From Rickettsia akari str. Hartford (GTDB lineage: Bacteria > Pseudomonadota > Alphaproteobacteria > Rickettsiales > Rickettsiaceae): a stretch of DNA of 64,000 nucleotides. The position numbers were made by a program, and so were the translations under genes. Position 1 is the first letter of the stretch. Each line of letters begins with the position of its first letter. Below, one piece after another: positions 1 to 64,000 of the stretch. The notes beneath the pieces were generated by a model that saw only the letters and a list, made by a program, of their open reading frames with translations, was not told the DNA's origin and did not search any database. The stretch spans positions 992,001-1,056,000 of the forward strand of contig NC_009881.1 of the NCBI RefSeq assembly GCF_000018205.1, in the 5' to 3' direction.

Positions 1-469
1 AAACTATAGTAAAATCTTTATAAAAATAAGGATTTTGTAGGAAATCATCAATTATTATTATATCAGGTTTAAGCTCATTAATTAATGGTAAAATCTCTTT
101 AATATTTTTAGTAGCAATAACTGTTCCATACTTTGCAAGTATTACTCCCTCATCTCCTACCTCTAATGCTGTATGTCCTGGATGTATGGTAGTTGCACTT
201 TTAAGGTTACTACCATAAGCCTTAGTTACTATTACAAAACTTACATTTTTAGCTCTCAGTAATTTGGCTAGATACATTACTATCTGTGTCTTACCCGTAC
301 CTCCTACGCTACAATTACCGACACAAATAACTTTAGCAGGCAACATAATAGGACGCGCTAAACTATCTCGTAAATAGCCTAAAAATTTATATATCAGGCC
401 TATAGGCAAAAGCAAATAAGCTATAATATTTCGCTTTTGCCAAAATTTAGGATATAAAAGTTTGATCAT
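1..469 (-). CDS. lpxK: Tetraacyldisaccharide 4'-kinase, 5' part (cut by window edge)
   Basis: Lipid A kinase that adds the 4' phosphate to the tetraacylated disaccharide on the cytoplasmic face of the inner membrane. The ATG at 469 opens with [11 protein letters not shown] hydrophobic stretch lies at about residues 14-31, the Walker A motif [11 protein letters not shown] at about 51-61 and an acidic IIIIDDF segment near residue 142. The frame is open to base 1, so about 156 of the roughly 320 residues usual for the family are present. An RPE follows upstream of the start. Its gene order relative to other lipid A genes cannot be judged because the 3' end is outside the window. Confidence 0.9.
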
Positions 470-525
470 GTTATATATAAATTAGGTTAATATTTGTGTT
501 ATTGCATGGATCGATAAACCTACTC

Positions 526-666
526 TATGTCATTCCCGCGTAGGCTGAGATCCATAAACAATAACTTCAATATCAATATAGAAGTTACATATTTGGTAAA
601 ATAGACATATAAAAACAAGTATTTTATATATGTCTCACTGGATTCCCGCATACGCGGGAATGAAAT
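526..666. repeat. RPE-like palindromic repeat, family A
   Basis: Intergenic palindromic element between lpxK and the M23 peptidase gene. The left arm reads ATTCCCGCGTAGGC and the right arm GCATACGCGGGAAT, with about 110 bases between. The same arm sequence recurs near 2.4, 16.9, 22.1, 28.6, 38.6 and 56.0 kb. Confidence 0.8.
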
Positions 667-691
667 AAAACTATACAATAAAACATATTTA

Positions 692-1546
692 TCAACATTT
701 ACGGCAGTGAAAAATAAAGTCCAACGGATTGATTGCTTTGTTGTCTAGTAGAATTTCAAAATGCAAATGTTCACCCGTTGCATTACCGGTTCTTCCTTGT
801 ATACCGATCAATTGACCCCGCTTAATTTTATTGCCTTCCTTAACTAACATTTCCTTTAAATGAGCATATTTCGTAACAAATTTGCGTCCATGTTTAATCT
901 CAACAAAATTCCCGTAATCAGGGGCTCTAGCGGCTTTTATAACAATTCCGCTTGCTGCTGCATATATCGGTGCTGCTTTTTTAGCTTGTAAATCAATACC
1001 GCTATGGAAACATTTCTTTTTTCTTTTCTTTTTATGAGGACTTTTCCTAGTTCCGTAATGGCTAGTAATTTTCGGCTCATATTCTGGCATCATAAGCGGT
1101 ATCGTGCTAATAATCTTATCAAGCTTGATTAGTTCTGAAATATTATTCCTATGAGTCGGTTTTTTTGTAAAATAACTAGCTTCCGGTTTAGAGAGAAACT
1201 TATATTTTGAATTTAATTTTGTTACAACTGCCTTTATATCAGATATTTTTATTTCAGCTGCTTTATTAAATTCTGTCGGGTTTTTATTATAAAATTTTTG
1301 TAAAAAAATCTTATTCTGCTTAGGGTTATTAATTATCATACCTAAGTTTTTTGCGTATATACATTTGTTATTTTTGTTTGTTAAATCATACTGTACTACT
1401 AAATCCGAATGACTGATTTTATATTTTTGCTTTAATTGAGATGAAGTAGTAGAAAGTAATATAGTATCACTAGATTCTTTAATACTGCTGCAACCTTGAA
1501 CAAGAAAAACTATAAATAGTAAAAAGATATATTTTTGAAAAGACAT
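692..1546 (-). CDS. M23-family peptidoglycan metallopeptidase, lipoprotein
   Basis: Predicted zinc endopeptidase (or degenerate amidase activator) acting on peptidoglycan at the envelope. With the ATG at 1546 the protein has 284 residues and a lipoprotein signal peptide ending in LVQGC with Cys19. The C-terminal M23/LytM domain covers about residues 175-284, with HSGIDL near 181 and HLHFE near 260, the usual zinc and catalytic residues. The longer upstream frame (to 1597) was rejected because it puts the lipobox deep in the chain and overlaps rlmJ. The rlmJ stop and this start share a TAATG junction, which suggests translational coupling. The N-terminal half resembles nothing I can name; NlpD-like placement is plausible but not proven. 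Confidence 0.85.
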   Translation of the reverse strand: MSFQKYIFLLFIVFLVQGCSSIKESSDTILLSTTSSQLKQKYKISHSDLVVQYDLTNKNNKCIYAKNLGMIINNPKQNKIFLQKFYNKNPTEFNKAAEIKISDIKAVVTKLNSKYKFLSKPEASYFTKKPTHRNNISELIKLDKIISTIPLMMPEYEPKITSHYGTRKSPHKKKRKKKCFHSGIDLQAKKAAPIYAAASGIVIKAARAPDYGNFVEIKHGRKFVTKYAHLKEMLVKEGNKIKRGQLIGIQGRTGNATGEHLHFEILLDNKAINPLDFIFHCRKC

Positions 1547-2334
1547 TAAAAGTAAATATACGTAAATTTTAAGTTTAAAATATTGCTTAAATAACACGTT
1601 AATTTTTCTAATTCTCCTATAATATTTAGAGGATTAATTAACATTAAGCCACACTTGACCATATTTTTATCACTATTTAAAAGCTCATATTCAATAATTA
1701 TAGCTTCGTTAAATCCAATATTTTTGTAATTGTGGTAAAAATCACGGACCAAAGGTACATCCTTTATAGGATACCAAATTAAGACGGGATTATTAAGAAC
1801 TCGTAGCTTAATTTTTTTAAGTGCTTCAAGTAATTTTTGGAACTCATTTTTTACTTCAAAAGGCGGATCAAGAAAAATTAACCCTCTATTCTCTTTAAAT
1901 GGTAGAAAAGCTTTAATCGCATTATAAGCATCTATATTATGCGTATCTTTTGGTAATAATTTTTTTAAACTTAAATAATCGCTTGGATGCAGTTCGCAGG
2001 CAATTAAACGATCATTTGCTCTTAATAATTGTTTAATTATAAAAGGTGAGCCAGGATAATGATTTTGTCCTGCTAAATTTACTATATTTAAGAAAGTTTG
2101 TAAGAGTTCAAGGATAGGATTAGTAGCTTGCAGTAATTTATTAATTCCCGTATTGCTTTCTAGAGTTTTAGAAGCCGCTTCCGAGTTTAAATCATAAAGA
2201 CCAAGACCTGCAAAAGCATCTAAAACCGAAAAAGGTTTATCTTTTTTCTTAAGCTGTTCTAAAATGCTAATTAGCACTAAATGTTTGACTATATCGGCAA
2301 AATTGCCTGCATGATAAATATGACGATAGTTCAT
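1546..2334 (-). CDS. rlmJ: 23S rRNA (adenine-N6) methyltransferase RlmJ
   Basis: SAM-dependent methyltransferase of the RlmJ (YhiR/DUF519) family, which in E. coli methylates A2030 of 23S rRNA. The start MNYRHIYHAGNFADIVKHLV is the family signature. The SAM-binding region VLDAFAGLGLYDL lies at about residues 38-50, NHYPGSP at 91-97 and the catalytic DPPF at 156-159. At 262 residues it is slightly shorter than E. coli RlmJ (280). It is the upstream gene of a two-gene unit: its TAA overlaps the ATG of the M23 lipoprotein by one base. Confidence 0.93.
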   Translation of the reverse strand: MNYRHIYHAGNFADIVKHLVLISILEQLKKKDKPFSVLDAFAGLGLYDLNSEAASKTLESNTGINKLLQATNPILELLQTFLNIVNLAGQNHYPGSPFIIKQLLRANDRLIACELHPSDYLSLKKLLPKDTHNIDAYNAIKAFLPFKENRGLIFLDPPFEVKNEFQKLLEALKKIKLRVLNNPVLIWYPIKDVPLVRDFYHNYKNIGFNEAIIIEYELLNSDKNMVKCGLMLINPLNIIGELEKLTCYLSNILNLKFTYIYF

Positions 2335-2382
2335 TTTAAATTAATCATAAATTTCACTTCTATGACCAGCTCGCTCGCATCA

Positions 2383-2420
2383 CTCTATGTCATTCCCGCT
2401 TGCGCGTGAATGACATAGAG
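2383..2420. repeat. Short RPE-like palindrome, family A
   Basis: A compact inverted repeat with arms CTCTATGTCATTCCCGC and GCGCGTGAATGACATAGAG and almost no loop, lying just past the dead RHH gene. It looks like a family A element with the central part deleted. Confidence 0.75.
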
Positions 2421-2428
2421 CATATACT

Positions 2429-2665
2429 TTATAAACCATATTTCTTTTTTAAGAATTCCGTTGTGGCTGCTGCAGTATAAAATATTTTATTTGGATTATT
2501 GCTTCTTGCTAAAGCAATTTCTGCATCTTATCTATCTTCTTTCAATGCACGTAAATAATGTTTGATTGCTGCTTATATCAGCTTAGATTTAGGCATTTCC
2601 TCTAATTTAGCTATAATGGTTAATTCATTATTTAAATCATCAGGGATACCAATACTATGCCTCAT
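2429..2665 (-). pseudogene. RHH/CopG-type antitoxin, decayed
   Basis: A 79-codon frame starting MRHSIGIPDDLNNELTIIAK, a ribbon-helix-helix style N-terminus, and ending FLKKKYGL. It holds two in-frame stops (after residues 30 and 45) but no frameshift, so the original small antitoxin is still readable. No intact partner toxin is adjacent. The stretch upstream carries a RhuM fragment instead. Confidence 0.7.
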
Positions 2666-2691
2666 AAATGCCTCTTTATATTCATTACATA

Positions 2692-2905
2692 TTATATCAT
2701 AGTAGAATTTACTGTGCAATCTTTCGTAAAAGCAATGTAAATAATACTATATCCTTTAAGTAAGTTAGTAGCACATTTTCTCAAAGCGATTCTTCTATTA
2801 GAATTGATCCTATAGCCTACTAAGATTATTGAATCTAAATTATAATTCTATTTGTCTTTTGACACTCTTTTCTCCGTCCATTTGAACTGTTGCAAAACAT
2901 GCAAC
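2692..2905 (-). pseudogene. RhuM-family virulence protein, internal fragment
   Basis: Two frames joined by a frameshift encode MDGEKSVKRQIE and then YNLDSIILVGYRINSNRR followed by ALRKCATNLLKGY. This matches the conserved block of RhuM/Fic-associated proteins (YNLDAIISVGYRV..., RIWAT..LKEYI). About 55 codons remain and both ends are lost. The family call is from memory of the motif. Confidence 0.6.
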
Positions 2906-2916
2906 AGTTGCTTTTC

Positions 2917-4992
<2,076 letters not shown>

Positions 4993-5032
4993 TTAATATT
5001 TTTAATTTACATTGCTCAATAACTATAAATTT

Positions 5033-5186
5033 TGTCATTGCGAGGAGGCGTTGTTGCGTGGACCGGTTTTTCGTCATTGCGAGAAGAATAGTAATTAGAC
5101 AAAGCAATCCAGGAAAAATAATAAAAAAATTCTGTAAATCAGAATTTTTACTAGATTGCTTCGTCAATTACTCCATAATTTCCTCG
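5033..5186. repeat. RPE-like palindromic repeat, family C, overlapping an antitoxin 3' end
   Basis: Repeat built of GTCATTGCGAGGAGGCG, AAAGCAATCCAGGAAAAA, a central TTCTG...CAGAA hairpin, and GATTGCTTCGTCAATTACT. The same blocks recur near 32.6, 41.1, 51.0 and 51.9 kb. Its right end supplies the last codons of the truncated Phd gene. Confidence 0.8.
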
Positions 5187-5395
5187 AAATTACGGCTTGA
5201 GTATTGGTTTCTAAAATTTTTATTTTCTTCAAAATCGTTAATTGCTCGCTTTAGTCTTTCAGCATTCTTAAGACTTTTGAACAAATATAAAGTTTCTTCT
5301 ATAGAATGATGATCTTCAAGCGATATAATAGCCATCGATTTTTGTTTTTGTCTATCTACAATCACTGAAGTATGATCTACATAAACCTTGTCCAT
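5168..5395 (-). pseudogene. Phd/YefM-family antitoxin, truncated at both ends
   Basis: The 75 residues start MDKVYVDHTSVIVDRQKQKS and include MAIISLEDHHSIEETLYLF, the core of Phd/YefM antitoxins. The usual first 15 or so residues (DNA-binding strand and helix) are gone: the codons just upstream run into a TAG. The C-terminus NFEEIME is encoded by the right arm of an adjacent RPE-like repeat. No toxin gene follows. A transcript could still make the toxin-binding half, but DNA binding is unlikely. Confidence 0.75.
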
Positions 5396-5443
5396 AACAT
5401 AACATATCTAAGTACGTTTTATAATGAGTCAACTAAGGGCTTA

Positions 5444-6529
5444 TTAAGAATAAAAATCAAAATCTTTACCTAGTTTAATATATTCTCTAATACGGCTTAT
5501 GAGGTTTTGAAAATATGTTAAATTATGCCAGGTCATTAGCATAGAACCAAGTATCTCACCGATTCTAACTAAATGATGCAGATAAGCTTTCGTGTAATTA
5601 GTGCAAGCAGGACATGGACAATCATGTTCTAGCGGCTCATTATCACCTGAGTATTTGCTATTGCAGATATTTACCGTACCGTATTTTGTAAAAGCCTGAC
5701 CGTTACGTCCTGAGCGTGTCGGAATTACGCAGTCAAACATATCTATACCTCGGTTAACCGCACCGATAATATCAGCAGGCTTACCGACTCCCATTAAATA
5801 ACGCGGCTTATTTTGCGGCAGAAAATCCGGAGCATAATCAAGCACTTTAAACATCAGCTCCTGCCCCTCACCTACTGCAAGCCCGCCTATAGCATAGCCA
5901 TCAAAATCGAGTTCTACTAAACCTTTAGCTGATTGCTCACGTAATTCTTCGTAAACACTACCTTGAATAATACCGAATTGTGCGTAGCCTTCCCGCTTAA
6001 CAAAGGCATTACGTGATCTATGCGCCCATCTAGTCGTAAGCTGCATAGAAGTTTTAGCTTCTTCAAATGTAACAGGGTACGGCGTACATTCGTCAAAAGC
6101 CATAGTGATCGTGCTACCAAGCAGATATTGTATTGCGGTAGAACGCTCAGGCGTTAACATATATTTATCACCGTTAATATGAGAGCTGAAACTTACTCCT
6201 TCTTCGGTTATCTTCCGTAACTTCGATAGCGACATTACCTGAAAACCGCCGGAATCGGTTAATATCGGCTTATCCCAATTCATGAATTTATGCAGACCGC
6301 CAAGGCGTGCTATACGCTCGGCACTTGGCTGAAGCATTAAGTGGTAAGTATTACCCAGTAATATATCAGCTCCGGTTTCTGCTACCGATTCAGGCAACAT
6401 TGCCTTAACAGTTCCTCTAGTCCCGACCGGCATAAAGGCCGGAGTACGAATTTCACCGTGTGCAGTTGCGATAATACCGCTTCTAGCTTTTTTATGCTGA
6501 TGATGAATATTAAATGAGAATTTTGACAC
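5444..6529 (-). CDS. tgt: Queuine tRNA-ribosyltransferase
   Basis: Exchanges the wobble guanine of GUN-anticodon tRNAs for preQ1/queuine. At 361 residues it is near the usual 370-380. The active-site segment [17 protein letters not shown] is present, as are the nucleophile region [13 protein letters not shown] and a zinc site made of CNSK, CPCPAC and the H in [10 protein letters not shown]. The start is GTG at 6529 ([20 protein letters not shown]). No queuosine biosynthesis gene is adjacent, so the precursor may come from the host; that is inference. Confidence 0.96.
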
Positions 6530-6657
6530 GTATAATCACTTGTTTTTAAAAGCAATATCTTAGCATACTATAGGAATGTTAACAAAATAATTTTAAAGCT
6601 AATTAAAGCGATTTTGCTAACGGCTCTATAATTGATCCTGAAATATAAAAATTAAGA

Positions 6658-7047
6658 TTAAAGGTCGCAATACTTAAGAAAATCGTCAAGTATTGATCCC
6701 CAAAGTTTTAACTCAGTATAAGATTTTATATATATTGCCGTTTTAATTAATCCAAGTAAATATCAAGTCCCAATTACTGAAAATAGGACTATAATATTTG
6801 GAGTATTGAATAATTTATCTTCAATAAAAGCAGTAATGGTTCCTTTAGGCTCGTGTACGATTTGATTAATCAGCTCTCGTAAAATAGCATAATCAAACAA
6901 GCTTTTTTCTAGGGTTTTTAATATAGTAAAACTGTTTTGCCAACAATATAAATTAGGGAGTCCTCTACGACGCTTACGATCTTCAGAATTTGAAAGTGGT
7001 GTTAGAAAGATTATTATTTTTTTATAATGGTCTATGTATTTAATCAA
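6658..7047 (-). pseudogene. Unknown protein fragment with one in-frame stop
   Basis: A 130-codon frame with a TGA after codon 94. Before the stop it reads LRELINQIVHEPKGTITAFI and ends NIIVLFSVIGT; after it continues YLLGLIKTAIYIKS and TELKLWGSILDDFLKYCDL. The sequence across the stop is hydrophobic, so the TGA probably replaced a Trp codon in a membrane segment. I do not recognise the family. Confidence 0.45.
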
Positions 7048-7059
7048 TAAGTATTTAAA

Positions 7060-7165
7060 ATGAAGTATAGTTTTAGATACTGTAAGGAGGTAACGATGGT
7101 GGTCAGGTTATTAATTTAATTATAATTAATAACCCGTGCCCCGATGTGTTACTCCTTACTTCATT
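7060..7165. repeat. Long imperfect inverted repeat
   Basis: Arms beginning GTAAGGAGGTAACGATGGTG (7082 on) and ending CGATGTGTTACTCCTTAC (up to 7158) pair over about 35 bases around an AT-rich loop (TTAATTTAATTATAATTAA). Outer ATGAAGTA/TACTTCAT extends the symmetry. Unlike the RPE families here it has no second copy in the window. Confidence 0.6.
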
Positions 7166-7167
7166 TT

Positions 7168-7351
7168 GTTCCGAATAATCAATAGAGCAATGGTTTATTT
7201 ACGATCAACCATTAATATCAAGTAAATAACCACCCAAAACCTTAATAAAGTTGAGGATGGTATCATTCAATGGTAAATACCAACCACGTTTACAAAAGGC
7301 TTTAAAAACCCCCGAAATAGCCTTTTGCCATTTCAGTTAAAATTTATACAT
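7168..7351. other. No gene recognised
   Basis: AT-rich, stops in all frames. A possible weak hairpin (ACCACCC...GGATGGT, 7207-7240) resembles the third stem of the structured repeat described at 47.4 and 58.7 kb, but the match is too short to call. Confidence 0.4.
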
Positions 7352-7502
7352 ACGAATCTTGCTGAATTATCTACTCGTCAAGTAGCGGAAGCTAATAATG
7401 CAAGAGGAATGGAAGAAAATCAGGTTGCAAGTAAAATGTATAGCTAAAAACGCCTTAGAAAATAAAACCGGCAAAAAAGTAATCTCAACAGAGAATTATT
7501 GA
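7352..7502 (+). pseudogene. DinD (DNA damage-inducible protein D), internal fragment
   Basis: Reads TNLAELSTRQVAEANNARGM, then EENQVASKM, a frameshift, then AKNALENKTGKKVISTENY before a TGA. This is the conserved C-terminal block of DinD/BRO-domain proteins (LAELSTRQIA..NNA.G..EN, A..ALE.KTGK.VVT.EN). About 50 codons remain; the BRO domain is gone. The family assignment rests on motif recall. Confidence 0.65.
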
Positions 7503-7659
7503 GCGCCTAAACGTATAAAGTAACTAGGGTATGTGAAGAAAAATTAATAAGATTTTTGCAGTAATAGTTATACCTATTTGAAAAAATCTTATAATTTGTA
7601 GCTAAAAAAACAAAAATAGATTGAGTTGATTTTCCTTTACACAACCTAAGATTAATTTG

Positions 7660-7840
7660 AAATACTTACCAATGAGCATAATTTTTGATGGTCTGTGAGG
7701 TCGCAAACTGCCGAAAGTCAGCCACACTAGGTTTTAAGCTTATAGTAACCCTTAAGCTCTGAACATACATAATACCTCCCCGACCGTGAAGTCGAGGATT
7801 ACATTGGTTTTGTGAGAAATGTTCTCACTTTTGGCAGATG
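7660..7840 (-). ncRNA. Candidate structured RNA repeat, copy 1
   Basis: Read on the minus strand this matches the copies at 47.4 and 58.7 kb: AATGTAATCCTCGACT, a hairpin CTCGACT/GGTCGGG, then ATGTTCAGAGCTTAAGG with a return strand TATAAGCTT, and GACCATCAAAAATTATG. No coding frame is conserved. The pairing pattern is kept although bases differ, which argues for function at RNA level. Ends are approximate. Confidence 0.4.
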
Positions 7841-7948
7841 TTTCGACACCATGAAATAGCACTTTGCTACTCCAAGTGTCATTTTATATACAACTTTCAA
7901 GTCAATGATTGTTTGTTATTATACCAACAACGTTCTATACTACTATGC

Positions 7949-9295
7949 CTAAAGAGCTGATGAGACATCAGCTAATAATGACATTTCATGATCTGGTAAC
8001 TCTGGAATATAAGTATATACTCCGCTTGAGGTTTCATCAATTTCAAGTATCGTCTCGAATATTTTCTCAAGACAGTTTTTGTGTTCTTCGGATTGAATAT
8101 CCATTTTCCTCGATTCTTTTATTAAATTCGTAAAAGATTTAATAGCAATAAAATTATCCTTTCCATTAAGAAGATCACATATTTTATGTAATGTGTTACC
8201 TAAGGAATTTATATTAACACATATGTTAGAGACAGAATTTAATTTTGTAATTGCTTTATCTAGACCTTGTATTTTTGATTTTAATAGAAACATATCATAA
8301 TCTTGACCATGTAAATTTATCGTATCTTGCTGAGTGTTGCTTAGTATTGCAAGTATATCTGTTAAATTTCCAATGTCTATCATTTCATCTAATATAGCTT
8401 GAAATTCAATTAGTGTGCTAAGATTTATATTATCCTTTTGTAACTTTATGTTTTCACCCTCTAACCTTATGTTTTCACCCTCTAACTCTAAATTTTTATC
8501 TTTTATATCCCCCAACGTATACCAATCCCATCCATATTTAGCTGCAAAACCTAGACTTATTATTCCAAATACCGTAGCGGTGATATAAGCACCGGTATAT
8601 CCACCGCCATTTGTTTCATCGTTAGGTTTTTCTGTAGTGGCAGTGATTGCCTCAGTGAAAGGTTTACTCAGTAAATCTAAAATATTGTTACCTAGTGCTG
8701 TAGTGGATCTAGCGTCCAACGTTACGTTGAAATAATCTAGAATAACCTTAAGATTATCAGTAGTGAATGTGATTGGTATATTTAATAAATTAAAAATGTC
8801 TACCCCTGCTTCTTGAGCATTGTTCAAAGTTATTTCCTCATTATTAAAAATATCTCTCAAATGATTAACAAGCATTTTTGCATTATGCTCTTGCAAAATA
8901 GCTTCGCATGCATTGGTAGTGCATTCACTTAATTCTACTAAGGTAGCGTTTTGCAGTAAGTGCTTACCTTCTTCTAAAATAAGGCTAGTATTGTTTCCAT
9001 AAGTGACAATAGATTTTATAGGAATTTTAATGCCTGTACACTCGCTAATTACTGCTGATAAATCGTTAGGTACATCTGTTAAATGATTAGAGATTCCTAC
9101 CCAATTACATTCCATATGCTCAACGAAATAACCGTTAGTGAAACTTCCTTTAACAGTATTATATACTGATGAAAATATAGTATCGCCTAACTTATAAATA
9201 ATATGTTTTGTATTGCCAGGTAAGCTACTCACCATTTCATTTGCAAATATAGGCATGAAACAGTTTAAGTTTATACTGAATATAGGCGCCATCAT
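7949..9295 (-). CDS. Hypothetical protein: one membrane segment and a coiled coil
   Basis: 448 residues, not recognised. A strong ribosome binding site (AAAGGAG) sits six bases before the ATG at 9295, and the frame is intact in a region where most genes are dead. Residues about 1-225 show no motif I can name. A Gly-rich stretch leads into a single hydrophobic segment (about 233-256, ITATVFGIISLGFAAKYGW). A helical repeat of NLELEGENIRLEGENIKLQK type follows, encoded by a duplicated stretch of about 21 bases, and then a long helix-rich C-terminal half. It has six or so Cys but no clear signal peptide. The architecture would fit a surface or secreted host-interaction factor. That is a guess from shape and location only. 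Confidence 0.7.
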   Translation of the reverse strand: MMAPIFSINLNCFMPIFANEMVSSLPGNTKHIIYKLGDTIFSSVYNTVKGSFTNGYFVEHMECNWVGISNHLTDVPNDLSAVISECTGIKIPIKSIVTYGNNTSLILEEGKHLLQNATLVELSECTTNACEAILQEHNAKMLVNHLRDIFNNEEITLNNAQEAGVDIFNLLNIPITFTTDNLKVILDYFNVTLDARSTTALGNNILDLLSKPFTEAITATTEKPNDETNGGGYTGAYITATVFGIISLGFAAKYGWDWYTLGDIKDKNLELEGENIRLEGENIKLQKDNINLSTLIEFQAILDEMIDIGNLTDILAILSNTQQDTINLHGQDYDMFLLKSKIQGLDKAITKLNSVSNICVNINSLGNTLHKICDLLNGKDNFIAIKSFTNLIKESRKMDIQSEEHKNCLEKIFETILEIDETSSGVYTYIPELPDHEMSLLADVSSAL

Positions 9296-9436
9296 GTTAC
9301 TCCTTTAACTTAATTAATAAAACCACAAAGCGTGCTTTCTAGAGTATGTTAATGTATTTGTCAAGATAAAGTGAAAATAAATTAATATATTAGACAGGAG
9401 TTTGAGATGGGTTATTATTATGAAAGCCTCTACGCC

Positions 9437-9536
9437 GTCATACCGTAGCTTGACCATTGAATCCAGAAATATAACTCATAATGTACATAATTTGACATTT
9501 TTAACTAGATCCCGTGGTCAAGCTACGGTATGTGAC
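9437..9536. repeat. RPE-like palindromic repeat, family B
   Basis: Arms GTCATACCGTAGCTTGACC and GGTCAAGCTACGGTATGTGAC surround ATCCAGAAATATAAC-type spacer. Fills most of the 301-base gap between the hypothetical gene and mnmE. Related copies lie near 24.0, 36.5, 50.2 and 58.3 kb. Confidence 0.85.
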
Positions 9537-9596
9537 ACCAAGTGCGTTTTTTGATCCATGCAATAATACCAATGCCAAGCTGGCATCACATATACA

Positions 9597-10934
9597 TTAT
9601 TTCCCTATGCAGAAATTTTGAAAGATCTCGCCTAGTATTTCTTCTACGTTAATAACGCCCGTAATAGCACCAATGCAGCGTGCCGTAATTCTAATATCTT
9701 CAGTTGCTAGAACTAAATCATTATCTAAGCTAAAATCCGTTAAATGTGAAAGAGCTTGTTTTAAATAATGACGATGACGTTGATTTGTTATGTAAGGCGT
9801 TTCGGTAAAGCCCGCCATATTTTCGGCAATATTTTCAATATTTTTTAATATACTTGAAAGAGCAATATTATTTTTTACCGAAACTCTTAAGCATTTATAT
9901 TTATCTTCAATTGAAAATACTTTGCTTGGTTCTATAAGGTCTATTTTATTAATTATTACGATAGTATTTTCATCAATTAAACCTGTAATATCTTCATTTA
10001 TAGAGGAATCTAATTTTTTGGCATCAAACATAATAATTTTAATATCCGCTGTTTTAGCCGAATTAATAGCTCTTTTTATACCTTCTTGCTCGATAATGTC
10101 ACTACTTTCTTCTCTTATACCTGCTGTATCTTGTAAAATAATAGGATAACCGCCAATGTCTAAATGACCCTCTATTATATCCCTAGTAGTGCCTGCAATA
10201 TTTGAGACCATCGCTATGTCTCTTTGCATTAAGAAGTTTAATAAGCTAGACTTACCTGTATTAGGTGGACCAACAATTGCAAGTTTAAGACCGCTATTTA
10301 GTAATTCTCCTCGTCTATTATCGTTAAGATAATTAGATATTTCATTTACAAGGTTTTTATGAGTATTATTAACGTCGTTAAGGACGCTATCCGGTATATC
10401 TTCATCAGGGAAATCTATATAAGCTTCAAGCAGAGAGATAATTTTTAAAAGCTGACTACGCCAGCTATTATATAATTCTTCAAGTCTTCCACTTGCTTGT
10501 CTAATTGCTTGCCTATGCTGCATAATGGTTTCGGCGTTAATTAGATCAGCTATTCCCTCTGCGGCTGTTAAATCAAATTTATTATTTAAAAAAGCTCTTT
10601 TGGTAAATTCCCCTGCTTCTGCCAAACGAATATCAGAGATATTTAACAAAGTATTTATCATCATAATAGATATAGCTTTACTGCCGTGAGTATGAATCTC
10701 GACTACGTCTTCTCCAGTAAAACTATTAGGTAGCTTAAAATAAACAACCATAGCATTATCAATTAGCTCCTTGGTTTCAGGGGCAATAATTTGTTGGTAA
10801 TACATTAATCTCGGCTTAAAGGCTTTTTTACCAGTAAGCAGCTGCAAAACTTCCAGACTTTTAGGACCTGAAATCCTAAAAACCGCTACCCCTGCTTTAC
10901 CGAATGCAGAGCTTTGTGCAAATATAGTTTCCAC
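9597..10934 (-). CDS. mnmE: tRNA modification GTPase MnmE
   Basis: With MnmG, installs the 5-(carboxymethyl)aminomethyl group on U34 of tRNAs reading NNA/NNG codons. 445 residues. The N-terminal folate-binding domain is followed by helices and an inserted G domain: G1 GPPNTGKSS at 222-230, G2 in AGTTRD, G3 DTAGI, G4 NKID. The C-terminal CIGK carries the catalytic Cys. The start is GTG at 10934 ([20 protein letters not shown]). It is transcribed divergently from the GDH gene across about 70 bases. No mnmG nearby. Confidence 0.97.
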
Positions 10935-11005
10935 TTATTTTCTATGCCTCTTGCTTAAGTTATTTTATATAATATAATAACTTTATTATTATTCTAGAGA
11001 AAATC

Positions 11006-14000
11006 ATGGCATACAAAACAACTCCTTTAAACTTTAGCCGTTTAAATTGTCAAATTCCGCATTATAAAACTAAAATTCTAGCACTTAGCAAGGAACGTGA
11101 GTCAAGTTCCATATATATAGATTTTGTTCAAAAGTTTTTAAATTATATTCCGATAGATTATGATTTTGAAAATAGAGAAAAATTATTTCAAAATTTTGCA
11201 GATGAAGCCTTTAAGTTTTTTAAGCAAAGGGTAGAAAGATCAAGAAAGATAGCAATAACAAAGACGGTTATAGAAAATGATCCGGCAATAAATGTCCTGA
11301 TATTACTTGATAATAAACCGCATATTGTTGATTTTATTATATGTCTGCTTAAAAACATGAATTTACAAACTAAGTTTTTACTCCATCCGGTAATAAACTG
11401 CATCCGCAATAGTAAAGGAGAATTAGAAAAAATATTAGAAAATTCTGTGTCAAATGAAAAATCAGAATCGATACTACATTTAACCATTTTAGGAAATTTT
11501 GACGATAAAACTACTACATTTTTAACTGAGGCTATAAATGCAAGATTAGAAGAGTTAGAACAAAGCTATAGCCATTTACCGCAATTACTCACAAAATTAC
11601 AAGGTTTATCTAAAAATATAATTAATAATGATAAATTCAATTTTGAAGAAGCTAAAGAATTCTTAAATTGGTTACAAAAGAATAATTTTGTTTTATTAGG
11701 GACTCTTGATTTTGAGGTCAAATCTTTAAAATTAACTAATGAAATAGGAGCAGCAAAAATATGGCAAGAAGTAAAAGACGAGATTTATGATATTATAAAA
11801 TGTTCTACTAATCCTTTATATCAAAATCAATTAATAATACTCGGTAAAATAAATAGTGCATCGCTTATCCATGCAGATAATTTAATCGACTATATCTTAG
11901 TGAAACAATTTAACTCTTCAGGTGAGTATATTGCGGGAAGTATAATTTTCGGCATATATAATTCAAATATATATTACCATTCAATAAGTGATATTCCAAT
12001 CCTACGACAAAAATTTAATTTTGTAATTGAGAAAGCAGGTTTTGCATTGTCCAGTTATAATGCAGATAAGTTAAGAATTTTAATGGAGTCGTTACCGAGA
12101 GAAGCGTTAATACAAATTGATCAAGGCGATTTATATTGTATGTGTTTACATATGCTCTCAAGTATGATGAGTAAGAAGCTTAAATTATTTATTCAATATG
12201 ATTGGTCGAGTTCTTTTCTTAATATCATAATTTTTCTGCCACGAGAACGTTTAACGGCTGAAATACATAATATGATAGATTGTTATTTAGCAGAAAAATT
12301 CGGGAGTAAAATTTTATCCAACTATATAACCGAAGTAGCCGGTAATTTTTCTTATCTTTTTGTAACGCTTGAAGCACAAGGGGAACATAAAATAAATTTT
12401 GAAGCAGAAATAATACAGCAAGATTTAGATCGTATCTCTACACGCTGGAGTGAAGATTTGTATTTTAAGCTTTCTAAAAAATTTGGCGAATATCAAGCAG
12501 GTATTAATTTAAAGCTTTTTTGTAATGTTTTTCCGGCAGATTATAGACAAAAATTTTCTCCGGAAATAGCTTTAGTAGATATTGAATATTTAACGGAAGC
12601 AAGCAAGTCACAAGCATGTATGTTTAATCTAGTTTCTGTAAATGAAACGGAATTTTCCTTAAAAATATATAGTCCAAAAGTAAAACTTGCACTTTCTAAC
12701 ATATTGCCGCCAATCGAAAATTTAGGTTTTAAAGCAATTGATGAACAAACTTTTGCAATTAAGGAGGCTCTCGAAATTAAAGAAAGCTGGATATATAATT
12801 TTATCTTAACTTCTATTGTACCTGTAACAGAGAATATTACCAAATTAAAAATAAATGTTGAAGAGGCCTTAGATAAAATGGCACTTGGGATGCTTGCTAA
12901 TGATGCTTTAAGTAAATTAATAGTGCTTGCAGGTTTTAATTGGAAGCAAGTTAAACTCGTTAAAGCTTTAACAAGCTATTTGCATCAAACGGGTTTTAGT
13001 TACGGTAAAGGTTATGTACAGTTAACGTTACTTAAACATCCAGAATATACAAAAATGTTGGTAAATCTATTTGATATAAAATTTAATCCTAAACAGCCCA
13101 ATAACAATTATGATGCAATTAAAGATAAACTAAATAATTACTTAGTAACCGTTGAGATGAGTAGTGAAGACAAAGTACTACGTAATATGCTTGGTATAGT
13201 TAATGCTATTACTAGGACAAATTACTATCAACCACATAAACATATTTTTTCATTTAAGTTTGATTCCTCAAAAGTACCAGATTTACCTAAACCTGTTCCA
13301 TTTGCCGAAGCATTTGTTTATTCTAGAAATTTTGAAGCTGTTCATTTAAGAGGCGGTCCCGTATCACGCGGAGGACTTAGATGGTCGGATAGAGCAGAAG
13401 ATTATAGGCTTGAGGTCCTTGGGCTTATGAAAGCACAAATGACGAAGAACTCTGTTATTGTCCCTGTCGGCTCTAAAGGCGGCTTTTATGTTCATTTTAC
13501 TGAGGAAGGGCTTACTCGTGATGAATATATGGAAAAAGTGGTAGAATGCTATCAGAATTTCCTGAGAGGTTTATTAGACATAACCGATAATATCATTGAC
13601 GGTAAAGTAGTACATCCGAAAGACGTTATTATTTATGATAAAGAAGATCCTTATTTAGTGGTTGCTGCCGATAAAGGTACAGCTTCATTTTCAGATTACG
13701 CTAATAGTGTGGCAAGAGAATATAATTACTGGCTTGATGATGCTTTTGCTTCCGGTGGCTCTGCAGGTTACGATCATAAAAAAATGGCTATTACTTCCAA
13801 AGGAGCTTGGATTTCCGTAACTAATCACTTTAAAACTTTAGGATTAGATGTTCAACAAGACCATATTACCGTAGTAGGTATAGGAGATATGTCGGGCGAC
13901 GTGTTCGGTAACGGTATGCTAAGATCAAAGGCGATTAAGTTAGTGGCTGCCTTTAATCATAAACATATATTTATTGATCCTACCCCTGATCCTGTATCAA

Positions 14001-15754
14001 GTTTTAATGAGCGTTTGCGTTTATTTAATTTAAAGGGTTCTAATTGGTCCGATTATGATTCTAAGATTATTTCTAAAGGAGGCCAAGTATTTGAACGCAG
14101 CAGTAAATTAATAAAACTATCACCAGAAATTAAAAAATTACTTGATATAAATGATAATGAATTATCACCAGAAGAATTAATTAAAGCTATTTTAAAAGCA
14201 GATGTTGATTTATTGTGGAATGGTGGAATAGGCACTTATATCAAAGCTAAAACGGAAAATAATTTAGAAATCGGTGATAAAACAAATGATAGCCTTAGAT
14301 GTAACGGTGAAGAAATTAGAGCAAAGGTTATAGCAGAAGGCGGTAATGTCGGTGTATCACAGAGAGGTAGAGTTGAATATGCTAAAAAAGGCGGACGCAT
14401 AAATACCGACTTTATTGATAATTCAGCAGGGGTTGATTGTTCCGATCACGAGGTAAATATCAAGATTGCTTTAAGTAGTGCGGTAACCTCAGGAAAAATT
14501 ACTTTAGAAGAACGTAATAAACTCCTACATGATATGACAAAGCAAGTTGAAGAATTAGTATTGCTTGATAATCATAAGCAAACTGAAGCAATAACAATTA
14601 TGCAGTTATCTCCTACTTTAACCGTTAATATACTTAGTCAATTTATAGATATTTTAGAAGAAGCAAAAGTATTAGAGCGGGAAAATGAATTCTTGCCTAG
14701 TGTAGAAGAATTAAATAGGAGAGCTATTAGCGGTGAAGTATTAACTCGTCCTGAGCTTTGCGTATTGCTATCATATAGTAAGAGATCTGCTTATCATGAG
14801 TTAATTAATTCTACTTTTTCCCATGATAAATATTTTGATGCATATCTTATAGATTATTTTCCTGAAATGATGCAAAAAAAGTTTCGTAATGAAATTTTAT
14901 CTCATCCTCTTAAACATGAGATTATTAAAACCGTTACTATAAATAAAATAATTAATCAGCTTGGAGGACCTCTTATTAGTATTGTAAAGCGTGAGATTGG
15001 TGCTCCTCTTTGTGATATAATAAGGTCATATACCATTATTTGTGAAATTTTTGATCTTGATGATATATGGGATACTATAAGTAAGCTACCTACTAATATT
15101 GATTACAATGTAAAAATTGATATGTTTACCGAAATAACAAAATTAATGCGTCGTGGTATTTCGTGGTTTATTAAAAATTTAAAACATCCTATTAATATTA
15201 GTGAAACTATCGAAGAGTTTAGAGTTCCTGCACAAAACTTAAGAAACACGGTAGATACTTTATTAGTCGGAGAAACTAAAATAAGATTTAACGAAAAATT
15301 AAATTATTATACAACTGGCGGGGTAGAGGAATCATTTGCTGCTACTATTGCTACATTTGACAATTTAATTTCAGTATTTGATATTATATATGTAACAAAA
15401 CAGACTTCAGGAAATAATCAAGAGATAGCAAAAGCTTATTTTGCTGTAAGCGATATGTTTAGTCTTGATTGGTTACGTAAAGCTTGTGATAAGCAATTGA
15501 ACGATTCATTTTGGCGTCGCTTAGGTATTCAATCCCTAAAAGATGATTTATATGACAAACAACGTAGATTATTAATAAAAATAATTAATAAATCTAAAAC
15601 AATTATTGCTTTAGATTTATGGATTGATAATAATAACTTAGTTAAAAATTTTCTTGATTTTATTAAAGAAATTAAATCTCAAGAAACTATAGACTTAAAT
15701 ATAATTATTTTAGCAAATAAGAAATTTGAAATATTCTTACAAAAACTTAAGTAA
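11006..15754 (+). CDS. gdhB: Large NAD-specific glutamate dehydrogenase (GDH-180 type)
   Basis: Oxidatively deaminates glutamate to 2-oxoglutarate and ammonia, feeding the TCA cycle; glutamate is a main rickettsial carbon source. 1582 residues matches the 1500-1650 of this large family. The first 700 or so residues are regulatory (ACT-like), and the catalytic core runs about 760-1160, with LRGGPVSRGGLRWSDRAEDY, the Lys-containing VPVGSKGGFYV and GIGDMSGDVFGNGML in the nucleotide-binding part. A helical C-terminal domain completes it. The frame is uninterrupted. The start MAYKTTPLNFSRLNC follows a short leader after mnmE's divergent start. Confidence 0.95.
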   Translation: MAYKTTPLNFSRLNCQIPHYKTKILALSKERESSSIYIDFVQKFLNYIPIDYDFENREKLFQNFADEAFKFFKQRVERSRKIAITKTVIENDPAINVLILLDNKPHIVDFIICLLKNMNLQTKFLLHPVINCIRNSKGELEKILENSVSNEKSESILHLTILGNFDDKTTTFLTEAINARLEELEQSYSHLPQLLTKLQGLSKNIINNDKFNFEEAKEFLNWLQKNNFVLLGTLDFEVKSLKLTNEIGAAKIWQEVKDEIYDIIKCSTNPLYQNQLIILGKINSASLIHADNLIDYILVKQFNSSGEYIAGSIIFGIYNSNIYYHSISDIPILRQKFNFVIEKAGFALSSYNADKLRILMESLPREALIQIDQGDLYCMCLHMLSSMMSKKLKLFIQYDWSSSFLNIIIFLPRERLTAEIHNMIDCYLAEKFGSKILSNYITEVAGNFSYLFVTLEAQGEHKINFEAEIIQQDLDRISTRWSEDLYFKLSKKFGEYQAGINLKLFCNVFPADYRQKFSPEIALVDIEYLTEASKSQACMFNLVSVNETEFSLKIYSPKVKLALSNILPPIENLGFKAIDEQTFAIKEALEIKESWIYNFILTSIVPVTENITKLKINVEEALDKMALGMLANDALSKLIVLAGFNWKQVKLVKALTSYLHQTGFSYGKGYVQLTLLKHPEYTKMLVNLFDIKFNPKQPNNNYDAIKDKLNNYLVTVEMSSEDKVLRNMLGIVNAITRTNYYQPHKHIFSFKFDSSKVPDLPKPVPFAEAFVYSRNFEAVHLRGGPVSRGGLRWSDRAEDYRLEVLGLMKAQMTKNSVIVPVGSKGGFYVHFTEEGLTRDEYMEKVVECYQNFLRGLLDITDNIIDGKVVHPKDVIIYDKEDPYLVVAADKGTASFSDYANSVAREYNYWLDDAFASGGSAGYDHKKMAITSKGAWISVTNHFKTLGLDVQQDHITVVGIGDMSGDVFGNGMLRSKAIKLVAAFNHKHIFIDPTPDPVSSFNERLRLFNLKGSNWSDYDSKIISKGGQVFERSSKLIKLSPEIKKLLDINDNELSPEELIKAILKADVDLLWNGGIGTYIKAKTENNLEIGDKTNDSLRCNGEEIRAKVIAEGGNVGVSQRGRVEYAKKGGRINTDFIDNSAGVDCSDHEVNIKIALSSAVTSGKITLEERNKLLHDMTKQVEELVLLDNHKQTEAITIMQLSPTLTVNILSQFIDILEEAKVLERENEFLPSVEELNRRAISGEVLTRPELCVLLSYSKRSAYHELINSTFSHDKYFDAYLIDYFPEMMQKKFRNEILSHPLKHEIIKTVTINKIINQLGGPLISIVKREIGAPLCDIIRSYTIICEIFDLDDIWDTISKLPTNIDYNVKIDMFTEITKLMRRGISWFIKNLKHPINISETIEEFRVPAQNLRNTVDTLLVGETKIRFNEKLNYYTTGGVEESFAATIATFDNLISVFDIIYVTKQTSGNNQEIAKAYFAVSDMFSLDWLRKACDKQLNDSFWRRLGIQSLKDDLYDKQRRLLIKIINKSKTIIALDLWIDNNNLVKNFLDFIKEIKSQETIDLNIIILANKKFEIFLQKLK

Positions 15755-15757
15755 ATT

Positions 15758-16121
15758 ATGTCGTCAATGCTTAAGCAAATTAGGTTAGATTCTGGTAAAA
15801 CTTTAAATCAGCTATCTAGTTGATTTAAAAATTAGAAAAAAATATTTAGTAGCTTTAGAAGAGTGTAATTTTGATGTTTTACCGGGAGAAGTATACGTAA
15901 AAGGTTACTTAAAATTATACTTAGGTTATCTTAACGTAAAAGATTGAAATGCAGAGCAGATAGAAGCTACTAAACAGAATGAAACCGAAAAATTATTAAG
16001 TAATAAAAGAACTACGGCATTAATAAATTATAAACGTAAAAAACAATTAGTACTTATATCTATAATAATGTTATCAATTATTATTGTAAGTCCTACATTC
16101 ATAATTAATACAACTAATTAA
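15758..16121 (+). pseudogene. RodZ-like helix-turn-helix membrane protein, broken
   Basis: Opens MSSMLKQIRLDSGKTLNQLS, then a frameshift, then LKIRKKYLVALEECNFDVLP and GEVYVKGYLKLYLGYLNVKD, a TGA, and a tail ending in a membrane segment (LVLISIIMLSIIIVSPTFII). The HTH_25-then-TM layout is that of RodZ, the cytoskeletal protein that links MreB to the membrane, but without the periplasmic domain. One frameshift and one nonsense codon make it unlikely to be translated whole. It sits four bases after the GDH stop. Confidence 0.7.
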
Positions 16122-16134
16122 TGCTTGGGCAAAA

Positions 16135-16338
16135 ATGGATAGTGAAATATTAAAGAGATTAATGGAAGAAGTTGAGCATAAACTTGATGAGTTGTTGCAG
16201 GCACAAATGAATAATCAAAATGAAGTTAACAAATTACAAAATGAAAATAAAGAATTAAAAGATAATTATATAAAAATGCTAGATCAAATTAACATTTATA
16301 TTAATGAACTTGAGGAAATAAAAAAACAGCAAAAATAA
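16135..16338 (+). CDS. Small coiled-coil protein (ZapB-like / DUF4164 type)
   Basis: 67 residues, almost all helix, with a heptad pattern from MDSEILKRLMEEVEHKLDEL through NKLQNENKELKDNYIKMLDQ. Such short coiled coils commonly precede zapA in alphaproteobacteria, and this gene ends two bases before the zapA start, so co-translation is likely. A role in the Z-ring-associated ZapA network is inferred from this position, not shown. Confidence 0.7.
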   Translation: MDSEILKRLMEEVEHKLDELLQAQMNNQNEVNKLQNENKELKDNYIKMLDQINIYINELEEIKKQQK

Positions 16339-16340
16339 TT

Positions 16341-16658
16341 ATGTCAATTGTTACGGTAACATTAAATAACAAGAGCTTTCAATTATATTGTAATAATGGG
16401 GATGAAGAGGAATTACTATCTTTAGCGAATAAATTGAATGATAAAATAGCGGAAATTAAACTTGGTAGTCCTACAGCCTCTTTTGAGCTATTATTAGTTA
16501 TGGCATCACTTACTGCTCAAGCTGAAATAGCGAGTCTAACAGAAAAACTTAATAAAAACGGCCTTCAAAAAAATCATCCAGACGAAGAAAAATTCGCAGA
16601 AACCTTAACTACTATAGCAGGTTACCTAGAAAACCTTGCACGTAAAATGGGAAAGTGA
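16341..16658 (+). CDS. zapA: Cell division protein ZapA
   Basis: Binds FtsZ and bundles protofilaments at the division site. 105 residues, family length. The N-terminal beta-rich head (MSIVTVTLNNKSFQLYCNNG, GDEEELLSLANKLNDKI) is followed by a long helix containing LLVMASLTAQAEIASLTEKL. It follows the ZapB-like coiled coil and precedes a probable 6S RNA, the arrangement seen in many proteobacteria. Confidence 0.88.
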   Translation: MSIVTVTLNNKSFQLYCNNGDEEELLSLANKLNDKIAEIKLGSPTASFELLLVMASLTAQAEIASLTEKLNKNGLQKNHPDEEKFAETLTTIAGYLENLARKMGK

Positions 16659-16672
16659 TATATTAGCTCTCG

Positions 16673-16820
16673 GCTGCTTGGTTCGTGAGCTTAATATTAA
16701 CCTAGGACTATCACTAACTTTTAGGACATTGTCCCTGTCTAATACTAATTCAGTTTAGATATATAAAGTCCACCTTTACATAAAGGTCTTTGAAGGATTT
16801 TAAGTAACGGCCAAAGCGGT
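16673..16820 (+). ncRNA. ssrS: Probable 6S RNA
   Basis: About 150 bases just after zapA, the conserved position of ssrS. The ends pair: CTGCTTGG (from 16674) with CCAAAGCGG (16811-16819), giving the long closed hairpin expected, with an AT-rich middle that could form the open bubble mimicking a promoter. 6S RNA binds the housekeeping RNA polymerase holoenzyme. The call rests on position and terminal pairing; exact ends are uncertain. Confidence 0.55.
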
Positions 16821-16829
16821 GATGCATAC

Positions 16830-16952
16830 CTATGTCATTCCTAGCTAAAAGCGTGAATCCAGCATAAAGCGAGATAAATCACGCTTTTAATTTTTAACAA
16901 CTTGCGGGATTTATGTTTCTTTACTGGATTCCTGCCTACGCGGGAATGACAT
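16830..16952. repeat. RPE-like palindromic repeat, family A
   Basis: Arms ATGTCATTCCTAGC and GCCTACGCGGGAATGACAT, with an inner GCGTGAATCCAGC and a second nested hairpin AGCGAGATAAATCACGCTT. Separates the 6S RNA from the transporter gene. Confidence 0.75.
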
Positions 16953-17018
16953 CGAGTAGGTTTTTCAACACATGCAACAAAGCTGGATGACACCAAAAAA
17001 CGACAAATCACCTTTAAA

Positions 17019-18290
17019 ATGAAACAAATAAAACCAAGCAATAAAGTTCTCGGTGCTTTTTTAGGCACTATCATTGAATATTACGACTATAGTTTATATG
17101 GTTTTTCAGCGTCAATTATCGCAGATAAATTCTTTTCACCCGGTACTGATCCGTTAACAAAGCTTGTAAATGTTTTTGCCGTTTATGCAGCAGCATATTT
17201 ATCAAAACCTATAGGGGCCTATATTTTTGGACGTATAGGGGATATATACGGTCGAAAAAAAGCCTTAAGTTTTACGATTATCGGTATTGTAATACCTACC
17301 TTAATAATAGGTTTATTGCCTGATTATTCTTCGATAGGAGTTTGGAGTACGATAATGTTAGTTTTATGTCGCTTTATGCAAGGTATTTTTATTGGAGGGG
17401 AATATGACGGTGCGGCAATTTATGTTATTGAACATTTAGAAGCAAAATACCGATTTACTGCCTCTGCAATAACTAGATGTACAGGAGTAATCGGTTTATT
17501 ATGCGGGATTGGTGCAACTAATTTCTTCAATTCTCATATTTTTCCGGAGTGGTGTTGGCGTATTCCATTTTTACTAAGTTTACCGCTTGCATTAATAACT
17601 CTTTATTATCGCCGAAAATTTGATGAAACACCGGAGTTTAAAAAAGCACATCATAGCCAAGATTCTATCCAAACACTTAGCTCTATAATTAAAAAGCAAT
17701 GGAAAAATATTGCACGGTTGATATTTTTGGCTGGAGGTTTTGGAGCAACATATCAAATTGCGATCATCTTTATGAAGCAATATTTACCAATCGTATTACC
17801 TTCAGTCGGTATTATTATGAGTTCTTTTTCAGTATTAATAGTAATATGTTTTGCTGTTTGCATGCCGATTGCCGGCTTTATTGCTGACCGCTTAGGAGTT
17901 AATTCAGTATTAAAAATCGCATTGATATGTACTATTACAGCAAGTGTATTTTTTGTGATAGCAGTAAAATATCAAATGACTAATTTAGGGCTTACAGCTA
18001 GTTTAATGTTAGCTGCATCGGTTACTCCTTTTAATGCTCTTGCTCATAGTATAGTTATTAAGTCTTTTGTAGTTAAGGAACGTTACCGTGTTATAAGTTT
18101 AGGACATAATATCGGTTCAATGTTAATGTCTGGTACTGCTAATTATATTTGTGCAAAGGTAATAAAATCATTGGATTTTAACCTATTCCCGATTTTATAT
18201 CTTTGTATGTTTGCCGTACTTGCTTATTCTATGACGATGTTGTTTAGTAATGATACCATATTAAATCAAGATCTAAAAAACGACAAATAA
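17019..18290 (+). CDS. MFS transporter, proline/betaine (ProP) family
   Basis: 423 residues with about 12 hydrophobic segments; inner-membrane proton-coupled symporter. Family marks: GTIIEYYDYSLYG in helix 1, the loop motif GRIGDIYGRKKAL between helices 2 and 3, and GIFIGGEYDGAAIYVIEHLE in the centre. The substrate cannot be fixed from sequence; rickettsiae have many ProP paralogues. The frame is intact and stands alone between repeats and the dead VapBC pair. Confidence 0.85.
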   Translation: MKQIKPSNKVLGAFLGTIIEYYDYSLYGFSASIIADKFFSPGTDPLTKLVNVFAVYAAAYLSKPIGAYIFGRIGDIYGRKKALSFTIIGIVIPTLIIGLLPDYSSIGVWSTIMLVLCRFMQGIFIGGEYDGAAIYVIEHLEAKYRFTASAITRCTGVIGLLCGIGATNFFNSHIFPEWCWRIPFLLSLPLALITLYYRRKFDETPEFKKAHHSQDSIQTLSSIIKKQWKNIARLIFLAGGFGATYQIAIIFMKQYLPIVLPSVGIIMSSFSVLIVICFAVCMPIAGFIADRLGVNSVLKIALICTITASVFFVIAVKYQMTNLGLTASLMLAASVTPFNALAHSIVIKSFVVKERYRVISLGHNIGSMLMSGTANYICAKVIKSLDFNLFPILYLCMFAVLAYSMTMLFSNDTILNQDLKNDK

Positions 18291-18360
18291 ACATAAGTAA
18301 TAAATTGTAATTATCGTAAAAAATGACATATTATAATAAATGTTAATTTAGAGTTATAAT

Positions 18361-18643
18361 ATGGAAAGAATAGTGACCAACATGGATCAGCATGGCAGAG
18401 TTCTTATACCGGCTTCCATTAGAGAAAGATTTAATACATCAGGGTGAAAAAATCACCATAGAAATTGAAAATAGTGAAATTAAAATCGTTAGCGTTGATA
18501 ATATAATTGATGAGATGCATAAAATTTTCACCAAAAATCAAATTGATAAAAATATTTCTATAGTAGATGATTTTATTGCTGAAAGACGTCAGGAATATTT
18601 AATGGAAGAAAAAAAAGTAACAAATGTCCAAAATAATATTTGA
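18361..18643 (+). pseudogene. VapB/AbrB-type antitoxin, frameshifted
   Basis: The ATG at 18361 gives MERIVTNMDQHGRVLIPASI then REKF-like residues, an AbrB swapped-hairpin domain, ending at a TGA. The +1 frame carries on with HQGEKITIEIENSEIKIVSV and a C-terminal toxin-binding tail. A one-base shift near 18444 separates the halves. The 3' half is still open to 18643 and overlaps the VapC start by 20 bases. Confidence 0.75.
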
Positions 18644-19010
18644 TGCCCCTACACTAATTGCATTATTTGATAAAGAAAATGGTTACCAATTGATTAAGAA
18701 ATATATGCGCAATGGAGTTATTTCAATCGTAAATATTGCTGCAGTTTATAAATATTGTATAGAAAAACAAGGATGAACGGAAGAAAGTGCAAAAATACTT
18801 ACTAAATTATTAGATATCAAAATTATAGACTTTTATCCTGAGCAAGCACTAATTAGTGCAAATATAATTAATACAACTAAAATTTATGGTTTATCAATTG
18901 GAAATAGGACATGTATAGCTCTTGCTATCTTTAAAAATTACCCTATTCTTACTTGCGATAAAATTTGGCAAAACTTAGATTTAGGTATTAAGTTTATTAT
19001 GGCACAATAA
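18624..19010 (+). pseudogene. VapC-type PIN-domain toxin, inactivated
   Basis: A 129-codon frame with one TGA at about codon 51 (in YCIEKQG*TEES, where Trp would fit). The PIN pattern is clear: MSKIIFDAPTLIALF at the start (usual first Asp), EESAKIL in the middle, and GLSIGNRTCIALA, where the catalytic Asp of GLS.GDR is Asn. So both a nonsense codon and a catalytic substitution disable the RNase. Confidence 0.8.
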
Positions 19011-19024
19011 TTATTTTATATCCT

Positions 19025-19896
19025 TTAATCAAATAGGAAAACTTCATCTATTGCAGGAATAATAAACTTATTTTTACCAATATTGTGTTTTTGCATATAG
19101 CTTGCAGTAGTTCTAAAGGAGCCGAATTAGAGCTTCATCAGCTAATTGAAATACGTTAAAATGACTAGCTATAGAATATTTAGAGCCTAAGTTCAAATGA
19201 GTAAATACTGCTTATTCATGATTCATATGTACCTATTTCATAAACCATCTTGGTTCATAAGCACCTATCGAAATAAGGCTTATTAAAAATATTATGTTTT
19301 TTCCGATCTCTTTAAAAAGAGTATCGATATAACCCGAATCACCTATAAAACCAATATCTCCTATTTTAGTTTTAATGATAAAAGTTCCACATAATGCTTG
19401 ATTTTTATCAAATATTCCTCTTACAGACCAGTGCTGTGCCGGTTCTAGATCAATATTTTGTGCTTTATATGATGCTCCCCATCCCAAGGTAATAATTTCT
19501 GCATCGCTAATATGTTTTTTGATTATTACATCATTAATGAGCGGTGTAATAATCCTTAGGCTTAGCCATTATCCATAAATCTTTAATTATTCTGATATCT
19601 AAGTGCTCATAATGATTATGCCTTACTACTATAATATCTATTTTGGGTAAATCGGTAAAATTAATACCAAGCTTTACTACTATTTTTGGTCCTGCAAAAG
19701 TACAAGAACTAACCCGCTCATACCATACCGGATCGGTTAAGATCTTTAAACCGTCTATTTGAATTAAAAAAGTTACATGCCCTATATAGAATATCCTTAT
19801 AGTCTCATTATCAGTTATTTTTTGTGGGTGTAATATAAATGGAAGTAAATTGGCAGTGTTGTAGGGCATTGTGGTCGTTTTGAAGTTATTTTCCAT
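19025..19896 (-). pseudogene. Metallo-beta-lactamase-fold hydrolase (NAPE-PLD/UlaG-like), broken
   Basis: Fragments in order: IRIFYIGHVTFLIQIDGLKI, ILTDPVWYERVSS, HNHYEHLD (the metal motif HxHxDH altered, Asp to Glu), a break near 19534, ISDAEIITLGWGASYKAQ, AQHWSVRGIFDKNQALCGTF, IGDIGFIGDSGY, IGAYEPRWFMK, a stop, then HMNHE and KYSIASHFNVFQLADEALI. Several frameshifts and stops. The complete protein would have been about 290-320 residues. Confidence 0.8.
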
Positions 19897-19959
19897 TTTA
19901 GAATATCAAATAAGGTTTTAGGTTTGATATTAGGATCAATATTGAAAAAATATTTTTAT

Positions 19960-20454
19960 TTAGATATACCTTCCTTTCGGTTTATTAGAGTTTTTAACTT
20001 GTTTAGCAAAAGATTTTGTTTCTTTAGTTGTCGGTTTATGCATAAATCCTCTAGTTTTTTCTCCTATCAGCATGGCTTCTTGCAGTATGTCTTTTGATAG
20101 TTTCGTTATGGCTGCGGATATTTCCGGAGTTTGTTTCATTTCTACCGTTATCTTTTTTTCTTTATTGATATCTCTTCCTATTACTTCATCTAGCGAAACA
20201 TTTTTATAATCGGCAAGAGCAACAATTGCTCCCATATCAAGCATTTTTGTACGACCATCTAGGAAATTTTTCCACGCTGTTTCATGGGTACCTGTTCTTT
20301 CACTTAACTTATACGGGGTTATATTCTCTGTTTCTAATATATTCAGTACAAATTTTTTAAAATTATTTCTAATTTCTTCTGGACCATCTTTATTTGTTTC
20401 TGATATATCGTTAATCTGATTCAATTTTTCTTTTGACATTATATCTTCGCTCAT
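19960..20454 (-). CDS. XRE-type helix-turn-helix regulator
   Basis: 164 residues. The helix-turn-helix lies at about 49-92 (ITPYKLSERTGTHETAWKNF, LDGRTKM, IVALADYKNVSLDEVIGRDI), a form similar to small phage/plasmid XRE repressors. The Lys-rich C-terminal third is unlike known regulators I can name. There are two possible starts, MSEDIMSKEK and the internal Met at residue 6. The upstream gap holds a perfect 20-bp inverted repeat that could be its own operator, which is inference from position. Confidence 0.75.
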   Translation of the reverse strand: MSEDIMSKEKLNQINDISETNKDGPEEIRNNFKKFVLNILETENITPYKLSERTGTHETAWKNFLDGRTKMLDMGAIVALADYKNVSLDEVIGRDINKEKKITVEMKQTPEISAAITKLSKDILQEAMLIGEKTRGFMHKPTTKETKSFAKQVKNSNKPKGRYI

Positions 20455-20865
20455 TATTTTTTCCTGTAAACTTTATTCCTAAAAATTGAGAATTAAAATA
20501 ATTTTTTAATGATAAGCATTTATGATTTTTAAGAGGATATCTATGAAGTTATTTTAATTTATAATTAAAGAGATTTAATAGCAAAAAAGAATTTAATGAG
20601 CTTTAAAATAACTTCATAGATAGCCTGTCAGGCTTATTTATTAATATATAACTAATAAATAGTAAAGAGAAGATAATTATAATGAAAATAATAAATTTAA
20701 GCTATTTCATTAAGTATTTAGGTCTGATATATGAAATTTAAATCTATTTAAACTTTTGTTGTCACAAATTATAAAATTTTATGAAATAGAAACCATGCAT
20801 TTTCAAAATCTTATAATTTTAACATCAAATAACTTAAGATATAAATTAAATTTTAGATGCAGAAT
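20455..20865. other. AT-rich intergenic region with inverted repeat
   Basis: 411 bases between the XRE gene and lysC. Apart from the inverted repeat at 20538-20622 I see only AT-rich sequence with stops in every frame; promoters of the XRE gene would lie here. Confidence 0.6.
20538..20622. repeat. Perfect 20-bp inverted repeat upstream of the XRE gene
   Basis: TATCTATGAAGTTATTTTAA (20538-20557) is the exact reverse complement of the bases at 20603-20622, with a 45-base AT-rich spacer. It begins 84 bases upstream of the XRE start. It may be a regulator site or a stem-loop; it matches none of the RPE families here. Confidence 0.7.
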
Positions 20866-22071
20866 CTAAGATATTTTAAAAAGATTATATAAATTAAAAA
20901 TTGTTTTTTCTACATCTTGATCATTTATTAATAAGGTAATTTTAACTTCTGATAATTGTATCATGTTAACATTTATATTATCTTTCGTTAACTTTGATAA
21001 TATAGTTTCAAGTACTTTACAATCATTTTTAATCCCATAACCAATAAGAGAGATTGTAGCAATTTCTGCATCAAAAGTAAAATCTTGTATCTGCTTATCA
21101 TTTTTTAAATTAGTAAGTAAAGCTTGTAAATTATTTTTATCGGTTAAACTTGCAATAAAACTATATTCTTCATTATTATTTACCTCTTGCATAAATTCAA
21201 TATGATTATTATTTTGTGTAATAATATTTGCAACTTGCAAAAAACTTAAAGAAATACTCTTTACAGATATTTTTAATAAATTTTTATTAGAAGTAATGCT
21301 GTTAATAATGCCATTCTCCATATTTTTATCCTTTGAAGTAATTAACGTACCTTCTTTATTCGGTGAAAATGTTGAAAGAACACACATATCTATTTTATAC
21401 CGCATGACCAGCTCTACAGCTCTAGGGTGTAATACTTTTGCTCCACTTGATGCTAGTTCTAACATTTCTAAAAAATCTATTTCTTTTATTCTCTTTGCAT
21501 TTGGAATAATTCTTGGATCAGCAGTAAATATTCCCTCTACATCGGTATAAATATCACATCTATCGGCTTTCATAGCTGCAGCGATTAAAGCGGCAGTAGT
21601 ATCGGATCCTCCTCTGCCCAAAGTGGTTAACCTATTGGATTTGTTAATTCCTTGAAAACCGGCTATTATAGGGACGATATTTAACTGTAAACATTTTTTT
21701 AGTAAATCTGTAGTAACTGATTCTACTACAGATTTACTATGATTATTATTGGTGAGAATCGGTAATTGCCAAGCTAGGAATGATCGTGCCTTTATATCTT
21801 TTTCTTGAAGAGCTAGTGCTAGTAATGATGCTGTGACTATTTCACCGCTAGAAAGTGCCACATCATATTCTGCAAATTGAGAAATACTGTTAAGGCTTGA
21901 TACTTCATTACATAATGTGACAAGTTGATTAGTAACACCCGCCATAGCCGAAACTACTACAATTACTTGGTTATTTTTAGCTATTGCGGCTTTAATGATA
22001 GAGACGATTTGTTTTATTCTATCAATATTTGCAACGGAAGTACCACCAAACTTTTGAATTATTAAGGCCAT
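20866..22071 (-). CDS. lysC: Aspartate kinase
   Basis: Phosphorylates aspartate, the first step toward diaminopimelate for peptidoglycan. 401 residues: catalytic domain first ([16 protein letters not shown], then [16 protein letters not shown] and [16 protein letters not shown]), then two ACT domains from about residue 260 that usually bind the feedback inhibitor. ATG at 22071 gives [10 protein letters not shown]. Rickettsiae lack most amino acid synthesis but keep the DAP route, which fits this isolated gene. Confidence 0.95.
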
Positions 22072-22125
22072 AACTAAAGGGAGACTATTTATGAGTATTA
22101 TTAGTGGATTAACAAAACACTCTTA

Positions 22126-22163
22126 CTCTATGTCATTCCTGCGTAGACATAAATGACATAGAG
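22126..22163. repeat. Short RPE-like palindrome, family A
   Basis: CTCTATGTCATTCCTGCGT followed by AGACATAAATGACATAGAG; like the copy at 2383 it is a compact form with the middle missing. Confidence 0.7.
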
Positions 22164-22259
22164 CATTAAGTTGACACCTATGTACCTACACAACAATGCC
22201 ATAAAAGCATTTTTTGTTCCATGTAATACTAGCAGATCAAACTATAACACTCTCAAAGT

Positions 22260-22308
22260 CCATCTGTAAATAAACTTTAATTAATAATTAAAGTTTATTT
22301 ACAGATGG
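22260..22308 (-). terminator. Perfect 23-bp stem-loop after rpmA
   Basis: CCATCTGTAAATAAACTTT...AATT with its exact complement and a 3-base loop (AAT) begins four bases past the rpmA stop. On the minus strand no U run follows, so it may end transcription weakly or protect the mRNA 3' end. Confidence 0.65.
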
Positions 22309-22312
22309 CATC

Positions 22313-22573
22313 TTAGGCATTTGTAATTTCTTTAACATTAACAATTTTATGATTTCGCTTAGTTAAAAATTCTACTCTACCTTCTATCAAAGCAAATATT
22401 GTATGATCTTTACCAAGTCCTACATTCGTTCCAGGATGAATTGTTGTGCCGCGTTGTCTGACTATAATATTACCGGGTATTACATATTGTCCATCAGATT
22501 TTTTAACTCCCAGCCTTCGACCTGCCGAGTCTCTTCCGTTCCTAGAACTACCACCGGCTTTTTTGGTTGCCAT
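22313..22573 (-). CDS. rpmA: 50S ribosomal protein L27
   Basis: 86 residues. The N-terminus [20 protein letters not shown] is typical, with the basic tail reaching into the peptidyl transferase centre; [19 protein letters not shown] is the conserved core. A ribosome binding site AAAAGGA lies before the ATG. It is 24 bases downstream of rplU, the universal order, and is followed at once by a long stem-loop. Confidence 0.98.
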
Positions 22574-22597
22574 TTTATAATTCCTTTTAACTTATTA

Positions 22598-22915
22598 TTA
22601 TTGTTTGGTAATATCTAATATTTTTAATTCCGTCAGTTCTTGACGATGACCGGCTTTACGACGATAGTTTTTTCTACGCTTTTTCTTAAAGACTATAATT
22701 TTATTATCTTTAAGTTGGTTAGTAATTTCAGCCGTAACCACAGCTCCTTTAACTATTGGAGTACCAATAAAGGAAGGCTTTGAGTATTCGCCAATCATTA
22801 AAATTTGATCAAACTGAATTTTAGACCCAAGTTCTCCATCAATTTTTTCGACTTTAATAATACTATTTCTGTCTACTTTATATTGTTTTCCACCTGCTTT
22901 TATAACTGCGAACAT
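22598..22915 (-). CDS. rplU: 50S ribosomal protein L21
   Basis: 105 residues, normal length. MFAVIKAGGKQYKVDRNSII opens the protein, and FKKKRRKNYRRKAGHRQELT is the conserved rRNA-binding segment near the C-terminus. First gene of the rplU-rpmA operon; the promoter should lie in the gap upstream of 22915 before the repeat at 22999. Confidence 0.98.
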   Translation of the reverse strand: MFAVIKAGGKQYKVDRNSIIKVEKIDGELGSKIQFDQILMIGEYSKPSFIGTPIVKGAVVTAEITNQLKDNKIIVFKKKRRKNYRRKAGHRQELTELKILDITKQ

Positions 22916-22998
22916 GAAAACTATCTCTTTAAAAATTAATAAACATTTTTCGTATCATATTATTATATTAGCAATTAGTCAATGATAATATTATGTTA

Positions 22999-23124
22999 TA
23001 CTCGATGACCTTGAAAAATTAGCCACGTCATCTTACAAGAACTAGTGTGCTCACGTATTAAGTACCTGCTGCCGTTCCTCGTCTTGTAGATTCCTTACTC
23101 TTGTTGAAGTTGAGCTTCGTATAC
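22999..23124. repeat. RPE-like palindromic repeat, family D
   Basis: Begins TACTCGATGACCTTGAAAAA and ends TTGAAGTTGAGCTTCGTATA; the inner part has CATCTTACAAGA and TCTTGTAGATTCC arms and the block GTGCTCACGTATTAAGTA. Copies near 27.4, 39.6 and 53.6 kb. Ends eight bases before the pgpA stop. Confidence 0.8.
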
Positions 23125-23131
23125 TGCCCTT

Positions 23132-23734
23132 TCACTTACCAACATTATCTATTAATACGAATATAATTGCGTATTGAGTTACCGCAGCAAATATTGCGGC
23201 TAACAAATCATCAAGCATAACGCCGATACTGCCCTTAATATTTTTGTCAAACCAATTAATAGGCCATGGCTTTACTATATCAAAAAACCGGAATAGACAA
23301 AAAGGTAATATGAAAAGTAATATAATATTTATTGTTAGCGGACTAAAATATTTAATTAAATGCGATTCGTTAGCAAATAAAGCAGAAAAAAATACTAAAA
23401 TGATAGTAAGCATTTGCCCTACTACTTCATCAATTACCACTTCTTTTGGGTCGTTTGAATTTGTATAATTTAAATATATTTTAGTAAAATAAGTACCGAG
23501 TATTAAGAGTATCAAACATAGGCTAAAGCTTATAATAAATATACTAACAAGTTGAGCTTCACCGAGAGTAAGATTTGAGAAAAGAATAATTATTTTATTA
23601 TTAACAATAAAATATATTAAGAAGTAAGTTAGAGGGAAAGCGGCAATCGATCCAAAAGTACCTGGACAGTATTTCATTTTTCCTATATAAAGAAAAGTAG
23701 CAAAAAATTCTGAAAATTGTTTTTTAGTAAACAT
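23132..23734 (-). CDS. pgpA: Phosphatidylglycerophosphatase A
   Basis: Removes phosphate from phosphatidylglycerophosphate to make phosphatidylglycerol in the inner membrane. 200 residues with about four hydrophobic segments. Conserved marks are KYCPGTFGSIAAFPLTY near the N-terminus, DPKEVVIDEVVGQML in the middle and FDIVKPWPINWFDKNIKGSI followed by MLDDLLAAIF. These acidic residues bind the metal. Divergent from tatA. Confidence 0.93.
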   Translation of the reverse strand: MFTKKQFSEFFATFLYIGKMKYCPGTFGSIAAFPLTYFLIYFIVNNKIIILFSNLTLGEAQLVSIFIISFSLCLILLILGTYFTKIYLNYTNSNDPKEVVIDEVVGQMLTIILVFFSALFANESHLIKYFSPLTINIILLFILPFCLFRFFDIVKPWPINWFDKNIKGSIGVMLDDLLAAIFAAVTQYAIIFVLIDNVGK

Positions 23735-23812
23735 TGCTTTAATTATTTTATTCTAGATTAGAGCTATAATACATTTATATAATAAAATTTTAACTGATAC
23801 AGCAAAAATATC

Positions 23813-23974
23813 ATGGGAATGAGCTTTAGCCATTTATTAATAGTGTTGTTAATTATTTTTGTATTATTTGGTGCCGGTAAATTACCTCAAGTTATGTCCG
23901 ATTTAGCTAAAGGTCTTAAAGCCTTTAAAAACGGCATGCAAGACGACGGTAGTGATAATGATAAAAATAAATAA
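23813..23974 (+). CDS. tatA: Twin-arginine translocase subunit TatA
   Basis: Pore-forming subunit of the Tat pathway for folded proteins. 53 residues: [20 protein letters not shown] is the single membrane helix, followed by [20 protein letters not shown], the amphipathic helix with the usual FG-x-KLP hinge, and a short acidic tail [10 protein letters not shown]. Complete, although short of the 60-90 residues common elsewhere. It lies alone; tatB/tatC are not in the window. Confidence 0.93.
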
Positions 23975-23984
23975 TTGATCTTTA

Positions 23985-24083
23985 GTGTCACCCCGTGGCT
24001 TGACGACGTGGTCCAATTAAAAATACTAAAATTGTTAGTATGTTAAGTTGGTTTTGGATCCAGTGGTCAAGCCACGGGATGAC
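23985..24083. repeat. RPE-like palindromic repeat, family B
   Basis: GTGTCACCCCGTGGCTTGAC at the left and GGTCAAGCCACGGGATGACA at the right, with GGATCCAG before the right arm. Between tatA and the lipoprotein gene. Confidence 0.85.
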
Positions 24084-24096
24084 AGATGAAAATGCC

Positions 24097-25215
24097 CTAA
24101 TCCCTTGAAACAGTAGAATATACACCATTCTCTTTCCTAATAATGTCATACCGTCTCTGTGCTAATCCATTGATGAAATGAATATTACCGGATAAACCTA
24201 TATAAGGTTGTCTACTGTTCATTCTATTTAAAAACCTTTCAGATGCAAATTCATTGCCTATATAGTGTGCAGTCATACGTCCTAAATCATAAGAAAGAAG
24301 ATGCATGAAACCCATATGGTTAATACCTAAGTCTTTTGCCCTATCCGGAACGTTGCTATTGAGTAAATTTAAAGAACCGGTAAAGCTAATATCGATATTT
24401 TCAGGGTAATCGATATCAATACGATTATCACCGATTAAAATGGATTTTTTATCTAAATTATATTTACGAATGCTATCGGCAAGTAGGTTTAAATTTTTTG
24501 GATCATCTGATAGATAAATAACCGATTTTGTTGTGTCACTACGTTCATTTATAATATCGGTATTGTCTGAAATATTTCTTGCTGCTTTTGCTATAGATTC
24601 AGGATTATCCTCATAGAATTCGGTGCGTGATAATGATGCATTTTTCTGAATTAATATATTTTGCATTACTTGACTAATAGTTTGCGAATGCTTCCCTTTA
24701 GGCAATAATGCCATAAAATCTTTATGGTCGTTACTTGCGTAATAATTGATAATACGTATCAGTTGTTTTAAAGGAGCATGACCGAATACAAATAATTTTT
24801 CTTCTGCAAGAGCCGGGTTATTTGACATAGTTATAATAATAATATCATTAGCTTTTGCTTTTTTGGCTATTAGAGAGGTAAAGTTAGAATATAGAGGCCC
24901 TAAAATAATCTTAGTTTTACGTGCTACTATTTTATCCATAGCGTCTAAAACGTTTTGTTCGTCTGAACCGTCGTAAGAAGTAACATGTATATAAGCTTTG
25001 ACTCCGTCGTTAAGTCCCATTTTAATTAAATCTGTATATTGTTTCCCAACAACACTATCAGGACCCTGATTTGGCATTAAAATTGCAATCTCAATTTCTT
25101 TTTGTTCGTTTTTAGACAAACTTATAGGTTCTTCTTTCAGAGTTTGACAGGATGTTAAATATATCAAGAAAAAAAATGATAGAACGATTCGTAGTTTATG
25201 TTTTATACTAGCCAT
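24097..25215 (-). CDS. LpoA-like penicillin-binding protein activator lipoprotein
   Basis: 372 residues with a lipoprotein signal peptide ending LTSC (Cys23). The rest is a periplasmic-binding-protein type I fold (IEIAILMPNQGPDSVVGKQY, ILGPLYSNFTSLIAKKA, AFALLPKG-like strand), the C-terminal domain of LpoA, which activates PBP1A at the outer membrane. It is divergent from rsmI with 24 bases between, as lpoA and rsmI are in E. coli, which supports the call. An amino-acid ABC binding protein is the alternative, but no transporter genes are near. Confidence 0.75.
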   Translation of the reverse strand: MASIKHKLRIVLSFFFLIYLTSCQTLKEEPISLSKNEQKEIEIAILMPNQGPDSVVGKQYTDLIKMGLNDGVKAYIHVTSYDGSDEQNVLDAMDKIVARKTKIILGPLYSNFTSLIAKKAKANDIIIITMSNNPALAEEKLFVFGHAPLKQLIRIINYYASNDHKDFMALLPKGKHSQTISQVMQNILIQKNASLSRTEFYEDNPESIAKAARNISDNTDIINERSDTTKSVIYLSDDPKNLNLLADSIRKYNLDKKSILIGDNRIDIDYPENIDISFTGSLNLLNSNVPDRAKDLGINHMGFMHLLSYDLGRMTAHYIGNEFASERFLNRMNSRQPYIGLSGNIHFINGLAQRRYDIIRKENGVYSTVSRD

Positions 25216-25239
25216 AATATTACTTAAAATTAAAAAACT

Positions 25240-26076
25240 ATGATTTTAAAATCGGGATTATATATTGTTTCAACGCCAATAGGCAATTTTGAAGATATAA
25301 CGCTTCGTGCTATATCGACTCTAAAAAACTCAGATATTATCTTATGTGAGGATACTAGAATATCCCAAAAATTGCTAGCAAAACATGATATTCATACTAA
25401 ATTACAAATTTATAATGATCATAGTGACGAGAAAGATAGAGAAAATATTATAAGTTTAATAAAATCTGGCAATATAATAAGCTTAATTTCTGATGCAGGA
25501 ACTCCTTTAATTTCCGATCCTGGCTATAAGTTAGTTAAAGGGTTGCGTAGTCTTAATTGTCATGTAGACGTAGTACCAGGGGTATCTGCACTGATTACTG
25601 CTCTAACTTTATCGACTCTGCCTACTGATCGATTTTTATTTCACGGGTTTTTACCTAAAACTACAGAAAGTAAGCAAAAGATTTTTTATGAATTAGTAAA
25701 TCTTAAGGCTACATTGATTTTTTTTGAAACTGCTCCTCGTTTGATAAACACCTTATCGGTAGCTAAAAAAATACTAGGAAACCGAGAAATATGTGTAGCT
25801 CGTGAGTTAACTAAACTGTATCAGGAAATAAAAACAGGGGATATAGATGAAATAATAGAGTTCTATCAAAACAATATTTTAAAAGGTGAGATAGTATTGT
25901 TGATTTCAGGAATTTTACAAGAACAAAACCAACAAATCAATTTAGAAAAATTGATAGAACTTTGCTTAAGTAAAAACTTAAGTAGCAAAACCACTACCGA
26001 ACTTGCTTATGATAAATTCAAAGCCGTTTATAGTAAGAAAGAAATATATAGATTGGTGAACAACCAAAAAACTTAA
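25240..26076 (+). CDS. rsmI: 16S rRNA 2'-O-methyltransferase RsmI
   Basis: Methylates the ribose of C1402 of 16S rRNA using SAM. 278 residues, family length. Tetrapyrrole-methylase fold: LYIVSTPIGNFEDITLRAI at the start, CEDTRISQKLL, ISDAGTPLISDPGYKLV and VVPGVSALITALTLS. The divergent neighbour is the LpoA-like lipoprotein. Confidence 0.95.
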   Translation: MILKSGLYIVSTPIGNFEDITLRAISTLKNSDIILCEDTRISQKLLAKHDIHTKLQIYNDHSDEKDRENIISLIKSGNIISLISDAGTPLISDPGYKLVKGLRSLNCHVDVVPGVSALITALTLSTLPTDRFLFHGFLPKTTESKQKIFYELVNLKATLIFFETAPRLINTLSVAKKILGNREICVARELTKLYQEIKTGDIDEIIEFYQNNILKGEIVLLISGILQEQNQQINLEKLIELCLSKNLSSKTTTELAYDKFKAVYSKKEIYRLVNNQKT

Positions 26077-26079
26077 TAT

Positions 26080-26222
26080 ACTTCTTCTGAAACTCTACTT
26101 CTAGAGGTAATTTGTACGTCGATCCGGTACTCCTCGAATCCTAACGTATGTCTATATACGATGCAGTGCTGCGTTCTGTGTTTCCTTCAAATTCCTCCCT
26201 ATAAACGAATTTCCAAAGAAGC
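26080..26222 (-). repeat. RPE-1 type element, intergenic copy
   Basis: On the minus strand it contains CGAGGAGTACCGGATCGACG, ATACATACGTTAGG-like and GTACAAATTACCTCTAGAAG blocks, the same element that is translated inside the PhaC-like gene at 39.3 kb. RPE-1 is the element known to be inserted in frame in rickettsial proteins; this copy lies outside any gene. Confidence 0.75.
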
Positions 26223-26299
26223 CTAGTATAAATTTATAGTAGAATTTACCTTAGAATATGGTAAATTTAAAGAACAAAGATAAAATTTAGTAGTATAAT

Positions 26300-27110
26300 A
26301 TGTATAAAGTTAATACGAGAGGCGATTTGGCCTTTAACAAATCTTTAGAGTAGAAGAGTAATAGGGATTTGTTGATCTCGCTTATTAATGCGATAGTAAG
26401 CGAAGAAGATCATGTGGCAGAAGTAACGCTGCTTAATCCATATAACCCGAAGAATTTTTGGACAGATAAGCTGTCTATCCTTAATAGAAAAGACAAGAGT
26501 TAAAGTAGTAAAATATTTAATATTGAAATACAAGTGACAGATGGAGCGTATTACGCGGATACACGCACTTTATATTATTAGACAAAATACTTAATTTTAT
26601 AAGTATTATGAATACTGATAATGATCATAATGCTTTTCAGTTCAGCAAAAAAATAGTGGTTTAATATATTTCAAAGATAGAGAACTACATACTATAGAGC
26701 TTAATAAATTTGCTAAGAACCCTAAAGAAGAGTTATCGGATGTCGTTAAGACAGTTAAAAACGCTTTAGATATATGGCTAGCATTTTTAACACGTAATGA
26801 TTTATTAAATAACGATAATGTACCAAAAGAGCTAGATAATAATGAGCTAAAACAAGCATTAACAATACTTGAAGTAATAAATTTAAGTGATGCAGAAAGA
26901 GAAGAGTATGAGAATCGTAGAGAATGGCTTAGAATTGAAGCCGTGGCTTTTAAAAAGATGGAAGAGAAAGGAAGGGCTGAAAGAAATATAGAAATAGCAA
27001 AGAACTTGTTATTTAAAAATATAGATATAAATATAATAGCAGATTCTAAAGGGTTAACTACATAGGAAATAGAAAAACTAAAAGCAGAAATTGATAAGGT
27101 AGAAAAATAA
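26300..27110 (+). pseudogene. Rpn-family PD-(D/E)XK nuclease/transposase, broken
   Basis: Reads MYKVNTRGDLAFNKSLE, stop, KSNRDLLISLINAIVSEE, VTLLNPYNPKNFWTDKLSIL, stop, IFNIEIQVTDGAYYADTRTL, stop, then an intact second half with NKFAKNPKEELSDVVKTVKN and a helical tail EKLKAEIDKVEK. The order and motifs are those of recombination-promoting nucleases (Rpn, formerly PDDEXK transposase family). About 270 codons, near full length, with at least four nonsense codons and a frameshift. Confidence 0.8.
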
Positions 27111-27142
27111 AAGGTCGCCTGTGATATATCAGACGACCTATT
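27111..27142 (-). terminator. Intrinsic terminator of the entericidin-like gene
   Basis: AGGTCGCCTG and CAGACGACCT arms around TGATATAT; on the minus strand the stem is followed by TTTTATTTTT. It begins six bases past the stop of the minus-strand lipoprotein gene. Confidence 0.8.
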
Positions 27143-27147
27143 ACAAA

Positions 27148-27324
27148 TTAGTTAGCTGAGCTGTGAGAACATCCACAACCTTTTGTACTCTTATTGCTTT
27201 TTGCTGAATCCTCAAGTTTTTTACCTTCCGCTTGCATATCTTGACCAGCTCCTTGCATTGTATTACATGCACTTGTTAAGAAAGCTACAGCTACAAATAT
27301 AGAAGTTATAAATGCTGAACGCAT
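27148..27324 (-). CDS. Entericidin-like small lipoprotein
   Basis: 58 residues: MRSAFITSIFVAVAFLTSAC is a lipoprotein signal (lipobox LTSAC), then NTMQGAGQDMQAEGKKLEDS as in EcnA/EcnB, and a Cys-rich end KGCGCSHSSAN not usual in the family. I took the Met at 27324 rather than the upstream frame to 27450 because the latter is leader sequence overlapping a repeat. Entericidins are toxin/antidote lipoproteins in enterics; here only one is found, so the role is open. Confidence 0.8.
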   Translation of the reverse strand: MRSAFITSIFVAVAFLTSACNTMQGAGQDMQAEGKKLEDSAKSNKSTKGCGCSHSSAN

Positions 27325-27390
27325 AAATTTACCTTTATCAAATTGAGACTGGATATTATGAAGTAAACAAAAACTTGTCAACTTAAAATG

Positions 27391-27518
27391 TATACTCATA
27401 TAGAGCTTCAAAAATTGGCTACATCGTCTTATAAGATCTGCGGTACTCACGTATTAAGTATAGGCCCAGTTCCTCGACTTATAGACTCCTTGCTCTTTTT
27501 GAAGTTGATCTTCGTATA
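27391..27518. repeat. RPE-like repeat, family D, overlapping the nth 3' end
   Basis: TATACTCATATAGAGCTTCA to TTTGAAGTTGATCTTCGTATA, with GGTACTCACGTATTAAGTAT inside. Its right 40 bases encode the final residues of Nth. Confidence 0.8.
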
Positions 27519-28165
27519 TCTATTTCATTTACTGTGAGTTTATTAATATAATACTCACAATCATCTTTAATAGGGCATATGTCACAATCTGGTTTTCTAG
27601 CTTTGCAAATATATCTACCATGCAGAATTAGCCAGTGATGGGCGTGAGTTAGCCATTTTCCATCGATAATTTGCAGTAGCTCTTTCTCTACTATTTCAGG
27701 ACTATTACCTTTAGCAAGTCCAATCCTTTTGGCTACTCTAAAAACATGCGTATCAACTGCCATTGTCGGCATACCGAATAAGCAGTTTTGTACAACATTG
27801 GCAGTTTTTCTACCAACGCCTGGTAGTTTAACTAATTCCTGAAAGTCATTTGGTACTGAAGCTTGATAATTGCTTATCAATATTTTACATAATGCGATAA
27901 TATTTTTTGCTTTGCTGTTAAATAGTCCGATAGATTTTATATATTTTTTAAGTCCTTCTTCACCGAGTTCTAGAATTTTTTCCGGTGTATCGTAAGCTTC
28001 AAATAAAGATTTAGTTGCTAAATTTACTGATATATCGGTGGCTTGAGCAGATAATATTACTGCTACTAATAAGGTAAAATCATTCTTATATATTAATTCA
28101 GTTTTCGGATTTGGATTATTCTGACTAAAAATTTCAAGAATTTTATTAACTATTTGTGCTTGCAT
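27479..28165 (-). CDS. nth: Endonuclease III
   Basis: Bifunctional DNA glycosylase/AP lyase for oxidised pyrimidines. 228 residues. The helix-hairpin-helix [14 protein letters not shown] holds the catalytic Lys, [14 protein letters not shown] the catalytic Asp, and [17 protein letters not shown] the four Cys of the 4Fe-4S cluster. The usual protein ends shortly after the cluster; here a tail ending [13 protein letters not shown] is read from an inserted family D repeat, giving about 13 extra residues. The start [16 protein letters not shown] is at 28165. Confidence 0.95.
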
Positions 28166-28214
28166 ATATTGCTATAGAAAGTGTATTCTAGAAAATAAAT
28201 TATTGAGTCTTAAA

Positions 28215-28529
28215 ATGCTAGAAAATAAAAATTTTGAATTTATAGAAAATGCACTAAAAAATAATAAAGTAGTGCTGTTCATGAAAGGTACTCAGGAAGC
28301 TCCAATGTGTGGCTTTTCTGCTAAAGTAGTAGCTATTTTGAATAAATTAGGTGTAGAGTTTCGTGATATTAATGTATTTGTTAATCCGGAATTTCGTGAA
28401 GATTTAAAAAAATTTAGCGATTGGCCAACATTCCCACAATTATACATTAAAGGGGCATTAGTCGGCGGCTGTGACATTGCAACAGAACTATACAATAATG
28501 GCGAACTTGAGAAGATATTAAGAGAGTAA
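28215..28529 (+). CDS. grxD: Monothiol glutaredoxin Grx4 type
   Basis: Fe-S cluster trafficking glutaredoxin. 104 residues from the ATG at 28215 (MLENKNFEFIENALKNNKVV). The CGFS active site is in EAPMCGFSAKVV, with the glutathione-binding WPTFPQLYIKGALVGGCDI. An upstream TTG in frame (28203) is a poorer start. Divergent from nth. Confidence 0.95.
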   Translation: MLENKNFEFIENALKNNKVVLFMKGTQEAPMCGFSAKVVAILNKLGVEFRDINVFVNPEFREDLKKFSDWPTFPQLYIKGALVGGCDIATELYNNGELEKILRE

Positions 28530-28551
28530 GGATGTCATACTGCGACTCTTT

Positions 28552-28614
28552 GATGTCATTACCGCGAAAGCGGGAAGCCTTACGCTGGATTCCCGCTTTC
28601 GCGGTAATGACATC
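28552..28614. repeat. Near-perfect RPE-like palindrome, family A
   Basis: GATGTCATTACCGCGAAAGC and GCTTTCGCGGTAATGACATC flank GGGAAGCCTTACGCTGGATTCCC-type centre, itself palindromic. The least decayed family A copy in the window. Confidence 0.9.
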
Positions 28615-28640
28615 TAAAACATAACAATTTTGTAAAAAAC

Positions 28641-29285
28641 ATGAACAAATATTTAGAATATCCCGAAGTAGAAAGTAAAGAGCAGCCGGCAAAGCAGCTA
28701 GTAGTGTTACTGCACGGCGTCGGCTCGGACGGACATGATTTAATAGGATTAGTCCCTTATATCAAAAATGATTTACCCAATTGTCATTTTATTTCCCCAC
28801 ATGGTATCGAGGCTTATGATATGATGCCTTATGGTAGACAATGGTTTAGTTTGCAAGCACGCAGCCCGCATATTATGGCAAAGCTAATTGCAAATAATAT
28901 TTCTAAGATTGAAGATATAATAAAGCAAAAGCAGGAAGAGTTACATCTAACCAACAAAGATACTATCATTATCGGCTTTTCTCAAGGTACAATGGTAGGG
29001 TTATATTTAACACTAGTTCAAAAAGAGTCGTTTTTTTGTACTATAGGTTTTTCGGGTGCATTAATTCCACCTATGGAAGTTAATAATACGCTTACCCCTA
29101 TATGCTTGATTCATGGGGAATTAGATGAGGTAGTTGGTGTTAGTGCGATGTATAATGCGTCAAACTATTTATCTAAGCTCCATATAGAGCATAGCGTGCA
29201 TAAATTAACTTCTCTTGCTCACTCAATAGATGGACGGGGGCTTGAGATTGCGATTAATTTTATAGATTTTGTGTATAAAAATTAA
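28641..29285 (+). CDS. Alpha/beta-hydrolase, carboxylesterase/phospholipase family
   Basis: 214 residues of the YpfH/acyl-protein-thioesterase-like family. [20 protein letters not shown] is the oxyanion-hole strand, [14 protein letters not shown] holds the nucleophile Ser (GFSQG), Asp is in [15 protein letters not shown] and His in [14 protein letters not shown]. Cytoplasmic; substrate unknown. Confidence 0.88.
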
Positions 29286-29316
29286 ACTATGTTATTGCCT
29301 TAATACTTTATAAACT

Positions 29317-30030
29317 AAGATTATTTGTGGTGATTGTTTAGAAGTAATGGATAAAATCACCAATAATTCTATTGATTTGATTGTAACTTCTACACAATAT
29401 AATTTAAAGAGTTCTACGGGTAATGGTATGAAAGACGCATGTGGTAGTAAATGGTCAAATGCAGCTTTACTTAATGGTTATAAAACCACTCCGATTGTAT
29501 GCCGCATGATTAATATGTCAGTTGGCAAAGAGAATGCTTAGCTGAAATGCTGAAGATAATATCAAATGATGGAGCTATTTTCTATAACCATAAATGGAGA
29601 GTACAAAAAGGAATTCTACAAGATCGTCAAGATATAATATCAGGTTTTCCTGTAAGGCAAATTGTTATATGACAACGCAAAGGAGGGATAAATTTTAATC
29701 CTGGTTATTTTCTACCTACGTCTGAAGTCATTTATTTAATATTTTAAATTATCTCCTAAAGCAAATGCATATGGTGATGTATGGGCATTTACTTAAGAAA
29801 TGAATAATGATCATCCTAGACCGTTTCCAAATGCACTAATTAAAAGAATTATATCTTCTACTAATGCAAAAATAGTCTTAGATCCATTTATAGGTTCTGT
29901 AACAACAGCAATAGCTGCTCAAAAATTAAATTGAGATTATATAGATATAGAAATTTCTCAAGAGTATGTACAACAAGCACAAGCAAGCATTAATGATCAA
30001 CTTGACAAATTAACAATATTAATAAAATGA
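29317..30030 (+). pseudogene. Site-specific DNA N4/N6 methyltransferase, decayed
   Basis: Reads KIICGDCLEVMDKITNNSID, LIVTSTQYNLKSSTGNG, where methylases have TSPPYNL (catalytic Pro-Pro now Thr-Gln), then a break, MLKIISNDGAIFYNHKWRVQ, DRQDIISGFPVRQIVI, a stop, GDVWAFT, NNDHPRPFPNALIKRIISST, LDPFIGSVTTAIAAQKLN, a stop and IDIEISQEYVQQA. This is a beta-class MTase with TRD order like other type II N4/N6 enzymes. At least five stops or shifts. Its TGA overlaps the next gene's ATG, as in a compact type II operon. Confidence 0.85.
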
Positions 30031-30354
30031 ATATTCCTATTTATACAAAAGAATCTTTAATTGCTAAATGACTTGAAATTAAATCTATGGGATGTATAGA
30101 AAATAGTAGGTATGGAAATCATGGTGGGCTTGGAAACACTATTGAAGATTTATTAGGTATCAGAGAAAGAATTTTTCTTATATTCTAAAATCATGACACT
30201 TTCAGGATTTTCGTTAAATAAATTTATAGGAACAGTTGCAATTGGGGATATTGTTGTAGATTTTGATGCTAGAACATGGCATAATCATGGAAATAAGTTC
30301 AGGTTCAGAAATAGTAGATTGCACGAGTTGTATGAAAATGTAAAACCAATATAA
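30027..30354 (+). pseudogene. MvaI/BcnI-type restriction endonuclease, internally deleted
   Basis: Starts MNIPIYTKESLIAK, a TGA, then LEIKSMGCIENSRYGNHGGL and GNTIEDLLGI, the N-terminal block of MvaI/BcnI-family endonucleases. After a stop the sequence jumps to the family's C-terminal part: FDARTWHNHGNKFRFRNSRL and HELYENVKPI. The catalytic middle is missing. With the methylase upstream (ATGA overlap) this is a dead type II restriction-modification system. Confidence 0.75.
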
Positions 30355-30368
30355 ATATGGGATAATTA

Positions 30369-31631
30369 ATGAATATTTTTAATAATAATTTGCATGAAAC
30401 GGATAAAGAAATTAATGAAATAATAAAACATGAAAAGTTACGTCAAAGTAGCGTAATCGAGCTTATTGCATCAGAGAATTTCGTAAGTCCCGCAGTACTT
30501 GAAGCTCAAGGGTCGATTCTGACTAATAAATATGCAGAAGGGTATTCCGGTAAACGTTTTTATAACGGTTGTGAGGAAGTAGATAAAGCTGAAAATTTAG
30601 CTATAGAGAGAGTAAAAAAATTATTTAACTGCAAATATGCAAATGTGCAACCTCATTCAGGCTCACAAGCAAATCAAGCTGTATATCTTACTTTATTACA
30701 GCCGGGCGATACAATTCTTGGTATGTCATTAGATAGCGGTGGGCATCTAACGCACGGTGCATCCCCTAATATGTCCGGTAAATGGTTTAACGCCGTTTCT
30801 TATGGCGTAAATAAAAAAACTTATTTAATCGATTATGATGAGATTGAGAGGTTAGCAGTTTTACATAAGCCAAAACTACTTATAGCTGGCTTTTCTGCTT
30901 ATCCTCGTAATATTGATTTTACAAGATTTAGAGAAATTGCGGATAAAGTCGGAGCATATTTCATGGCAGATATTGCTCATATTGCAGGGCTTGTTGCCAC
31001 AGGTGAGCATCAAAGCCCTATTTCTTATGCTCATGTTGTTACCTCCACTACTCACAAAACGCTTAGGGGACCAAGGGGTGGTTTAGTCTTATCTGACGAT
31101 GAAGAGATAGGCAAAAAAATAAATTCTGCATTATTTCCAGGATTACAAGGTGGTCCGTTAATGCATATAGTCGCCGCAAAAGCAGTAGCTTTTTTAGAAA
31201 GCTTGCAGCCTGAATATAAAAGCTATATTAAGCAGATAATAAGTAACGCTAAAGCTTTAGCAAGTAGCTTGCAAGAAAGAGGATATGATATATTAACAGG
31301 CGGAACAGATAATCATATTGTTTTAGTGGATTTGCGTAAAAACGGAATTACCGGAAAGCTTGCTGCTAATTCTTTAGATAACGCAGGGATTACATGTAAT
31401 AAGAATGCTATCCCGTTTGATGAAACTTCGCCTTTTATCACTTCAGGTATTCGCCTTGGTACTCCCGCATGTACTACTAGAGGCTTTAAAGAACAGGATT
31501 TCGTATCAGTCGGTCATATGGTAGCAGATATTTTAGATGGTCTAAAGAATAATAAAGATAATACTAAAGCTGAACAGCAAGTGCTACATAAAGTAACAAA
31601 ACTAATTAAATTATTTCCGTTTTATGACTAA
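30369..31631 (+). CDS. glyA: Serine hydroxymethyltransferase
   Basis: Converts serine and tetrahydrofolate to glycine and methylene-THF; PLP enzyme in the cytoplasm. 420 residues. [24 protein letters not shown] start block ([20 protein letters not shown]), PLP lysine in [15 protein letters not shown], and [20 protein letters not shown] near the end. Its last codons overlap the lipA ATG by eight bases, so the two are one operon. Confidence 0.97.
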
Positions 31632-32517
31632 TTTAAATAAAAAACCGGATTGGATAAAGGTTAAAGCTCCTAATTCTGCAGAGTATTATAATACAAAAGA
31701 TTTAATAAAGAATCTGAGTTTAAATACTGTGTGCGAAGAAGCTGCTTGTCCTAATATCGGTGAGTGTTGGTCGAAAAAACATGCAACCATGATTATTTTA
31801 GGTTCGGTTTGTACTAGAGCCTGTATGTTTTGTAATGTCAAAACTGGTAGACCTGATTTACTTGATCCGCACGAACCGCAAAGGTTAGCAGAGGCTGTAC
31901 AAAAGTTAAATCTTAAACATGTAGTAATTACTTCCGTCGATCGTGATGACCTTGAAGACGGTGGAGCTTCACATTTTGCGGAGTGTATTAATGAAATTAG
32001 AAAATCCTCGACAAATACTACTATCGAGATTCTAACACCCGATTTTTTAAGAAAAGAAGGAGCAGCTGAAATAATAGCCAATTCAAAGCCTGACGTATTT
32101 AATCATAATGTCGAAACAGTACCGTCTTTATATAAAACGATTAGACCTGGAGCTAGATATTATAATTCTTTAAGCTTACTTCACAATATCAAAAAATTAT
32201 CTCCTGAAATTTTTACAAAATCAGGTATGATGGTAGGACTTGGCGAAGAAATAAATGAAGTAGTACAGGTTATGGATGATTTAAGGGAAGCACAAGTTGA
32301 TTTCCTCACTATCGGACAGTATCTGCAACCTACTAAAAATCATGCCGAGGTCGCAAAATATGTTACTCCTGAAGAGTTTCAATATTTAGGGCGAATAGCA
32401 AAAACAAAAGGATTCTTGATGGTTTCGTCAACCCCGCTAACCCGTTCTTCATACCATGCCGATGAGGATTTTCAAAAATTAAAAGAGAATTACCAACAGC
32501 GTCATACAGTGGCTTAA
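31624..32517 (+). CDS. lipA: Lipoyl synthase
   Basis: Radical-SAM enzyme that inserts two sulfurs into octanoyl groups on dehydrogenase lipoyl domains. 297 residues. The auxiliary cluster Cys are in [16 protein letters not shown] and the radical-SAM cluster in [15 protein letters not shown] (CxxxCxxC), with the C-terminal [16 protein letters not shown] containing the third cluster's Ser ligand. Translationally coupled to glyA. Confidence 0.97.
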
Positions 32518-32545
32518 CAGGTGTTGTTGTATGGATACTCGAACC

Positions 32546-32628
32546 GTCATTACGAGAAGAAGCGTAGTAGCATCGACGTGGCAATCTCATCAAGCAAGTA
32601 GTACCAAAGTCCTGAGATTGCTACTTCC
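32546..32628. repeat. RPE-like repeat, family C (short form)
   Basis: GTCATTACGAGAAGAAGCG, GACGTGGCAATCTCATC and GAGATTGCTACTTCC; the arms GGCAATCTCA/TGAGATTGC pair. Lies between lipA and the toxin-antitoxin pair. Confidence 0.65.
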
Positions 32629-32756
32629 TTTTAGTTGTTTAACTCATGACAATATTAACGCTTTCTAGCAATACCTCTAGAGTAAATAACCCTAATATTG
32701 ATTAATTTTTATTATATGATACTATGCGTATTATATACGTGTATGAGGATTGTTTT

Positions 32757-32987
32757 ATGCAGAAGAAATTAACAATTACTATAGATGAAACGGTGTATTA
32801 TAGACTGTATTCTGTAATAGGTGCACGCAAAATTAGTAAATTTATTGAACAACTTGTAAGACCTTATGTAATTAATGAGGAGCTGGGAGTTGCTTACAAA
32901 GCTATGGCTAAAGATACAAAAGCTGAAGAACAAACCAATGAGTGGGTAGAAGGATTAATAGACAATGATTTGTATGAAAAGATGTGA
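32757..32987 (+). CDS. Antitoxin of a MazF/PemK-type pair
   Basis: 76 residues from the ATG at 32757, which has GAGG eight bases upstream. N-terminal KKLTITIDETVYYRLYSVIG looks like a ribbon-helix-helix DNA-binding segment; the C-terminal [20 protein letters not shown] would bind the toxin. The 3' end overlaps the toxin gene by 23 bases, the usual arrangement. Frame intact. Confidence 0.85.
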   Translation: MQKKLTITIDETVYYRLYSVIGARKISKFIEQLVRPYVINEELGVAYKAMAKDTKAEEQTNEWVEGLIDNDLYEKM

Positions 32988-33294
32988 AGTATGGTTGGTA
33001 GATTTTAATCCATCGTTAGGCGGTGAAGTAACTAAAGTAAGACAAGCAATAATCGTTAGCAACAATTACTCAAATGCTTCATTAAATCGTGTGCAAATAA
33101 TACCTTTAACTAGTAATATTGATAAATGCTATCCTTGTGAAGCTTATATAATGATAGGTGGTAAAAAAGCTAAAGCCATGGCTGATCAAGTCATGACAGT
33201 AAGCAAATTAAGGTTAAAATCTAAAATTAATGTTATCTCTAATGAAGATATGCAGCTTTTGGAATATGCCATTAAATTACAGCTAAGTCTATAA
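32965..33294 (+). CDS. MazF/PemK-family endoribonuclease toxin
   Basis: 109 residues. [20 protein letters not shown] then [20 protein letters not shown] and PLTSNIDK are the PemK/MazF core, with [17 protein letters not shown] as the conserved later strand. Starts are possible at ATG 32965 or 32974; both lie within the antitoxin gene. This is the only toxin-antitoxin pair in the window with both frames open. Confidence 0.9.
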
Positions 33295-33320
33295 AGATAA
33301 TTTATTCAATACTTGGTACA

Positions 33321-33824
33321 ATGATAAACGTAGAAATCATAAAAAATTACGACAAATGGCGTGAGCATAAGCAGATAAATAAGAGTTTAATCCAAAAAAT
33401 AACTCAAAATATTTTATTGCGGTTTAATAATTTTAGTAAAATAAAACAATTTGAATTATCAATGTTACTAACAAATACTGCAGAAATATTGACCTTAAAC
33501 AAACAATTTCGTAATATAGAAAAGGCTACTAACGTTCTTGCTTTTCCAAGTAATGAATTAAATTGGCAGGATTTATATTCTAAACTTGAATTTTTAGGCG
33601 ACTCTGATTATATGCACTTAGGTGATGTAGCATTTTGTTATGAGGTAATATATAATGAATCGTGCGAGCAGCAAAAAACTTTTGAGAATCATTTTATTCA
33701 TCTTTTAATACATAGTATTTTACATTTAATTGGATTTGATCATCAAAATGACACAGAAGCACACATTATGGAAAATCTAGAAATTGAAATATTATCATAT
33801 TTCGGTATTTCTTCCCCTTATTAA
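33321..33824 (+). CDS. ybeY: Endoribonuclease YbeY
   Basis: Metal-dependent RNase for 16S rRNA 3' end maturation and ribosome quality control. 167 residues. The zinc motif is [14 protein letters not shown] (His x3), preceded by the conserved NVLAFPSNE and [11 protein letters not shown] strands. Followed after 16 bases by tlyC, an arrangement like ybeY-corC in many bacteria. Confidence 0.94.
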
Positions 33825-33840
33825 CTAAATAAAAAACTTT

Positions 33841-34746
33841 ATGTTAAAATCTTCAAAAAAAGAAGATTCTAGTAAAAAAAATCAAAATAATAATTTAATT
33901 TTTACTGTACGAAAATTATTCTCTCCGATAAAAAATTTTTTTAGAACAACAAAAACGCCTGATAATTTTTTTGGTGTCATCAAACGCCTTAAAATTAATA
34001 TCCAAAAAATGACCCTAGACGAGCGTAATATTTTAGCTAATTTATTGGAGCTAGAAGATAAAACTATTGAAGATATAATGGTACCGCGTTCTGATATTGT
34101 GGCAATAAAATTAACTGCGAATCTAGCAGAATTAAGTGAGTCTATTAAGTTAGAAGTCCCACATACACGCACTCTTATATATGACGGTACTTTGGACAAT
34201 GTAGTAGGGTTCATTCATATCAAAGATTTGTTTAAAGCATTGGCTACAAAGCAAAATGGTCGTTTAAAAAAACTTATACGTAAGCATATAATTGCAGCTC
34301 CTTCTATGAAATTATTAGATTTGCTAGCAAAAATGCGTCGCGAGAGAACACATATTGCAATAGTTGTTGATGAGTATGGCGGTACTGACGGTTTAGTTAC
34401 TATTGAAGATCTTATAGAAGAAATAGTAGGACGCATTGATGATGAGCATGATCAGCAATTAGATAGCGATAATTTCAAGGTTATTAATAACTCAACAATT
34501 ATTTCAAATGCACGTGTTGAAGTAGAAGTGCTTGAAGAAATAATAGGAGAAAAGCTAAAAAATGATGATGATGAGTTTGATACAATAGGAGGACTTGTAT
34601 TGACTAGAGTCAGTAGTGTTCCGGTTATCGGTACTAGAATAGATATTTCAGAAAATATTGAAATTGAAGTTACGGATGCAACTCCTCGTTCTTTAAAACA
34701 AGTCAAAATTAGACTAAAAAACGGTTTGCATAGCGATAAGATTTGA
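33841..34746 (+). CDS. tlyC: TlyC / CorC-family CBS-domain protein (putative hemolysin C)
   Basis: 301 residues. Two CBS domains (from about 75: [14 protein letters not shown] and [11 protein letters not shown]; then [20 protein letters not shown]) followed by the CorC_HlyC transporter-associated domain ([20 protein letters not shown]). There is no DUF21 membrane domain, so the protein is soluble or peripheral, as in E. coli CorC. The rickettsial homologue was reported to give hemolysis when expressed elsewhere; a membrane ion or ribosome-linked role, suggested by the ybeY neighbour, is equally likely. Confidence 0.92.
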
Positions 34747-34807
34747 TTTTAAATAAATATGAATTTAGAGTGGTTGATACTCTAAGTTCATTAAAAATGT
34801 TTTGTTA

Positions 34808-35005
34808 TTATGTTTCAGTATTGTATTCTACTGCTCCAATTAATCCTTCTTCTTGGGTATTTGTTCCAATATAATAATTATAACAGACTTCTCCTACCTT
34901 AATTGCAGCTAATGTTCCAAGCACATGCTCTCTACTACTGCAAGCTTACCGTACCAAGAGTGTTGTATTATCGTTTACTGTATCATTGATTATTTCCTTA
35001 AGCAT
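34808..35005 (-). pseudogene. Small unknown protein with one in-frame stop
   Basis: 66 codons: MLKEIINDTVNDNTTLLVR, TAA, then ACSSREHVLGTLAAIKVGEV and CYNYYIGTNTQEEGLIGAVE. Not recognised. A single base change could restore it. Confidence 0.4.
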
Positions 35006-35208
35006 AAATATCAACCTATTAATTAATATTAAATTCTAGAGCCATAGCGTATAACTAAATATTCACTAATTGTCAATAATAATTACCAAGAAACATGGTA
35101 AAATATAATTTTATGATGTTATTTTCATTTGACTTAGCAGAAAAATTGCGTTCAATACCGAATTCTCTATATATAAGAAATGATCGTTATGCATAAACTA
35201 AACAACTC

Positions 35209-35686
35209 TCAGCTATAAGCTAAGATGTTATAAATAGAAGTGTAATCGATTAGAAATAGGTCATCATTAATAGTTTCACCTTCTTGCTCATCAATATACT
35301 GCTGTATCATTTCATCAGTAATATTACCTAAATTAACTGCCATATAACCTCTAGCCCAAAAATGATTGCCCCAATACTGCTTTCTCAAATAAGCAAATTC
35401 TTGCAATAATATTCTTGAGCTACTGCATTTTCAATACTGCACAAGTTTGCTAGGTGTTATTTGCGGTCTATACTAGATAAACATATGAACATGATCACAA
35501 GCTACTTTGCCTGAAATTATCTGTACTTCATGTTCCATACAAATACTCCTAAATAAATCTCTAGATCTCTCTTCGCTACCTTTCACGTTAATACACTCTT
35601 GCTATACTTTGGTACCCACATATTGTGTACTTTTAAATCATACTGGATATGGCTATTTTTTTCTATAACTTCTCATATCTCTTTAT
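35209..35686 (-). pseudogene. IS200/IS605-family TnpA transposase, decayed
   Basis: The C-terminal third is open: MQEFAYLRKQYWGNHFWARG then YMAVNLGNITDEMIQQYIDE, the IS200 TnpA end with the WARGY and T.E.I..YI blocks. Upstream in several frames: IQYDLKVHNMWVPKYSKSVL and EHEVQIISGKVACDHVHMFI (the HxH metal motif HVHMF). Stops and shifts throughout. No tnpB and no clear hairpin ends near. Confidence 0.8.
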
Positions 35687-35775
35687 AAATTCGTCGCCAA
35701 GGCAACTTCATTATATCTTACATTCGACTAAAGGCGATTGATTGTTCATCCCAAATCGGCATATTAGATATTAAA

Positions 35776-36308
35776 CTACAAAATTACAGTAGTATATATC
35801 CTGAAGAAATTGTTACAAAAACAAAAATGCTTGAATTTTTAAATGAGTATGCAAACCATTTTAGCCGAGATTTATAAATAGGACATTTCACTGCTTCGGC
35901 TTTTTTACTTAATAATGATAAAACTAAATTTTTATTTATACACCATAAAGAGCTTGATAAATGGCTTCAACTAGGCGATCATTGTGATGGAAATAGTAAT
36001 ATATTAAATGTAGCGTGTTAAAGAAGCTATAGAAGAATCAGGAATTAATTAGATTAAAACAATAAATAAAAATTTTTGATATAGACGCACATTATATTCC
36101 GCACACTCATAAGGAGCCTGCTCATTATCACTATGATGTACGATTCTTACTCAAAACAGTAAATAACGCTAATTTTATAAAAAATAACGAATCGAATGAA
36201 CTTAAATGGTTTAGCTTTTCTGATTATTCAAAATTAGATATTGAGCTAGAACGTTCCGTTAATAAAATGATAGCAAAGTTTATGAAAATTAACTATCCTG
36301 CTTGTTAA
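35776..36308 (+). pseudogene. NUDIX hydrolase, decayed
   Basis: Reads LQNYSSIYPEEIVTKTKMLE, a stop, HFTASAFLLNNDKTKFLFIH, LGDHCDGNSNILNVA, a stop and shift over the Nudix box (GG..DG..N....A.KEAIEESGI), then FDIDAHYIPHTHKEPAHYHY and DVRFLLKTVNNANFIKNNES to the end KINYPAC. The Glu-rich catalytic box is split. Confidence 0.75.
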
Positions 36309-36502
36309 ATATAAATTATTTCCCTATAACGGCATTTTTAATAGAATATAAATCAAATGCCATTATCTAGAATTTTTTCATTCCGTAGCAAGAACAAGGA
36401 AGCTTACCACAAAACCCAAAAATGACGCATCCAAACCCAATTAATGAGATTGCACGCTCCTTACAGTCGCAGCCTTATTGCACAGATTGCAAAAATACGC
36501 TC
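36309..36502. other. No gene recognised
   Basis: Short open stretches only (for example MPLSRIFSFRSKNKEAYHK), with no family resemblance I can name. The remaining gap up to 36687 is repeat DNA. Confidence 0.4.
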
Positions 36503-36604
36503 GGTGTCATACCTTTATTTGACCACGGTATCTGAAAAAACAACTTGTAGCGTATATTATTTGTCTATTTTTCCTGGATCCCGCGATCAAGTCCTTAGAT
36601 GACA
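36503..36604. repeat. RPE-like palindromic repeat, family B, degraded
   Basis: GGTGTCATACCTTTATTTGACC at one end shortened here to its pairing blocks TGACCACGGTATC, and TCCTGGATCCCGCGATCAAG with AGATGACAG at the other. The next 60 bases carry a piece of family C (CGCAACAACGCCTACAGTCG). Confidence 0.65.
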
Positions 36605-36687
36605 GAAGAACAACCGATCCACGCAACAACGCCTACAGTCGCTCACAATGACAAGAAAATCGTATCACGTAGGCAACATCAGTATCA

Positions 36688-38187
36688 TTATGCTATTTTT
36701 TGATATTCAAAATATATTTTCCTTACTGCATAAATCCAAGCAAGGCATACGAAAGTAAATACCACCATTAGAATCGGTGAGATTGAGGTAAAAGTAGCAG
36801 TCGGAACTAAGGTAAAGATAATAGATTGTACAAGACCGCTAGAGGATTTGCCAACTTTTGCACTTATTACGTCAACCGCTGCTTTGCCTTTGGTTTTAAG
36901 CTCCTCATCAAGAGGGATATATAACATTTCTCTTGAAGTATCCCATATAGAATATTTAGTACCTTTAGCTAAAATATTTTGAATACCGCCGATCGAAACG
37001 GCAAGAGCAAGAGGTGACATTAAAATTGCTCCATCAAATAATGATAAAATTTGTTGATCAAATACTATAAGTACAAAGAACAAAATGCCGGTCACCATTA
37101 TTATAACTGGTGAAATAACTGCTGCTGCAAACCAGTTATGCATACGCATAACGTTATTACCGATGATGGTCATAACCATTATTGCAACGCCTGTCCAAAG
37201 TATATACAAACTGTTAAATTCAGCATAGGTATTTACAGTCGGATATAATTCCTTAATTTTTGCTTTCCATACGGCTTCGACTAAGTTAATAGCAAATCCG
37301 AACGCTGCGGAACAAATTAAAAGTAGCCATAAATATTTTGATTTTGCAATATATTTAAAGCTTTTAATCAGTCCTATCCGTGCTGAAGTTGATCTACCGC
37401 TTTTTACTTTGGCATAAAATAATGGGTTAGTAAAAACGTTCTTACTAATAAATCTAACTAACAAACAATAAACAATAGAAACGATAGCAACCATTGTCGT
37501 GGATACTTGAACTAAAGTGATTTTACTATCCGAAATACTCATAAACTTCTTAATAATAGTATCTTCCGATGATAGATTCATCATTAAAAAGCCGACTAAT
37601 ATTAAAGAAGAGTTGCCGAATAGCGAAAAGAGAGTATAAAATCTTTTTGCTTCTTCGGTGGTAGTAAGTTCATTAGCAAACTGCCAAAATAATAATACGT
37701 AAAAAATATTAGGCCAAAGCTCGGCAAGACTATAATATACTATATAACCCCAATTACCTACTAATGATATATACCACTTAAAATGAGGATAGCGTTCCAT
37801 CCAGTCAGCTAGATTATCTGGATGTACATGAAAAATATGAATATTAGGATAAATAACAAAGGCAAATAAAACAAAAAAGCCGATGAAAAATGCACTTAAA
37901 TAATAAAAGATCTTGTCAAAAGTAAGATGATTAATCATTTTAGCATAAATAATCACGAATAAAGCAGCAGCAGGAGTAACACAATAAACTTTAGCAAAAC
38001 CTGCTATTTCTGCACTAATCTCAGAAATTAAAATACTATCTTTTAAGATTCGTAAAACATTTTGATTAAATAAAATACAAAACATTAAGGCACTCATCGG
38101 AATAAACTTTCCGAGTTCGTAATTATGCACAGGCCAAAATGCCGCTCTGAATTTGCTTTTAAACGATCGTGATGAGGTACTCAGCAT
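36688..38187 (-). CDS. tlcE: Nucleotide translocase of the Tlc family, Tlc5 type
   Basis: 499 residues with about 12 hydrophobic segments; inner-membrane carrier taking nucleotides from the host cytosol. The N-terminus FWPVHNYELGKFIPMSALMF and NQNVLRILKDSILI is the family start; ELWPNIFYVLLFWQFANELT and AKRFYTLFSLFGNSSLI are the conserved helix 5 region. The sequence fits the fifth rickettsial paralogue rather than the ATP/ADP exchanger Tlc1. Tlc5 of R. prowazekii was reported to carry GTP/GDP. The paralogue number is from memory. Confidence 0.88.
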   Translation of the reverse strand: MLSTSSRSFKSKFRAAFWPVHNYELGKFIPMSALMFCILFNQNVLRILKDSILISEISAEIAGFAKVYCVTPAAALFVIIYAKMINHLTFDKIFYYLSAFFIGFFVLFAFVIYPNIHIFHVHPDNLADWMERYPHFKWYISLVGNWGYIVYYSLAELWPNIFYVLLFWQFANELTTTEEAKRFYTLFSLFGNSSLILVGFLMMNLSSEDTIIKKFMSISDSKITLVQVSTTMVAIVSIVYCLLVRFISKNVFTNPLFYAKVKSGRSTSARIGLIKSFKYIAKSKYLWLLLICSAAFGFAINLVEAVWKAKIKELYPTVNTYAEFNSLYILWTGVAIMVMTIIGNNVMRMHNWFAAAVISPVIIMVTGILFFVLIVFDQQILSLFDGAILMSPLALAVSIGGIQNILAKGTKYSIWDTSREMLYIPLDEELKTKGKAAVDVISAKVGKSSSGLVQSIIFTLVPTATFTSISPILMVVFTFVCLAWIYAVRKIYFEYQKIA

Positions 38188-38407
38188 TATAAATCCCTAA
38201 GGACAAAAAAAAAACTTAAGTACTTTATGTTCTGTGTACTTTACAATCATTAATTATACAGCACACATAACCTCAGATTTTATGAAAATATATCTACAGA
38301 TATCATCTGAGAGATGGTATACTGTTTGTTGTACTTTGACGGTGCTGAGCTTATATAATATGTTTATTCTTTTGTCAATAATTTAGTCATAAAATAAAAT
38401 ACTCGCA

Positions 38408-39613
38408 ATGCTCGATAGTAATAAACTACAGGAATATTTTGAACTTTATGATAATTATACAAAGGCACATAAGCTAGGTAATAAATATTTAGAATACGCT
38501 AAAATAGTAATGCAAACAGAGTATTATAGGGTGTTGTATTACTCGGCATCATCCTCAATGCCATCCTTGTCATTCCCACGAAAGCGTGAATCTAGAGATA
38601 ATCACAAGATGTGTTCCCGCTTTCGCGGGAATGACATAAACAGAGACATGGATGACAAGCATAAGTTCCTAATCATCCCATCTATCTTCAACTCACCGGA
38701 AATATTTTTTCTAGCTCGTGGCAAAAATTTTATTGAAAATTTGAGAAACTACGGTGAAGTTTATTTAATAGATTGGCTAGAGATTGAGGAACCTAAATAT
38801 TTACTAGACGACTATGTGCATAAAATCATTGAAGTAATAGATAGTTTGAAAATTAAAGACATTAATTGCATAGGTCATTGTATCGGCGGTAACCTTGCGA
38901 TAGCTACAAATGTACTTATACCTAAATTTATAAAAACTCTGACTTTACTTACCTGCCCGTGGGATTTTTCTCATTTTTTTTATATAAGAATGTTGCATCG
39001 ATGTTTAAAACTAGATAGTGGCATAGAAAATTTACCGACAATTCCTAAGATTCATATTCAAATTTTATTTTTTCTGTTATTTCCTAACTATTTCAATGCT
39101 AAATTAAAAAAATTCTGCTCTATCACTTCTGATCAGGAGCAAGAATTAGCATTTAGAATAGAACATTGGCTTACGTCAGGAAACAATATATCTAAAGGTG
39201 TGTATAATCAAATCATACAAAATATATTGGATAAAAATATGTTTATAAATCTTAAATGGCAAATCGATAATAGATCTCTTCAGAAATTCGCTTATAGAAA
39301 GGAATTTGGAGGAGACACGGAACGCAGCACCGCATCGTATATAAACATACGTGAGGATGCGAGTACCGGATCGACGTACAAATTACCTCTAGAAGTAGAG
39401 TTGCCGAAGAGGTCTAATTTTATTATTGATCCGAGTTTAATCGATTGCCCTGTATATATAGTAGCAGCGGAAGATGATCAAATAGTGCCTAAATCTTCCA
39501 TTTTATCTTTGCAAAAATTATTAAAAAACTCTAAACTTATAGAAGTAAAAGGCGGACATATTAGCTATTTGATAAATAGTAAATTAGATAAATTATTTAA
39601 GGAGTATACTTAG
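38408..39613 (+). CDS. phaC: PhaC-like polyhydroxyalkanoate synthase, truncated, with two in-frame RPEs
   Basis: 401 residues against about 580-600 usual: the N-terminal 150-200 are absent. [20 protein letters not shown], the nucleophile Cys in [12 protein letters not shown], the Asp in [13 protein letters not shown] and the His in KGGHISYLI form the class I PhaC catalytic set. Two repeats are translated: a family A palindrome at about residues 54-77 ([15 protein letters not shown]...SRFRGND) and an RPE-1 at about 292-337 ([15 protein letters not shown]...[16 protein letters not shown]). Both keep the frame. The gene is followed by a thiolase, as in PHA loci, but whether polymer is made is doubtful given the truncation. 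Confidence 0.8.
38569..38636. repeat. RPE-like palindrome, family A, inside phaC
   Basis: GTCATTCCCACGAAAGCGTG and CGCTTTCGCGGGAATGAC pair around ATCTAGAGATAATCACAAGA. It lies wholly within the coding frame and adds about 23 residues. Confidence 0.85.
39280..39418 (+). repeat. RPE-1 element inside phaC
   Basis: Encodes the RPE-1 peptide [20 protein letters not shown] followed by [20 protein letters not shown], in frame, between the Cys and Asp of the catalytic triad. Palindromic arms CTTCAGAAATTCGC and the GAAGAGGTCTAA end. Confidence 0.88.
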
Positions 39614-39730
39614 ATAGAACTTCAAAAATTGGCGTTGTCATTCTATGAGCTCAGGTGCTCACGTATTACTATACGCTCCGATCCAAGGACTCTGCATGCC
39701 TAGTTCTTTTTGAAGTTGATCTTCGTATAC
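39604..39730. repeat. RPE-like palindromic repeat, family D
   Basis: GTATACTTAGATAGAACTTC at the left, TTTGAAGTTGATCTTCGTAT at the right, GGTGCTCACGTATTACTATA inside. Starts within the last codons of phaC (its GTATAC supplies the final Tyr-Thr). Confidence 0.8.
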
Positions 39731-39761
39731 CTATTATTCATTCACTTGGAGTATACACATT

Positions 39762-40940
39762 ATGATAAAACCGGTTTATATAACTTATGCGAAAAGGACG
39801 GCGTTCGGCTCGTTTATGGGTAGTCTTAGCACGACTTCAGCACCAATGCTAGCTGCTCCTTTAATAAAAGATATGATACAAAACAGCAAAATCGATCCAG
39901 CTTTAGTAGGTGAGGTAATACTTGGACAAGTAATAACAGGTGGTAGCGGGCAGAATCCGGCGAGGCAAACTCTGATTCATGCGGGGATACCGAAAGAAGT
40001 GCCGGGTTATACGATTAATAAAGTATGTGGCTCAGGTCTTAAAAGCGTAGCACTTGCAGCAAATGCGATTATGACTGGTGATAATGAGATAGTTATAGCA
40101 GGTGGGCAGGAAAATATGTCGCTCAGTATGCACGGTAGCTATATCAGAGCCGGAGCTAAATTCGGCGATATTAAAATGGTTGATCTCATGCAGTATGACG
40201 GACTAACTGATGTATTTTCAGGAGTATTTATGGGAATTACTGCCGAAAATGTCTCGAAACAGTTTAATATTAGTAGACAAGAGCAAGATGAATTTGCTTT
40301 AAGTTCTCACAAGAAAGCAGCTAAAGCACAGCTAGCCGGAATTTTTAAAGATGAAATTTTACCTATCGAAGTAACGGTTAAAAAAACTACTAGTTTGTTT
40401 AAACATGATGAAACAATCAGACCTGATACAAGCCTTGAAATTCTGAGTAAATTATGTCCTGCTTTTGATAAAAACGGCGTAGTTACGGCTGGTAATGCTT
40501 CTTCAATCAATGACGGTGCGGCATGCCTTATGGTAGTTTCTGAAGAAGCATTGAAAAAGCATAATTTGATGCCGCTAGCTCGTATTGTTTCTTATGCTTC
40601 AGCCGGTGTTGATCCAAGTATTATGTGTACTGCCCCCGTTCCTGCCTCCCAAAAGGCTTTAAGTAAAGCAGGTTGGAGTGTTAATGATTTGGAAATTATC
40701 GAGGTTAATGAGGCGTTTGCTGCTCAAAGTATTTATGTAAACCGTGAAATGAAATGGGATATGGATAAGGTTAACATAAATGGCGGTGCAATAGCCATCG
40801 GGCATCCGATTGGTGCAAGCGGTGGACGTATTCTTATAACTCTGATACACTCTTTAAGAAGAGCTAAAGCTAAAAAAGGCTTAGTCACCTTATGTATCGG
40901 CGGAGGTATTGGTATGGCTATGTGCGTTGAAGCAGTTTAA
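39762..40940 (+). CDS. phaA: Acetyl-CoA acetyltransferase (thiolase)
   Basis: Condenses two acetyl-CoA to acetoacetyl-CoA or the reverse. 392 residues, family length. Active-site Cys in NKVCGSGLKSVALAANAIM, His in AIAIGHPIGASGGRILITL and the second Cys in LVTLCIGGGIGMAMCVEAV. Placed just downstream of the PhaC-like gene, which supports a former or present PHA role; atoB would be the alternative name. Confidence 0.94.
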   Translation: MIKPVYITYAKRTAFGSFMGSLSTTSAPMLAAPLIKDMIQNSKIDPALVGEVILGQVITGGSGQNPARQTLIHAGIPKEVPGYTINKVCGSGLKSVALAANAIMTGDNEIVIAGGQENMSLSMHGSYIRAGAKFGDIKMVDLMQYDGLTDVFSGVFMGITAENVSKQFNISRQEQDEFALSSHKKAAKAQLAGIFKDEILPIEVTVKKTTSLFKHDETIRPDTSLEILSKLCPAFDKNGVVTAGNASSINDGAACLMVVSEEALKKHNLMPLARIVSYASAGVDPSIMCTAPVPASQKALSKAGWSVNDLEIIEVNEAFAAQSIYVNREMKWDMDKVNINGGAIAIGHPIGASGGRILITLIHSLRRAKAKKGLVTLCIGGGIGMAMCVEAV

Positions 40941-41016
40941 ATGTAAGTTAAATATGCTGTTACAGTTTTTTAATCAATAGCAAATTACGAGGTATTACTC
41001 AATAAATATAGATTTA

Positions 41017-41136
41017 GTCATTGCAAGCAACTGCAAGGAGCGCGGCAATCCAGAAAAATAATCAAAAAAATGCTACAAATTAGCATTTTTATATTTCCTT
41101 GCTTCGTCAATTACTTAGTAATTTCCTGGCAATGAC
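41017..41136. repeat. RPE-like palindromic repeat, family C
   Basis: GTCATTGCAAGCAACTGCAA, GCGGCAATCCAGAAAAATAA, a central hairpin TGCTACAAATTAGCA, and CCTTGCTTCGTCAATTACTT with GGCAATGAC at the end. Confidence 0.85.
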
Positions 41137-41206
41137 AGAGACTTTCAGAAATATCTATAGTTATTGAGCAATGCCAATTACGAAAGTAACTTGCTATTGA
41201 AGGTAA

Positions 41207-41617
41207 CTACAGTTTGTTATAAAATATATCTGATTTAATATCTCTACAACCTAATAATGCATCTTTACAATGCGTTATTGTATTTATAAACTCATGGAAT
41301 GCAGAAGAGTTGGAGAATACCTCCGGTTCATAACTCTCCCAATAATTCTCTGCTTCTTCTATGTGATTACAAACATGCTTTAACTTTCTACCGAAATATT
41401 TAGGAATATTACACAAATTTTTTGCCCAGCTCCATACCATAAAATAGTTAGGATTGAAATCAGTATGATCTATAAGAGGAGTTAATTTAAAATACTTCAA
41501 TAAATTAGAAAAGTGATTTATGAGTTTATGAAAGACTAACACTTCATTTTGTACGTAATTCTCATCATCAAATTTATATATTTTTATGCATACTAGTATC
41601 TCTTTTGCAAGTTCCAT
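41207..41617 (-). CDS. Hypothetical protein
   Basis: 136 residues, not recognised. Soluble, with several Cys/His and Trp (YFMVWSWAKNLCNIPKYFGR, HIEEAENYWESYEPEVFSNS). No signal peptide. It may be the surviving 3' part of a longer gene, since the stretch upstream (41618-41830, minus) still reads LSYILSYLIDWNDAYPIEDA and DLITIKLIPFIIPNFHLLV before a TGG/TGA-type break. Expression is uncertain. Confidence 0.45.
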   Translation of the reverse strand: MELAKEILVCIKIYKFDDENYVQNEVLVFHKLINHFSNLLKYFKLTPLIDHTDFNPNYFMVWSWAKNLCNIPKYFGRKLKHVCNHIEEAENYWESYEPEVFSNSSAFHEFINTITHCKDALLGCRDIKSDIFYNKL

Positions 41618-42053
41618 ATAACGAGAAGATGAAAATTGGGTATTATAAAAGGTATAAGTTTGATTGTTATTAAGTCATTATTTATTATTTGTGCATCTTC
41701 AATTGGATATGCGTCATTCCAATCAATTAAATAGGACAATATATAACTTAAGGCAGCTAATTGCATGCTTGGTGACTAGTTTATAGGATTGCAAGAAGAC
41801 CAAATGCTATAACACTACATATTTAATAATTTCCTTATTATTTTGCATTTATTATATCCTGTTTAGGTTAAGGAAATATATTAAATGACTTTGTAAAAGA
41901 TAATAAAGTTTTATTAAAAATCATTAATAATTTGGCGATAATTTTATGAATTATACATGTCTTTATATACTGTAAATAGTAACATTAAAAACTTGTTTAC
42001 TTCTGCTAGTTTCATACTTAAGATATTTCTATATTAAGTAGAAACTTCTGTTT
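41618..42053. other. Decayed sequence, no intact gene
   Basis: 436 bases between a hypothetical gene and a helicase-like fragment. The minus strand holds a broken frame (YLIDWNDAYPIEDAQIINND) that could belong to the gene at 41207. The rest is AT-rich with no recognisable signal. Confidence 0.4.
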
Positions 42054-42590
42054 ATGTACAATCAATCCGATGAGCACATCAAATCTATTTTAGATGTATG
42101 GAAGATTATTGAAGTACTGACTCCCAATAAAAACGAAAATTTAAATAGATATTTTGAAATCATTAGAAGTAATACAGATAAAAAAGATAATTTTAGTTGC
42201 CGGCTTGATGAGCAAGAAAAGCTTTTTTGCTTGAAAGATGCACCGTTTAAAAAGCTATATAAAACATAACTCGGTATTGAACTCAACATTAATCTTAATG
42301 AAAATAAGGTAGCCGTTCATTGGCATGTTTATTTAGGATATTTAAAATGGTCAGCAGCTGAAATTGATCTTTTAAAGAAAATAGGTATGAAAAGACAGTT
42401 TGCATGTAAATCTAATTTCCTTATAAAATAAAGGAAACATGGCGATAATTTGTATTTGCGAACCTAAATTTGAAAGGCGAAAACCTTGATGACTCCTTTA
42501 CTTTCCCGGAAGGTAAACTACAAGAATTGGATAACTGTCGAGACGCTTGCATGGTGGATGGTACGTTATGCGAACCTTGAACGAGTATAG
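42054..42590 (+). pseudogene. Unknown protein, broken N-terminal part
   Basis: Opens MYNQSDEHIKSILDVWKIIE, VLTPNKNENLNRYFEIIRSN and LDEQEKLFCLKDAPFKKLYK, then a TAA, then LGIELNINLNENKVAVHWHV and YLGYLKWSAAEIDLLKKIGM before further shifts (ITVETLAWWMVRYANLERV). The layout resembles the start of large AAA/helicase-type proteins, but I cannot name the family with confidence. The remaining part of the gene is not in the window. Confidence 0.5.
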
Positions 42591-42748
42591 ATTAGCCTTG
42601 ATTCAGGCTATGCTTAAGTTTTGTTATATCTACTTTGAAAACGATTAATTTTAAAATATGGTTTATTACCCATATAAATATATGGGCATTTATTATAGAA
42701 CTCAGTATTATTAAATTAATCGATTAAAGGCTAAAAAAGCATTCTTCT

Positions 42749-43022
42749 TTTGAATGGGATGAAGAAAAAAAATAATATTAATATTGCGAAGCATAATGTA
42801 AGCTTTTATGAAACTCAAAAAGCTTTTCTAGATATATAAAGGATCCTTCTTAAGGATATGGACCATAGTATTACAGAAAAAAGATATTTTTGTTTAGGTC
42901 AAGTTAATGGTAATATTTTAACAGTCCATTTCATGTTTTGAGGTAATCATATAAGAATTTTTGGAACAGAATACTGGCTTAAAGGTAAGAGAATTTATGA
43001 GCAAGAGAATAAAATACAATGA
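42749..43022 (+). pseudogene. BrnT-type toxin, inactivated
   Basis: FEWDEEK, a frameshift in an A run, then NINIAKHNVSFYETQKAFLD, TAA, KDMDHSITEKRYFCLGQVNG, NILTVHFMF, TGA, GNHIRIFGTEYWLKGKRIYE. This is BrnT from start to end (EWD..K...N..KH..SF.E...F.D, ERY..IG, L.V.F..R, IRIISA..A...E). One shift and two nonsense codons. Its last 26 bases overlap the antitoxin start. Confidence 0.85.
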
Positions 43023-43242
43023 TGTGGCAACAGTGGAAGTAACAATAGTAAAAGATTTCTTACCACATCCTAGAGAACTGTTATTAAAAGATGATTCTGT
43101 AAAAGTAACCATTTCTTTAAGTAAAGAGAGCGTAGAATTCTTTAAATCAGAAGCAGCCAGTGCACATGTCCCTTATCAAAAAATGATTAGAATGTTACTA
43201 GATAAATATACTAAGCATTATAAAGAAAATAAAAGAGCATAG
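42997..43242 (+). CDS. brnA: BrnA-type antitoxin
   Basis: 81 residues from the ATG at 42997 (MSKRIKYNDVATVEVTIVKD). The C-terminal ribbon-helix-helix reads DSVKVTISLSKESVEFFKSE followed by VPYQKMIRMLLDKYTKHYKE. BrnA neutralises BrnT and represses the operon. Its toxin partner upstream is dead while this frame is fully open, so it is an orphan antitoxin. Placed just before tRNA-Ser on the other strand. Confidence 0.85.
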   Translation: MSKRIKYNDVATVEVTIVKDFLPHPRELLLKDDSVKVTISLSKESVEFFKSEAASAHVPYQKMIRMLLDKYTKHYKENKRA

Positions 43243-43245
43243 AGC

Positions 43246-43337
43246 TGGCGGAGAGAGAGGGATTCGAACCCTCGATACGGTATGACCCGTATAACGGTTT
43301 AGCAAACCGCCGCCTTCGGCCACTCGGCCATCTCTCC
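43246..43337 (-). tRNA. tRNA-Ser (anticodon GCU)
   Basis: On the minus strand: acceptor GGAGAGA/TCTCTCC, D arm TGGCCGAGTGGCCGAAGGC, anticodon loop in GGTTTGCTAAACC (GCU), a long variable arm (TATACGGGTCATACCGTA), T arm GAGGGTTCGAATCCCTC, and an encoded CCA. 92 bases, class II as expected for serine. Confidence 0.97.
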
Positions 43338-43420
43338 GGTTATTGCTTAACTTTATATCATCTAAATTATAAAATTTCTAGAATTATTTTATAATGCTTC
43401 TAACTAAATATAATCATTTC

Positions 43421-44053
43421 ACGGCTTGACAGAATCGCCAATAACTAAAGCTTCCGTATCATAACCGGGCAGTCCCTTAAATTTAAGATCCCAATAACTA
43501 GTTAAACCATCCCAACTACAGACATGTTTAATATATTTATAACAATGCTCAGCCTCTATTTTGTAGTTTCAATAGTTGTGTTATCCTCACAAATATTAAA
43601 AAGTTGCTCGGTTATATAATAAATAGATTTGATATCGTTTTTATATTTACCTATTAGGTAATCTATAATTTCGACGCGTTGTTGTAGGCTAAGATTGTAA
43701 GAGCTCGCAGTTAGCAGCTTTACCCAACCATCTTTATCGTTACAAATATTAAAAAGTTGTACGGCTGCAGGACAAATAAATTCGGTATTATTTTTATATT
43801 TATCTACTAAGTACTTTATAATGTCGTTTCACTTGTTTAAACTCAGATGACAAGAGTCTAAAATTAACAATTTTACAAAATCATCATTATCGCTACAAAT
43901 GCTAAATAGTATTTCTGAATATTCTTCGCTAAGATTATTAAATAATTTCTGATATTTTACTAACAATCTATTCCAAGTTATTGCTTCAATATCGACAAAA
44001 TGATTATAATTTTTAGGCTGGTAATCTAATTCATAATACGTCAATGGTACCAT
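43421..44053 (-). pseudogene. Repeat protein of unknown family, broken
   Basis: The first 74 codons are open (MVPLTYYELDYQPKNYNHFV to CHLSLNK), then a TGA, then DIIKYLVDKYKNNTEFICPA, AAVQLFNICNDKDGWVKLLT, SSYNLSLQQRVEIIDYLIGK, YITEQLFNICEDN, ending LPGYDTEALVIGDSVKP. A unit of about 40 residues (LFNICxDxDxxVKLLxxSxxLSL, IIxYLxxKYKN) repeats three times, giving an alpha-solenoid-like pattern. Family unknown. Confidence 0.55.
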
Positions 44054-44649
44054 AAAGTTGAGGTTATCTAAATTTTGATGATATTTTATATATCTGCTAC
44101 TAGCTCACAATCTAGTTTTCTAATATCATTTACTATATTACCTATATACCGTGTGATCTACATATTAAATATTTAAATCTTCAAATGTAATAACTTGCCC
44201 TTTGATTATTGTATAGTTTTTAATTATAGATTCTTCATAGTTAGCAATAATATAAATTTTCGGATTATATATCTTTAAAATTATTGCGCAGCATATTTTT
44301 TACTGCTTTTACCGTATTGTGATTTAGATAATCAAGCTCTAGCATATGAATATTGGTAAGTAGTAAACTTGCATTATCTATCTTATCAAAAGGAACAACA
44401 TACCATGGGTATTCACATTCTTTAATGCATCCTTTAATAAGAGTAATTTTTGAAACATTCTTCTTTTAAAAATGTATCATTAGTATATGCTAAAGCTAAA
44501 TTTTCATAACCCTCTAACATTATCTAAATAGCTCTGCCAATCACTAGTTAATAATTCTAGCCATTGCTTAAAAAACTACAACTAATTTTCATATAATAAT
44601 ATTATTGAGTTAATTTAAAAGCTTTATAAATCAGAAGTTATTAGAGGTG
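44054..44649 (-). other. Decayed 5' extension of the repeat-protein gene
   Basis: 596 bases without an open gene. The minus strand reads LEGYENLALAYTNDTFLKEE, KECEYPWYVVPFDKIDNASL and LTNIHMLELDYLNHNTVKAV in different frames, so the gene at 43421 was once longer. Confidence 0.5.
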
Positions 44650-45594
44650 TTATTTGCTAACGTTCTCTAAAAAATTCTGTAGTTCTTCTAAATTACTAAT
44701 ATTACTTAATTTATATGGATAATTAATTTTCCGTAGCATATTGGTTAGTACGTTTCCTGCCCCTATTTCTACTATATGGGTTACATCTAGCTGATTAAAT
44801 AGCTTTAAAGTTTCACGCCATCTAACTCGTCTACATATCTGAAGAATTAAATTTTGTTTGATTTCGGTAGGATCTAGAGTAAGTTTTGCAGTACAATTTT
44901 GGATTATCGGTATTATAGGCTTATTAATTACAGATTTATCAAGAGCTACTCGCATTTTTTCTTCTGCAGGCTTCATTAAGCTACAATGAAATGGAGCACT
45001 GACTTTCAGTTTTATCGCTTTATAACCTAAATCTTTAATTATACTAATAGCATGATCGATAGCTGTGGTTTTACCGCTAATAACTATTTGTCCTTTGATA
45101 TTATCGTTGGCAATTTGGCATACATTTATTTTGTTGATATCTTCTAATATTTCTTCAAGTTTTTGAAGCGGAATATTGATACAAGCTGCCATGCTTCCCT
45201 CACCTTCGGGACATGCTTCTTGCATAGATGTACTACGTATATGAAGTAGCTTTGCTGCTGTCTCAAGGCTAATACTTTCGGTACTACATAAAGCACTATA
45301 TTCACCTAGCGAATGACCGGCAGCATAATCGCAAAAACTATCCAAATTTTTACCTGTTTCAGCTTTGATAATATTTATTATTGCCATAGATACTGCCATT
45401 AATGCCGGTTGTGCGTTAGTGGTTAAGGTAAGTTCTGCAGAAGGTCCATTAAAAATTATATTAGTGAGCTTTCGATTTAGTACTTCATTAACGACTTGAA
45501 AAGTTTCTTTGGCGGGTTTAAAATTATCATAAAAATCCTTCCCCATGCCGATCAATTGCGCACCTTGACCGGGGAAGATAAAAGCTGTTTTCAT
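44650..45594 (-). CDS. fabD: Malonyl-CoA:ACP transacylase
   Basis: Loads malonate onto acyl carrier protein for fatty acid synthesis. 314 residues. FIFPGQGAQLIGMGKDFYDN at the start, the nucleophile Ser in AAGHSLGEYSALCSTESISL, and the catalytic His in VSAPFHCSLMKPAEEKM. It lies apart from the recA-fabG-acpP-fabF cluster at 61-64 kb. Confidence 0.96.
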   Translation of the reverse strand: MKTAFIFPGQGAQLIGMGKDFYDNFKPAKETFQVVNEVLNRKLTNIIFNGPSAELTLTTNAQPALMAVSMAIINIIKAETGKNLDSFCDYAAGHSLGEYSALCSTESISLETAAKLLHIRSTSMQEACPEGEGSMAACINIPLQKLEEILEDINKINVCQIANDNIKGQIVISGKTTAIDHAISIIKDLGYKAIKLKVSAPFHCSLMKPAEEKMRVALDKSVINKPIIPIIQNCTAKLTLDPTEIKQNLILQICRRVRWRETLKLFNQLDVTHIVEIGAGNVLTNMLRKINYPYKLSNISNLEELQNFLENVSK

Positions 45595-45802
45595 ATTTTG
45601 TATTATCGATTGAGTCTGTTAATGGATATTATTAAAATTTTCTAAAATAGTCAAATTATTTTAAGCATTTAAAAACGGTTTTTCAATTGTGACGCTACAT
45701 ATAATTTTTACAAAAGTATTAATTTTGCTTAGCTCTATAACTTGATTACTTCCAACTAGTACTATAAATTAAACTAAGAAAATATAAACAATAAAATTAG
45801 TG
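45595..45802. other. Intergenic, nothing recognised
   Basis: AT-rich spacer upstream of fabD (whose promoter should be here) and of a dead gene on the other strand. Confidence 0.4.
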
Positions 45803-46523
45803 ATGAAGGTAAAAGAACATTTTAAAAAAGTTAGCAAGTACAGCTTTTGGTCCGTGGCTTGCTGCATTTCAAAAATGATTTAGTAACGAGGAATTAGAAG
45901 CAACAATACTGAATATAAAGCAAAAGGAATCTTAAAAGCTAGAGGTTAATAAAAAAGATTTAGTATCTAATAATGTTATTGAAATTGAACAAAAAGATAT
46001 AATAGAGAATGCAATTTCAGGAGCTAACTAATATAAAGAAAATATAAGTTTGGTATTGACCATAATTACCAATATTAAATTAGAAAAATTTGCAGAATTT
46101 ATCTCTAATTTACCGAAAAAACATAGTGAATTTAAGGATTACTTTCGTAGTGAAGCACAAAAAGATATTTTTTAAGAAGATGCTTATAAAAAAGTTGTTA
46201 ATAAAGGTAAATTAGTTAAAAAACTCTAAAACTTATATAAATATAATCATGAAAAAATAGAACGAAATGTTCATGAATTAGAAGCTTATTTAGGTTCATA
46301 TGAATATAAGTGTGATATTACTAAATCTGATTTATTAGGGCATGATTATTACTATAATGCATAAATTATTATGCTATCTGAAGTAGCGGTTTCAATAAAA
46401 ATCTTATTAATTTTCTTATGACAATATTTAAATATAAATGATTTAAATTTAGGATATAGTAGTTAAATTGAAATCAAAAATATTTAAGTTGAAATTTAAA
46501 TAAATGTTACTACTATTATGTAA
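45803..46523 (+). pseudogene. Unknown ~240-residue protein, about ten nonsense codons
   Basis: MKVKEHFKK, a one-base shift, then in a single frame LASTAFGPWLAAFQK, NEELEATILNIKQKES, NVIEIEQKDIIENAISGAN, ISLVLTIITNIKLEKFAEFI, HEKIERNVHELEAYLGSYEY, KSDLLGHDYYYNA and SEVAVSIKILLIFL. Eight stops are TAA where CAA (Gln) would fit and two are TGA where TGG (Trp) would fit. So the decay is almost purely by C-to-T changes. The layout is a helical protein with a C-terminal membrane segment; family not recognised. Confidence 0.55.
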
Positions 46524-46550
46524 TGTAAACTAAACTCTATAAAATTAATA

Positions 46551-47072
46551 ATGTTTGATCAGTCAAATATCTTATATACTCTGTTAATAAGTATTTTTAT
46601 CTTTCTTGTTATAATCGTTATTTCTAAAATATCAAAATATAAAAGGACCTTAAAAGAAAAAATTTAAGTATTATACAATTTTATCTAGATAACAAATTGC
46701 TTCATAATCATTTGAATAAAAATCTTAAAAGCCCTAGAACTGAGAATTATGCTAATGCTTTTTTAGAAAATATCAAATATGATTTGACATTAAATGATAT
46801 AAGGATGATCTAGCAGGAAGAGCTAGTAGGTGATCAGGAGCTAAGGAGTTTATTTCAAAGATAAGTTAGAAGAAGTTGCTGCATCTTTGAGATAAAACAA
46901 AAAAAGATATAACAGCTTTGTATGAGGTGCTGCATGCTAATAAAGAGTCTCAGAACCAAGAAGCACATAGATTATATATATTTATTTACCGCCTGATCAA
47001 ATAAAGAAGCAAGACGCCAAAAGACTTATTGATGTAAAATCTCCGTACAAATTTACTAAGGCAGAAATTTAA
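46551..47072 (+). pseudogene. Unknown membrane-anchored protein, broken
   Basis: MFDQSNILYTLLISIFIFLV with IIVISKISKY forms an N-terminal membrane segment; after a shift IIQFYLDNKLLHNHLNKNLK, TENYANAFLENIKYDLTLND and further on DITALYEVLHANKESQNQEA. Multiple shifts and stops. Not recognised. Confidence 0.45.
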
Positions 47073-47269
47073 ATACTGGATATTTATATACATTTAGTGC
47101 AGTTATTTAATACTAGCTTGGAGTAAGCTAGGAAGTAATTGCTAAAAGCTGGAATAACATTAAGGACATTTTCCGATACATGCATCCATTCTTTAACAAT
47201 AGCTAATTGACTTTTTTAAAAAATTAATTAAAACCTTCCTCAAGAATAGCAATAATGTTATTCTTGATT

Positions 47270-47490
47270 GTAGAAGTCCTTTATCACAGATGGTTAGCAT
47301 TATCCATTTAAAAATGCTCCTCAACTTTGTCATGGTTGGTGTGATTTTAGCTATGTTCAGGGTTTAAAGTACAAATTTTAAACCTAAAAGCTATATAACT
47401 GTTCTGTGACAGTTCTTCTAATGCCCCAACCACCCAAGGTCAAAATCTTTGGCGGTTGAAACTTGAGCAATTTAAGTTTGGGAGCATTTA
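47270..47490 (+). ncRNA. Candidate structured RNA repeat, copy 2
   Basis: Hairpin 1 TCAACT/GGTTGG (47321-47339), hairpin 2 GGTTTAAAG/TTTTAAACC (47361-47384), hairpin 3 CAACCACCCAAGG/TCTTTGGCGGTTG (47428-47458), then AAACTTGAGCAATTTAAGTT. The stems differ in base but not in pairing from the copy at 58.6 kb. A short decayed frame for a helical peptide follows, as at 58.8 kb. Confidence 0.45.
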
Positions 47491-47511
47491 AGTGTTAAAT
47501 CAAGGTAAAAA

Positions 47512-47664
47512 AGCATTTACGATAGAGTATTAGATTCTACTGAACAAGAGATAAATATGCTAAAAGATGAAATTGCATTTTTATTAAGAAATCCTTTCAC
47601 AAAAGAAGATATAGAGAGAATTGAGTAACGTTTAGGAGAGTTGGAAAGCCGAATAATGACTTAA
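47512..47664 (+). pseudogene. Small helical protein following the structured repeat
   Basis: YDRVLDSTEQEINMLKDEIA, FLLRNPFTKEDIERIE, TAA, RLGELESRIMT. Its paralogue at 58800 shares EIxxLxxEIxxLL..P....DIERIEQRLxxL. The TAA again stands where CAA (Gln) is read in the paralogue. Family not recognised; it could be a small accessory protein of a mobile element. Confidence 0.5.
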
Positions 47665-47675
47665 TAAAGCAGCTG

Positions 47676-50132
47676 TTAATCAAAAGTTTGCTTGACTATT
47701 TCATACCAGCAATTTTCAGGAGTGTTAGATTTATTACTAAAACCGCATATAATTAGCCGGTCTTTAGCTCTTGTCATTGCAACATAGAGTAGTCTTATAT
47801 ATTCTTGCAAATCTTGTAATTTTGCAGCTTCTTTTAATTCTTGTAGGAACTCCGGCGTATCTACAATATTAGCAGAGAAGAACATTTCCCCTTTATCGTC
47901 CCAAATAAATTGATTGCTACTTACAGGCAAAGTAGTAGAATCGCATAATATAACAATAGGAGCTTCAAGTCCTTTAGAGCCGTGTACGGTCATTACTCTT
48001 ATTTTATCTGAATGCTCCATATCACGTTTGATGTAGATATCGTTATTCTCAAACCAAGCAACGAAGCCTTGCAGTGAATTATCTATATCATTTGCATAGT
48101 GTTTGCTTAACGTTAATAGCTCATTTATCATATCATCACTATCATCATCGTAAAGCTCTCGTAAATTTAGATTATGCACCACTAAATCAAAGAAATTCTC
48201 AACAGTCGATATTTTATAAATTTCAATTAGGGCATTTAACTTAGCGTATATTGCTTCACAAGCAGATAGATTATCCCATAAACTATTATCGTTTTTATTT
48301 ATAAGAAGTACGTATAATTGCTTTTCGTTAATGCCGATAATCGGTGATTTTAGTAAACCGGCAAGGTTTAGATCATCATCTGGTAGTAATACAAATTTAG
48401 CCACGGACATTAAATCCATTATAGTTAGATTTTCTTTAATATTAATTCTATCGCTTATCTCAACGTTAAGCTTAGCGTTACTAAGTTCTTTTATAAGATT
48501 ATTGCTAAATTCATCTCTCTTTCTTACTAATATTATGAAATCTTTTTCAGATATTGTGCTTACGGTAGACGGTAAAATTTCTTTGCTTTCTATTTGTTCT
48601 TGTATGAAATTTACAATTTTTTCTATAAGTAAATCAGCAGCAGATTTAGAATGTTCATAATCTTCAGGCAATGCCCAAAAAAGCTCTTCTTGTTTTTCAC
48701 TCATTACTAAAGGCCAAATTGTCACTAGGCCTTGATGTGTACGACATGAGGATATTAAAGGATTATCCGCAAGGAATAAACTAGGGTAATTGGATTTTAT
48801 ATTTTTCAAAACATTATGAGTAAATTGTAAAATCTCTGCACATGATCTATAAGAAAATTCAAGGGTGATATTTTTGAATTTTTTATTAGCACTTGTAAGG
48901 TTTGCTTTTAGTTGCTCCTTTACTAAGCTGAAATTATGAAGATCAGACCCTTGAAAACTGAAGATGGACTGTTTATCGTCACCAACTATAAAGGTACTAT
49001 TACTTGGTTTATCTGCCGCATTAAACGCTGTTATTAAAGTAGTGATAATATTCCACTGCGGGGGGCTTGTGTCCTGTGCTTCGTCAACAAGAATGTGTTT
49101 TATCTCGTTTTCAAGCTTGTGCAACAACCACTCATGCGTAGTGTTATTATTCAGCAATTTTTCGGTGTAGTAAATTAGATCATCGTAATCGAGTAAATTA
49201 TTTTCTTCTTTATATGAATCGTATTTTTTTAAAATAATATGAGCAAGTTTAGTAAGTAAGTTCGTATGATATTCTAGCTTCTCTATGCGATGCAACTCAT
49301 CTAAACGGTAAATTTCAGAGATAATTTTTTCTAGCTCTAGCAATAATTTAGGATATTTTCTTCTTAATTCTTTCGATAAAAGGCTTTTACGTTTTTTTCC
49401 GTCTTTTGTAAAAAAGATTTCTTTCGGCTCTATTTCCAAATCATATTCTGCAAATAAGCTTTTTACCTTATCGTAAATATTATTTAATTCCACAAACGCT
49501 AATCTTTTATTATATATTTCATTTGGAATAGTTTTATGAGTAAATAACTTCTTGAATTTAATTTTCTGATCGATTATTTCATTAAAAATATCTTGCAGGG
49601 TTATTTCATGAAAGCGGTTAAGTAAAATTTTAATGAAGTCATTATGCTCATCACTTAAGTAGATTTCATTTCTGATATTTAGGAAGATATCTTGTAATTT
49701 AGTTTCTTCAAGAATTTTAAATTCCGGTGTGATACCTGCTTCTAAAGGAAAAGTGTTAAGGATTTTTTGACAAAATGCATGAATTGTATAGATATTTAAA
49801 GGCTCGTTGCTCTTTAGTATTTTATCGTATAAAGTTTTTGCATTTTCTATTTCTTGAGGTAGCGGCTTATTACCACTCATTAAGAAGAGTTCATTTTCTA
49901 AATTTTCTGCATCACAAAGAGAAAGATGTTTAAGCTTACTATTAATTCTTGCTTTCATCTCTATAGCTGCAGAATTAGTAAAAGTAAGACATAAAATATT
50001 GGTAGGTTCTACGCCTGTTATTAACAAACGTAAAAATCGATCGGTCAGGATTTTGGTTTTACCTGTACCGGCAGATGCCGATACCCACACAGAATAATTA
50101 GGATCGGAGGCTTGTTGTTGTAGATTGCTCAT
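47676..50132 (-). CDS. addA: UvrD-like helicase, AddA family, short form
   Basis: 818 residues. Superfamily 1 helicase motifs: SVWVSASAGTGKTKILTDRF (motif I), LCLTFTNSAAIEMKARI (Ia), ILVDEAQDTSPPQWNII (II), FIVGDDKQSIFSFQGSD (III), LEFSYRS (IV), IRVMTVHGSKGLEAPIVILC (V) and LLYVAMTRAKDRLIICG (VI). Full AddA has about 1150 residues with a C-terminal RecB-like nuclease; here the protein ends shortly after motif VI (YEIVKQTFD), so the nuclease and its 4Fe-4S region are absent. addB is not in the window. It may act as a helicase alone. Confidence 0.85.
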   Translation of the reverse strand: MSNLQQQASDPNYSVWVSASAGTGKTKILTDRFLRLLITGVEPTNILCLTFTNSAAIEMKARINSKLKHLSLCDAENLENELFLMSGNKPLPQEIENAKTLYDKILKSNEPLNIYTIHAFCQKILNTFPLEAGITPEFKILEETKLQDIFLNIRNEIYLSDEHNDFIKILLNRFHEITLQDIFNEIIDQKIKFKKLFTHKTIPNEIYNKRLAFVELNNIYDKVKSLFAEYDLEIEPKEIFFTKDGKKRKSLLSKELRRKYPKLLLELEKIISEIYRLDELHRIEKLEYHTNLLTKLAHIILKKYDSYKEENNLLDYDDLIYYTEKLLNNNTTHEWLLHKLENEIKHILVDEAQDTSPPQWNIITTLITAFNAADKPSNSTFIVGDDKQSIFSFQGSDLHNFSLVKEQLKANLTSANKKFKNITLEFSYRSCAEILQFTHNVLKNIKSNYPSLFLADNPLISSCRTHQGLVTIWPLVMSEKQEELFWALPEDYEHSKSAADLLIEKIVNFIQEQIESKEILPSTVSTISEKDFIILVRKRDEFSNNLIKELSNAKLNVEISDRINIKENLTIMDLMSVAKFVLLPDDDLNLAGLLKSPIIGINEKQLYVLLINKNDNSLWDNLSACEAIYAKLNALIEIYKISTVENFFDLVVHNLNLRELYDDDSDDMINELLTLSKHYANDIDNSLQGFVAWFENNDIYIKRDMEHSDKIRVMTVHGSKGLEAPIVILCDSTTLPVSSNQFIWDDKGEMFFSANIVDTPEFLQELKEAAKLQDLQEYIRLLYVAMTRAKDRLIICGFSNKSNTPENCWYEIVKQTFD

Positions 50133-50147
50133 TTATGTATCGCTTAC

Positions 50148-50225
50148 TGTCACCACGTGGCTTGACCACGTGGTCCAGTCTTTTTAATTATTTTTCTGGA
50201 TCCAGCGATCAAGTCGTGGGATGAC
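50148..50225. repeat. RPE-like repeat, family B, overlapping the surf1 3' end
   Basis: ACTGTCACCACGTGGCTTGA and CGATCAAGTCGTGGGATGAC arms with TTTCTGGATCCAG between; the last 42 bases are translated in the Surf1 tail. Confidence 0.85.
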
Positions 50226-50906
50226 ATCCACGGCCATATAACGACGCTGATAAATCATATATATTACGATTAAAGAAATAGCAAGACCGAACCAAGTTAA
50301 GGCATATTCTAAATGGTCATTTCTGATTGCTGCTAAATCATTTATCGAAAGTGGTAATAAAATATCTAGATTGCTAATATCTTGTCCTTCCGTGATAATA
50401 TAAAAATTCTCTAGATTTAATTCTAAGGTTTGAGAGGCTTCTTTTAAATCTAAAGTTAGCCACACCTTATTTTTTATATCGTTAGCAGGTAAGTAGATAC
50501 GAGTTTTTTCAGACGGCATAGTAACACCGATAATCTCATGTGGCTGATCGTTGGTCGCTTGGGTAATAATATTTTTATTGCGATTACTGAACCAACCTCG
50601 TGCTACTAAAATAACTTTATCTTCTATTGTTTTAAAAGGAGTAACTAAATAATAGCCGTCTTTTTCACTCGACATTGACCTTCTACCATATAAATATATG
50701 TCTTTATTAGGTAAAAATTGACCGGTAATTTTTACTTTGTGATAAGGTAAATTGTCTTGAATTTCTGCTAAATTAATTGCTGGTAAGGTTAGATTAGCTT
50801 GCATCGAAGCTAAGAATAACTTCTTTTCTTTTAATCGACTAAGCTGCCAAAAGCCCAAAGAGACGAGTATCATAAAGGTGATCAGTACAAGGAAATTTGT
50901 TTTCAT
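50184..50906 (-). CDS. SURF1-family cytochrome oxidase assembly protein
   Basis: 240 residues, two membrane helices: one near the N-terminus (FLVLITFMILVSLGFWQLSR) and one near the C-terminus (YALTWFGLAISLIVIYMIYQ), as in Surf1, which assists haem a insertion in cytochrome c oxidase. Periplasmic marks: GRRSMSSEKDGYYLVTPFK and ILVARGWFSNRNKN. The last residues, DVIPRLDRWIQKNN, are read from an inserted family B repeat and are not part of the family. Confidence 0.9.
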   Translation of the reverse strand: MKTNFLVLITFMILVSLGFWQLSRLKEKKLFLASMQANLTLPAINLAEIQDNLPYHKVKITGQFLPNKDIYLYGRRSMSSEKDGYYLVTPFKTIEDKVILVARGWFSNRNKNIITQATNDQPHEIIGVTMPSEKTRIYLPANDIKNKVWLTLDLKEASQTLELNLENFYIITEGQDISNLDILLPLSINDLAAIRNDHLEYALTWFGLAISLIVIYMIYQRRYMAVDVIPRLDRWIQKNN

Positions 50907-50931
50907 AGGTAAGTTTAAGGAAGGTTGATAA

Positions 50932-51052
50932 TCGTCATTGCAAGGAAAAACTGTAAGTTTTGACGAAGCAATCCAGTTAAAAATTCGGATTTACAGGATT
51001 TTTTTTAATTATTTTCTGGATTGCCGCGTCACCTACGGCTCCTCGCAACGAT
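50932..51052. repeat. RPE-like palindromic repeat, family C
   Basis: ATCGTCATTGCAAGGAAAAA, TGACGAAGCAATCCAG, and TTTCTGGATTGCCGCG with CTCCTCGCAACGAT at the other end. Between surf1 and dnaQ. Confidence 0.85.
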
Positions 51053-51058
51053 ATTTTA

Positions 51059-51748
51059 CTAAGCAGTTTTTAAAATACTACTAAGAAACTCTTTATGTTT
51101 TTGCAGCTCTTCTTTTGTAGGTTTAATAACAATACTAGCTTGCTCTGTTTTGCTATTTACTTGATTAATTGCTAAATTATTTATTCCAGCAGATTTATCA
51201 ACCATTTTAAAAGAGGATTGTCTACCACCCGTTAGTTCCACATATACTTCTGCAAGTAATGCCGCATCTTTCAAAGCCCCGTGAAGCTGCCTACCTGAAT
51301 TATCAACTTTAAATCTTTTACATAATGCATCAAGATTATATTTTGAGCCTGGAAACATACTTCTAGCCATAACTAAAGTGTCTATCGCATTGGACAGTTC
51401 TAAAAGTTTGATTTCTGCTCTTTTTAATAATGATAATTCGTGATTTAGAAATTTAATATCGAACGGAGCATTATGAATAACAAGCTTGCTATCTGCAATA
51501 AATTCTAAAAAATCATCGGCTATTGTGTGAAACAAAGGCTTGTCCTTTAAAAACTCACCGGAAATACCGTGAATTCTATACGCATCAAACGGAATGTCTC
51601 GCTCAGGATTAATATAAAAATGAAAATTCCTACCTGTTAACACCTTATTCATCATTTCAATTGCAGCAATTTCAACGATGCGGTGACCTTGTCGTGGGTC
51701 AAGTCCCGTAGTTTCGGTATCTAAAATTATTTCTCTTAAACTTGACAT
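51059..51748 (-). CDS. dnaQ: DNA polymerase III subunit epsilon (proofreading exonuclease)
   Basis: 229 residues from the ATG at 51748, which has AAAGGA six bases upstream; an in-frame TTG at 51754 is less likely. DnaQ exonuclease motifs: [14 protein letters not shown] (Exo I, Asp/Glu), [14 protein letters not shown] (Exo II), and [17 protein letters not shown] (Exo III with the catalytic His and Asp). The C-terminal tail ([12 protein letters not shown]) likely binds the polymerase alpha subunit. Confidence 0.95.
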
Positions 51749-51775
51749 TCCCAATCCTTTATTAGTCTTTTAAAA

Positions 51776-51937
51776 TCGTCACTGCGAACGGGTGTTGTTG
51801 CGTGGATACCAAAATCGTCATTGCTAGGAGCGAAGCGACGCGGCAATCCAGAAAAAGATTAAAAAAAATTCTATAAATCAGAATTTTTAACTTGATTGCT
51901 TCGTCGAATTACTACGTAATTCTTCTCGCAATGACGA
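51776..51937. repeat. RPE-like palindromic repeat, family C
   Basis: CGTCACTGCGAACGGGTGTT, CGTCATTGCTAGGAGCGAAG, GCGGCAATCCAGAAAAAG, central TTCTATAAATCAGAA and GATTGCTTCGTCGAATTACT with CTCGCAATGACGA. The most complete family C copy. Confidence 0.85.
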
Positions 51938-51993
51938 CTGGTGGTCTACGCAAAATGCCTACGCGGAAATGACACAAGTACCATAAAACAAGC

Positions 51994-52569
51994 TTACAAT
52001 TTCCTTGCAATTACGAGAATTAGCTGTGCTATTTGTTTTTCCAAGTCTAACATATCAACGCTGCTATTTATAGCAAAATCTGCTTTTGCTATTTTGCTCT
52101 CTTGTGATAGCTGAATTTCTTTTATTTTATTATAAATCTCTATATCAAATGAAGTTCTTGTTATCGCTCTTTGCATTCTTATTTCTTCAGAGCAGTATAT
52201 TGTTACGACAAAATCAAAATATTTATCAAATTTCGCTTCATAAAGCAACGGTACTTCGGCAAAGCCAAATTTGAAATTAGCATTTTCTTTTTTAAATAAA
52301 ATGAGTTTATCTATCAGTAATGGGTAAATAAAATTTTGTAGTTTTTCTCTAGCTAGGTCATTATTGTAAATTAAATTACTGATTTTTTCGATATTGAAAG
52401 ATTCAAGTTCATGAAGTAATTTTAAGATTTGAGTTTGTACGCTCAAATCTTGATATAATTCTTTTATGCATCTATCGGCACAAAAAGTTTTATATCCTTT
52501 TTCTGCTAAATAATCCAAAATAAAAGTTTTCCCAGATGCATAGCTACCGGTAATACCTATTGCTAACAT
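51994..52569 (-). CDS. coaE: Dephospho-CoA kinase
   Basis: Last step of coenzyme A synthesis. 191 residues: P-loop in IGITGSYASGKTFILDYLAE (G-x4-GKT), AEVPLLYEAKFDKYFDFVVT as the conserved substrate-binding block, and MQRAITRTSFD as the lid. The ATG overlaps the lpxI stop by seven bases; a dnaQ-coaE-lpxI run is on this strand. Confidence 0.94.
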   Translation of the reverse strand: MLAIGITGSYASGKTFILDYLAEKGYKTFCADRCIKELYQDLSVQTQILKLLHELESFNIEKISNLIYNNDLAREKLQNFIYPLLIDKLILFKKENANFKFGFAEVPLLYEAKFDKYFDFVVTIYCSEEIRMQRAITRTSFDIEIYNKIKEIQLSQESKIAKADFAINSSVDMLDLEKQIAQLILVIARKL

Positions 52570-53375
52570 TTTGTTATAAAAATTTTATGTTCATTAGCGA
52601 GTTTTATAGTTAATTCTTCTTCGACTATAATTACGTTATTTTTCTGAATCGCTACTCCTTTGTAATTATATTTAGCGAGATTCTTTATAGTATCAGGACC
52701 AATTGTTGGCATATCTAGTCTATTATCTTGACCTAATTTCGGTATTTTGACTAACACTCCCTCATGTTCTTTTTTACGTAAAGCTGCACATCTTGCTATT
52801 AAATTATCCGTCCCTTCGGCAGCTTCTATACCTAATATGTAGCCATTTTCAACTATAACCGATTGTGCGATGTCGAATGAACTTAAATGATTCAATAATT
52901 TTACTCCAACCTCAATATCATTTTTATCTGCACTGGTAGAGTTAGTATCGGTTATAATATTGGAGTTACCTTGTTGATTTTTATATATTGCGTTACTTGA
53001 AATTACTTTAAAACCGTAGCTTTCAAAAAAATCCGCTACTATTTTTAGCAGATTATCATCTCCTCGAATTTTTTGCCCAACTATTTTGAAAAGCAATAAA
53101 CCGCCTATTTTATCTACGGATAAATTTTTAAAATTCGGTCTATTAACTCCGCCTATAAAAATAATATTTTGTACCTCATTATCCTTAAAATATCTTATAG
53201 CTTCACCAACCATACCGATTTTTAAAATCTTATATTCAAAATCTTTAATTGGATCTATATCAGCTTCGTCTTTAATCGCCGCTATATAACACTTGCCGCC
53301 TTGCTTTGTATAGTTACCTGCTATTAAGTAAGGTAATGACCCTCTGCCTGCGATAATGCCAAGATTTGGTAGCAT
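52563..53375 (-). CDS. lpxI: UDP-2,3-diacylglucosamine pyrophosphatase LpxI
   Basis: Cleaves UDP-diacyl-GlcN to lipid X in lipid A synthesis; the LpxH substitute of alphaproteobacteria. 270 residues from the ATG at 53375 (an upstream TTG adds two). LGIIAGRGSLPYLIAGNYTK at the N-terminus, IGGVNRPNFKNLSVDKIGGL, and AAEGTDNLIARCAALRKKE with DMPTIGPDTIKNLAKYNYKG at the C-terminal domain, are LpxI signatures. Works in the same pathway as lpxK at the left edge. Confidence 0.93.
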   Translation of the reverse strand: MLPNLGIIAGRGSLPYLIAGNYTKQGGKCYIAAIKDEADIDPIKDFEYKILKIGMVGEAIRYFKDNEVQNIIFIGGVNRPNFKNLSVDKIGGLLLFKIVGQKIRGDDNLLKIVADFFESYGFKVISSNAIYKNQQGNSNIITDTNSTSADKNDIEVGVKLLNHLSSFDIAQSVIVENGYILGIEAAEGTDNLIARCAALRKKEHEGVLVKIPKLGQDNRLDMPTIGPDTIKNLAKYNYKGVAIQKNNVIIVEEELTIKLANEHKIFITKC

Positions 53376-53524
53376 AATCAAGTTTTTAATTTAGAATTCT
53401 AAATTATTTATTATAAGTCCATTTTTAATATAAATCTAGAATTCTTATTTGACCTTTACATTTTAATCAAATTAAGGCATAATGTTTAGTGCTAATATAG
53501 CTATAGTAATAAACGTAATTTAGA

Positions 53525-53567
53525 ATAGAGGTTGCGGACTCGGGGGCAGTACCCGACGCCTCCACCA
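53525..53567 (+). ncRNA. ssrA: tmRNA acceptor piece (ssrA part 1, two-piece form)
   Basis: Ends with GACGCCTCCACCA and contains a T-arm ACTCGGGGGCAGTACCCG. GCCTCC pairs with the GGGGGC that begins the coding piece at 53836. In alphaproteobacteria the tmRNA gene is permuted: the acceptor part comes first and the two mature pieces are held together by pairing. The exact 5' end is not determined. Confidence 0.85.
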
Positions 53568-53693
53568 ATACTCGATGAACTTCACAAATTGGCTACTTCG
53601 TCCTATAAGTACTGCGGTGCTCACGTATTAAGTATACGCTCCACTCCTTGTCTTATGGACCCATTGCTCTTTTTGAAGTTGATCTTCGTATAC
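53568..53693. repeat. RPE-like repeat, family D, in the ssrA intervening segment
   Basis: TACTCGATGAACTTCACAAA to TTTGAAGTTGATCTTCGTAT, starting right after the acceptor CCA. It sits in the part removed during tmRNA processing. Confidence 0.85.
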
Positions 53694-53703
53694 CAGTCGA
53701 TGT

Positions 53704-53833
53704 CAATACTGCTTGTACTTTAAAAAGTGAATTTTATTTTGAGAAGTGAGCACCAGCAGCCTATACTTAATAGGTGAGGATGCAAATCCTTGATAAGATG
53801 AAATTCAATTTTTAAAGTACAAGCAGTATTTTA
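53704..53833 (+). other. Long stem in the ssrA intervening segment
   Basis: AATACTGCTTGTACTTTAAA and, at the right, TTTAAAGTACAAGCAGTATT pair almost perfectly (extended by AAGTGAATTTTA/TGAAATTCAATT). The stem ends two bases before the coding piece, so it could present the processing site for the mature 5' end. Confidence 0.7.
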
Positions 53834-53835
53834 TG

Positions 53836-54035
53836 GGGGCGAAATAGGATCGACGTGCCTAATAAAAAGATTGCTTTTACTCGGGATGATTCCGCCGATG
53901 GCTTTTGCCATATGGGTCAAAACAAAGAAACGCAAACGATAATAATCGTTCTGTAGATTTAGCTCTAGCAGCTTAATCCTACGCGGCTGGGGGTTTGCCG
54001 GGCAACAGAAAAACCCCACACGTATACTCGTTTAA
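53836..54035 (+). ncRNA. ssrA: tmRNA coding piece (ssrA part 2)
   Basis: Starts GGGGGCGAAATAGGATCGAC as bacterial tmRNA does. The tag frame begins with the resume codon GCA at 53932 and reads ANDNNRSVDLALAA before TAA at 53974; the final LALAA is the ClpXP degradation signal. The following GGGGTTT...AAACCCC pairing is a pseudoknot remnant. Rescues stalled ribosomes. The 3' end is approximate. Confidence 0.93.
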
Positions 54036-54135
54036 TTTGAAAAATTGGCATTGCCTAAAAACGGTTAATACCGTCATTAAAACTTACAGTGTTTGCTTGC
54101 AATGACCTACACTGCTCAAATTAAACTTCGTCGAC
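54022..54135. repeat. RPE-like palindromic repeat, family E
   Basis: CGTATACTCGTTTAATTTGA and TCAAATTAAACTTCGTCGAC pair at the ends, with CATTGCC and TTGCAATGAC further in. It overlaps the very end of the tmRNA coding region and stops 24 bases before the sspB start. Confidence 0.75.
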
Positions 54136-54158
54136 CCATTTTTATTTATTTTTCTTTT

Positions 54159-54632
54159 ATGAATATTGAATATAAAAAATTTGTGAATGAATATATGTTA
54201 GAATTTGTGAAAAAAATTCTAACAAAAATTCAGCATGAAAATTTATATTGGGATCAGTTAATATACATATCATACAAAACCGATAGCCCTGCAGTAATTT
54301 TACCTTCAAAAGTTAAACAGTCATATCCAAAACAGATAACAATAGTACTGCAATATCAGTTTGAAAATTTAATAGTACATGATACCGGTTTTTCCTTAAC
54401 GGTAAGTTTTGACGGTGTTAAAGAAATAATTTACGTACCTTTTGATGCACTTATTAGCTTTGTTGATTTCAATAATAATTACAGCTTAACTTTTAATCAG
54501 TCGTTAAATATACAAGAAAATCAACAACATGAAGAGGAAATAAATACTAATAAAAGTTATAAAACTTCATTATCTCCAAATCAAAATGTTATAATGTTAG
54601 ATAAGTTTCGTAACTCTTCTAAACCTAGTTAA
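54159..54632 (+). CDS. sspB: ClpXP adaptor SspB, alphaproteobacterial type
   Basis: 157 residues from the ATG at 54159 (MNIEYKKFVNEYMLEFVKKI). The N-terminal domain (YISYKTDSPAVILPSKVKQS, VHDTGFSLTVSFDGVKEIIY, VPFDALISFVDFNNNY) binds the ssrA tag. An acidic linker and a C-terminal motif (NVIMLDKFR) dock to ClpX. It lies directly downstream of ssrA, so the tag and the adaptor that delivers tagged proteins are adjacent. A longer frame to 54093 is not used because its first 22 residues come from the repeat. Confidence 0.88.
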   Translation: MNIEYKKFVNEYMLEFVKKILTKIQHENLYWDQLIYISYKTDSPAVILPSKVKQSYPKQITIVLQYQFENLIVHDTGFSLTVSFDGVKEIIYVPFDALISFVDFNNNYSLTFNQSLNIQENQQHEEEINTNKSYKTSLSPNQNVIMLDKFRNSSKPS

Positions 54633-54641
54633 TGCGCATAT

Positions 54642-55100
54642 ATGAATTCAAAAGTAGTTATATATACTGATGGTGCATGTGCAGGTAACCCAGGTCCCGG
54701 AGGATGGGGGGCTTTATTAAAGTTTAATGATGCTAGTAAAGAAATATTTGGGTATGAGTTAGATACAACTAATAATCGTATGGAAATCACGGCAGCATTT
54801 GAAGCATTGAAAATTTTAAAAAAATCTTGTAATGTCGAGATTTATACTGATAGTAAATATTTGCAACAGGGAATTACCGCTTGGATTCATAATTGGATAA
54901 AAAATAATTGGTGTAAAAGCAACAATGAACCCGTTAAAAATGCCGACTTATGGCAAAAATTATACGCAGAATTGAGTAAACATACTATTATTTGGAAATG
55001 GGTAAAAGGTCATGCAAATAATAGCGGTAATATTGCTGCCGATAAACTTGCAGTGCAAGGAAGAGAAACTGCTATAGAAGTTTTAAAATGTCGTGGATAG
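54642..55100 (+). CDS. rnhA: Ribonuclease HI
   Basis: Cuts the RNA strand of RNA-DNA hybrids. 152 residues. [20 protein letters not shown] holds the first catalytic Asp, [16 protein letters not shown] the Glu, [20 protein letters not shown] the second Asp, and [17 protein letters not shown] the His and last Asp. Overlaps the following NDUFA12-family gene by 13 bases. Confidence 0.97.
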
Positions 55101-55387
55101 ATAAGTTTTTTATTACTTTTTTTCACAAAAAAGTAGGAGAAGATGAATTTTTGAATCAATATTATGAAAGCCGTAATATTGATTATTTAGGGCGTTCAAG
55201 GAGGTTTGTTATTTATAAAAATGTAAATGAACCTACAACAATTCCGCCAAGTTGGCACACTTGGTTACATCATTTAGTAGATGAGATACCGAAAAATATC
55301 CAGCTTTTTCCATGGCAAAAGAATGATAAAATCGTTCAAAAGCCGCCTAAAACATCAAATCTTAAATATAGTAGATGGCAACCGTAA
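55088..55387 (+). CDS. NDUFA12-family protein (complex I accessory subunit homologue)
   Basis: 99 residues. [30 protein letters not shown] and [19 protein letters not shown] are the B17.2/NDUFA12 signature. The alphaproteobacterial homologues are found with complex I and are commonly next to mlaD, as here. Overlaps rnhA by 13 bases, so co-translated. Confidence 0.92.
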
Positions 55388-55393
55388 TTAATT

Positions 55394-55420
55394 AGTATAC
55401 TTAGATAGAACTTCGTATAC
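55394..55420. repeat. Collapsed RPE-like remnant, family D
   Basis: GTATACTTAGATAGAACTTCG then GTATAC: the two outer ends of a family D element joined with the whole inside missing, as if excised by slippage between arms. Confidence 0.6.
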
Positions 55421-55455
55421 AATTCTTCCTTTATCATGGGTATAGTAAAAAAACA

Positions 55456-55905
55456 ATGAAACAGAACATTATTGAAACAATTATAGGCTGTATAGTATTA
55501 ATTATTGCTTTGCTATTTTTAATTTTTGCCTACAACACAGGTAGTTCTATAACGAACTCAAAAGGTTATCAGGTAACTGTTAATTTTCAGAGTGCAGAGG
55601 GTATAGCAGTTGGAAGCGACGTAATGATCTCAGGTATAAAAATAGGTATTGTAAAGAAAATTACTTTAGATCCGAAGAGCTTTTATGCAAGTGTATATCT
55701 AAATATTAATGATGATGTTAAAATACCTAAAGATTCTAAAGCCCAAGTAGTCACCAGAGGGTTACTTGGAGGTAAATATATTTCAATTGTACCTGGTAAT
55801 GATGATGAAAATTTAGCGGCGAATGAAGAGATAAGATATACTCAATCAGCAATTAATATTGAATCATTAATTAATAAAATTTTTTCTTCATTTGGTAGTA
55901 AGTAG
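55456..55905 (+). CDS. mlaD: MlaD, MCE-domain phospholipid transport protein
   Basis: Periplasmic substrate-binding hexamer of the Mla system that moves phospholipids between outer and inner membrane. 149 residues: a membrane anchor (ETIIGCIVLIIALLFLIFAY) then the MCE domain (YQVTVNFQSAEGIAVGSDVM, ISGIKIGIVKKITLDPKSFY, VVTRGLLGGKYISIVPGNDD). It is co-directional with the NDUFA12 homologue. mlaE/mlaF are elsewhere. Confidence 0.95.
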   Translation: MKQNIIETIIGCIVLIIALLFLIFAYNTGSSITNSKGYQVTVNFQSAEGIAVGSDVMISGIKIGIVKKITLDPKSFYASVYLNINDDVKIPKDSKAQVVTRGLLGGKYISIVPGNDDENLAANEEIRYTQSAINIESLINKIFSSFGSK

Positions 55906-55929
55906 AGTTTTGTTACATTGCTCGTTTTA

Positions 55930-56036
55930 CGTCATTCCCGCGAGAGCGGGAATCCAGAAAAAAATGTATAAATACAGAAAATTTTTGAAATTAAAATCTC
56001 GTTTTATGATGGCTCCCCGCTTTTGCGGGGATGAAA
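55930..56036. repeat. RPE-like palindromic repeat, family A
   Basis: CGTCATTCCCGCGAGAGCGG and CCCCGCTTTTGCGGGGATGA with AATCCAGAAAAAAATG after the left arm. The remaining 220 bases up to 56255 hold only a short AACCGAATCTATTTTGAATTCGGTT hairpin, shown here by its arms CCGAAT/ATTCGG. Confidence 0.8.
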
Positions 56037-56255
56037 TATATGGGGTTTTTCGAGCCATACAACAAAGTATATCAGTAGAAGTAATACAAATTTCAACCGA
56101 ATCTATTTTGAATTCGGTTTTCGTTATTTTGAAATCTCATAAATTTATTTCAATAATGTTATTTAAGCTATTGTAAAGTTCTTATAATAGGAGTATTGCA
56201 TAGTTGTAGGCAAAATAATCTGCTTAACAAAATGTAACTAATCAAGGAGTAAATT

Positions 56256-56406
56256 ATGAAAGAATCAAATTCAAACTCTGCTAAAGAAGATGTCGAAGGT
56301 ATCAAAAAAGATATTGAAAGCTTAGTGTCAAGATTACGTAAATTAAGGTAAATCCGGATATATTCTATATGAGCAGTGAGGCAATTTATCATCCGTGATG
56401 GAACAT
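56256..56406 (+). pseudogene. DUF883/ElaB-like small protein, 5' part, broken
   Basis: MKESNSNSAKEDVEGIKKDI then ESLVSRLRKL, a shift, GKSGYILYEQ, TGA, GNLSSVMEHY. The layout matches short DUF883 (ElaB/YqjD) proteins, ribosome- or membrane-associated, before their C-terminal membrane helix. An AAGGAGT ribosome binding site remains. The sequence then runs straight into a transporter fragment. Confidence 0.6.
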
Positions 56407-56665
56407 TATTGGTACTATTGGTGGTACTGCTGCACTAGGACTTGCTACACTTGTCACTTCTTATGGGTTTAATTGGCGTATGGCTTTTTGGGTAGGTGCT
56501 GGTATAGCTATGATTGGAATGATAGCACGAACAACTTTACGCGAAGCTCCTGATTATGTAGATGCACGACAAAAACTTCAGGAATCATTATCACAAGTGA
56601 ATCATGATATAGCAAATTTAAAAAACGATATTATTTTGCATAAAAAGTTGATAACAATGTCATAA
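56407..56665 (+). pseudogene. MFS transporter (ProP-like), internal fragment
   Basis: IGTIGGTAALGLATLVTSYG, FNWRMAFWVGAGIAMIGMIA, RTTLREAPDYVDARQKLQES: the helices 5-6 and following loop of a ProP-type symporter (TSYGFNWR.AFW.GA.IA..G..AR..LRE.PE). Open from about 56480 but lacks both ends of the protein. A helical Gln/Asn-rich end (NHDIANLKNDIILHKKL) follows. Confidence 0.75.
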
Positions 56666-57146
56666 TTTCCTACTTTATAATTGAAACCATTTCGCCTATA
56701 TATTTTAATTTTATTTATTTTAGTGATATTTTAAAAACACTCATTTTCTTTTTCTTCAGAACAAGTTATATATCATAATTTTATTCTAGGTATATGCTTT
56801 TTTGTTTTAAACTACATCCTCTTAAATACTTAAATTTAAATTATGGGTATTTGCTCATTGTGCCATTATTTTCCCATATTTGCGAGATATAGCCATAAAT
56901 TCCAATCAAATACTTATAATTCAAATTATAAGTATTATACTAACATGTACGACATTTCCTGCTAATCCGGTAATTTGCTCTCATTTCCCTATTTTTAAAC
57001 GTTTTTTTCTAGTACATTTACTTTTGCTATTGCGAAAGCTGTAATGTATCACGTTAGCTCTTTTGGTATTATGTATATAACTAGGTATTTTGGCAATCTA
57101 GGTTTATTAATTTGAACGTTACCTTTAACTATATGATATATTATAG
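56666..57146. other. No gene recognised
   Basis: 481 bases of strongly AT-rich DNA. One short palindrome, ATACTTATAATT...AATTATAAGTAT near 56920. No coding signal I can support. Confidence 0.45.
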
Positions 57147-57786
57147 CTAGGAATTATTTTGAGAAGCTAACAATAATAAATTGTAGTTATTATTAATAAC
57201 TTTATTCGTTTTATAATAAGGATCAATTATAGCATAACAAACGCCTTCTATTAATTCTTGGGCACTGTCAATACCTAAATATAAAGCAAGAGTAAGGAAT
57301 ATATTAATAGTTTCTATTGCTTTTTTCTTTGGCTTTTCTTCTTTCTTCAAGTGTAATGTTAAAATATTGTGCAGACGATCCAATAATTTAATCAATAGTA
57401 CTTCTTGATCCTTTGCATAAAATACAATATTTATAACTTCTCTAATGGTTTGTTCTTCCACATTAGAGTGCATGCTAACCATTTTACCAATTCATGGGTT
57501 AAATATTTTTGCAATAATTGCTGCTATGAGTTCAGTATCCTCAATAGTGTTGTGTAATAGGCTAGCTATAATTAGATTATTTATATAAAATTTGACTTCT
57601 TTATAAGCTACAAACTCCGCAAGCATAATCGCTACTTCAATTGGGTGAGAGTAGTAAGGATTGCCTGATTGGCGCCATTTGCAAGCCGTGATATTTACGG
57701 GCGTAATAGATACCTTTTTTGACTTCCTCTATATCAGCGGGATTTTTTACTTTAGTGTTTAAATAATTGTATTTCAATAACTTCAT
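57147..57786 (-). pseudogene. SpoT/RelA-type (p)ppGpp hydrolase HD domain, broken
   Basis: ATG at 57786: DIEEVKKGIYYARKYHG, a shift, RQSGNPYYSHPIEVAIMLAE, IIASLLHNTIEDTELIAAII, a TGA after NP, then GKMVSMHSNVEEQTIREVIN and EVLLIKLLDRLHNILTLHLK. This is the RelA/SpoT HD hydrolase domain in order, but the HD motif reads HN (LLHNTIEDT for LLHDTVEDT). Several rickettsial genomes carry such fragments inside integrative elements. The 3' half (57147-57482) is open. Confidence 0.8.
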
Positions 57787-58154
57787 TCTGTATTATTATT
57801 TACTTTTGCTTCTTGTTCTTGCTGTAATTTATACTCTGCTGCTTTTTTCTATATAGTTAAAAAAGAAATAACAAAAAGTTAAAAAACTCGTAAGAATAAT
57901 AGCAAATGTTATTATAATATTAACTTAATATATTCCCTTGCATTTTGAGCTTTTAAACGCTTTTGCTTCTCTTCATCTATTGTTAACTCAGAGATTAAAG
58001 TATCTTCTTTATTTTCTATATTTTAACTCTTAAAAATTAGACTATATTATGAATGGCAGCGTTTAATGATCATTAAAGAGAAGTAATTAAAATAAGTCAA
58101 TAATTATAATTATTTAGGGTTGAAAAATTATCATGAACAGAAAGGAATAACATT
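57787..58154. other. Decayed sequence
   Basis: The minus strand has a short readable piece, SELTIDEEKQKRLKAQNARE followed by YIKLIL, with stops on both sides. Nothing else recognised. Confidence 0.4.
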
Positions 58155-58503
58155 ATGAATAAAGAAACAATAGAAGAAAAATTTAAAGACATTGTGAACT
58201 AAAGAAAAAGAATAATAAAAAACTCGATGTCATCCCGTGCTTTATTCACGGGATCCAAAAAAATACCTAAACATCTAGTATTTTAAGTTGTTTTCCTGGA
58301 TACCGTGGACAAGCCACGGTATGATATATCTCTTTAGTTAGCAATGCCAATTTAATAATGTAGTTAAAGCTATTCACAATGCTTATAACTGTGAAATCAC
58401 AGAAGCACAAGCACGACAAACAGGAAGGAATTTTATCACATTTTTTCAAAAGCTTATAGAAGTACAAACTAGATTAGCAAAGGAAAAAAATAATAAAACT
58501 TAA
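58155..58503 (+). pseudogene. Small mobile-element-type protein split by an RPE
   Basis: MNKETIEEKFKDIVN, TAA, then the family B repeat, then NNVVKAIHNAYNCEITEAQA and RQTGRNFITFFQKLIEVQTR. The EAxxxxRNFIxFFxxLIEI ending is common in small proteins of rickettsial and other conjugative elements. The repeat lies between the two halves and destroys the frame. Confidence 0.55.
58227..58326. repeat. RPE-like palindromic repeat, family B
   Basis: GATGTCATCCCGTGCTTTAT at the left and GACAAGCCACGGTATGATAT at the right, with TCCTGGATACCG before the right arm. Confidence 0.8.
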
Positions 58504-58559
58504 GTATTAATTAACTTTTTGGAGGTTATATAAGAATCGTAACCGGAATTGCAACTTGC

Positions 58560-58790
58560 TATTTCGGGACGCAAGAATCTCTTGCTATTATGGTAATACA
58601 TCAGCCATACAATGGTGTAATCCTCGACTATGTTATGGTCGGGTCGGCGATAGGCATGTTCAGAGCTTAAGGATCACTTTAAGCTTGAAACCTATTGCAA
58701 ACTGTTAGTAGCGGTTTTCTTACCTACCAGACCACCAAAGTTAAACTTTGATGGTCGAAACTTGAGCAATTTAAGTTTAATAAATCGGGC
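58560..58790 (+). ncRNA. Candidate structured RNA repeat, copy 3 (best preserved)
   Basis: Hairpin 1 CTCGACT/GGTCGGG (58623-58629 with 58637-58643), hairpin 2 AGCTTAAGG/CTTTAAGCT around ATCA (58664-58685), hairpin 3 GACCACCAAAG/CTTTGATGGTC (58730-58756), then GAAACTTGAGCAATTTAAGT. Upstream TTGCTATTTCGGGACGCAAG may add a stem. The stems match those at 47.3 and 7.7 kb in position while bases differ in compensatory pairs. No protein frame is conserved through it. Confidence 0.5.
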
Positions 58791-58799
58791 ATAATGATT

Positions 58800-58985
58800 A
58801 TGTCCAACCAAAATAAAACGACCTTATCTGAAATCACATTAGAATTTGCTGCAAAAGAAATAGAAGCTCTACAAGCTTAGATCGTGCTTTTGCTAGAAAC
58901 CCCTCTAATACACAGCGATATAGAAAGAATAGAACAACGTTTAGTCAAACTAGCAGAAATATTTGTTAATGGTTTGTATACTTGA
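58800..58985 (+). pseudogene. Small helical protein following the structured repeat
   Basis: 62 codons: MSNQNKTTLSEITLEFAAKE, IEALQA, TAG, IVLLLETPLIHSDIERIEQR, LVKLAEIFVNGLYT. One nonsense codon in an otherwise open frame. The paralogue is at 47512. Predicted to be two helices; not recognised. Confidence 0.5.
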
Positions 58986-59112
58986 AAATATTATCATCCT
59001 ATTTGATTAAAAACTTATTACAAAAATAAGTACTAAGATAATTTATAGTAACCATGATTATAAATAGTGCAAAACTGTAACTCTATACCTGTTTCATCAT
59101 ATAATAAAGCCA

Positions 59113-60549
59113 TTAATGTAGAGAGGAGGCTTTAAAAGTAGGAAGAACATACATAATCACGCCCACGAATATTAGAATGATTATTCCTGGAATAATACAT
59201 ACTATATTAAATGCATTTATAAAAGCAATATTAACTCCTTAATTAATTCGTAATCAAATGAAGGTGATCGTTGTTGAGCAATAATTATCCCTTCACCGAT
59301 TGAGTCACGAGCTATTTCTGCCATTGATACAGAAACACCATGAGTGATTACTAGATTGTTACTGTATATAAAAGACGTAATACTCACAATAACAGCCATA
59401 CCTAATACATCACCTAATTCATATGCTGTTTCTTATAGTGCTGCTGCACCTCCTGATCTCTCTGCTGATACTGCATTCATCATAACTGTTACGGTTGTAG
59501 AGAGGCATAGACTACTTCATATACCAAGCAGTCCAAGATATATAGTATTCGGTAATAAATCTCTATAGGCTAATATACTAGGTAAAATCAATGATATAGT
59601 AATAAAGATAAGCACGCTAAATATTATTATACGTGCAGTAAATCGTGTAAGTAAATATGACATCACTACAGACACAATTAAAGCAAAAACTGTTGAAGGC
59701 AACATATAAAGACCTGCATACAAAGTACTTAACCCTTTGATAAACTGTAACCATAATGACATAAGATACATTATAGAGCCTAAGACACAAGTAATCAGTA
59801 AATAAACTATTATTCCTACACTAAAATTGCTAATTAAGAATAAACTCATATTCACTAGCGGGTCATCACTTTTAAGTTGGTGTAAGGTAAATATTATTAG
59901 TAATACAATGCCAATTAATAGCATTCCACCGGATGCTATATTCATAATACCGTATTTAGCCAATATCTTAATATCTTGAACTAAAGCTGCTGTACCGAAA
60001 AATGATTGAAATACACCTATCCAATACCATGGTTCATTACTGGGGTTAGATGCTTCAGGAATCTAAACTATGCGAAAAGCAATAATTACTAATGCAATAG
60101 GTGCGTTTATAAAAAATGCAAATTGCCAACTTAAAAGATCAACCAATACTCCCCCAGTACGGGTCCTATAGCTTCTCCTACGGTTACCATGATTCCACAC
60201 AATGATATTGCGATCATACGTTCATGTGTATTAGTAAAAATATTACGCAACATCGATAAAGTGGAAGGCATAATAATTCATCCTCCTAACCCAAGTAAAA
60301 CACGGCATAATGCTAAGCCCCATGAGCTATCAAATACATAAACTAACATTGAAGCGATAAAAAACTAAAAGCCCACAAAGTAATAATCTTTTACAACAAA
60401 ATCTATCTCCTAATGTAATGCACCTGCGGTAATTAAAAGACCTGATAATACTAATGCATATGTATTGATTATCCACAATTGTTGTAAAGTATATGGTTTT
60501 AAATCAAGCATTATAGTAGGCCTAACAGCATGCAAGATTGTATGCATAC
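59113..60549 (-). pseudogene. EmrB/QacA-type drug:H+ antiporter, decayed
   Basis: From the ATG at 60549: RPTIMLDLKPYTLQQLWIIN, TYALVLSGLLITAGALH, then frameshifts; a long open piece 59963-59517 holds helices 8-12 (NMSLFLISNFSVGIIVYLLI, GLYMLPSTVFALIVSVVMSY); near the end ARDSIGEGIIIAQQRSPSFD and NAFNIVCIIPGIIILIFVGV. About 14 membrane segments originally. At least five breaks. Confidence 0.8.
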
Positions 60550-60902
60550 ATTGATACTAAAAGTAAGAAAATGCTTAAAATCATTAAAATATGCCATCTA
60601 AATTTATAATATGTAAATGATGAATTATCTTTAGTATATATTCAGTTTGTGGAAATTGTGATACCCTAGGTGATAAGTTATTTAACCAATGGTTTTACTA
60701 AATCTATCTTTTTCGGAAACTATGTGACCTTAATTAGCTTTTAAATTTATAGCACATTTATAGCACAAGTAAATTTAACATCGAAGCATCATCTAGTATG
60801 GAAGTCAAGATTTAATCTTACAAGCACAAATAACATAAATAAAATTTGATTTTTCTTGCTCAAGCTTATATTTTAATTGGTAAGTTTATAATATGGAAAT
60901 TT
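60550..60902. other. Upstream region of recA
   Basis: 353 bases of AT-rich spacer. I see no LexA-type SOS box (no CTG-N10-CAG or GTTC-N7-GTTC with good match), no RPE. The recA promoter should be here. An in-frame upstream ATG (60846) is not used. Confidence 0.5.
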
Positions 60903-61934
60903 ATGTCAAATACAGATAAGGAAAGAGCCATTGCCGCAGCACTCGTGCAAATCGAAAAAAGCTACGGTAAAGGTTCTGTGATGAAACTCGGGCAACGTCC
61001 GAATGTTGATATAGAAGCCGTATCTACCGGCTCACTTGGGCTAGATATAGCTCTTGGAATCGGTGGTGTTCCTAAAGGCAGAATTATCGAGATTTTTGGT
61101 CCTGAAAGCTCAGGTAAAACCACTCTAACACTACATTTAATCGCCGAAGCACAGAAAAAGGGTGGTACATGTGCTTTTATTGATGCCGAGCATGCATTAG
61201 ACCCTGCTTATGCGAAAAAACTTGGCGTAAATATTGACGAGCTTATTATTTCGCAGCCTGATACAGGTGAACAAGCCTTAGAAATTACTGATACTTTAAT
61301 TCGCTCCGGCGGTATTGATATGATAATAATAGATAGTGTTGCGGCTTTAGTACCGAAATCAGAGATTGAGGGCGAGATGGGTGATGCACAAATGGCTTCT
61401 CAAGCAAGATTAATGAGCCAGGCACTCCGTAAACTTACCGCATCAATTAATCGTACCAATTGTATTACTGTTTTCATCAACCAAATCAGAATGAAAATAG
61501 GTGTGATGTTCGGCAGTCCTGAAACTACGACAGGCGGTAATGCTTTGAAATTCTATGCTTCTGTTAGGATCGATATAAGAAGAATAGGCTCCATTAAAGA
61601 TAAAGAAGAAGTGATAGGCAGCCAAACTAGAGTAAAAGTAGTCAAAAACAAAGTATCTCCTCCATTCAAAACTGCAGATTTTGATATAATGTACGGTTCA
61701 GGTATTTCAAAAGAAGGCGAGATAATCGATCTTGGAGTTAAGCTTGATATTGTTGAGAAATCCGGCTCTTGGTTTTCCTATAATAACGTACGCATTGGAC
61801 AAGGACGTGAAAACGTCAAACAATATTTAAAAGAACATCCACAAATTTCCAACGAAATTGAGAAAATAATACGTGAAAAATCGTCAAAAATTATTAATAT
61901 AAATCTTGATCAAATGGAGGACGAAAATGATTGA
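60903..61934 (+). CDS. recA: Recombinase RecA
   Basis: 343 residues from the ATG at 60903 ([20 protein letters not shown]). Walker [10 protein letters not shown], Walker [13 protein letters not shown], the DNA-binding loops ([11 protein letters not shown] and [20 protein letters not shown]) and ATPase caps are all present. The acidic tail ends [10 protein letters not shown]. Its last bases, GGAGG at 61916-61920, serve as ribosome binding site for fabG, whose ATG overlaps recA by eight bases. Confidence 0.98.
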
Positions 61935-62652
61935 TTTAACAGCTAAAACTGCTTTAATTACGGGAGCTTCAGGAGGTATAGGTGGAGCTATAGCGAGGTT
62001 ACTGCACAAACTCGGAAGTCATGTAATTATTAGCGGTAGTCATGAGGAAAAATTAAAATCCCTTGGAAATGTTTTAAAAGATAATTATACGATAGCAGTA
62101 TGTAATCTTGCAGATAAAGAAGAGTGCAGCAATTTAATATCTAAAGCACTAAAGCTAGATATTTTAGTATGTAACGCGGGTATTACTAGCGATACACTAG
62201 CAATTAGAATGAAAGATGAAGATTTTAACAAAGTTATTGATATTAATTTAAAAGCAAATTTTATTTTAAATCGTGAAGCAATAAAAAAAATGATGCAAAA
62301 CAGATATGGACGCATTATTAACATATCTTCAATAGTAGGAATTTCAGGTAACCCAGGGCAGGCTAATTATTGTGCTTCTAAAGCAGGCTTAATAGGTATG
62401 ACCAAATCGCTCTCTTATGAAGTTGCAACCAGAGGAATTACGGTTAATGCAGTAGCTCCAGGATTTATTAAATCAGATATGACCGATAAACTAAACGCAC
62501 AACAAAGAGAAGCCATAGTACAAAAAATTCCGCTAGGCACTTACGGTATGCCGGAAGACGTGGCAAACGCAGTAGCATTTTTAGCAAGCGATCAGGCATC
62601 ATATATTACCGGCCAAACTATTCACGTAAACGGTGGAATGTTAATGGTGTAA
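61927..62652 (+). CDS. fabG: 3-oxoacyl-ACP reductase
   Basis: NADPH-dependent step of fatty acid elongation. 241 residues from the ATG at 61927, which has GGAGG seven bases before it. [20 protein letters not shown] is the cofactor-binding glycine motif, [33 protein letters not shown] with the catalytic Ser, Tyr and Lys, and [14 protein letters not shown] at the end. Coupled to recA by overlap, an unusual link of recombination and lipid synthesis genes. Confidence 0.96.
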
Positions 62653-62817
62653 AATTTTGTGCTAGCATAAAATAATTTTTTGTGCTAGAAGTGCTTCTAA
62701 AGATAAAATGCTATGAATATTTTAAATAAATATTTATACCAGTTAAAAAAAGTATAATAGCTGAATAATCGCTATTATACGGCATATAAAATTAAATGAT
62801 TTATGGAGTTCAAAATT

Positions 62818-63063
62818 ATGAGTATAACGGACAAGATCGAACAGAAAGTTATTGAAATGGTTGCTGAAAAGCTAAATAAAGATAAATCGATAATAACTAC
62901 GAATTCAAGATTTATAGAAGATTTGGCAGCCGATAGCCTTGATACCGTAGAGTTAATGATGGCAATAGAAGTTGAGTACGGTATTGAGATCCCTGATGAT
63001 GAAGCCACTAAAATTAAAACCGTATCCGATGTTATAACATATATCAAAGAACGCCAATCTTAA
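62818..63063 (+). CDS. acpP: Acyl carrier protein
   Basis: 81 residues from the ATG at 62818 (MSITDKIEQKVIEMVAEKLN); GGAG lies ten bases upstream. The phosphopantetheine Ser is in DLAADSLDTVELMMAIEVEY, the invariant ACP motif. Placed between fabG and fabF as in E. coli. Confidence 0.97.
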   Translation: MSITDKIEQKVIEMVAEKLNKDKSIITTNSRFIEDLAADSLDTVELMMAIEVEYGIEIPDDEATKIKTVSDVITYIKERQS

Positions 63064-63098
63064 TCTACATCAATTAAATCCCTAATAGATAATTAAAA

Positions 63099-64000
63099 AT
63101 GTCGAATCAAAGAGTAAATAAAAGAGTAGTTATTACCGGACTTGGACTTGTTACTCCTGTTGGGCTTAATGTTAGCTCATCTTGGAAAAATATTGTAAAT
63201 GGGGTAAGCGGTATAAAAACTATTACGGAATTTGATGCTTCTAAACTTGCGTGTAAAATTGCTGGACTTATAGATTACTCTGAGAAAGATGGATTTAAAC
63301 TTGAAAATTTCACGCAAGCAGATAACGTTAATAGACTAAGTAAAATGGATAAATTTATCCATTACGGAGTAGCAGCCGCAACCGAAGCAGTTGAAGATAG
63401 CGGCTGGTTACCCGAAAATGAAGAATCTCGTGATAGAACCGGCTTGATATTAGGTTCAGGAATCGGCGGGCTTAAAATGATCGAAGATACCTCTATCAAG
63501 CTTTATCAAGAAAATAATGGCAAAGTTAGTCCCTTCTTTATTCCTGCATCACTAATTAATCTTTTATCCGGTCTTGTGTCTATAAAATACGGTTTTAGCG
63601 GTCCAAATCAAGCAGCAGTAACGGCTTGCTCTACAGGAGCACATGCTATAGGCGATGCTATGCGTATGATAAAACACGGCTATGCAGACGTTATGGTCGC
63701 AGGCGGTGCAGAAGCTCCAGTTACACCTGTTGGAGTTGCAGGTTTCGTTGCTGCTAGAGCATTATGTACTAAATATAACGATAATCCTGAAAAAGCCTCA
63801 AGACCTTGGGATAAAGACCGCAGCGGTTTTGTTATGGGTGAAGGAGCAGGCGTTGTAGTCTTGGAAGAATATGAGCATGCCTTAAATCGAGGGGCTAAAA
63901 TTTACGGTGAAGTTATAGGATACGGCTCTACAGGTGATGCGTACCATATGACAGCACCACATCCTGAAGGTAGAGGGGCTTATAGAGCGATGAGAAATGC
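63099..64000 (+). CDS. fabF: 3-oxoacyl-ACP synthase II, 5' part (cut by window edge)
   Basis: Elongating condensing enzyme. The ATG at 63099 gives NQRVNKRVVITGLGLVTPVG. The catalytic Cys is in QAAVTACSTGAHAIGDAMRM, with SRPWDKDRSGFVMGEGAGVV further on. About 300 of roughly 420 residues are inside the window; the two His of the active site lie beyond. Confidence 0.95.
   Translation, partial: MSNQRVNKRVVITGLGLVTPVGLNVSSSWKNIVNGVSGIKTITEFDASKLACKIAGLIDYSEKDGFKLENFTQADNVNRLSKMDKFIHYGVAAATEAVEDSGWLPENEESRDRTGLILGSGIGGLKMIEDTSIKLYQENNGKVSPFFIPASLINLLSGLVSIKYGFSGPNQAAVTACSTGAHAIGDAMRMIKHGYADVMVAGGAEAPVTPVGVAGFVAARALCTKYNDNPEKASRPWDKDRSGFVMGEGAGVVVLEEYEHALNRGAKIYGEVIGYGSTGDAYHMTAPHPEGRGAYRAMRN

Follow-up and report, generated by a model that had tools for sequence, protein, structure and literature searches.

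A predicted structured RNA, repeated in Rickettsia, with a likeness to the C4/CI antisense leaders of phages

The window analysed here, a 64,000-nucleotide stretch of the Rickettsia akari str. Hartford chromosome (NC_009881.1, positions 992,001 to 1,056,000 of the forward strand), carries four copies of a structured repeat, and remnants of small ORFs lie behind several of them (Table 1). Three of these copies, near 58.5, 47 and 7.6 kb, had been named in an earlier note made from the sequence alone, and all three are recovered at those places by R1, the covariance model that we built of the repeat. The note overlooked the fourth, truncated copy, and while the copies it described are real, their true start lies further upstream than it had placed it, at a promoter-like TTGACT..TATAAA present in most copies. 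By blastn, the R. akari genome holds five near-complete copies, two of which lie outside the window. Both plus-strand copies are indeed followed by a small ORF with a DIERIEQRL-like block, interrupted by stops in the window, and the intact small gene that the note proposed to look for exists, as intact homologues are present in relatives. Neither of the two ORF classes distinguished in Table 1 stands directly behind the 7.6 kb copy; directly upstream of that copy lies a DUF5460 ORF of 448 aa (window positions 7949-9295, minus strand). The window copies are relics: their ORFs are broken by stops or missing, and the complementary stretches described below as address pairs are partly worn.

Table 1. 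Features of the repeat copies and their surroundings in the window (position 1 is the first base of the 64-kb stretch)
Feature	Position	Strand	Remarks
Remnant of small upstream ORF (...EAQARQTGRNFITFFQKLIEVQTRLAKEKNNKT)	58342..58503	+	same ORF just 5' of the RNA in L012 and L024
Promoter-like region, degenerate here (most copies have TTGACT..TATAAA)	58512..58537	+	
5' hairpin I of the predicted leader RNA	58541..58566	+	
a1, upstream stretch complementary to a2	58566..58579	+	weak in the decayed 58.5 kb copy
b1, variable stretch	58582..58590	+	pairs with b2 at 9 positions, three of them G-U (two at one end, one inside)
Copy 1, core, R1 match	58613-58756	+	129.8 bits; one of the 46 rows of R1
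Predicted RNase P cut	before 58637	+	putative
C4-like core: outer stem GGTCGGGT/ACCAGACC around two hairpin arms	58637..58733	+	7/8 stem pairs by eye
b2, in the core's second hairpin arm	58706..58714	+	
a2, linker and part of the outer stem's 3' strand	58717..58728	+	
3' hairpin GACCACCAAAG..CTTTGATGGTC, overlapping the outer stem	58730..58756	+	
ACCA immediately 3' of the outer stem (tRNA-like end)	58734..58737	+	seen in the sequence
Class A small ORF, broken by an in-frame stop	58794..58985	+	pieces 58794-58880 and 58881-58985
Copy 2: promoter-like start and leader RNA	47207..47457	+	R1 core match 47310-47457, 119 bits; not a row of R1
Broken class A small ORF 3' of copy 2	47493..47664	+	
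Copy 3 of the RNA	7664..7904	-	R1 match 7664-7806, 93.4 bits; not a row of R1
Copy 4, truncated	about 7228..7352	-	R1 match; absent from the earlier note
Class B ORF remnant, degraded, 3' of copy 4	6763..7047	-	

Distribution and predicted fold of the RNA

Searched by blastn, 22 of 58 genomes contain matches, R. akari itself included, and 20 of these are among the 23 genomes of the genus Rickettsia; a match outside the genus (L027, in genome G042) is unconfirmed by R1 (E 1.8). The 88 matches in the loci reduce to 68 distinct near-full-length copies, and 52 of these, 51 from the genus and one from a sister genus, make up alignment A1, from which near-identical rows as well as L019 and L038 were removed and to which the window's 47 kb copy and L004 were added by hand. 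Alignment A2 and model R1 have 46 rows, six of A1's 52 being left out, and R1 leaves out the upstream stretches a1 and b1. The covariance search of Rickettsiales proposed in the earlier note, run with R1, found the RNA in 46 of 131 genomes of R. akari's order, with up to 15 copies per genome, and a second model, R2, built from 47 order-wide copies, found it in 44 of 299 genomes of the phylum; both counts include R. akari and come from searches without shuffled or control genomes, and the two genome sets may overlap. Phage and plasmid collections, which may lack near records, yielded no similar DNA at E 1e-5.

Several arrangements were observed among these copies. RNA copies stand close together in tandem in L008 (815, 1470), L009 (777, 1464), L010 (780, 1321) and L018, whereas in L081 two copies on opposite strands, 1111-1230 (minus) and 1482-1594 (plus), are about 250 bases apart. 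One copy (L066) lies directly before recA. Genome G413 has 15 model matches, and seven of its eight copies with sequence behind them (L110, L121-L124, L126 and L129) precede prepilin-like ORFs (GFSLVELSIVLVILGLL).

Read from 5' to 3', the predicted RNA consists of a promoter-like start, a first hairpin, a1 (like GGGGCTTAGAAACC), the variable b1, a small hairpin, the core, a 3' hairpin and a spacer, which is short and reads GGGAG or GGGG in many copies by eye, with an ORF next in many. TTGAC stands at the start of 57 of the 68 aligned copies, and the simple two-box pattern TTGACT..TATAAA fits 56 of them. The core is formed by an outer stem, GGUCGGGG/CCCCGACC, around two arms, of which the long one has an internal loop and the short one reads CUG..CGGUUUU. 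The paired hairpin changes that the earlier note had quoted between copies are present in the sequence, and its view that pairing was selected is supported by compensatory changes, which persist when more copies are added. RNAalifold predicts 40 pairs for the 52 copies of A1, and 25 of these show double-sided compensation at least once; the core taken by itself, in 46 copies, gives 37 pairs, of which 20 are compensated. Across 47 distant copies, in an alignment fitted to the structure, double-sided changes occur in 21 of 26 pairs, and 98.0% of cells are paired against at most 54.3% when the columns are slid. These compensatory changes support the predicted fold.

The outer stem calls for separate treatment, since it was imposed in R1 because of the comparison with C4 RNA discussed below. 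The RNAalifold consensus favours a competing upstream hairpin, CUCGAC/GGUCGGG, over this stem, and in the stem's own columns 90.4% of cells are paired versus 88.1±0.5 after shuffling. It starts with GGU in most of the 52 rows and is followed by ACCA in 40 of them (by ACCC, ACCT, ACTA or ATCA in the other 12), while a CCA-type end is present in 40 of 49 wider loci. From the GGU start and the ACCA end, excision by RNase P is predicted.

Complementary stretches within one leader

Each of two stretches 5' of the core, a1 and b1, has a complementary partner within the core, a relation that the earlier note had missed. The partner of a1, a2, comprises the linker and the CCC of the outer stem, and that of b1, b2, lies in the second arm. 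Both pairs vary widely between copies and yet co-vary: versions of a include TTAGAAA/TTTCTAA, TTCAAAG/CTTTGAA and TTAGCGA/TCGCTAA, versions of b include GTTAGCA/TGCTAAC, GTTACCA/TGGTAAC, GTAAACG/CGTTTAC and ATCAACG/CGTTGAT, and more than 20 different address pairs exist among the 52 rows. Over these rows, with shuffles that ignore relatedness, the summed helix score of b1:b2 was 847 versus 538±20 (0/5000 shuffles) and that of a1:a2 1131 versus 964±20 (0/5000). The named columns of a1:a2 hold 78 double-change cells, compared with 28.5±6.9 after shuffling; a shift of one to three columns leaves no more than 12.

Because such shuffles ignore relatedness, we also tested separate loci found by a model without a1 and b1. 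In 49 loci outside the family, drawn from 92 such R1 matches of the order search and mostly the better-scoring ones (L114 and L125 were kept though their core was wrongly delimited), b1:b2 scored 1004 versus 701.5±18.1 (0/5000) and a1:a2 712 versus 625±13 (0/5000). In the first 14 order-search loci a1:a2 alone was weaker, at 194 versus 180.7±4.9 (22/5000).

How private these pairs are can be judged from cross-comparison. A copy's own b partner was best or tied best in 34 of the 52 rows; in the 49 loci the own partner was best or tied best in 26 for b and in only 3 for a. That it is often not the best is partly because related copies share types and because a is less variable: a works as a class, b as an address. 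One genome has 15 copies, and among the 10 of these that were used, own pairs scored a mean of 20.2 (lowest 15) against a mean of 11.0 for cross pairs (highest 18) and 11.6 for shuffled letters. As some cross pairs thus score at or above the lowest own pair, the address pairs are largely, not strictly, private. Pairing of b1 with b2 is poor in L005, L035, L067 and L075. In L035 and L075, b1 and b2 belong to different address types, as might result from recombination between copies. The region around the start codon of the ORF that follows showed no copy-specific complementarity to the core (1184 versus 1154±22, 286/3000), and a second target of the kind described for phage P4 is therefore missing.

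Genes behind the RNA and its probable prophage setting

In Rickettsia the RNA is followed by ORFs of 56-64 aa or of 133-169 aa, while in wider relatives it stands before serine recombinase, prepilin-like, lipoprotein-like or KilA-N genes. With a following gene this variable, the cognate small protein suggested in the earlier note is doubtful. The class A ORF has 29 homologues, all from Rickettsia or the spotted fever group where named, and the class A ORFs of L030 and L033 matched no Pfam or PHROG family above the cut-off. In L046 and L053 this ORF has an in-frame extension of about 34 residues (YSKLIPTLCFVVRPFAYYYRLRSSRLSQNGAEF..), which we take to resemble a Rickettsia palindromic element.

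Sequence comparison did not identify class B as a serine recombinase: the class B proteins scanned had no Pfam Resolvase match, comparison with PDB profiles gave only hits of E 0.048 and above, to integrins and NinB, and the hhalign probability was 8.5. Weak NinB signals (E 0.013 to 0.12, all below the cut-off) recur in L041, L104 and L106. The fold and L108 (E 1.5e-8 with a custom HMM) speak for a putative recombinase-like domain in class B; the HMM was seeded with L116 and L117, so these two match it by construction, and both also match Pfam Resolvase independently. At L108:1703-2047 lies a 115 aa ORF that is class B-like by eye and serine-recombinase-like by the custom HMM, followed by a serine recombinase ORF of 363 aa.

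Two less decayed copies, L090 and L094, lie in a neighbourhood of phage genes, with a serine-recombinase-like ORF and an integrase behind them. In L094, a small gene is followed by a RuvC-like gene (phrog_159), the RNA, a class B ORF and a two-piece serine integrase (phrog_95); the opposite strand carries Sak4-like, Cas4-type exonuclease and primase/helicase genes. The arrangement in L090 is the same: a gene with a weak HTH, an ORF resembling RuvC by eye (no Pfam match), the RNA, class B and a piece with a Resolvase domain, with AAA genes on the opposite strand. The link to a mobile element that the earlier note had drawn is thus supported, and the element resembles a prophage. In L012, which represents the same place as L090, a small ORF immediately precedes the RNA, and its remnant precedes the 58.5 kb copy in the window; a prophage origin of the window copies is thereby supported, though not proven. 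By eye, further copies (e.g., L092, L093 and L095-L097) lie among host genes. The Rickettsia element likely came with prophages, situated between a RuvC-like gene and a serine integrase.

Known relatives and competing explanations

The closest parallel in layout is the C4 RNA of phages P1 and P7 and the CI RNA of satellite phage P4 (RF01695, with RF03163 and RF01394), self-targeting antisense immunity RNAs that silence genes of the phages themselves. According to the available part of PMC4825925, the P4 CI RNA arises by processing of a primary transcript and has two pairing partners, seqA upstream and seqC downstream, and the accessible text of PMC5320573 places the RNase P cut of phage C4 at the 5' end of the outer stem, at GGW, as given for the P1 stem. 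In the P4 cI region, Rfam C4 scores 74.9 bits, and isrK (60.8 bits) and c4-a1b1 (44.1 bits) match about 110-150 bases upstream; c4-a1b1, described as 'targets of C4 antisense RNA', has a gathering score of 46.7, so that its match lies just below. The Rickettsia RNA shares with C4/CI the outer stem, two hairpin arms and 3' linker, the GGW start, upstream a1/b1 targets on the same transcript, the phage setting (in L090 and L094) and the variable target stretches. Set against the C4 structure line, the outer stem and two arms are kept by compensatory changes, with RNAalifold preferring the competing hairpin, and a1 and b1, lying upstream, have their complements inside the RNA, as in C4. It differs in its larger first arm with an internal loop, in its extra 5' hairpins, in downstream genes that are no recognised antirepressors and in the second downstream target, which was not found. 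Rfam C4 gave no match in the window at its gathering score and none in L008, L009 and L030 with the threshold relaxed to E 10, and the P4 C4 is in turn matched by neither R1 nor R2; common descent with the C4 of P1 and P4 is therefore unsupported. The earlier note's remark that it knew no description of the repeat holds in so far as no Rfam family reaches its gathering score over it in the window, but its kind, that of the C4/CI antisense RNAs, is already known.

Other known RNAs share part of this picture. The core layout of sRNA-Xcc1 (RF02221) is the same as in Rickettsia, and upstream matching stretches also occur at 12 RF02221 loci, where a1:a2 scored 228 versus 185±11.5 (0/5000) and b1:b2 233 versus 202.5±9.8 (16/5000). 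The Rfam model of sRNA-Xcc1 matches L008 and L009 over its full length at 28.5 bits, below its gathering score of 53, and finds nothing in the R. akari genome at E 10; at E ≤0.001 it has matches in 36 of 289 genomes of R. akari's class, with up to 13 copies per genome, compared with none at E 0.001 and two at E 10 in 14 control genomes. Conversely, R1 matches one of the 12 sRNA-Xcc1 loci (E 3e-5) and R2 five (E 2.5e-11 to 0.0015). One sRNA-Xcc1 relative precedes a KilA-N gene. In the accessible part of its description, sRNA-Xcc1 is an integron-borne, trans-acting sRNA with no mention of an upstream self-target; judging by the sequences, we read it as a probable relative with the same kind of self-target. 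A leader arrangement similar in part is that of IsrK-orf45-anrP in the Gifsy-1 prophage, also a structured leader RNA, a very short ORF and a regulator, though the available part of PMC4825925 likens IsrK to the SeqA of P4, that is, to the target part and not the antisense core.

Taken together, the Rickettsia repeat is probably a divergent antisense leader of the C4/CI type that would silence the gene behind it. By calculation we have support for its fold, the covariation of a1:a2 and b1:b2, the variety of these pairs, the ACCA end, the promoter-like start and the phage neighbourhood of two copies, and among the roles that the earlier note had offered for the RNA, that of an antisense or regulatory leader is supported, and no observation favours the guide or the origin reading. 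Transcription, excision by RNase P, pairing in trans and silencing we infer, in a sequence of steps that would run as follows: the leader promoter would give a transcript, RNase P would cut it and release the folded core that holds b2 and a2, and this core would pair with a1 and b1 on further leader transcripts of the same kind and so block the next gene at the level of transcription or translation. An incoming phage, if related, would be kept silent likewise.

Since all of the complementarity lies on one predicted transcript, a leader acting purely in cis has to be weighed against this reading. In such a switch a1 and b1 would fold onto a2 and b2 of the same molecule in competition with the outer stem, and the leader would toggle between two shapes that set read-through or translation of the next gene, with no processed antisense RNA. 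The GGGG of a1 does vie with the outer-stem GGUCGGGG for one and the same CCC in a2, and the upstream CUCGAC is a further possible partner of GGUCGGGG. However, a switch of this kind needs no such variety of pairs, yet in the one genome examined copy by copy (10 copies) cross pairs average like shuffled letters; nor does it give the tRNA-like ACCA end a role, and the layout matches that of P4 CI with its upstream target, which acts as an antisense RNA according to the available part of PMC4825925. We therefore regard a switch in cis as rather unlikely. We give still less weight to a phage-derived sRNA that now acts on host transcripts elsewhere, its upstream stretches being mere relics of its origin. 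There is precedent, as the accessible text of PMC5320573 describes many C4-like sRNAs in A. baumannii that differ in their target-specifying stretch and proposes this role for these multi-copy, C4-derived RNAs; their Group 1, like the Rickettsia RNA, has many copies per genome, a conserved fold, a variable target stretch and a GGW motif, but it is recognised by the Rfam C4 motif and that text describes no upstream self-target for each copy. In the wider order, moreover, the RNA precedes prepilin-like and lipoprotein-like genes. Against this, a1:a2 and b1:b2 in the 49 order-wide loci match much better than shuffled pairs do, which points to continuing selection on the upstream stretches.

The dispersal of the copies, some of which precede serine recombinases in wider relatives, would also fit a transposon end, a guide RNA or a DNA recombination site (an IS end, an IS110-type bridge RNA or an integron attC) in place of an antisense RNA, and IS110-like ORFs (by eye) lie about 0.65 kb (L093:8673-9302, plus) and about 5 kb (L092:12902-13723, minus) from an RNA copy. 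Yet across the eight listed neighbourhoods no single transposase accompanies the RNA, the variable stretches are matched to one another, and the promoter-like start and ACCA end argue for a transcript, which makes this origin very improbable. Flanks are shared only in subsets of copies among the matches listed.

Beyond Rickettsia, a more far-reaching idea can be put forward only tentatively, namely that self-addressed silencers of this kind are spread across the phylum. With private address pairs, a genome with at least a dozen copies could silence a dozen genes separately (recombinases, prepilins, lipoproteins) and avoid crosstalk, so that a phage immunity device would have become a set of orthogonal host switches; Rickettsia would hold a prophage-borne branch, and sRNA-Xcc1 would belong to the same group, with its target just upstream.

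We found no report of a phage-type antisense immunity RNA in Rickettsiales in the openly available literature. If the antisense reading is true, it would place such an RNA in this order, give sRNA-Xcc1 a concrete and testable target, and offer many natural antisense address pairs, several of them side by side in one genome. Annotators of Rickettsia genomes, for their part, gain a model for a repeated intergenic sequence that Rfam leaves unlabelled in the window.
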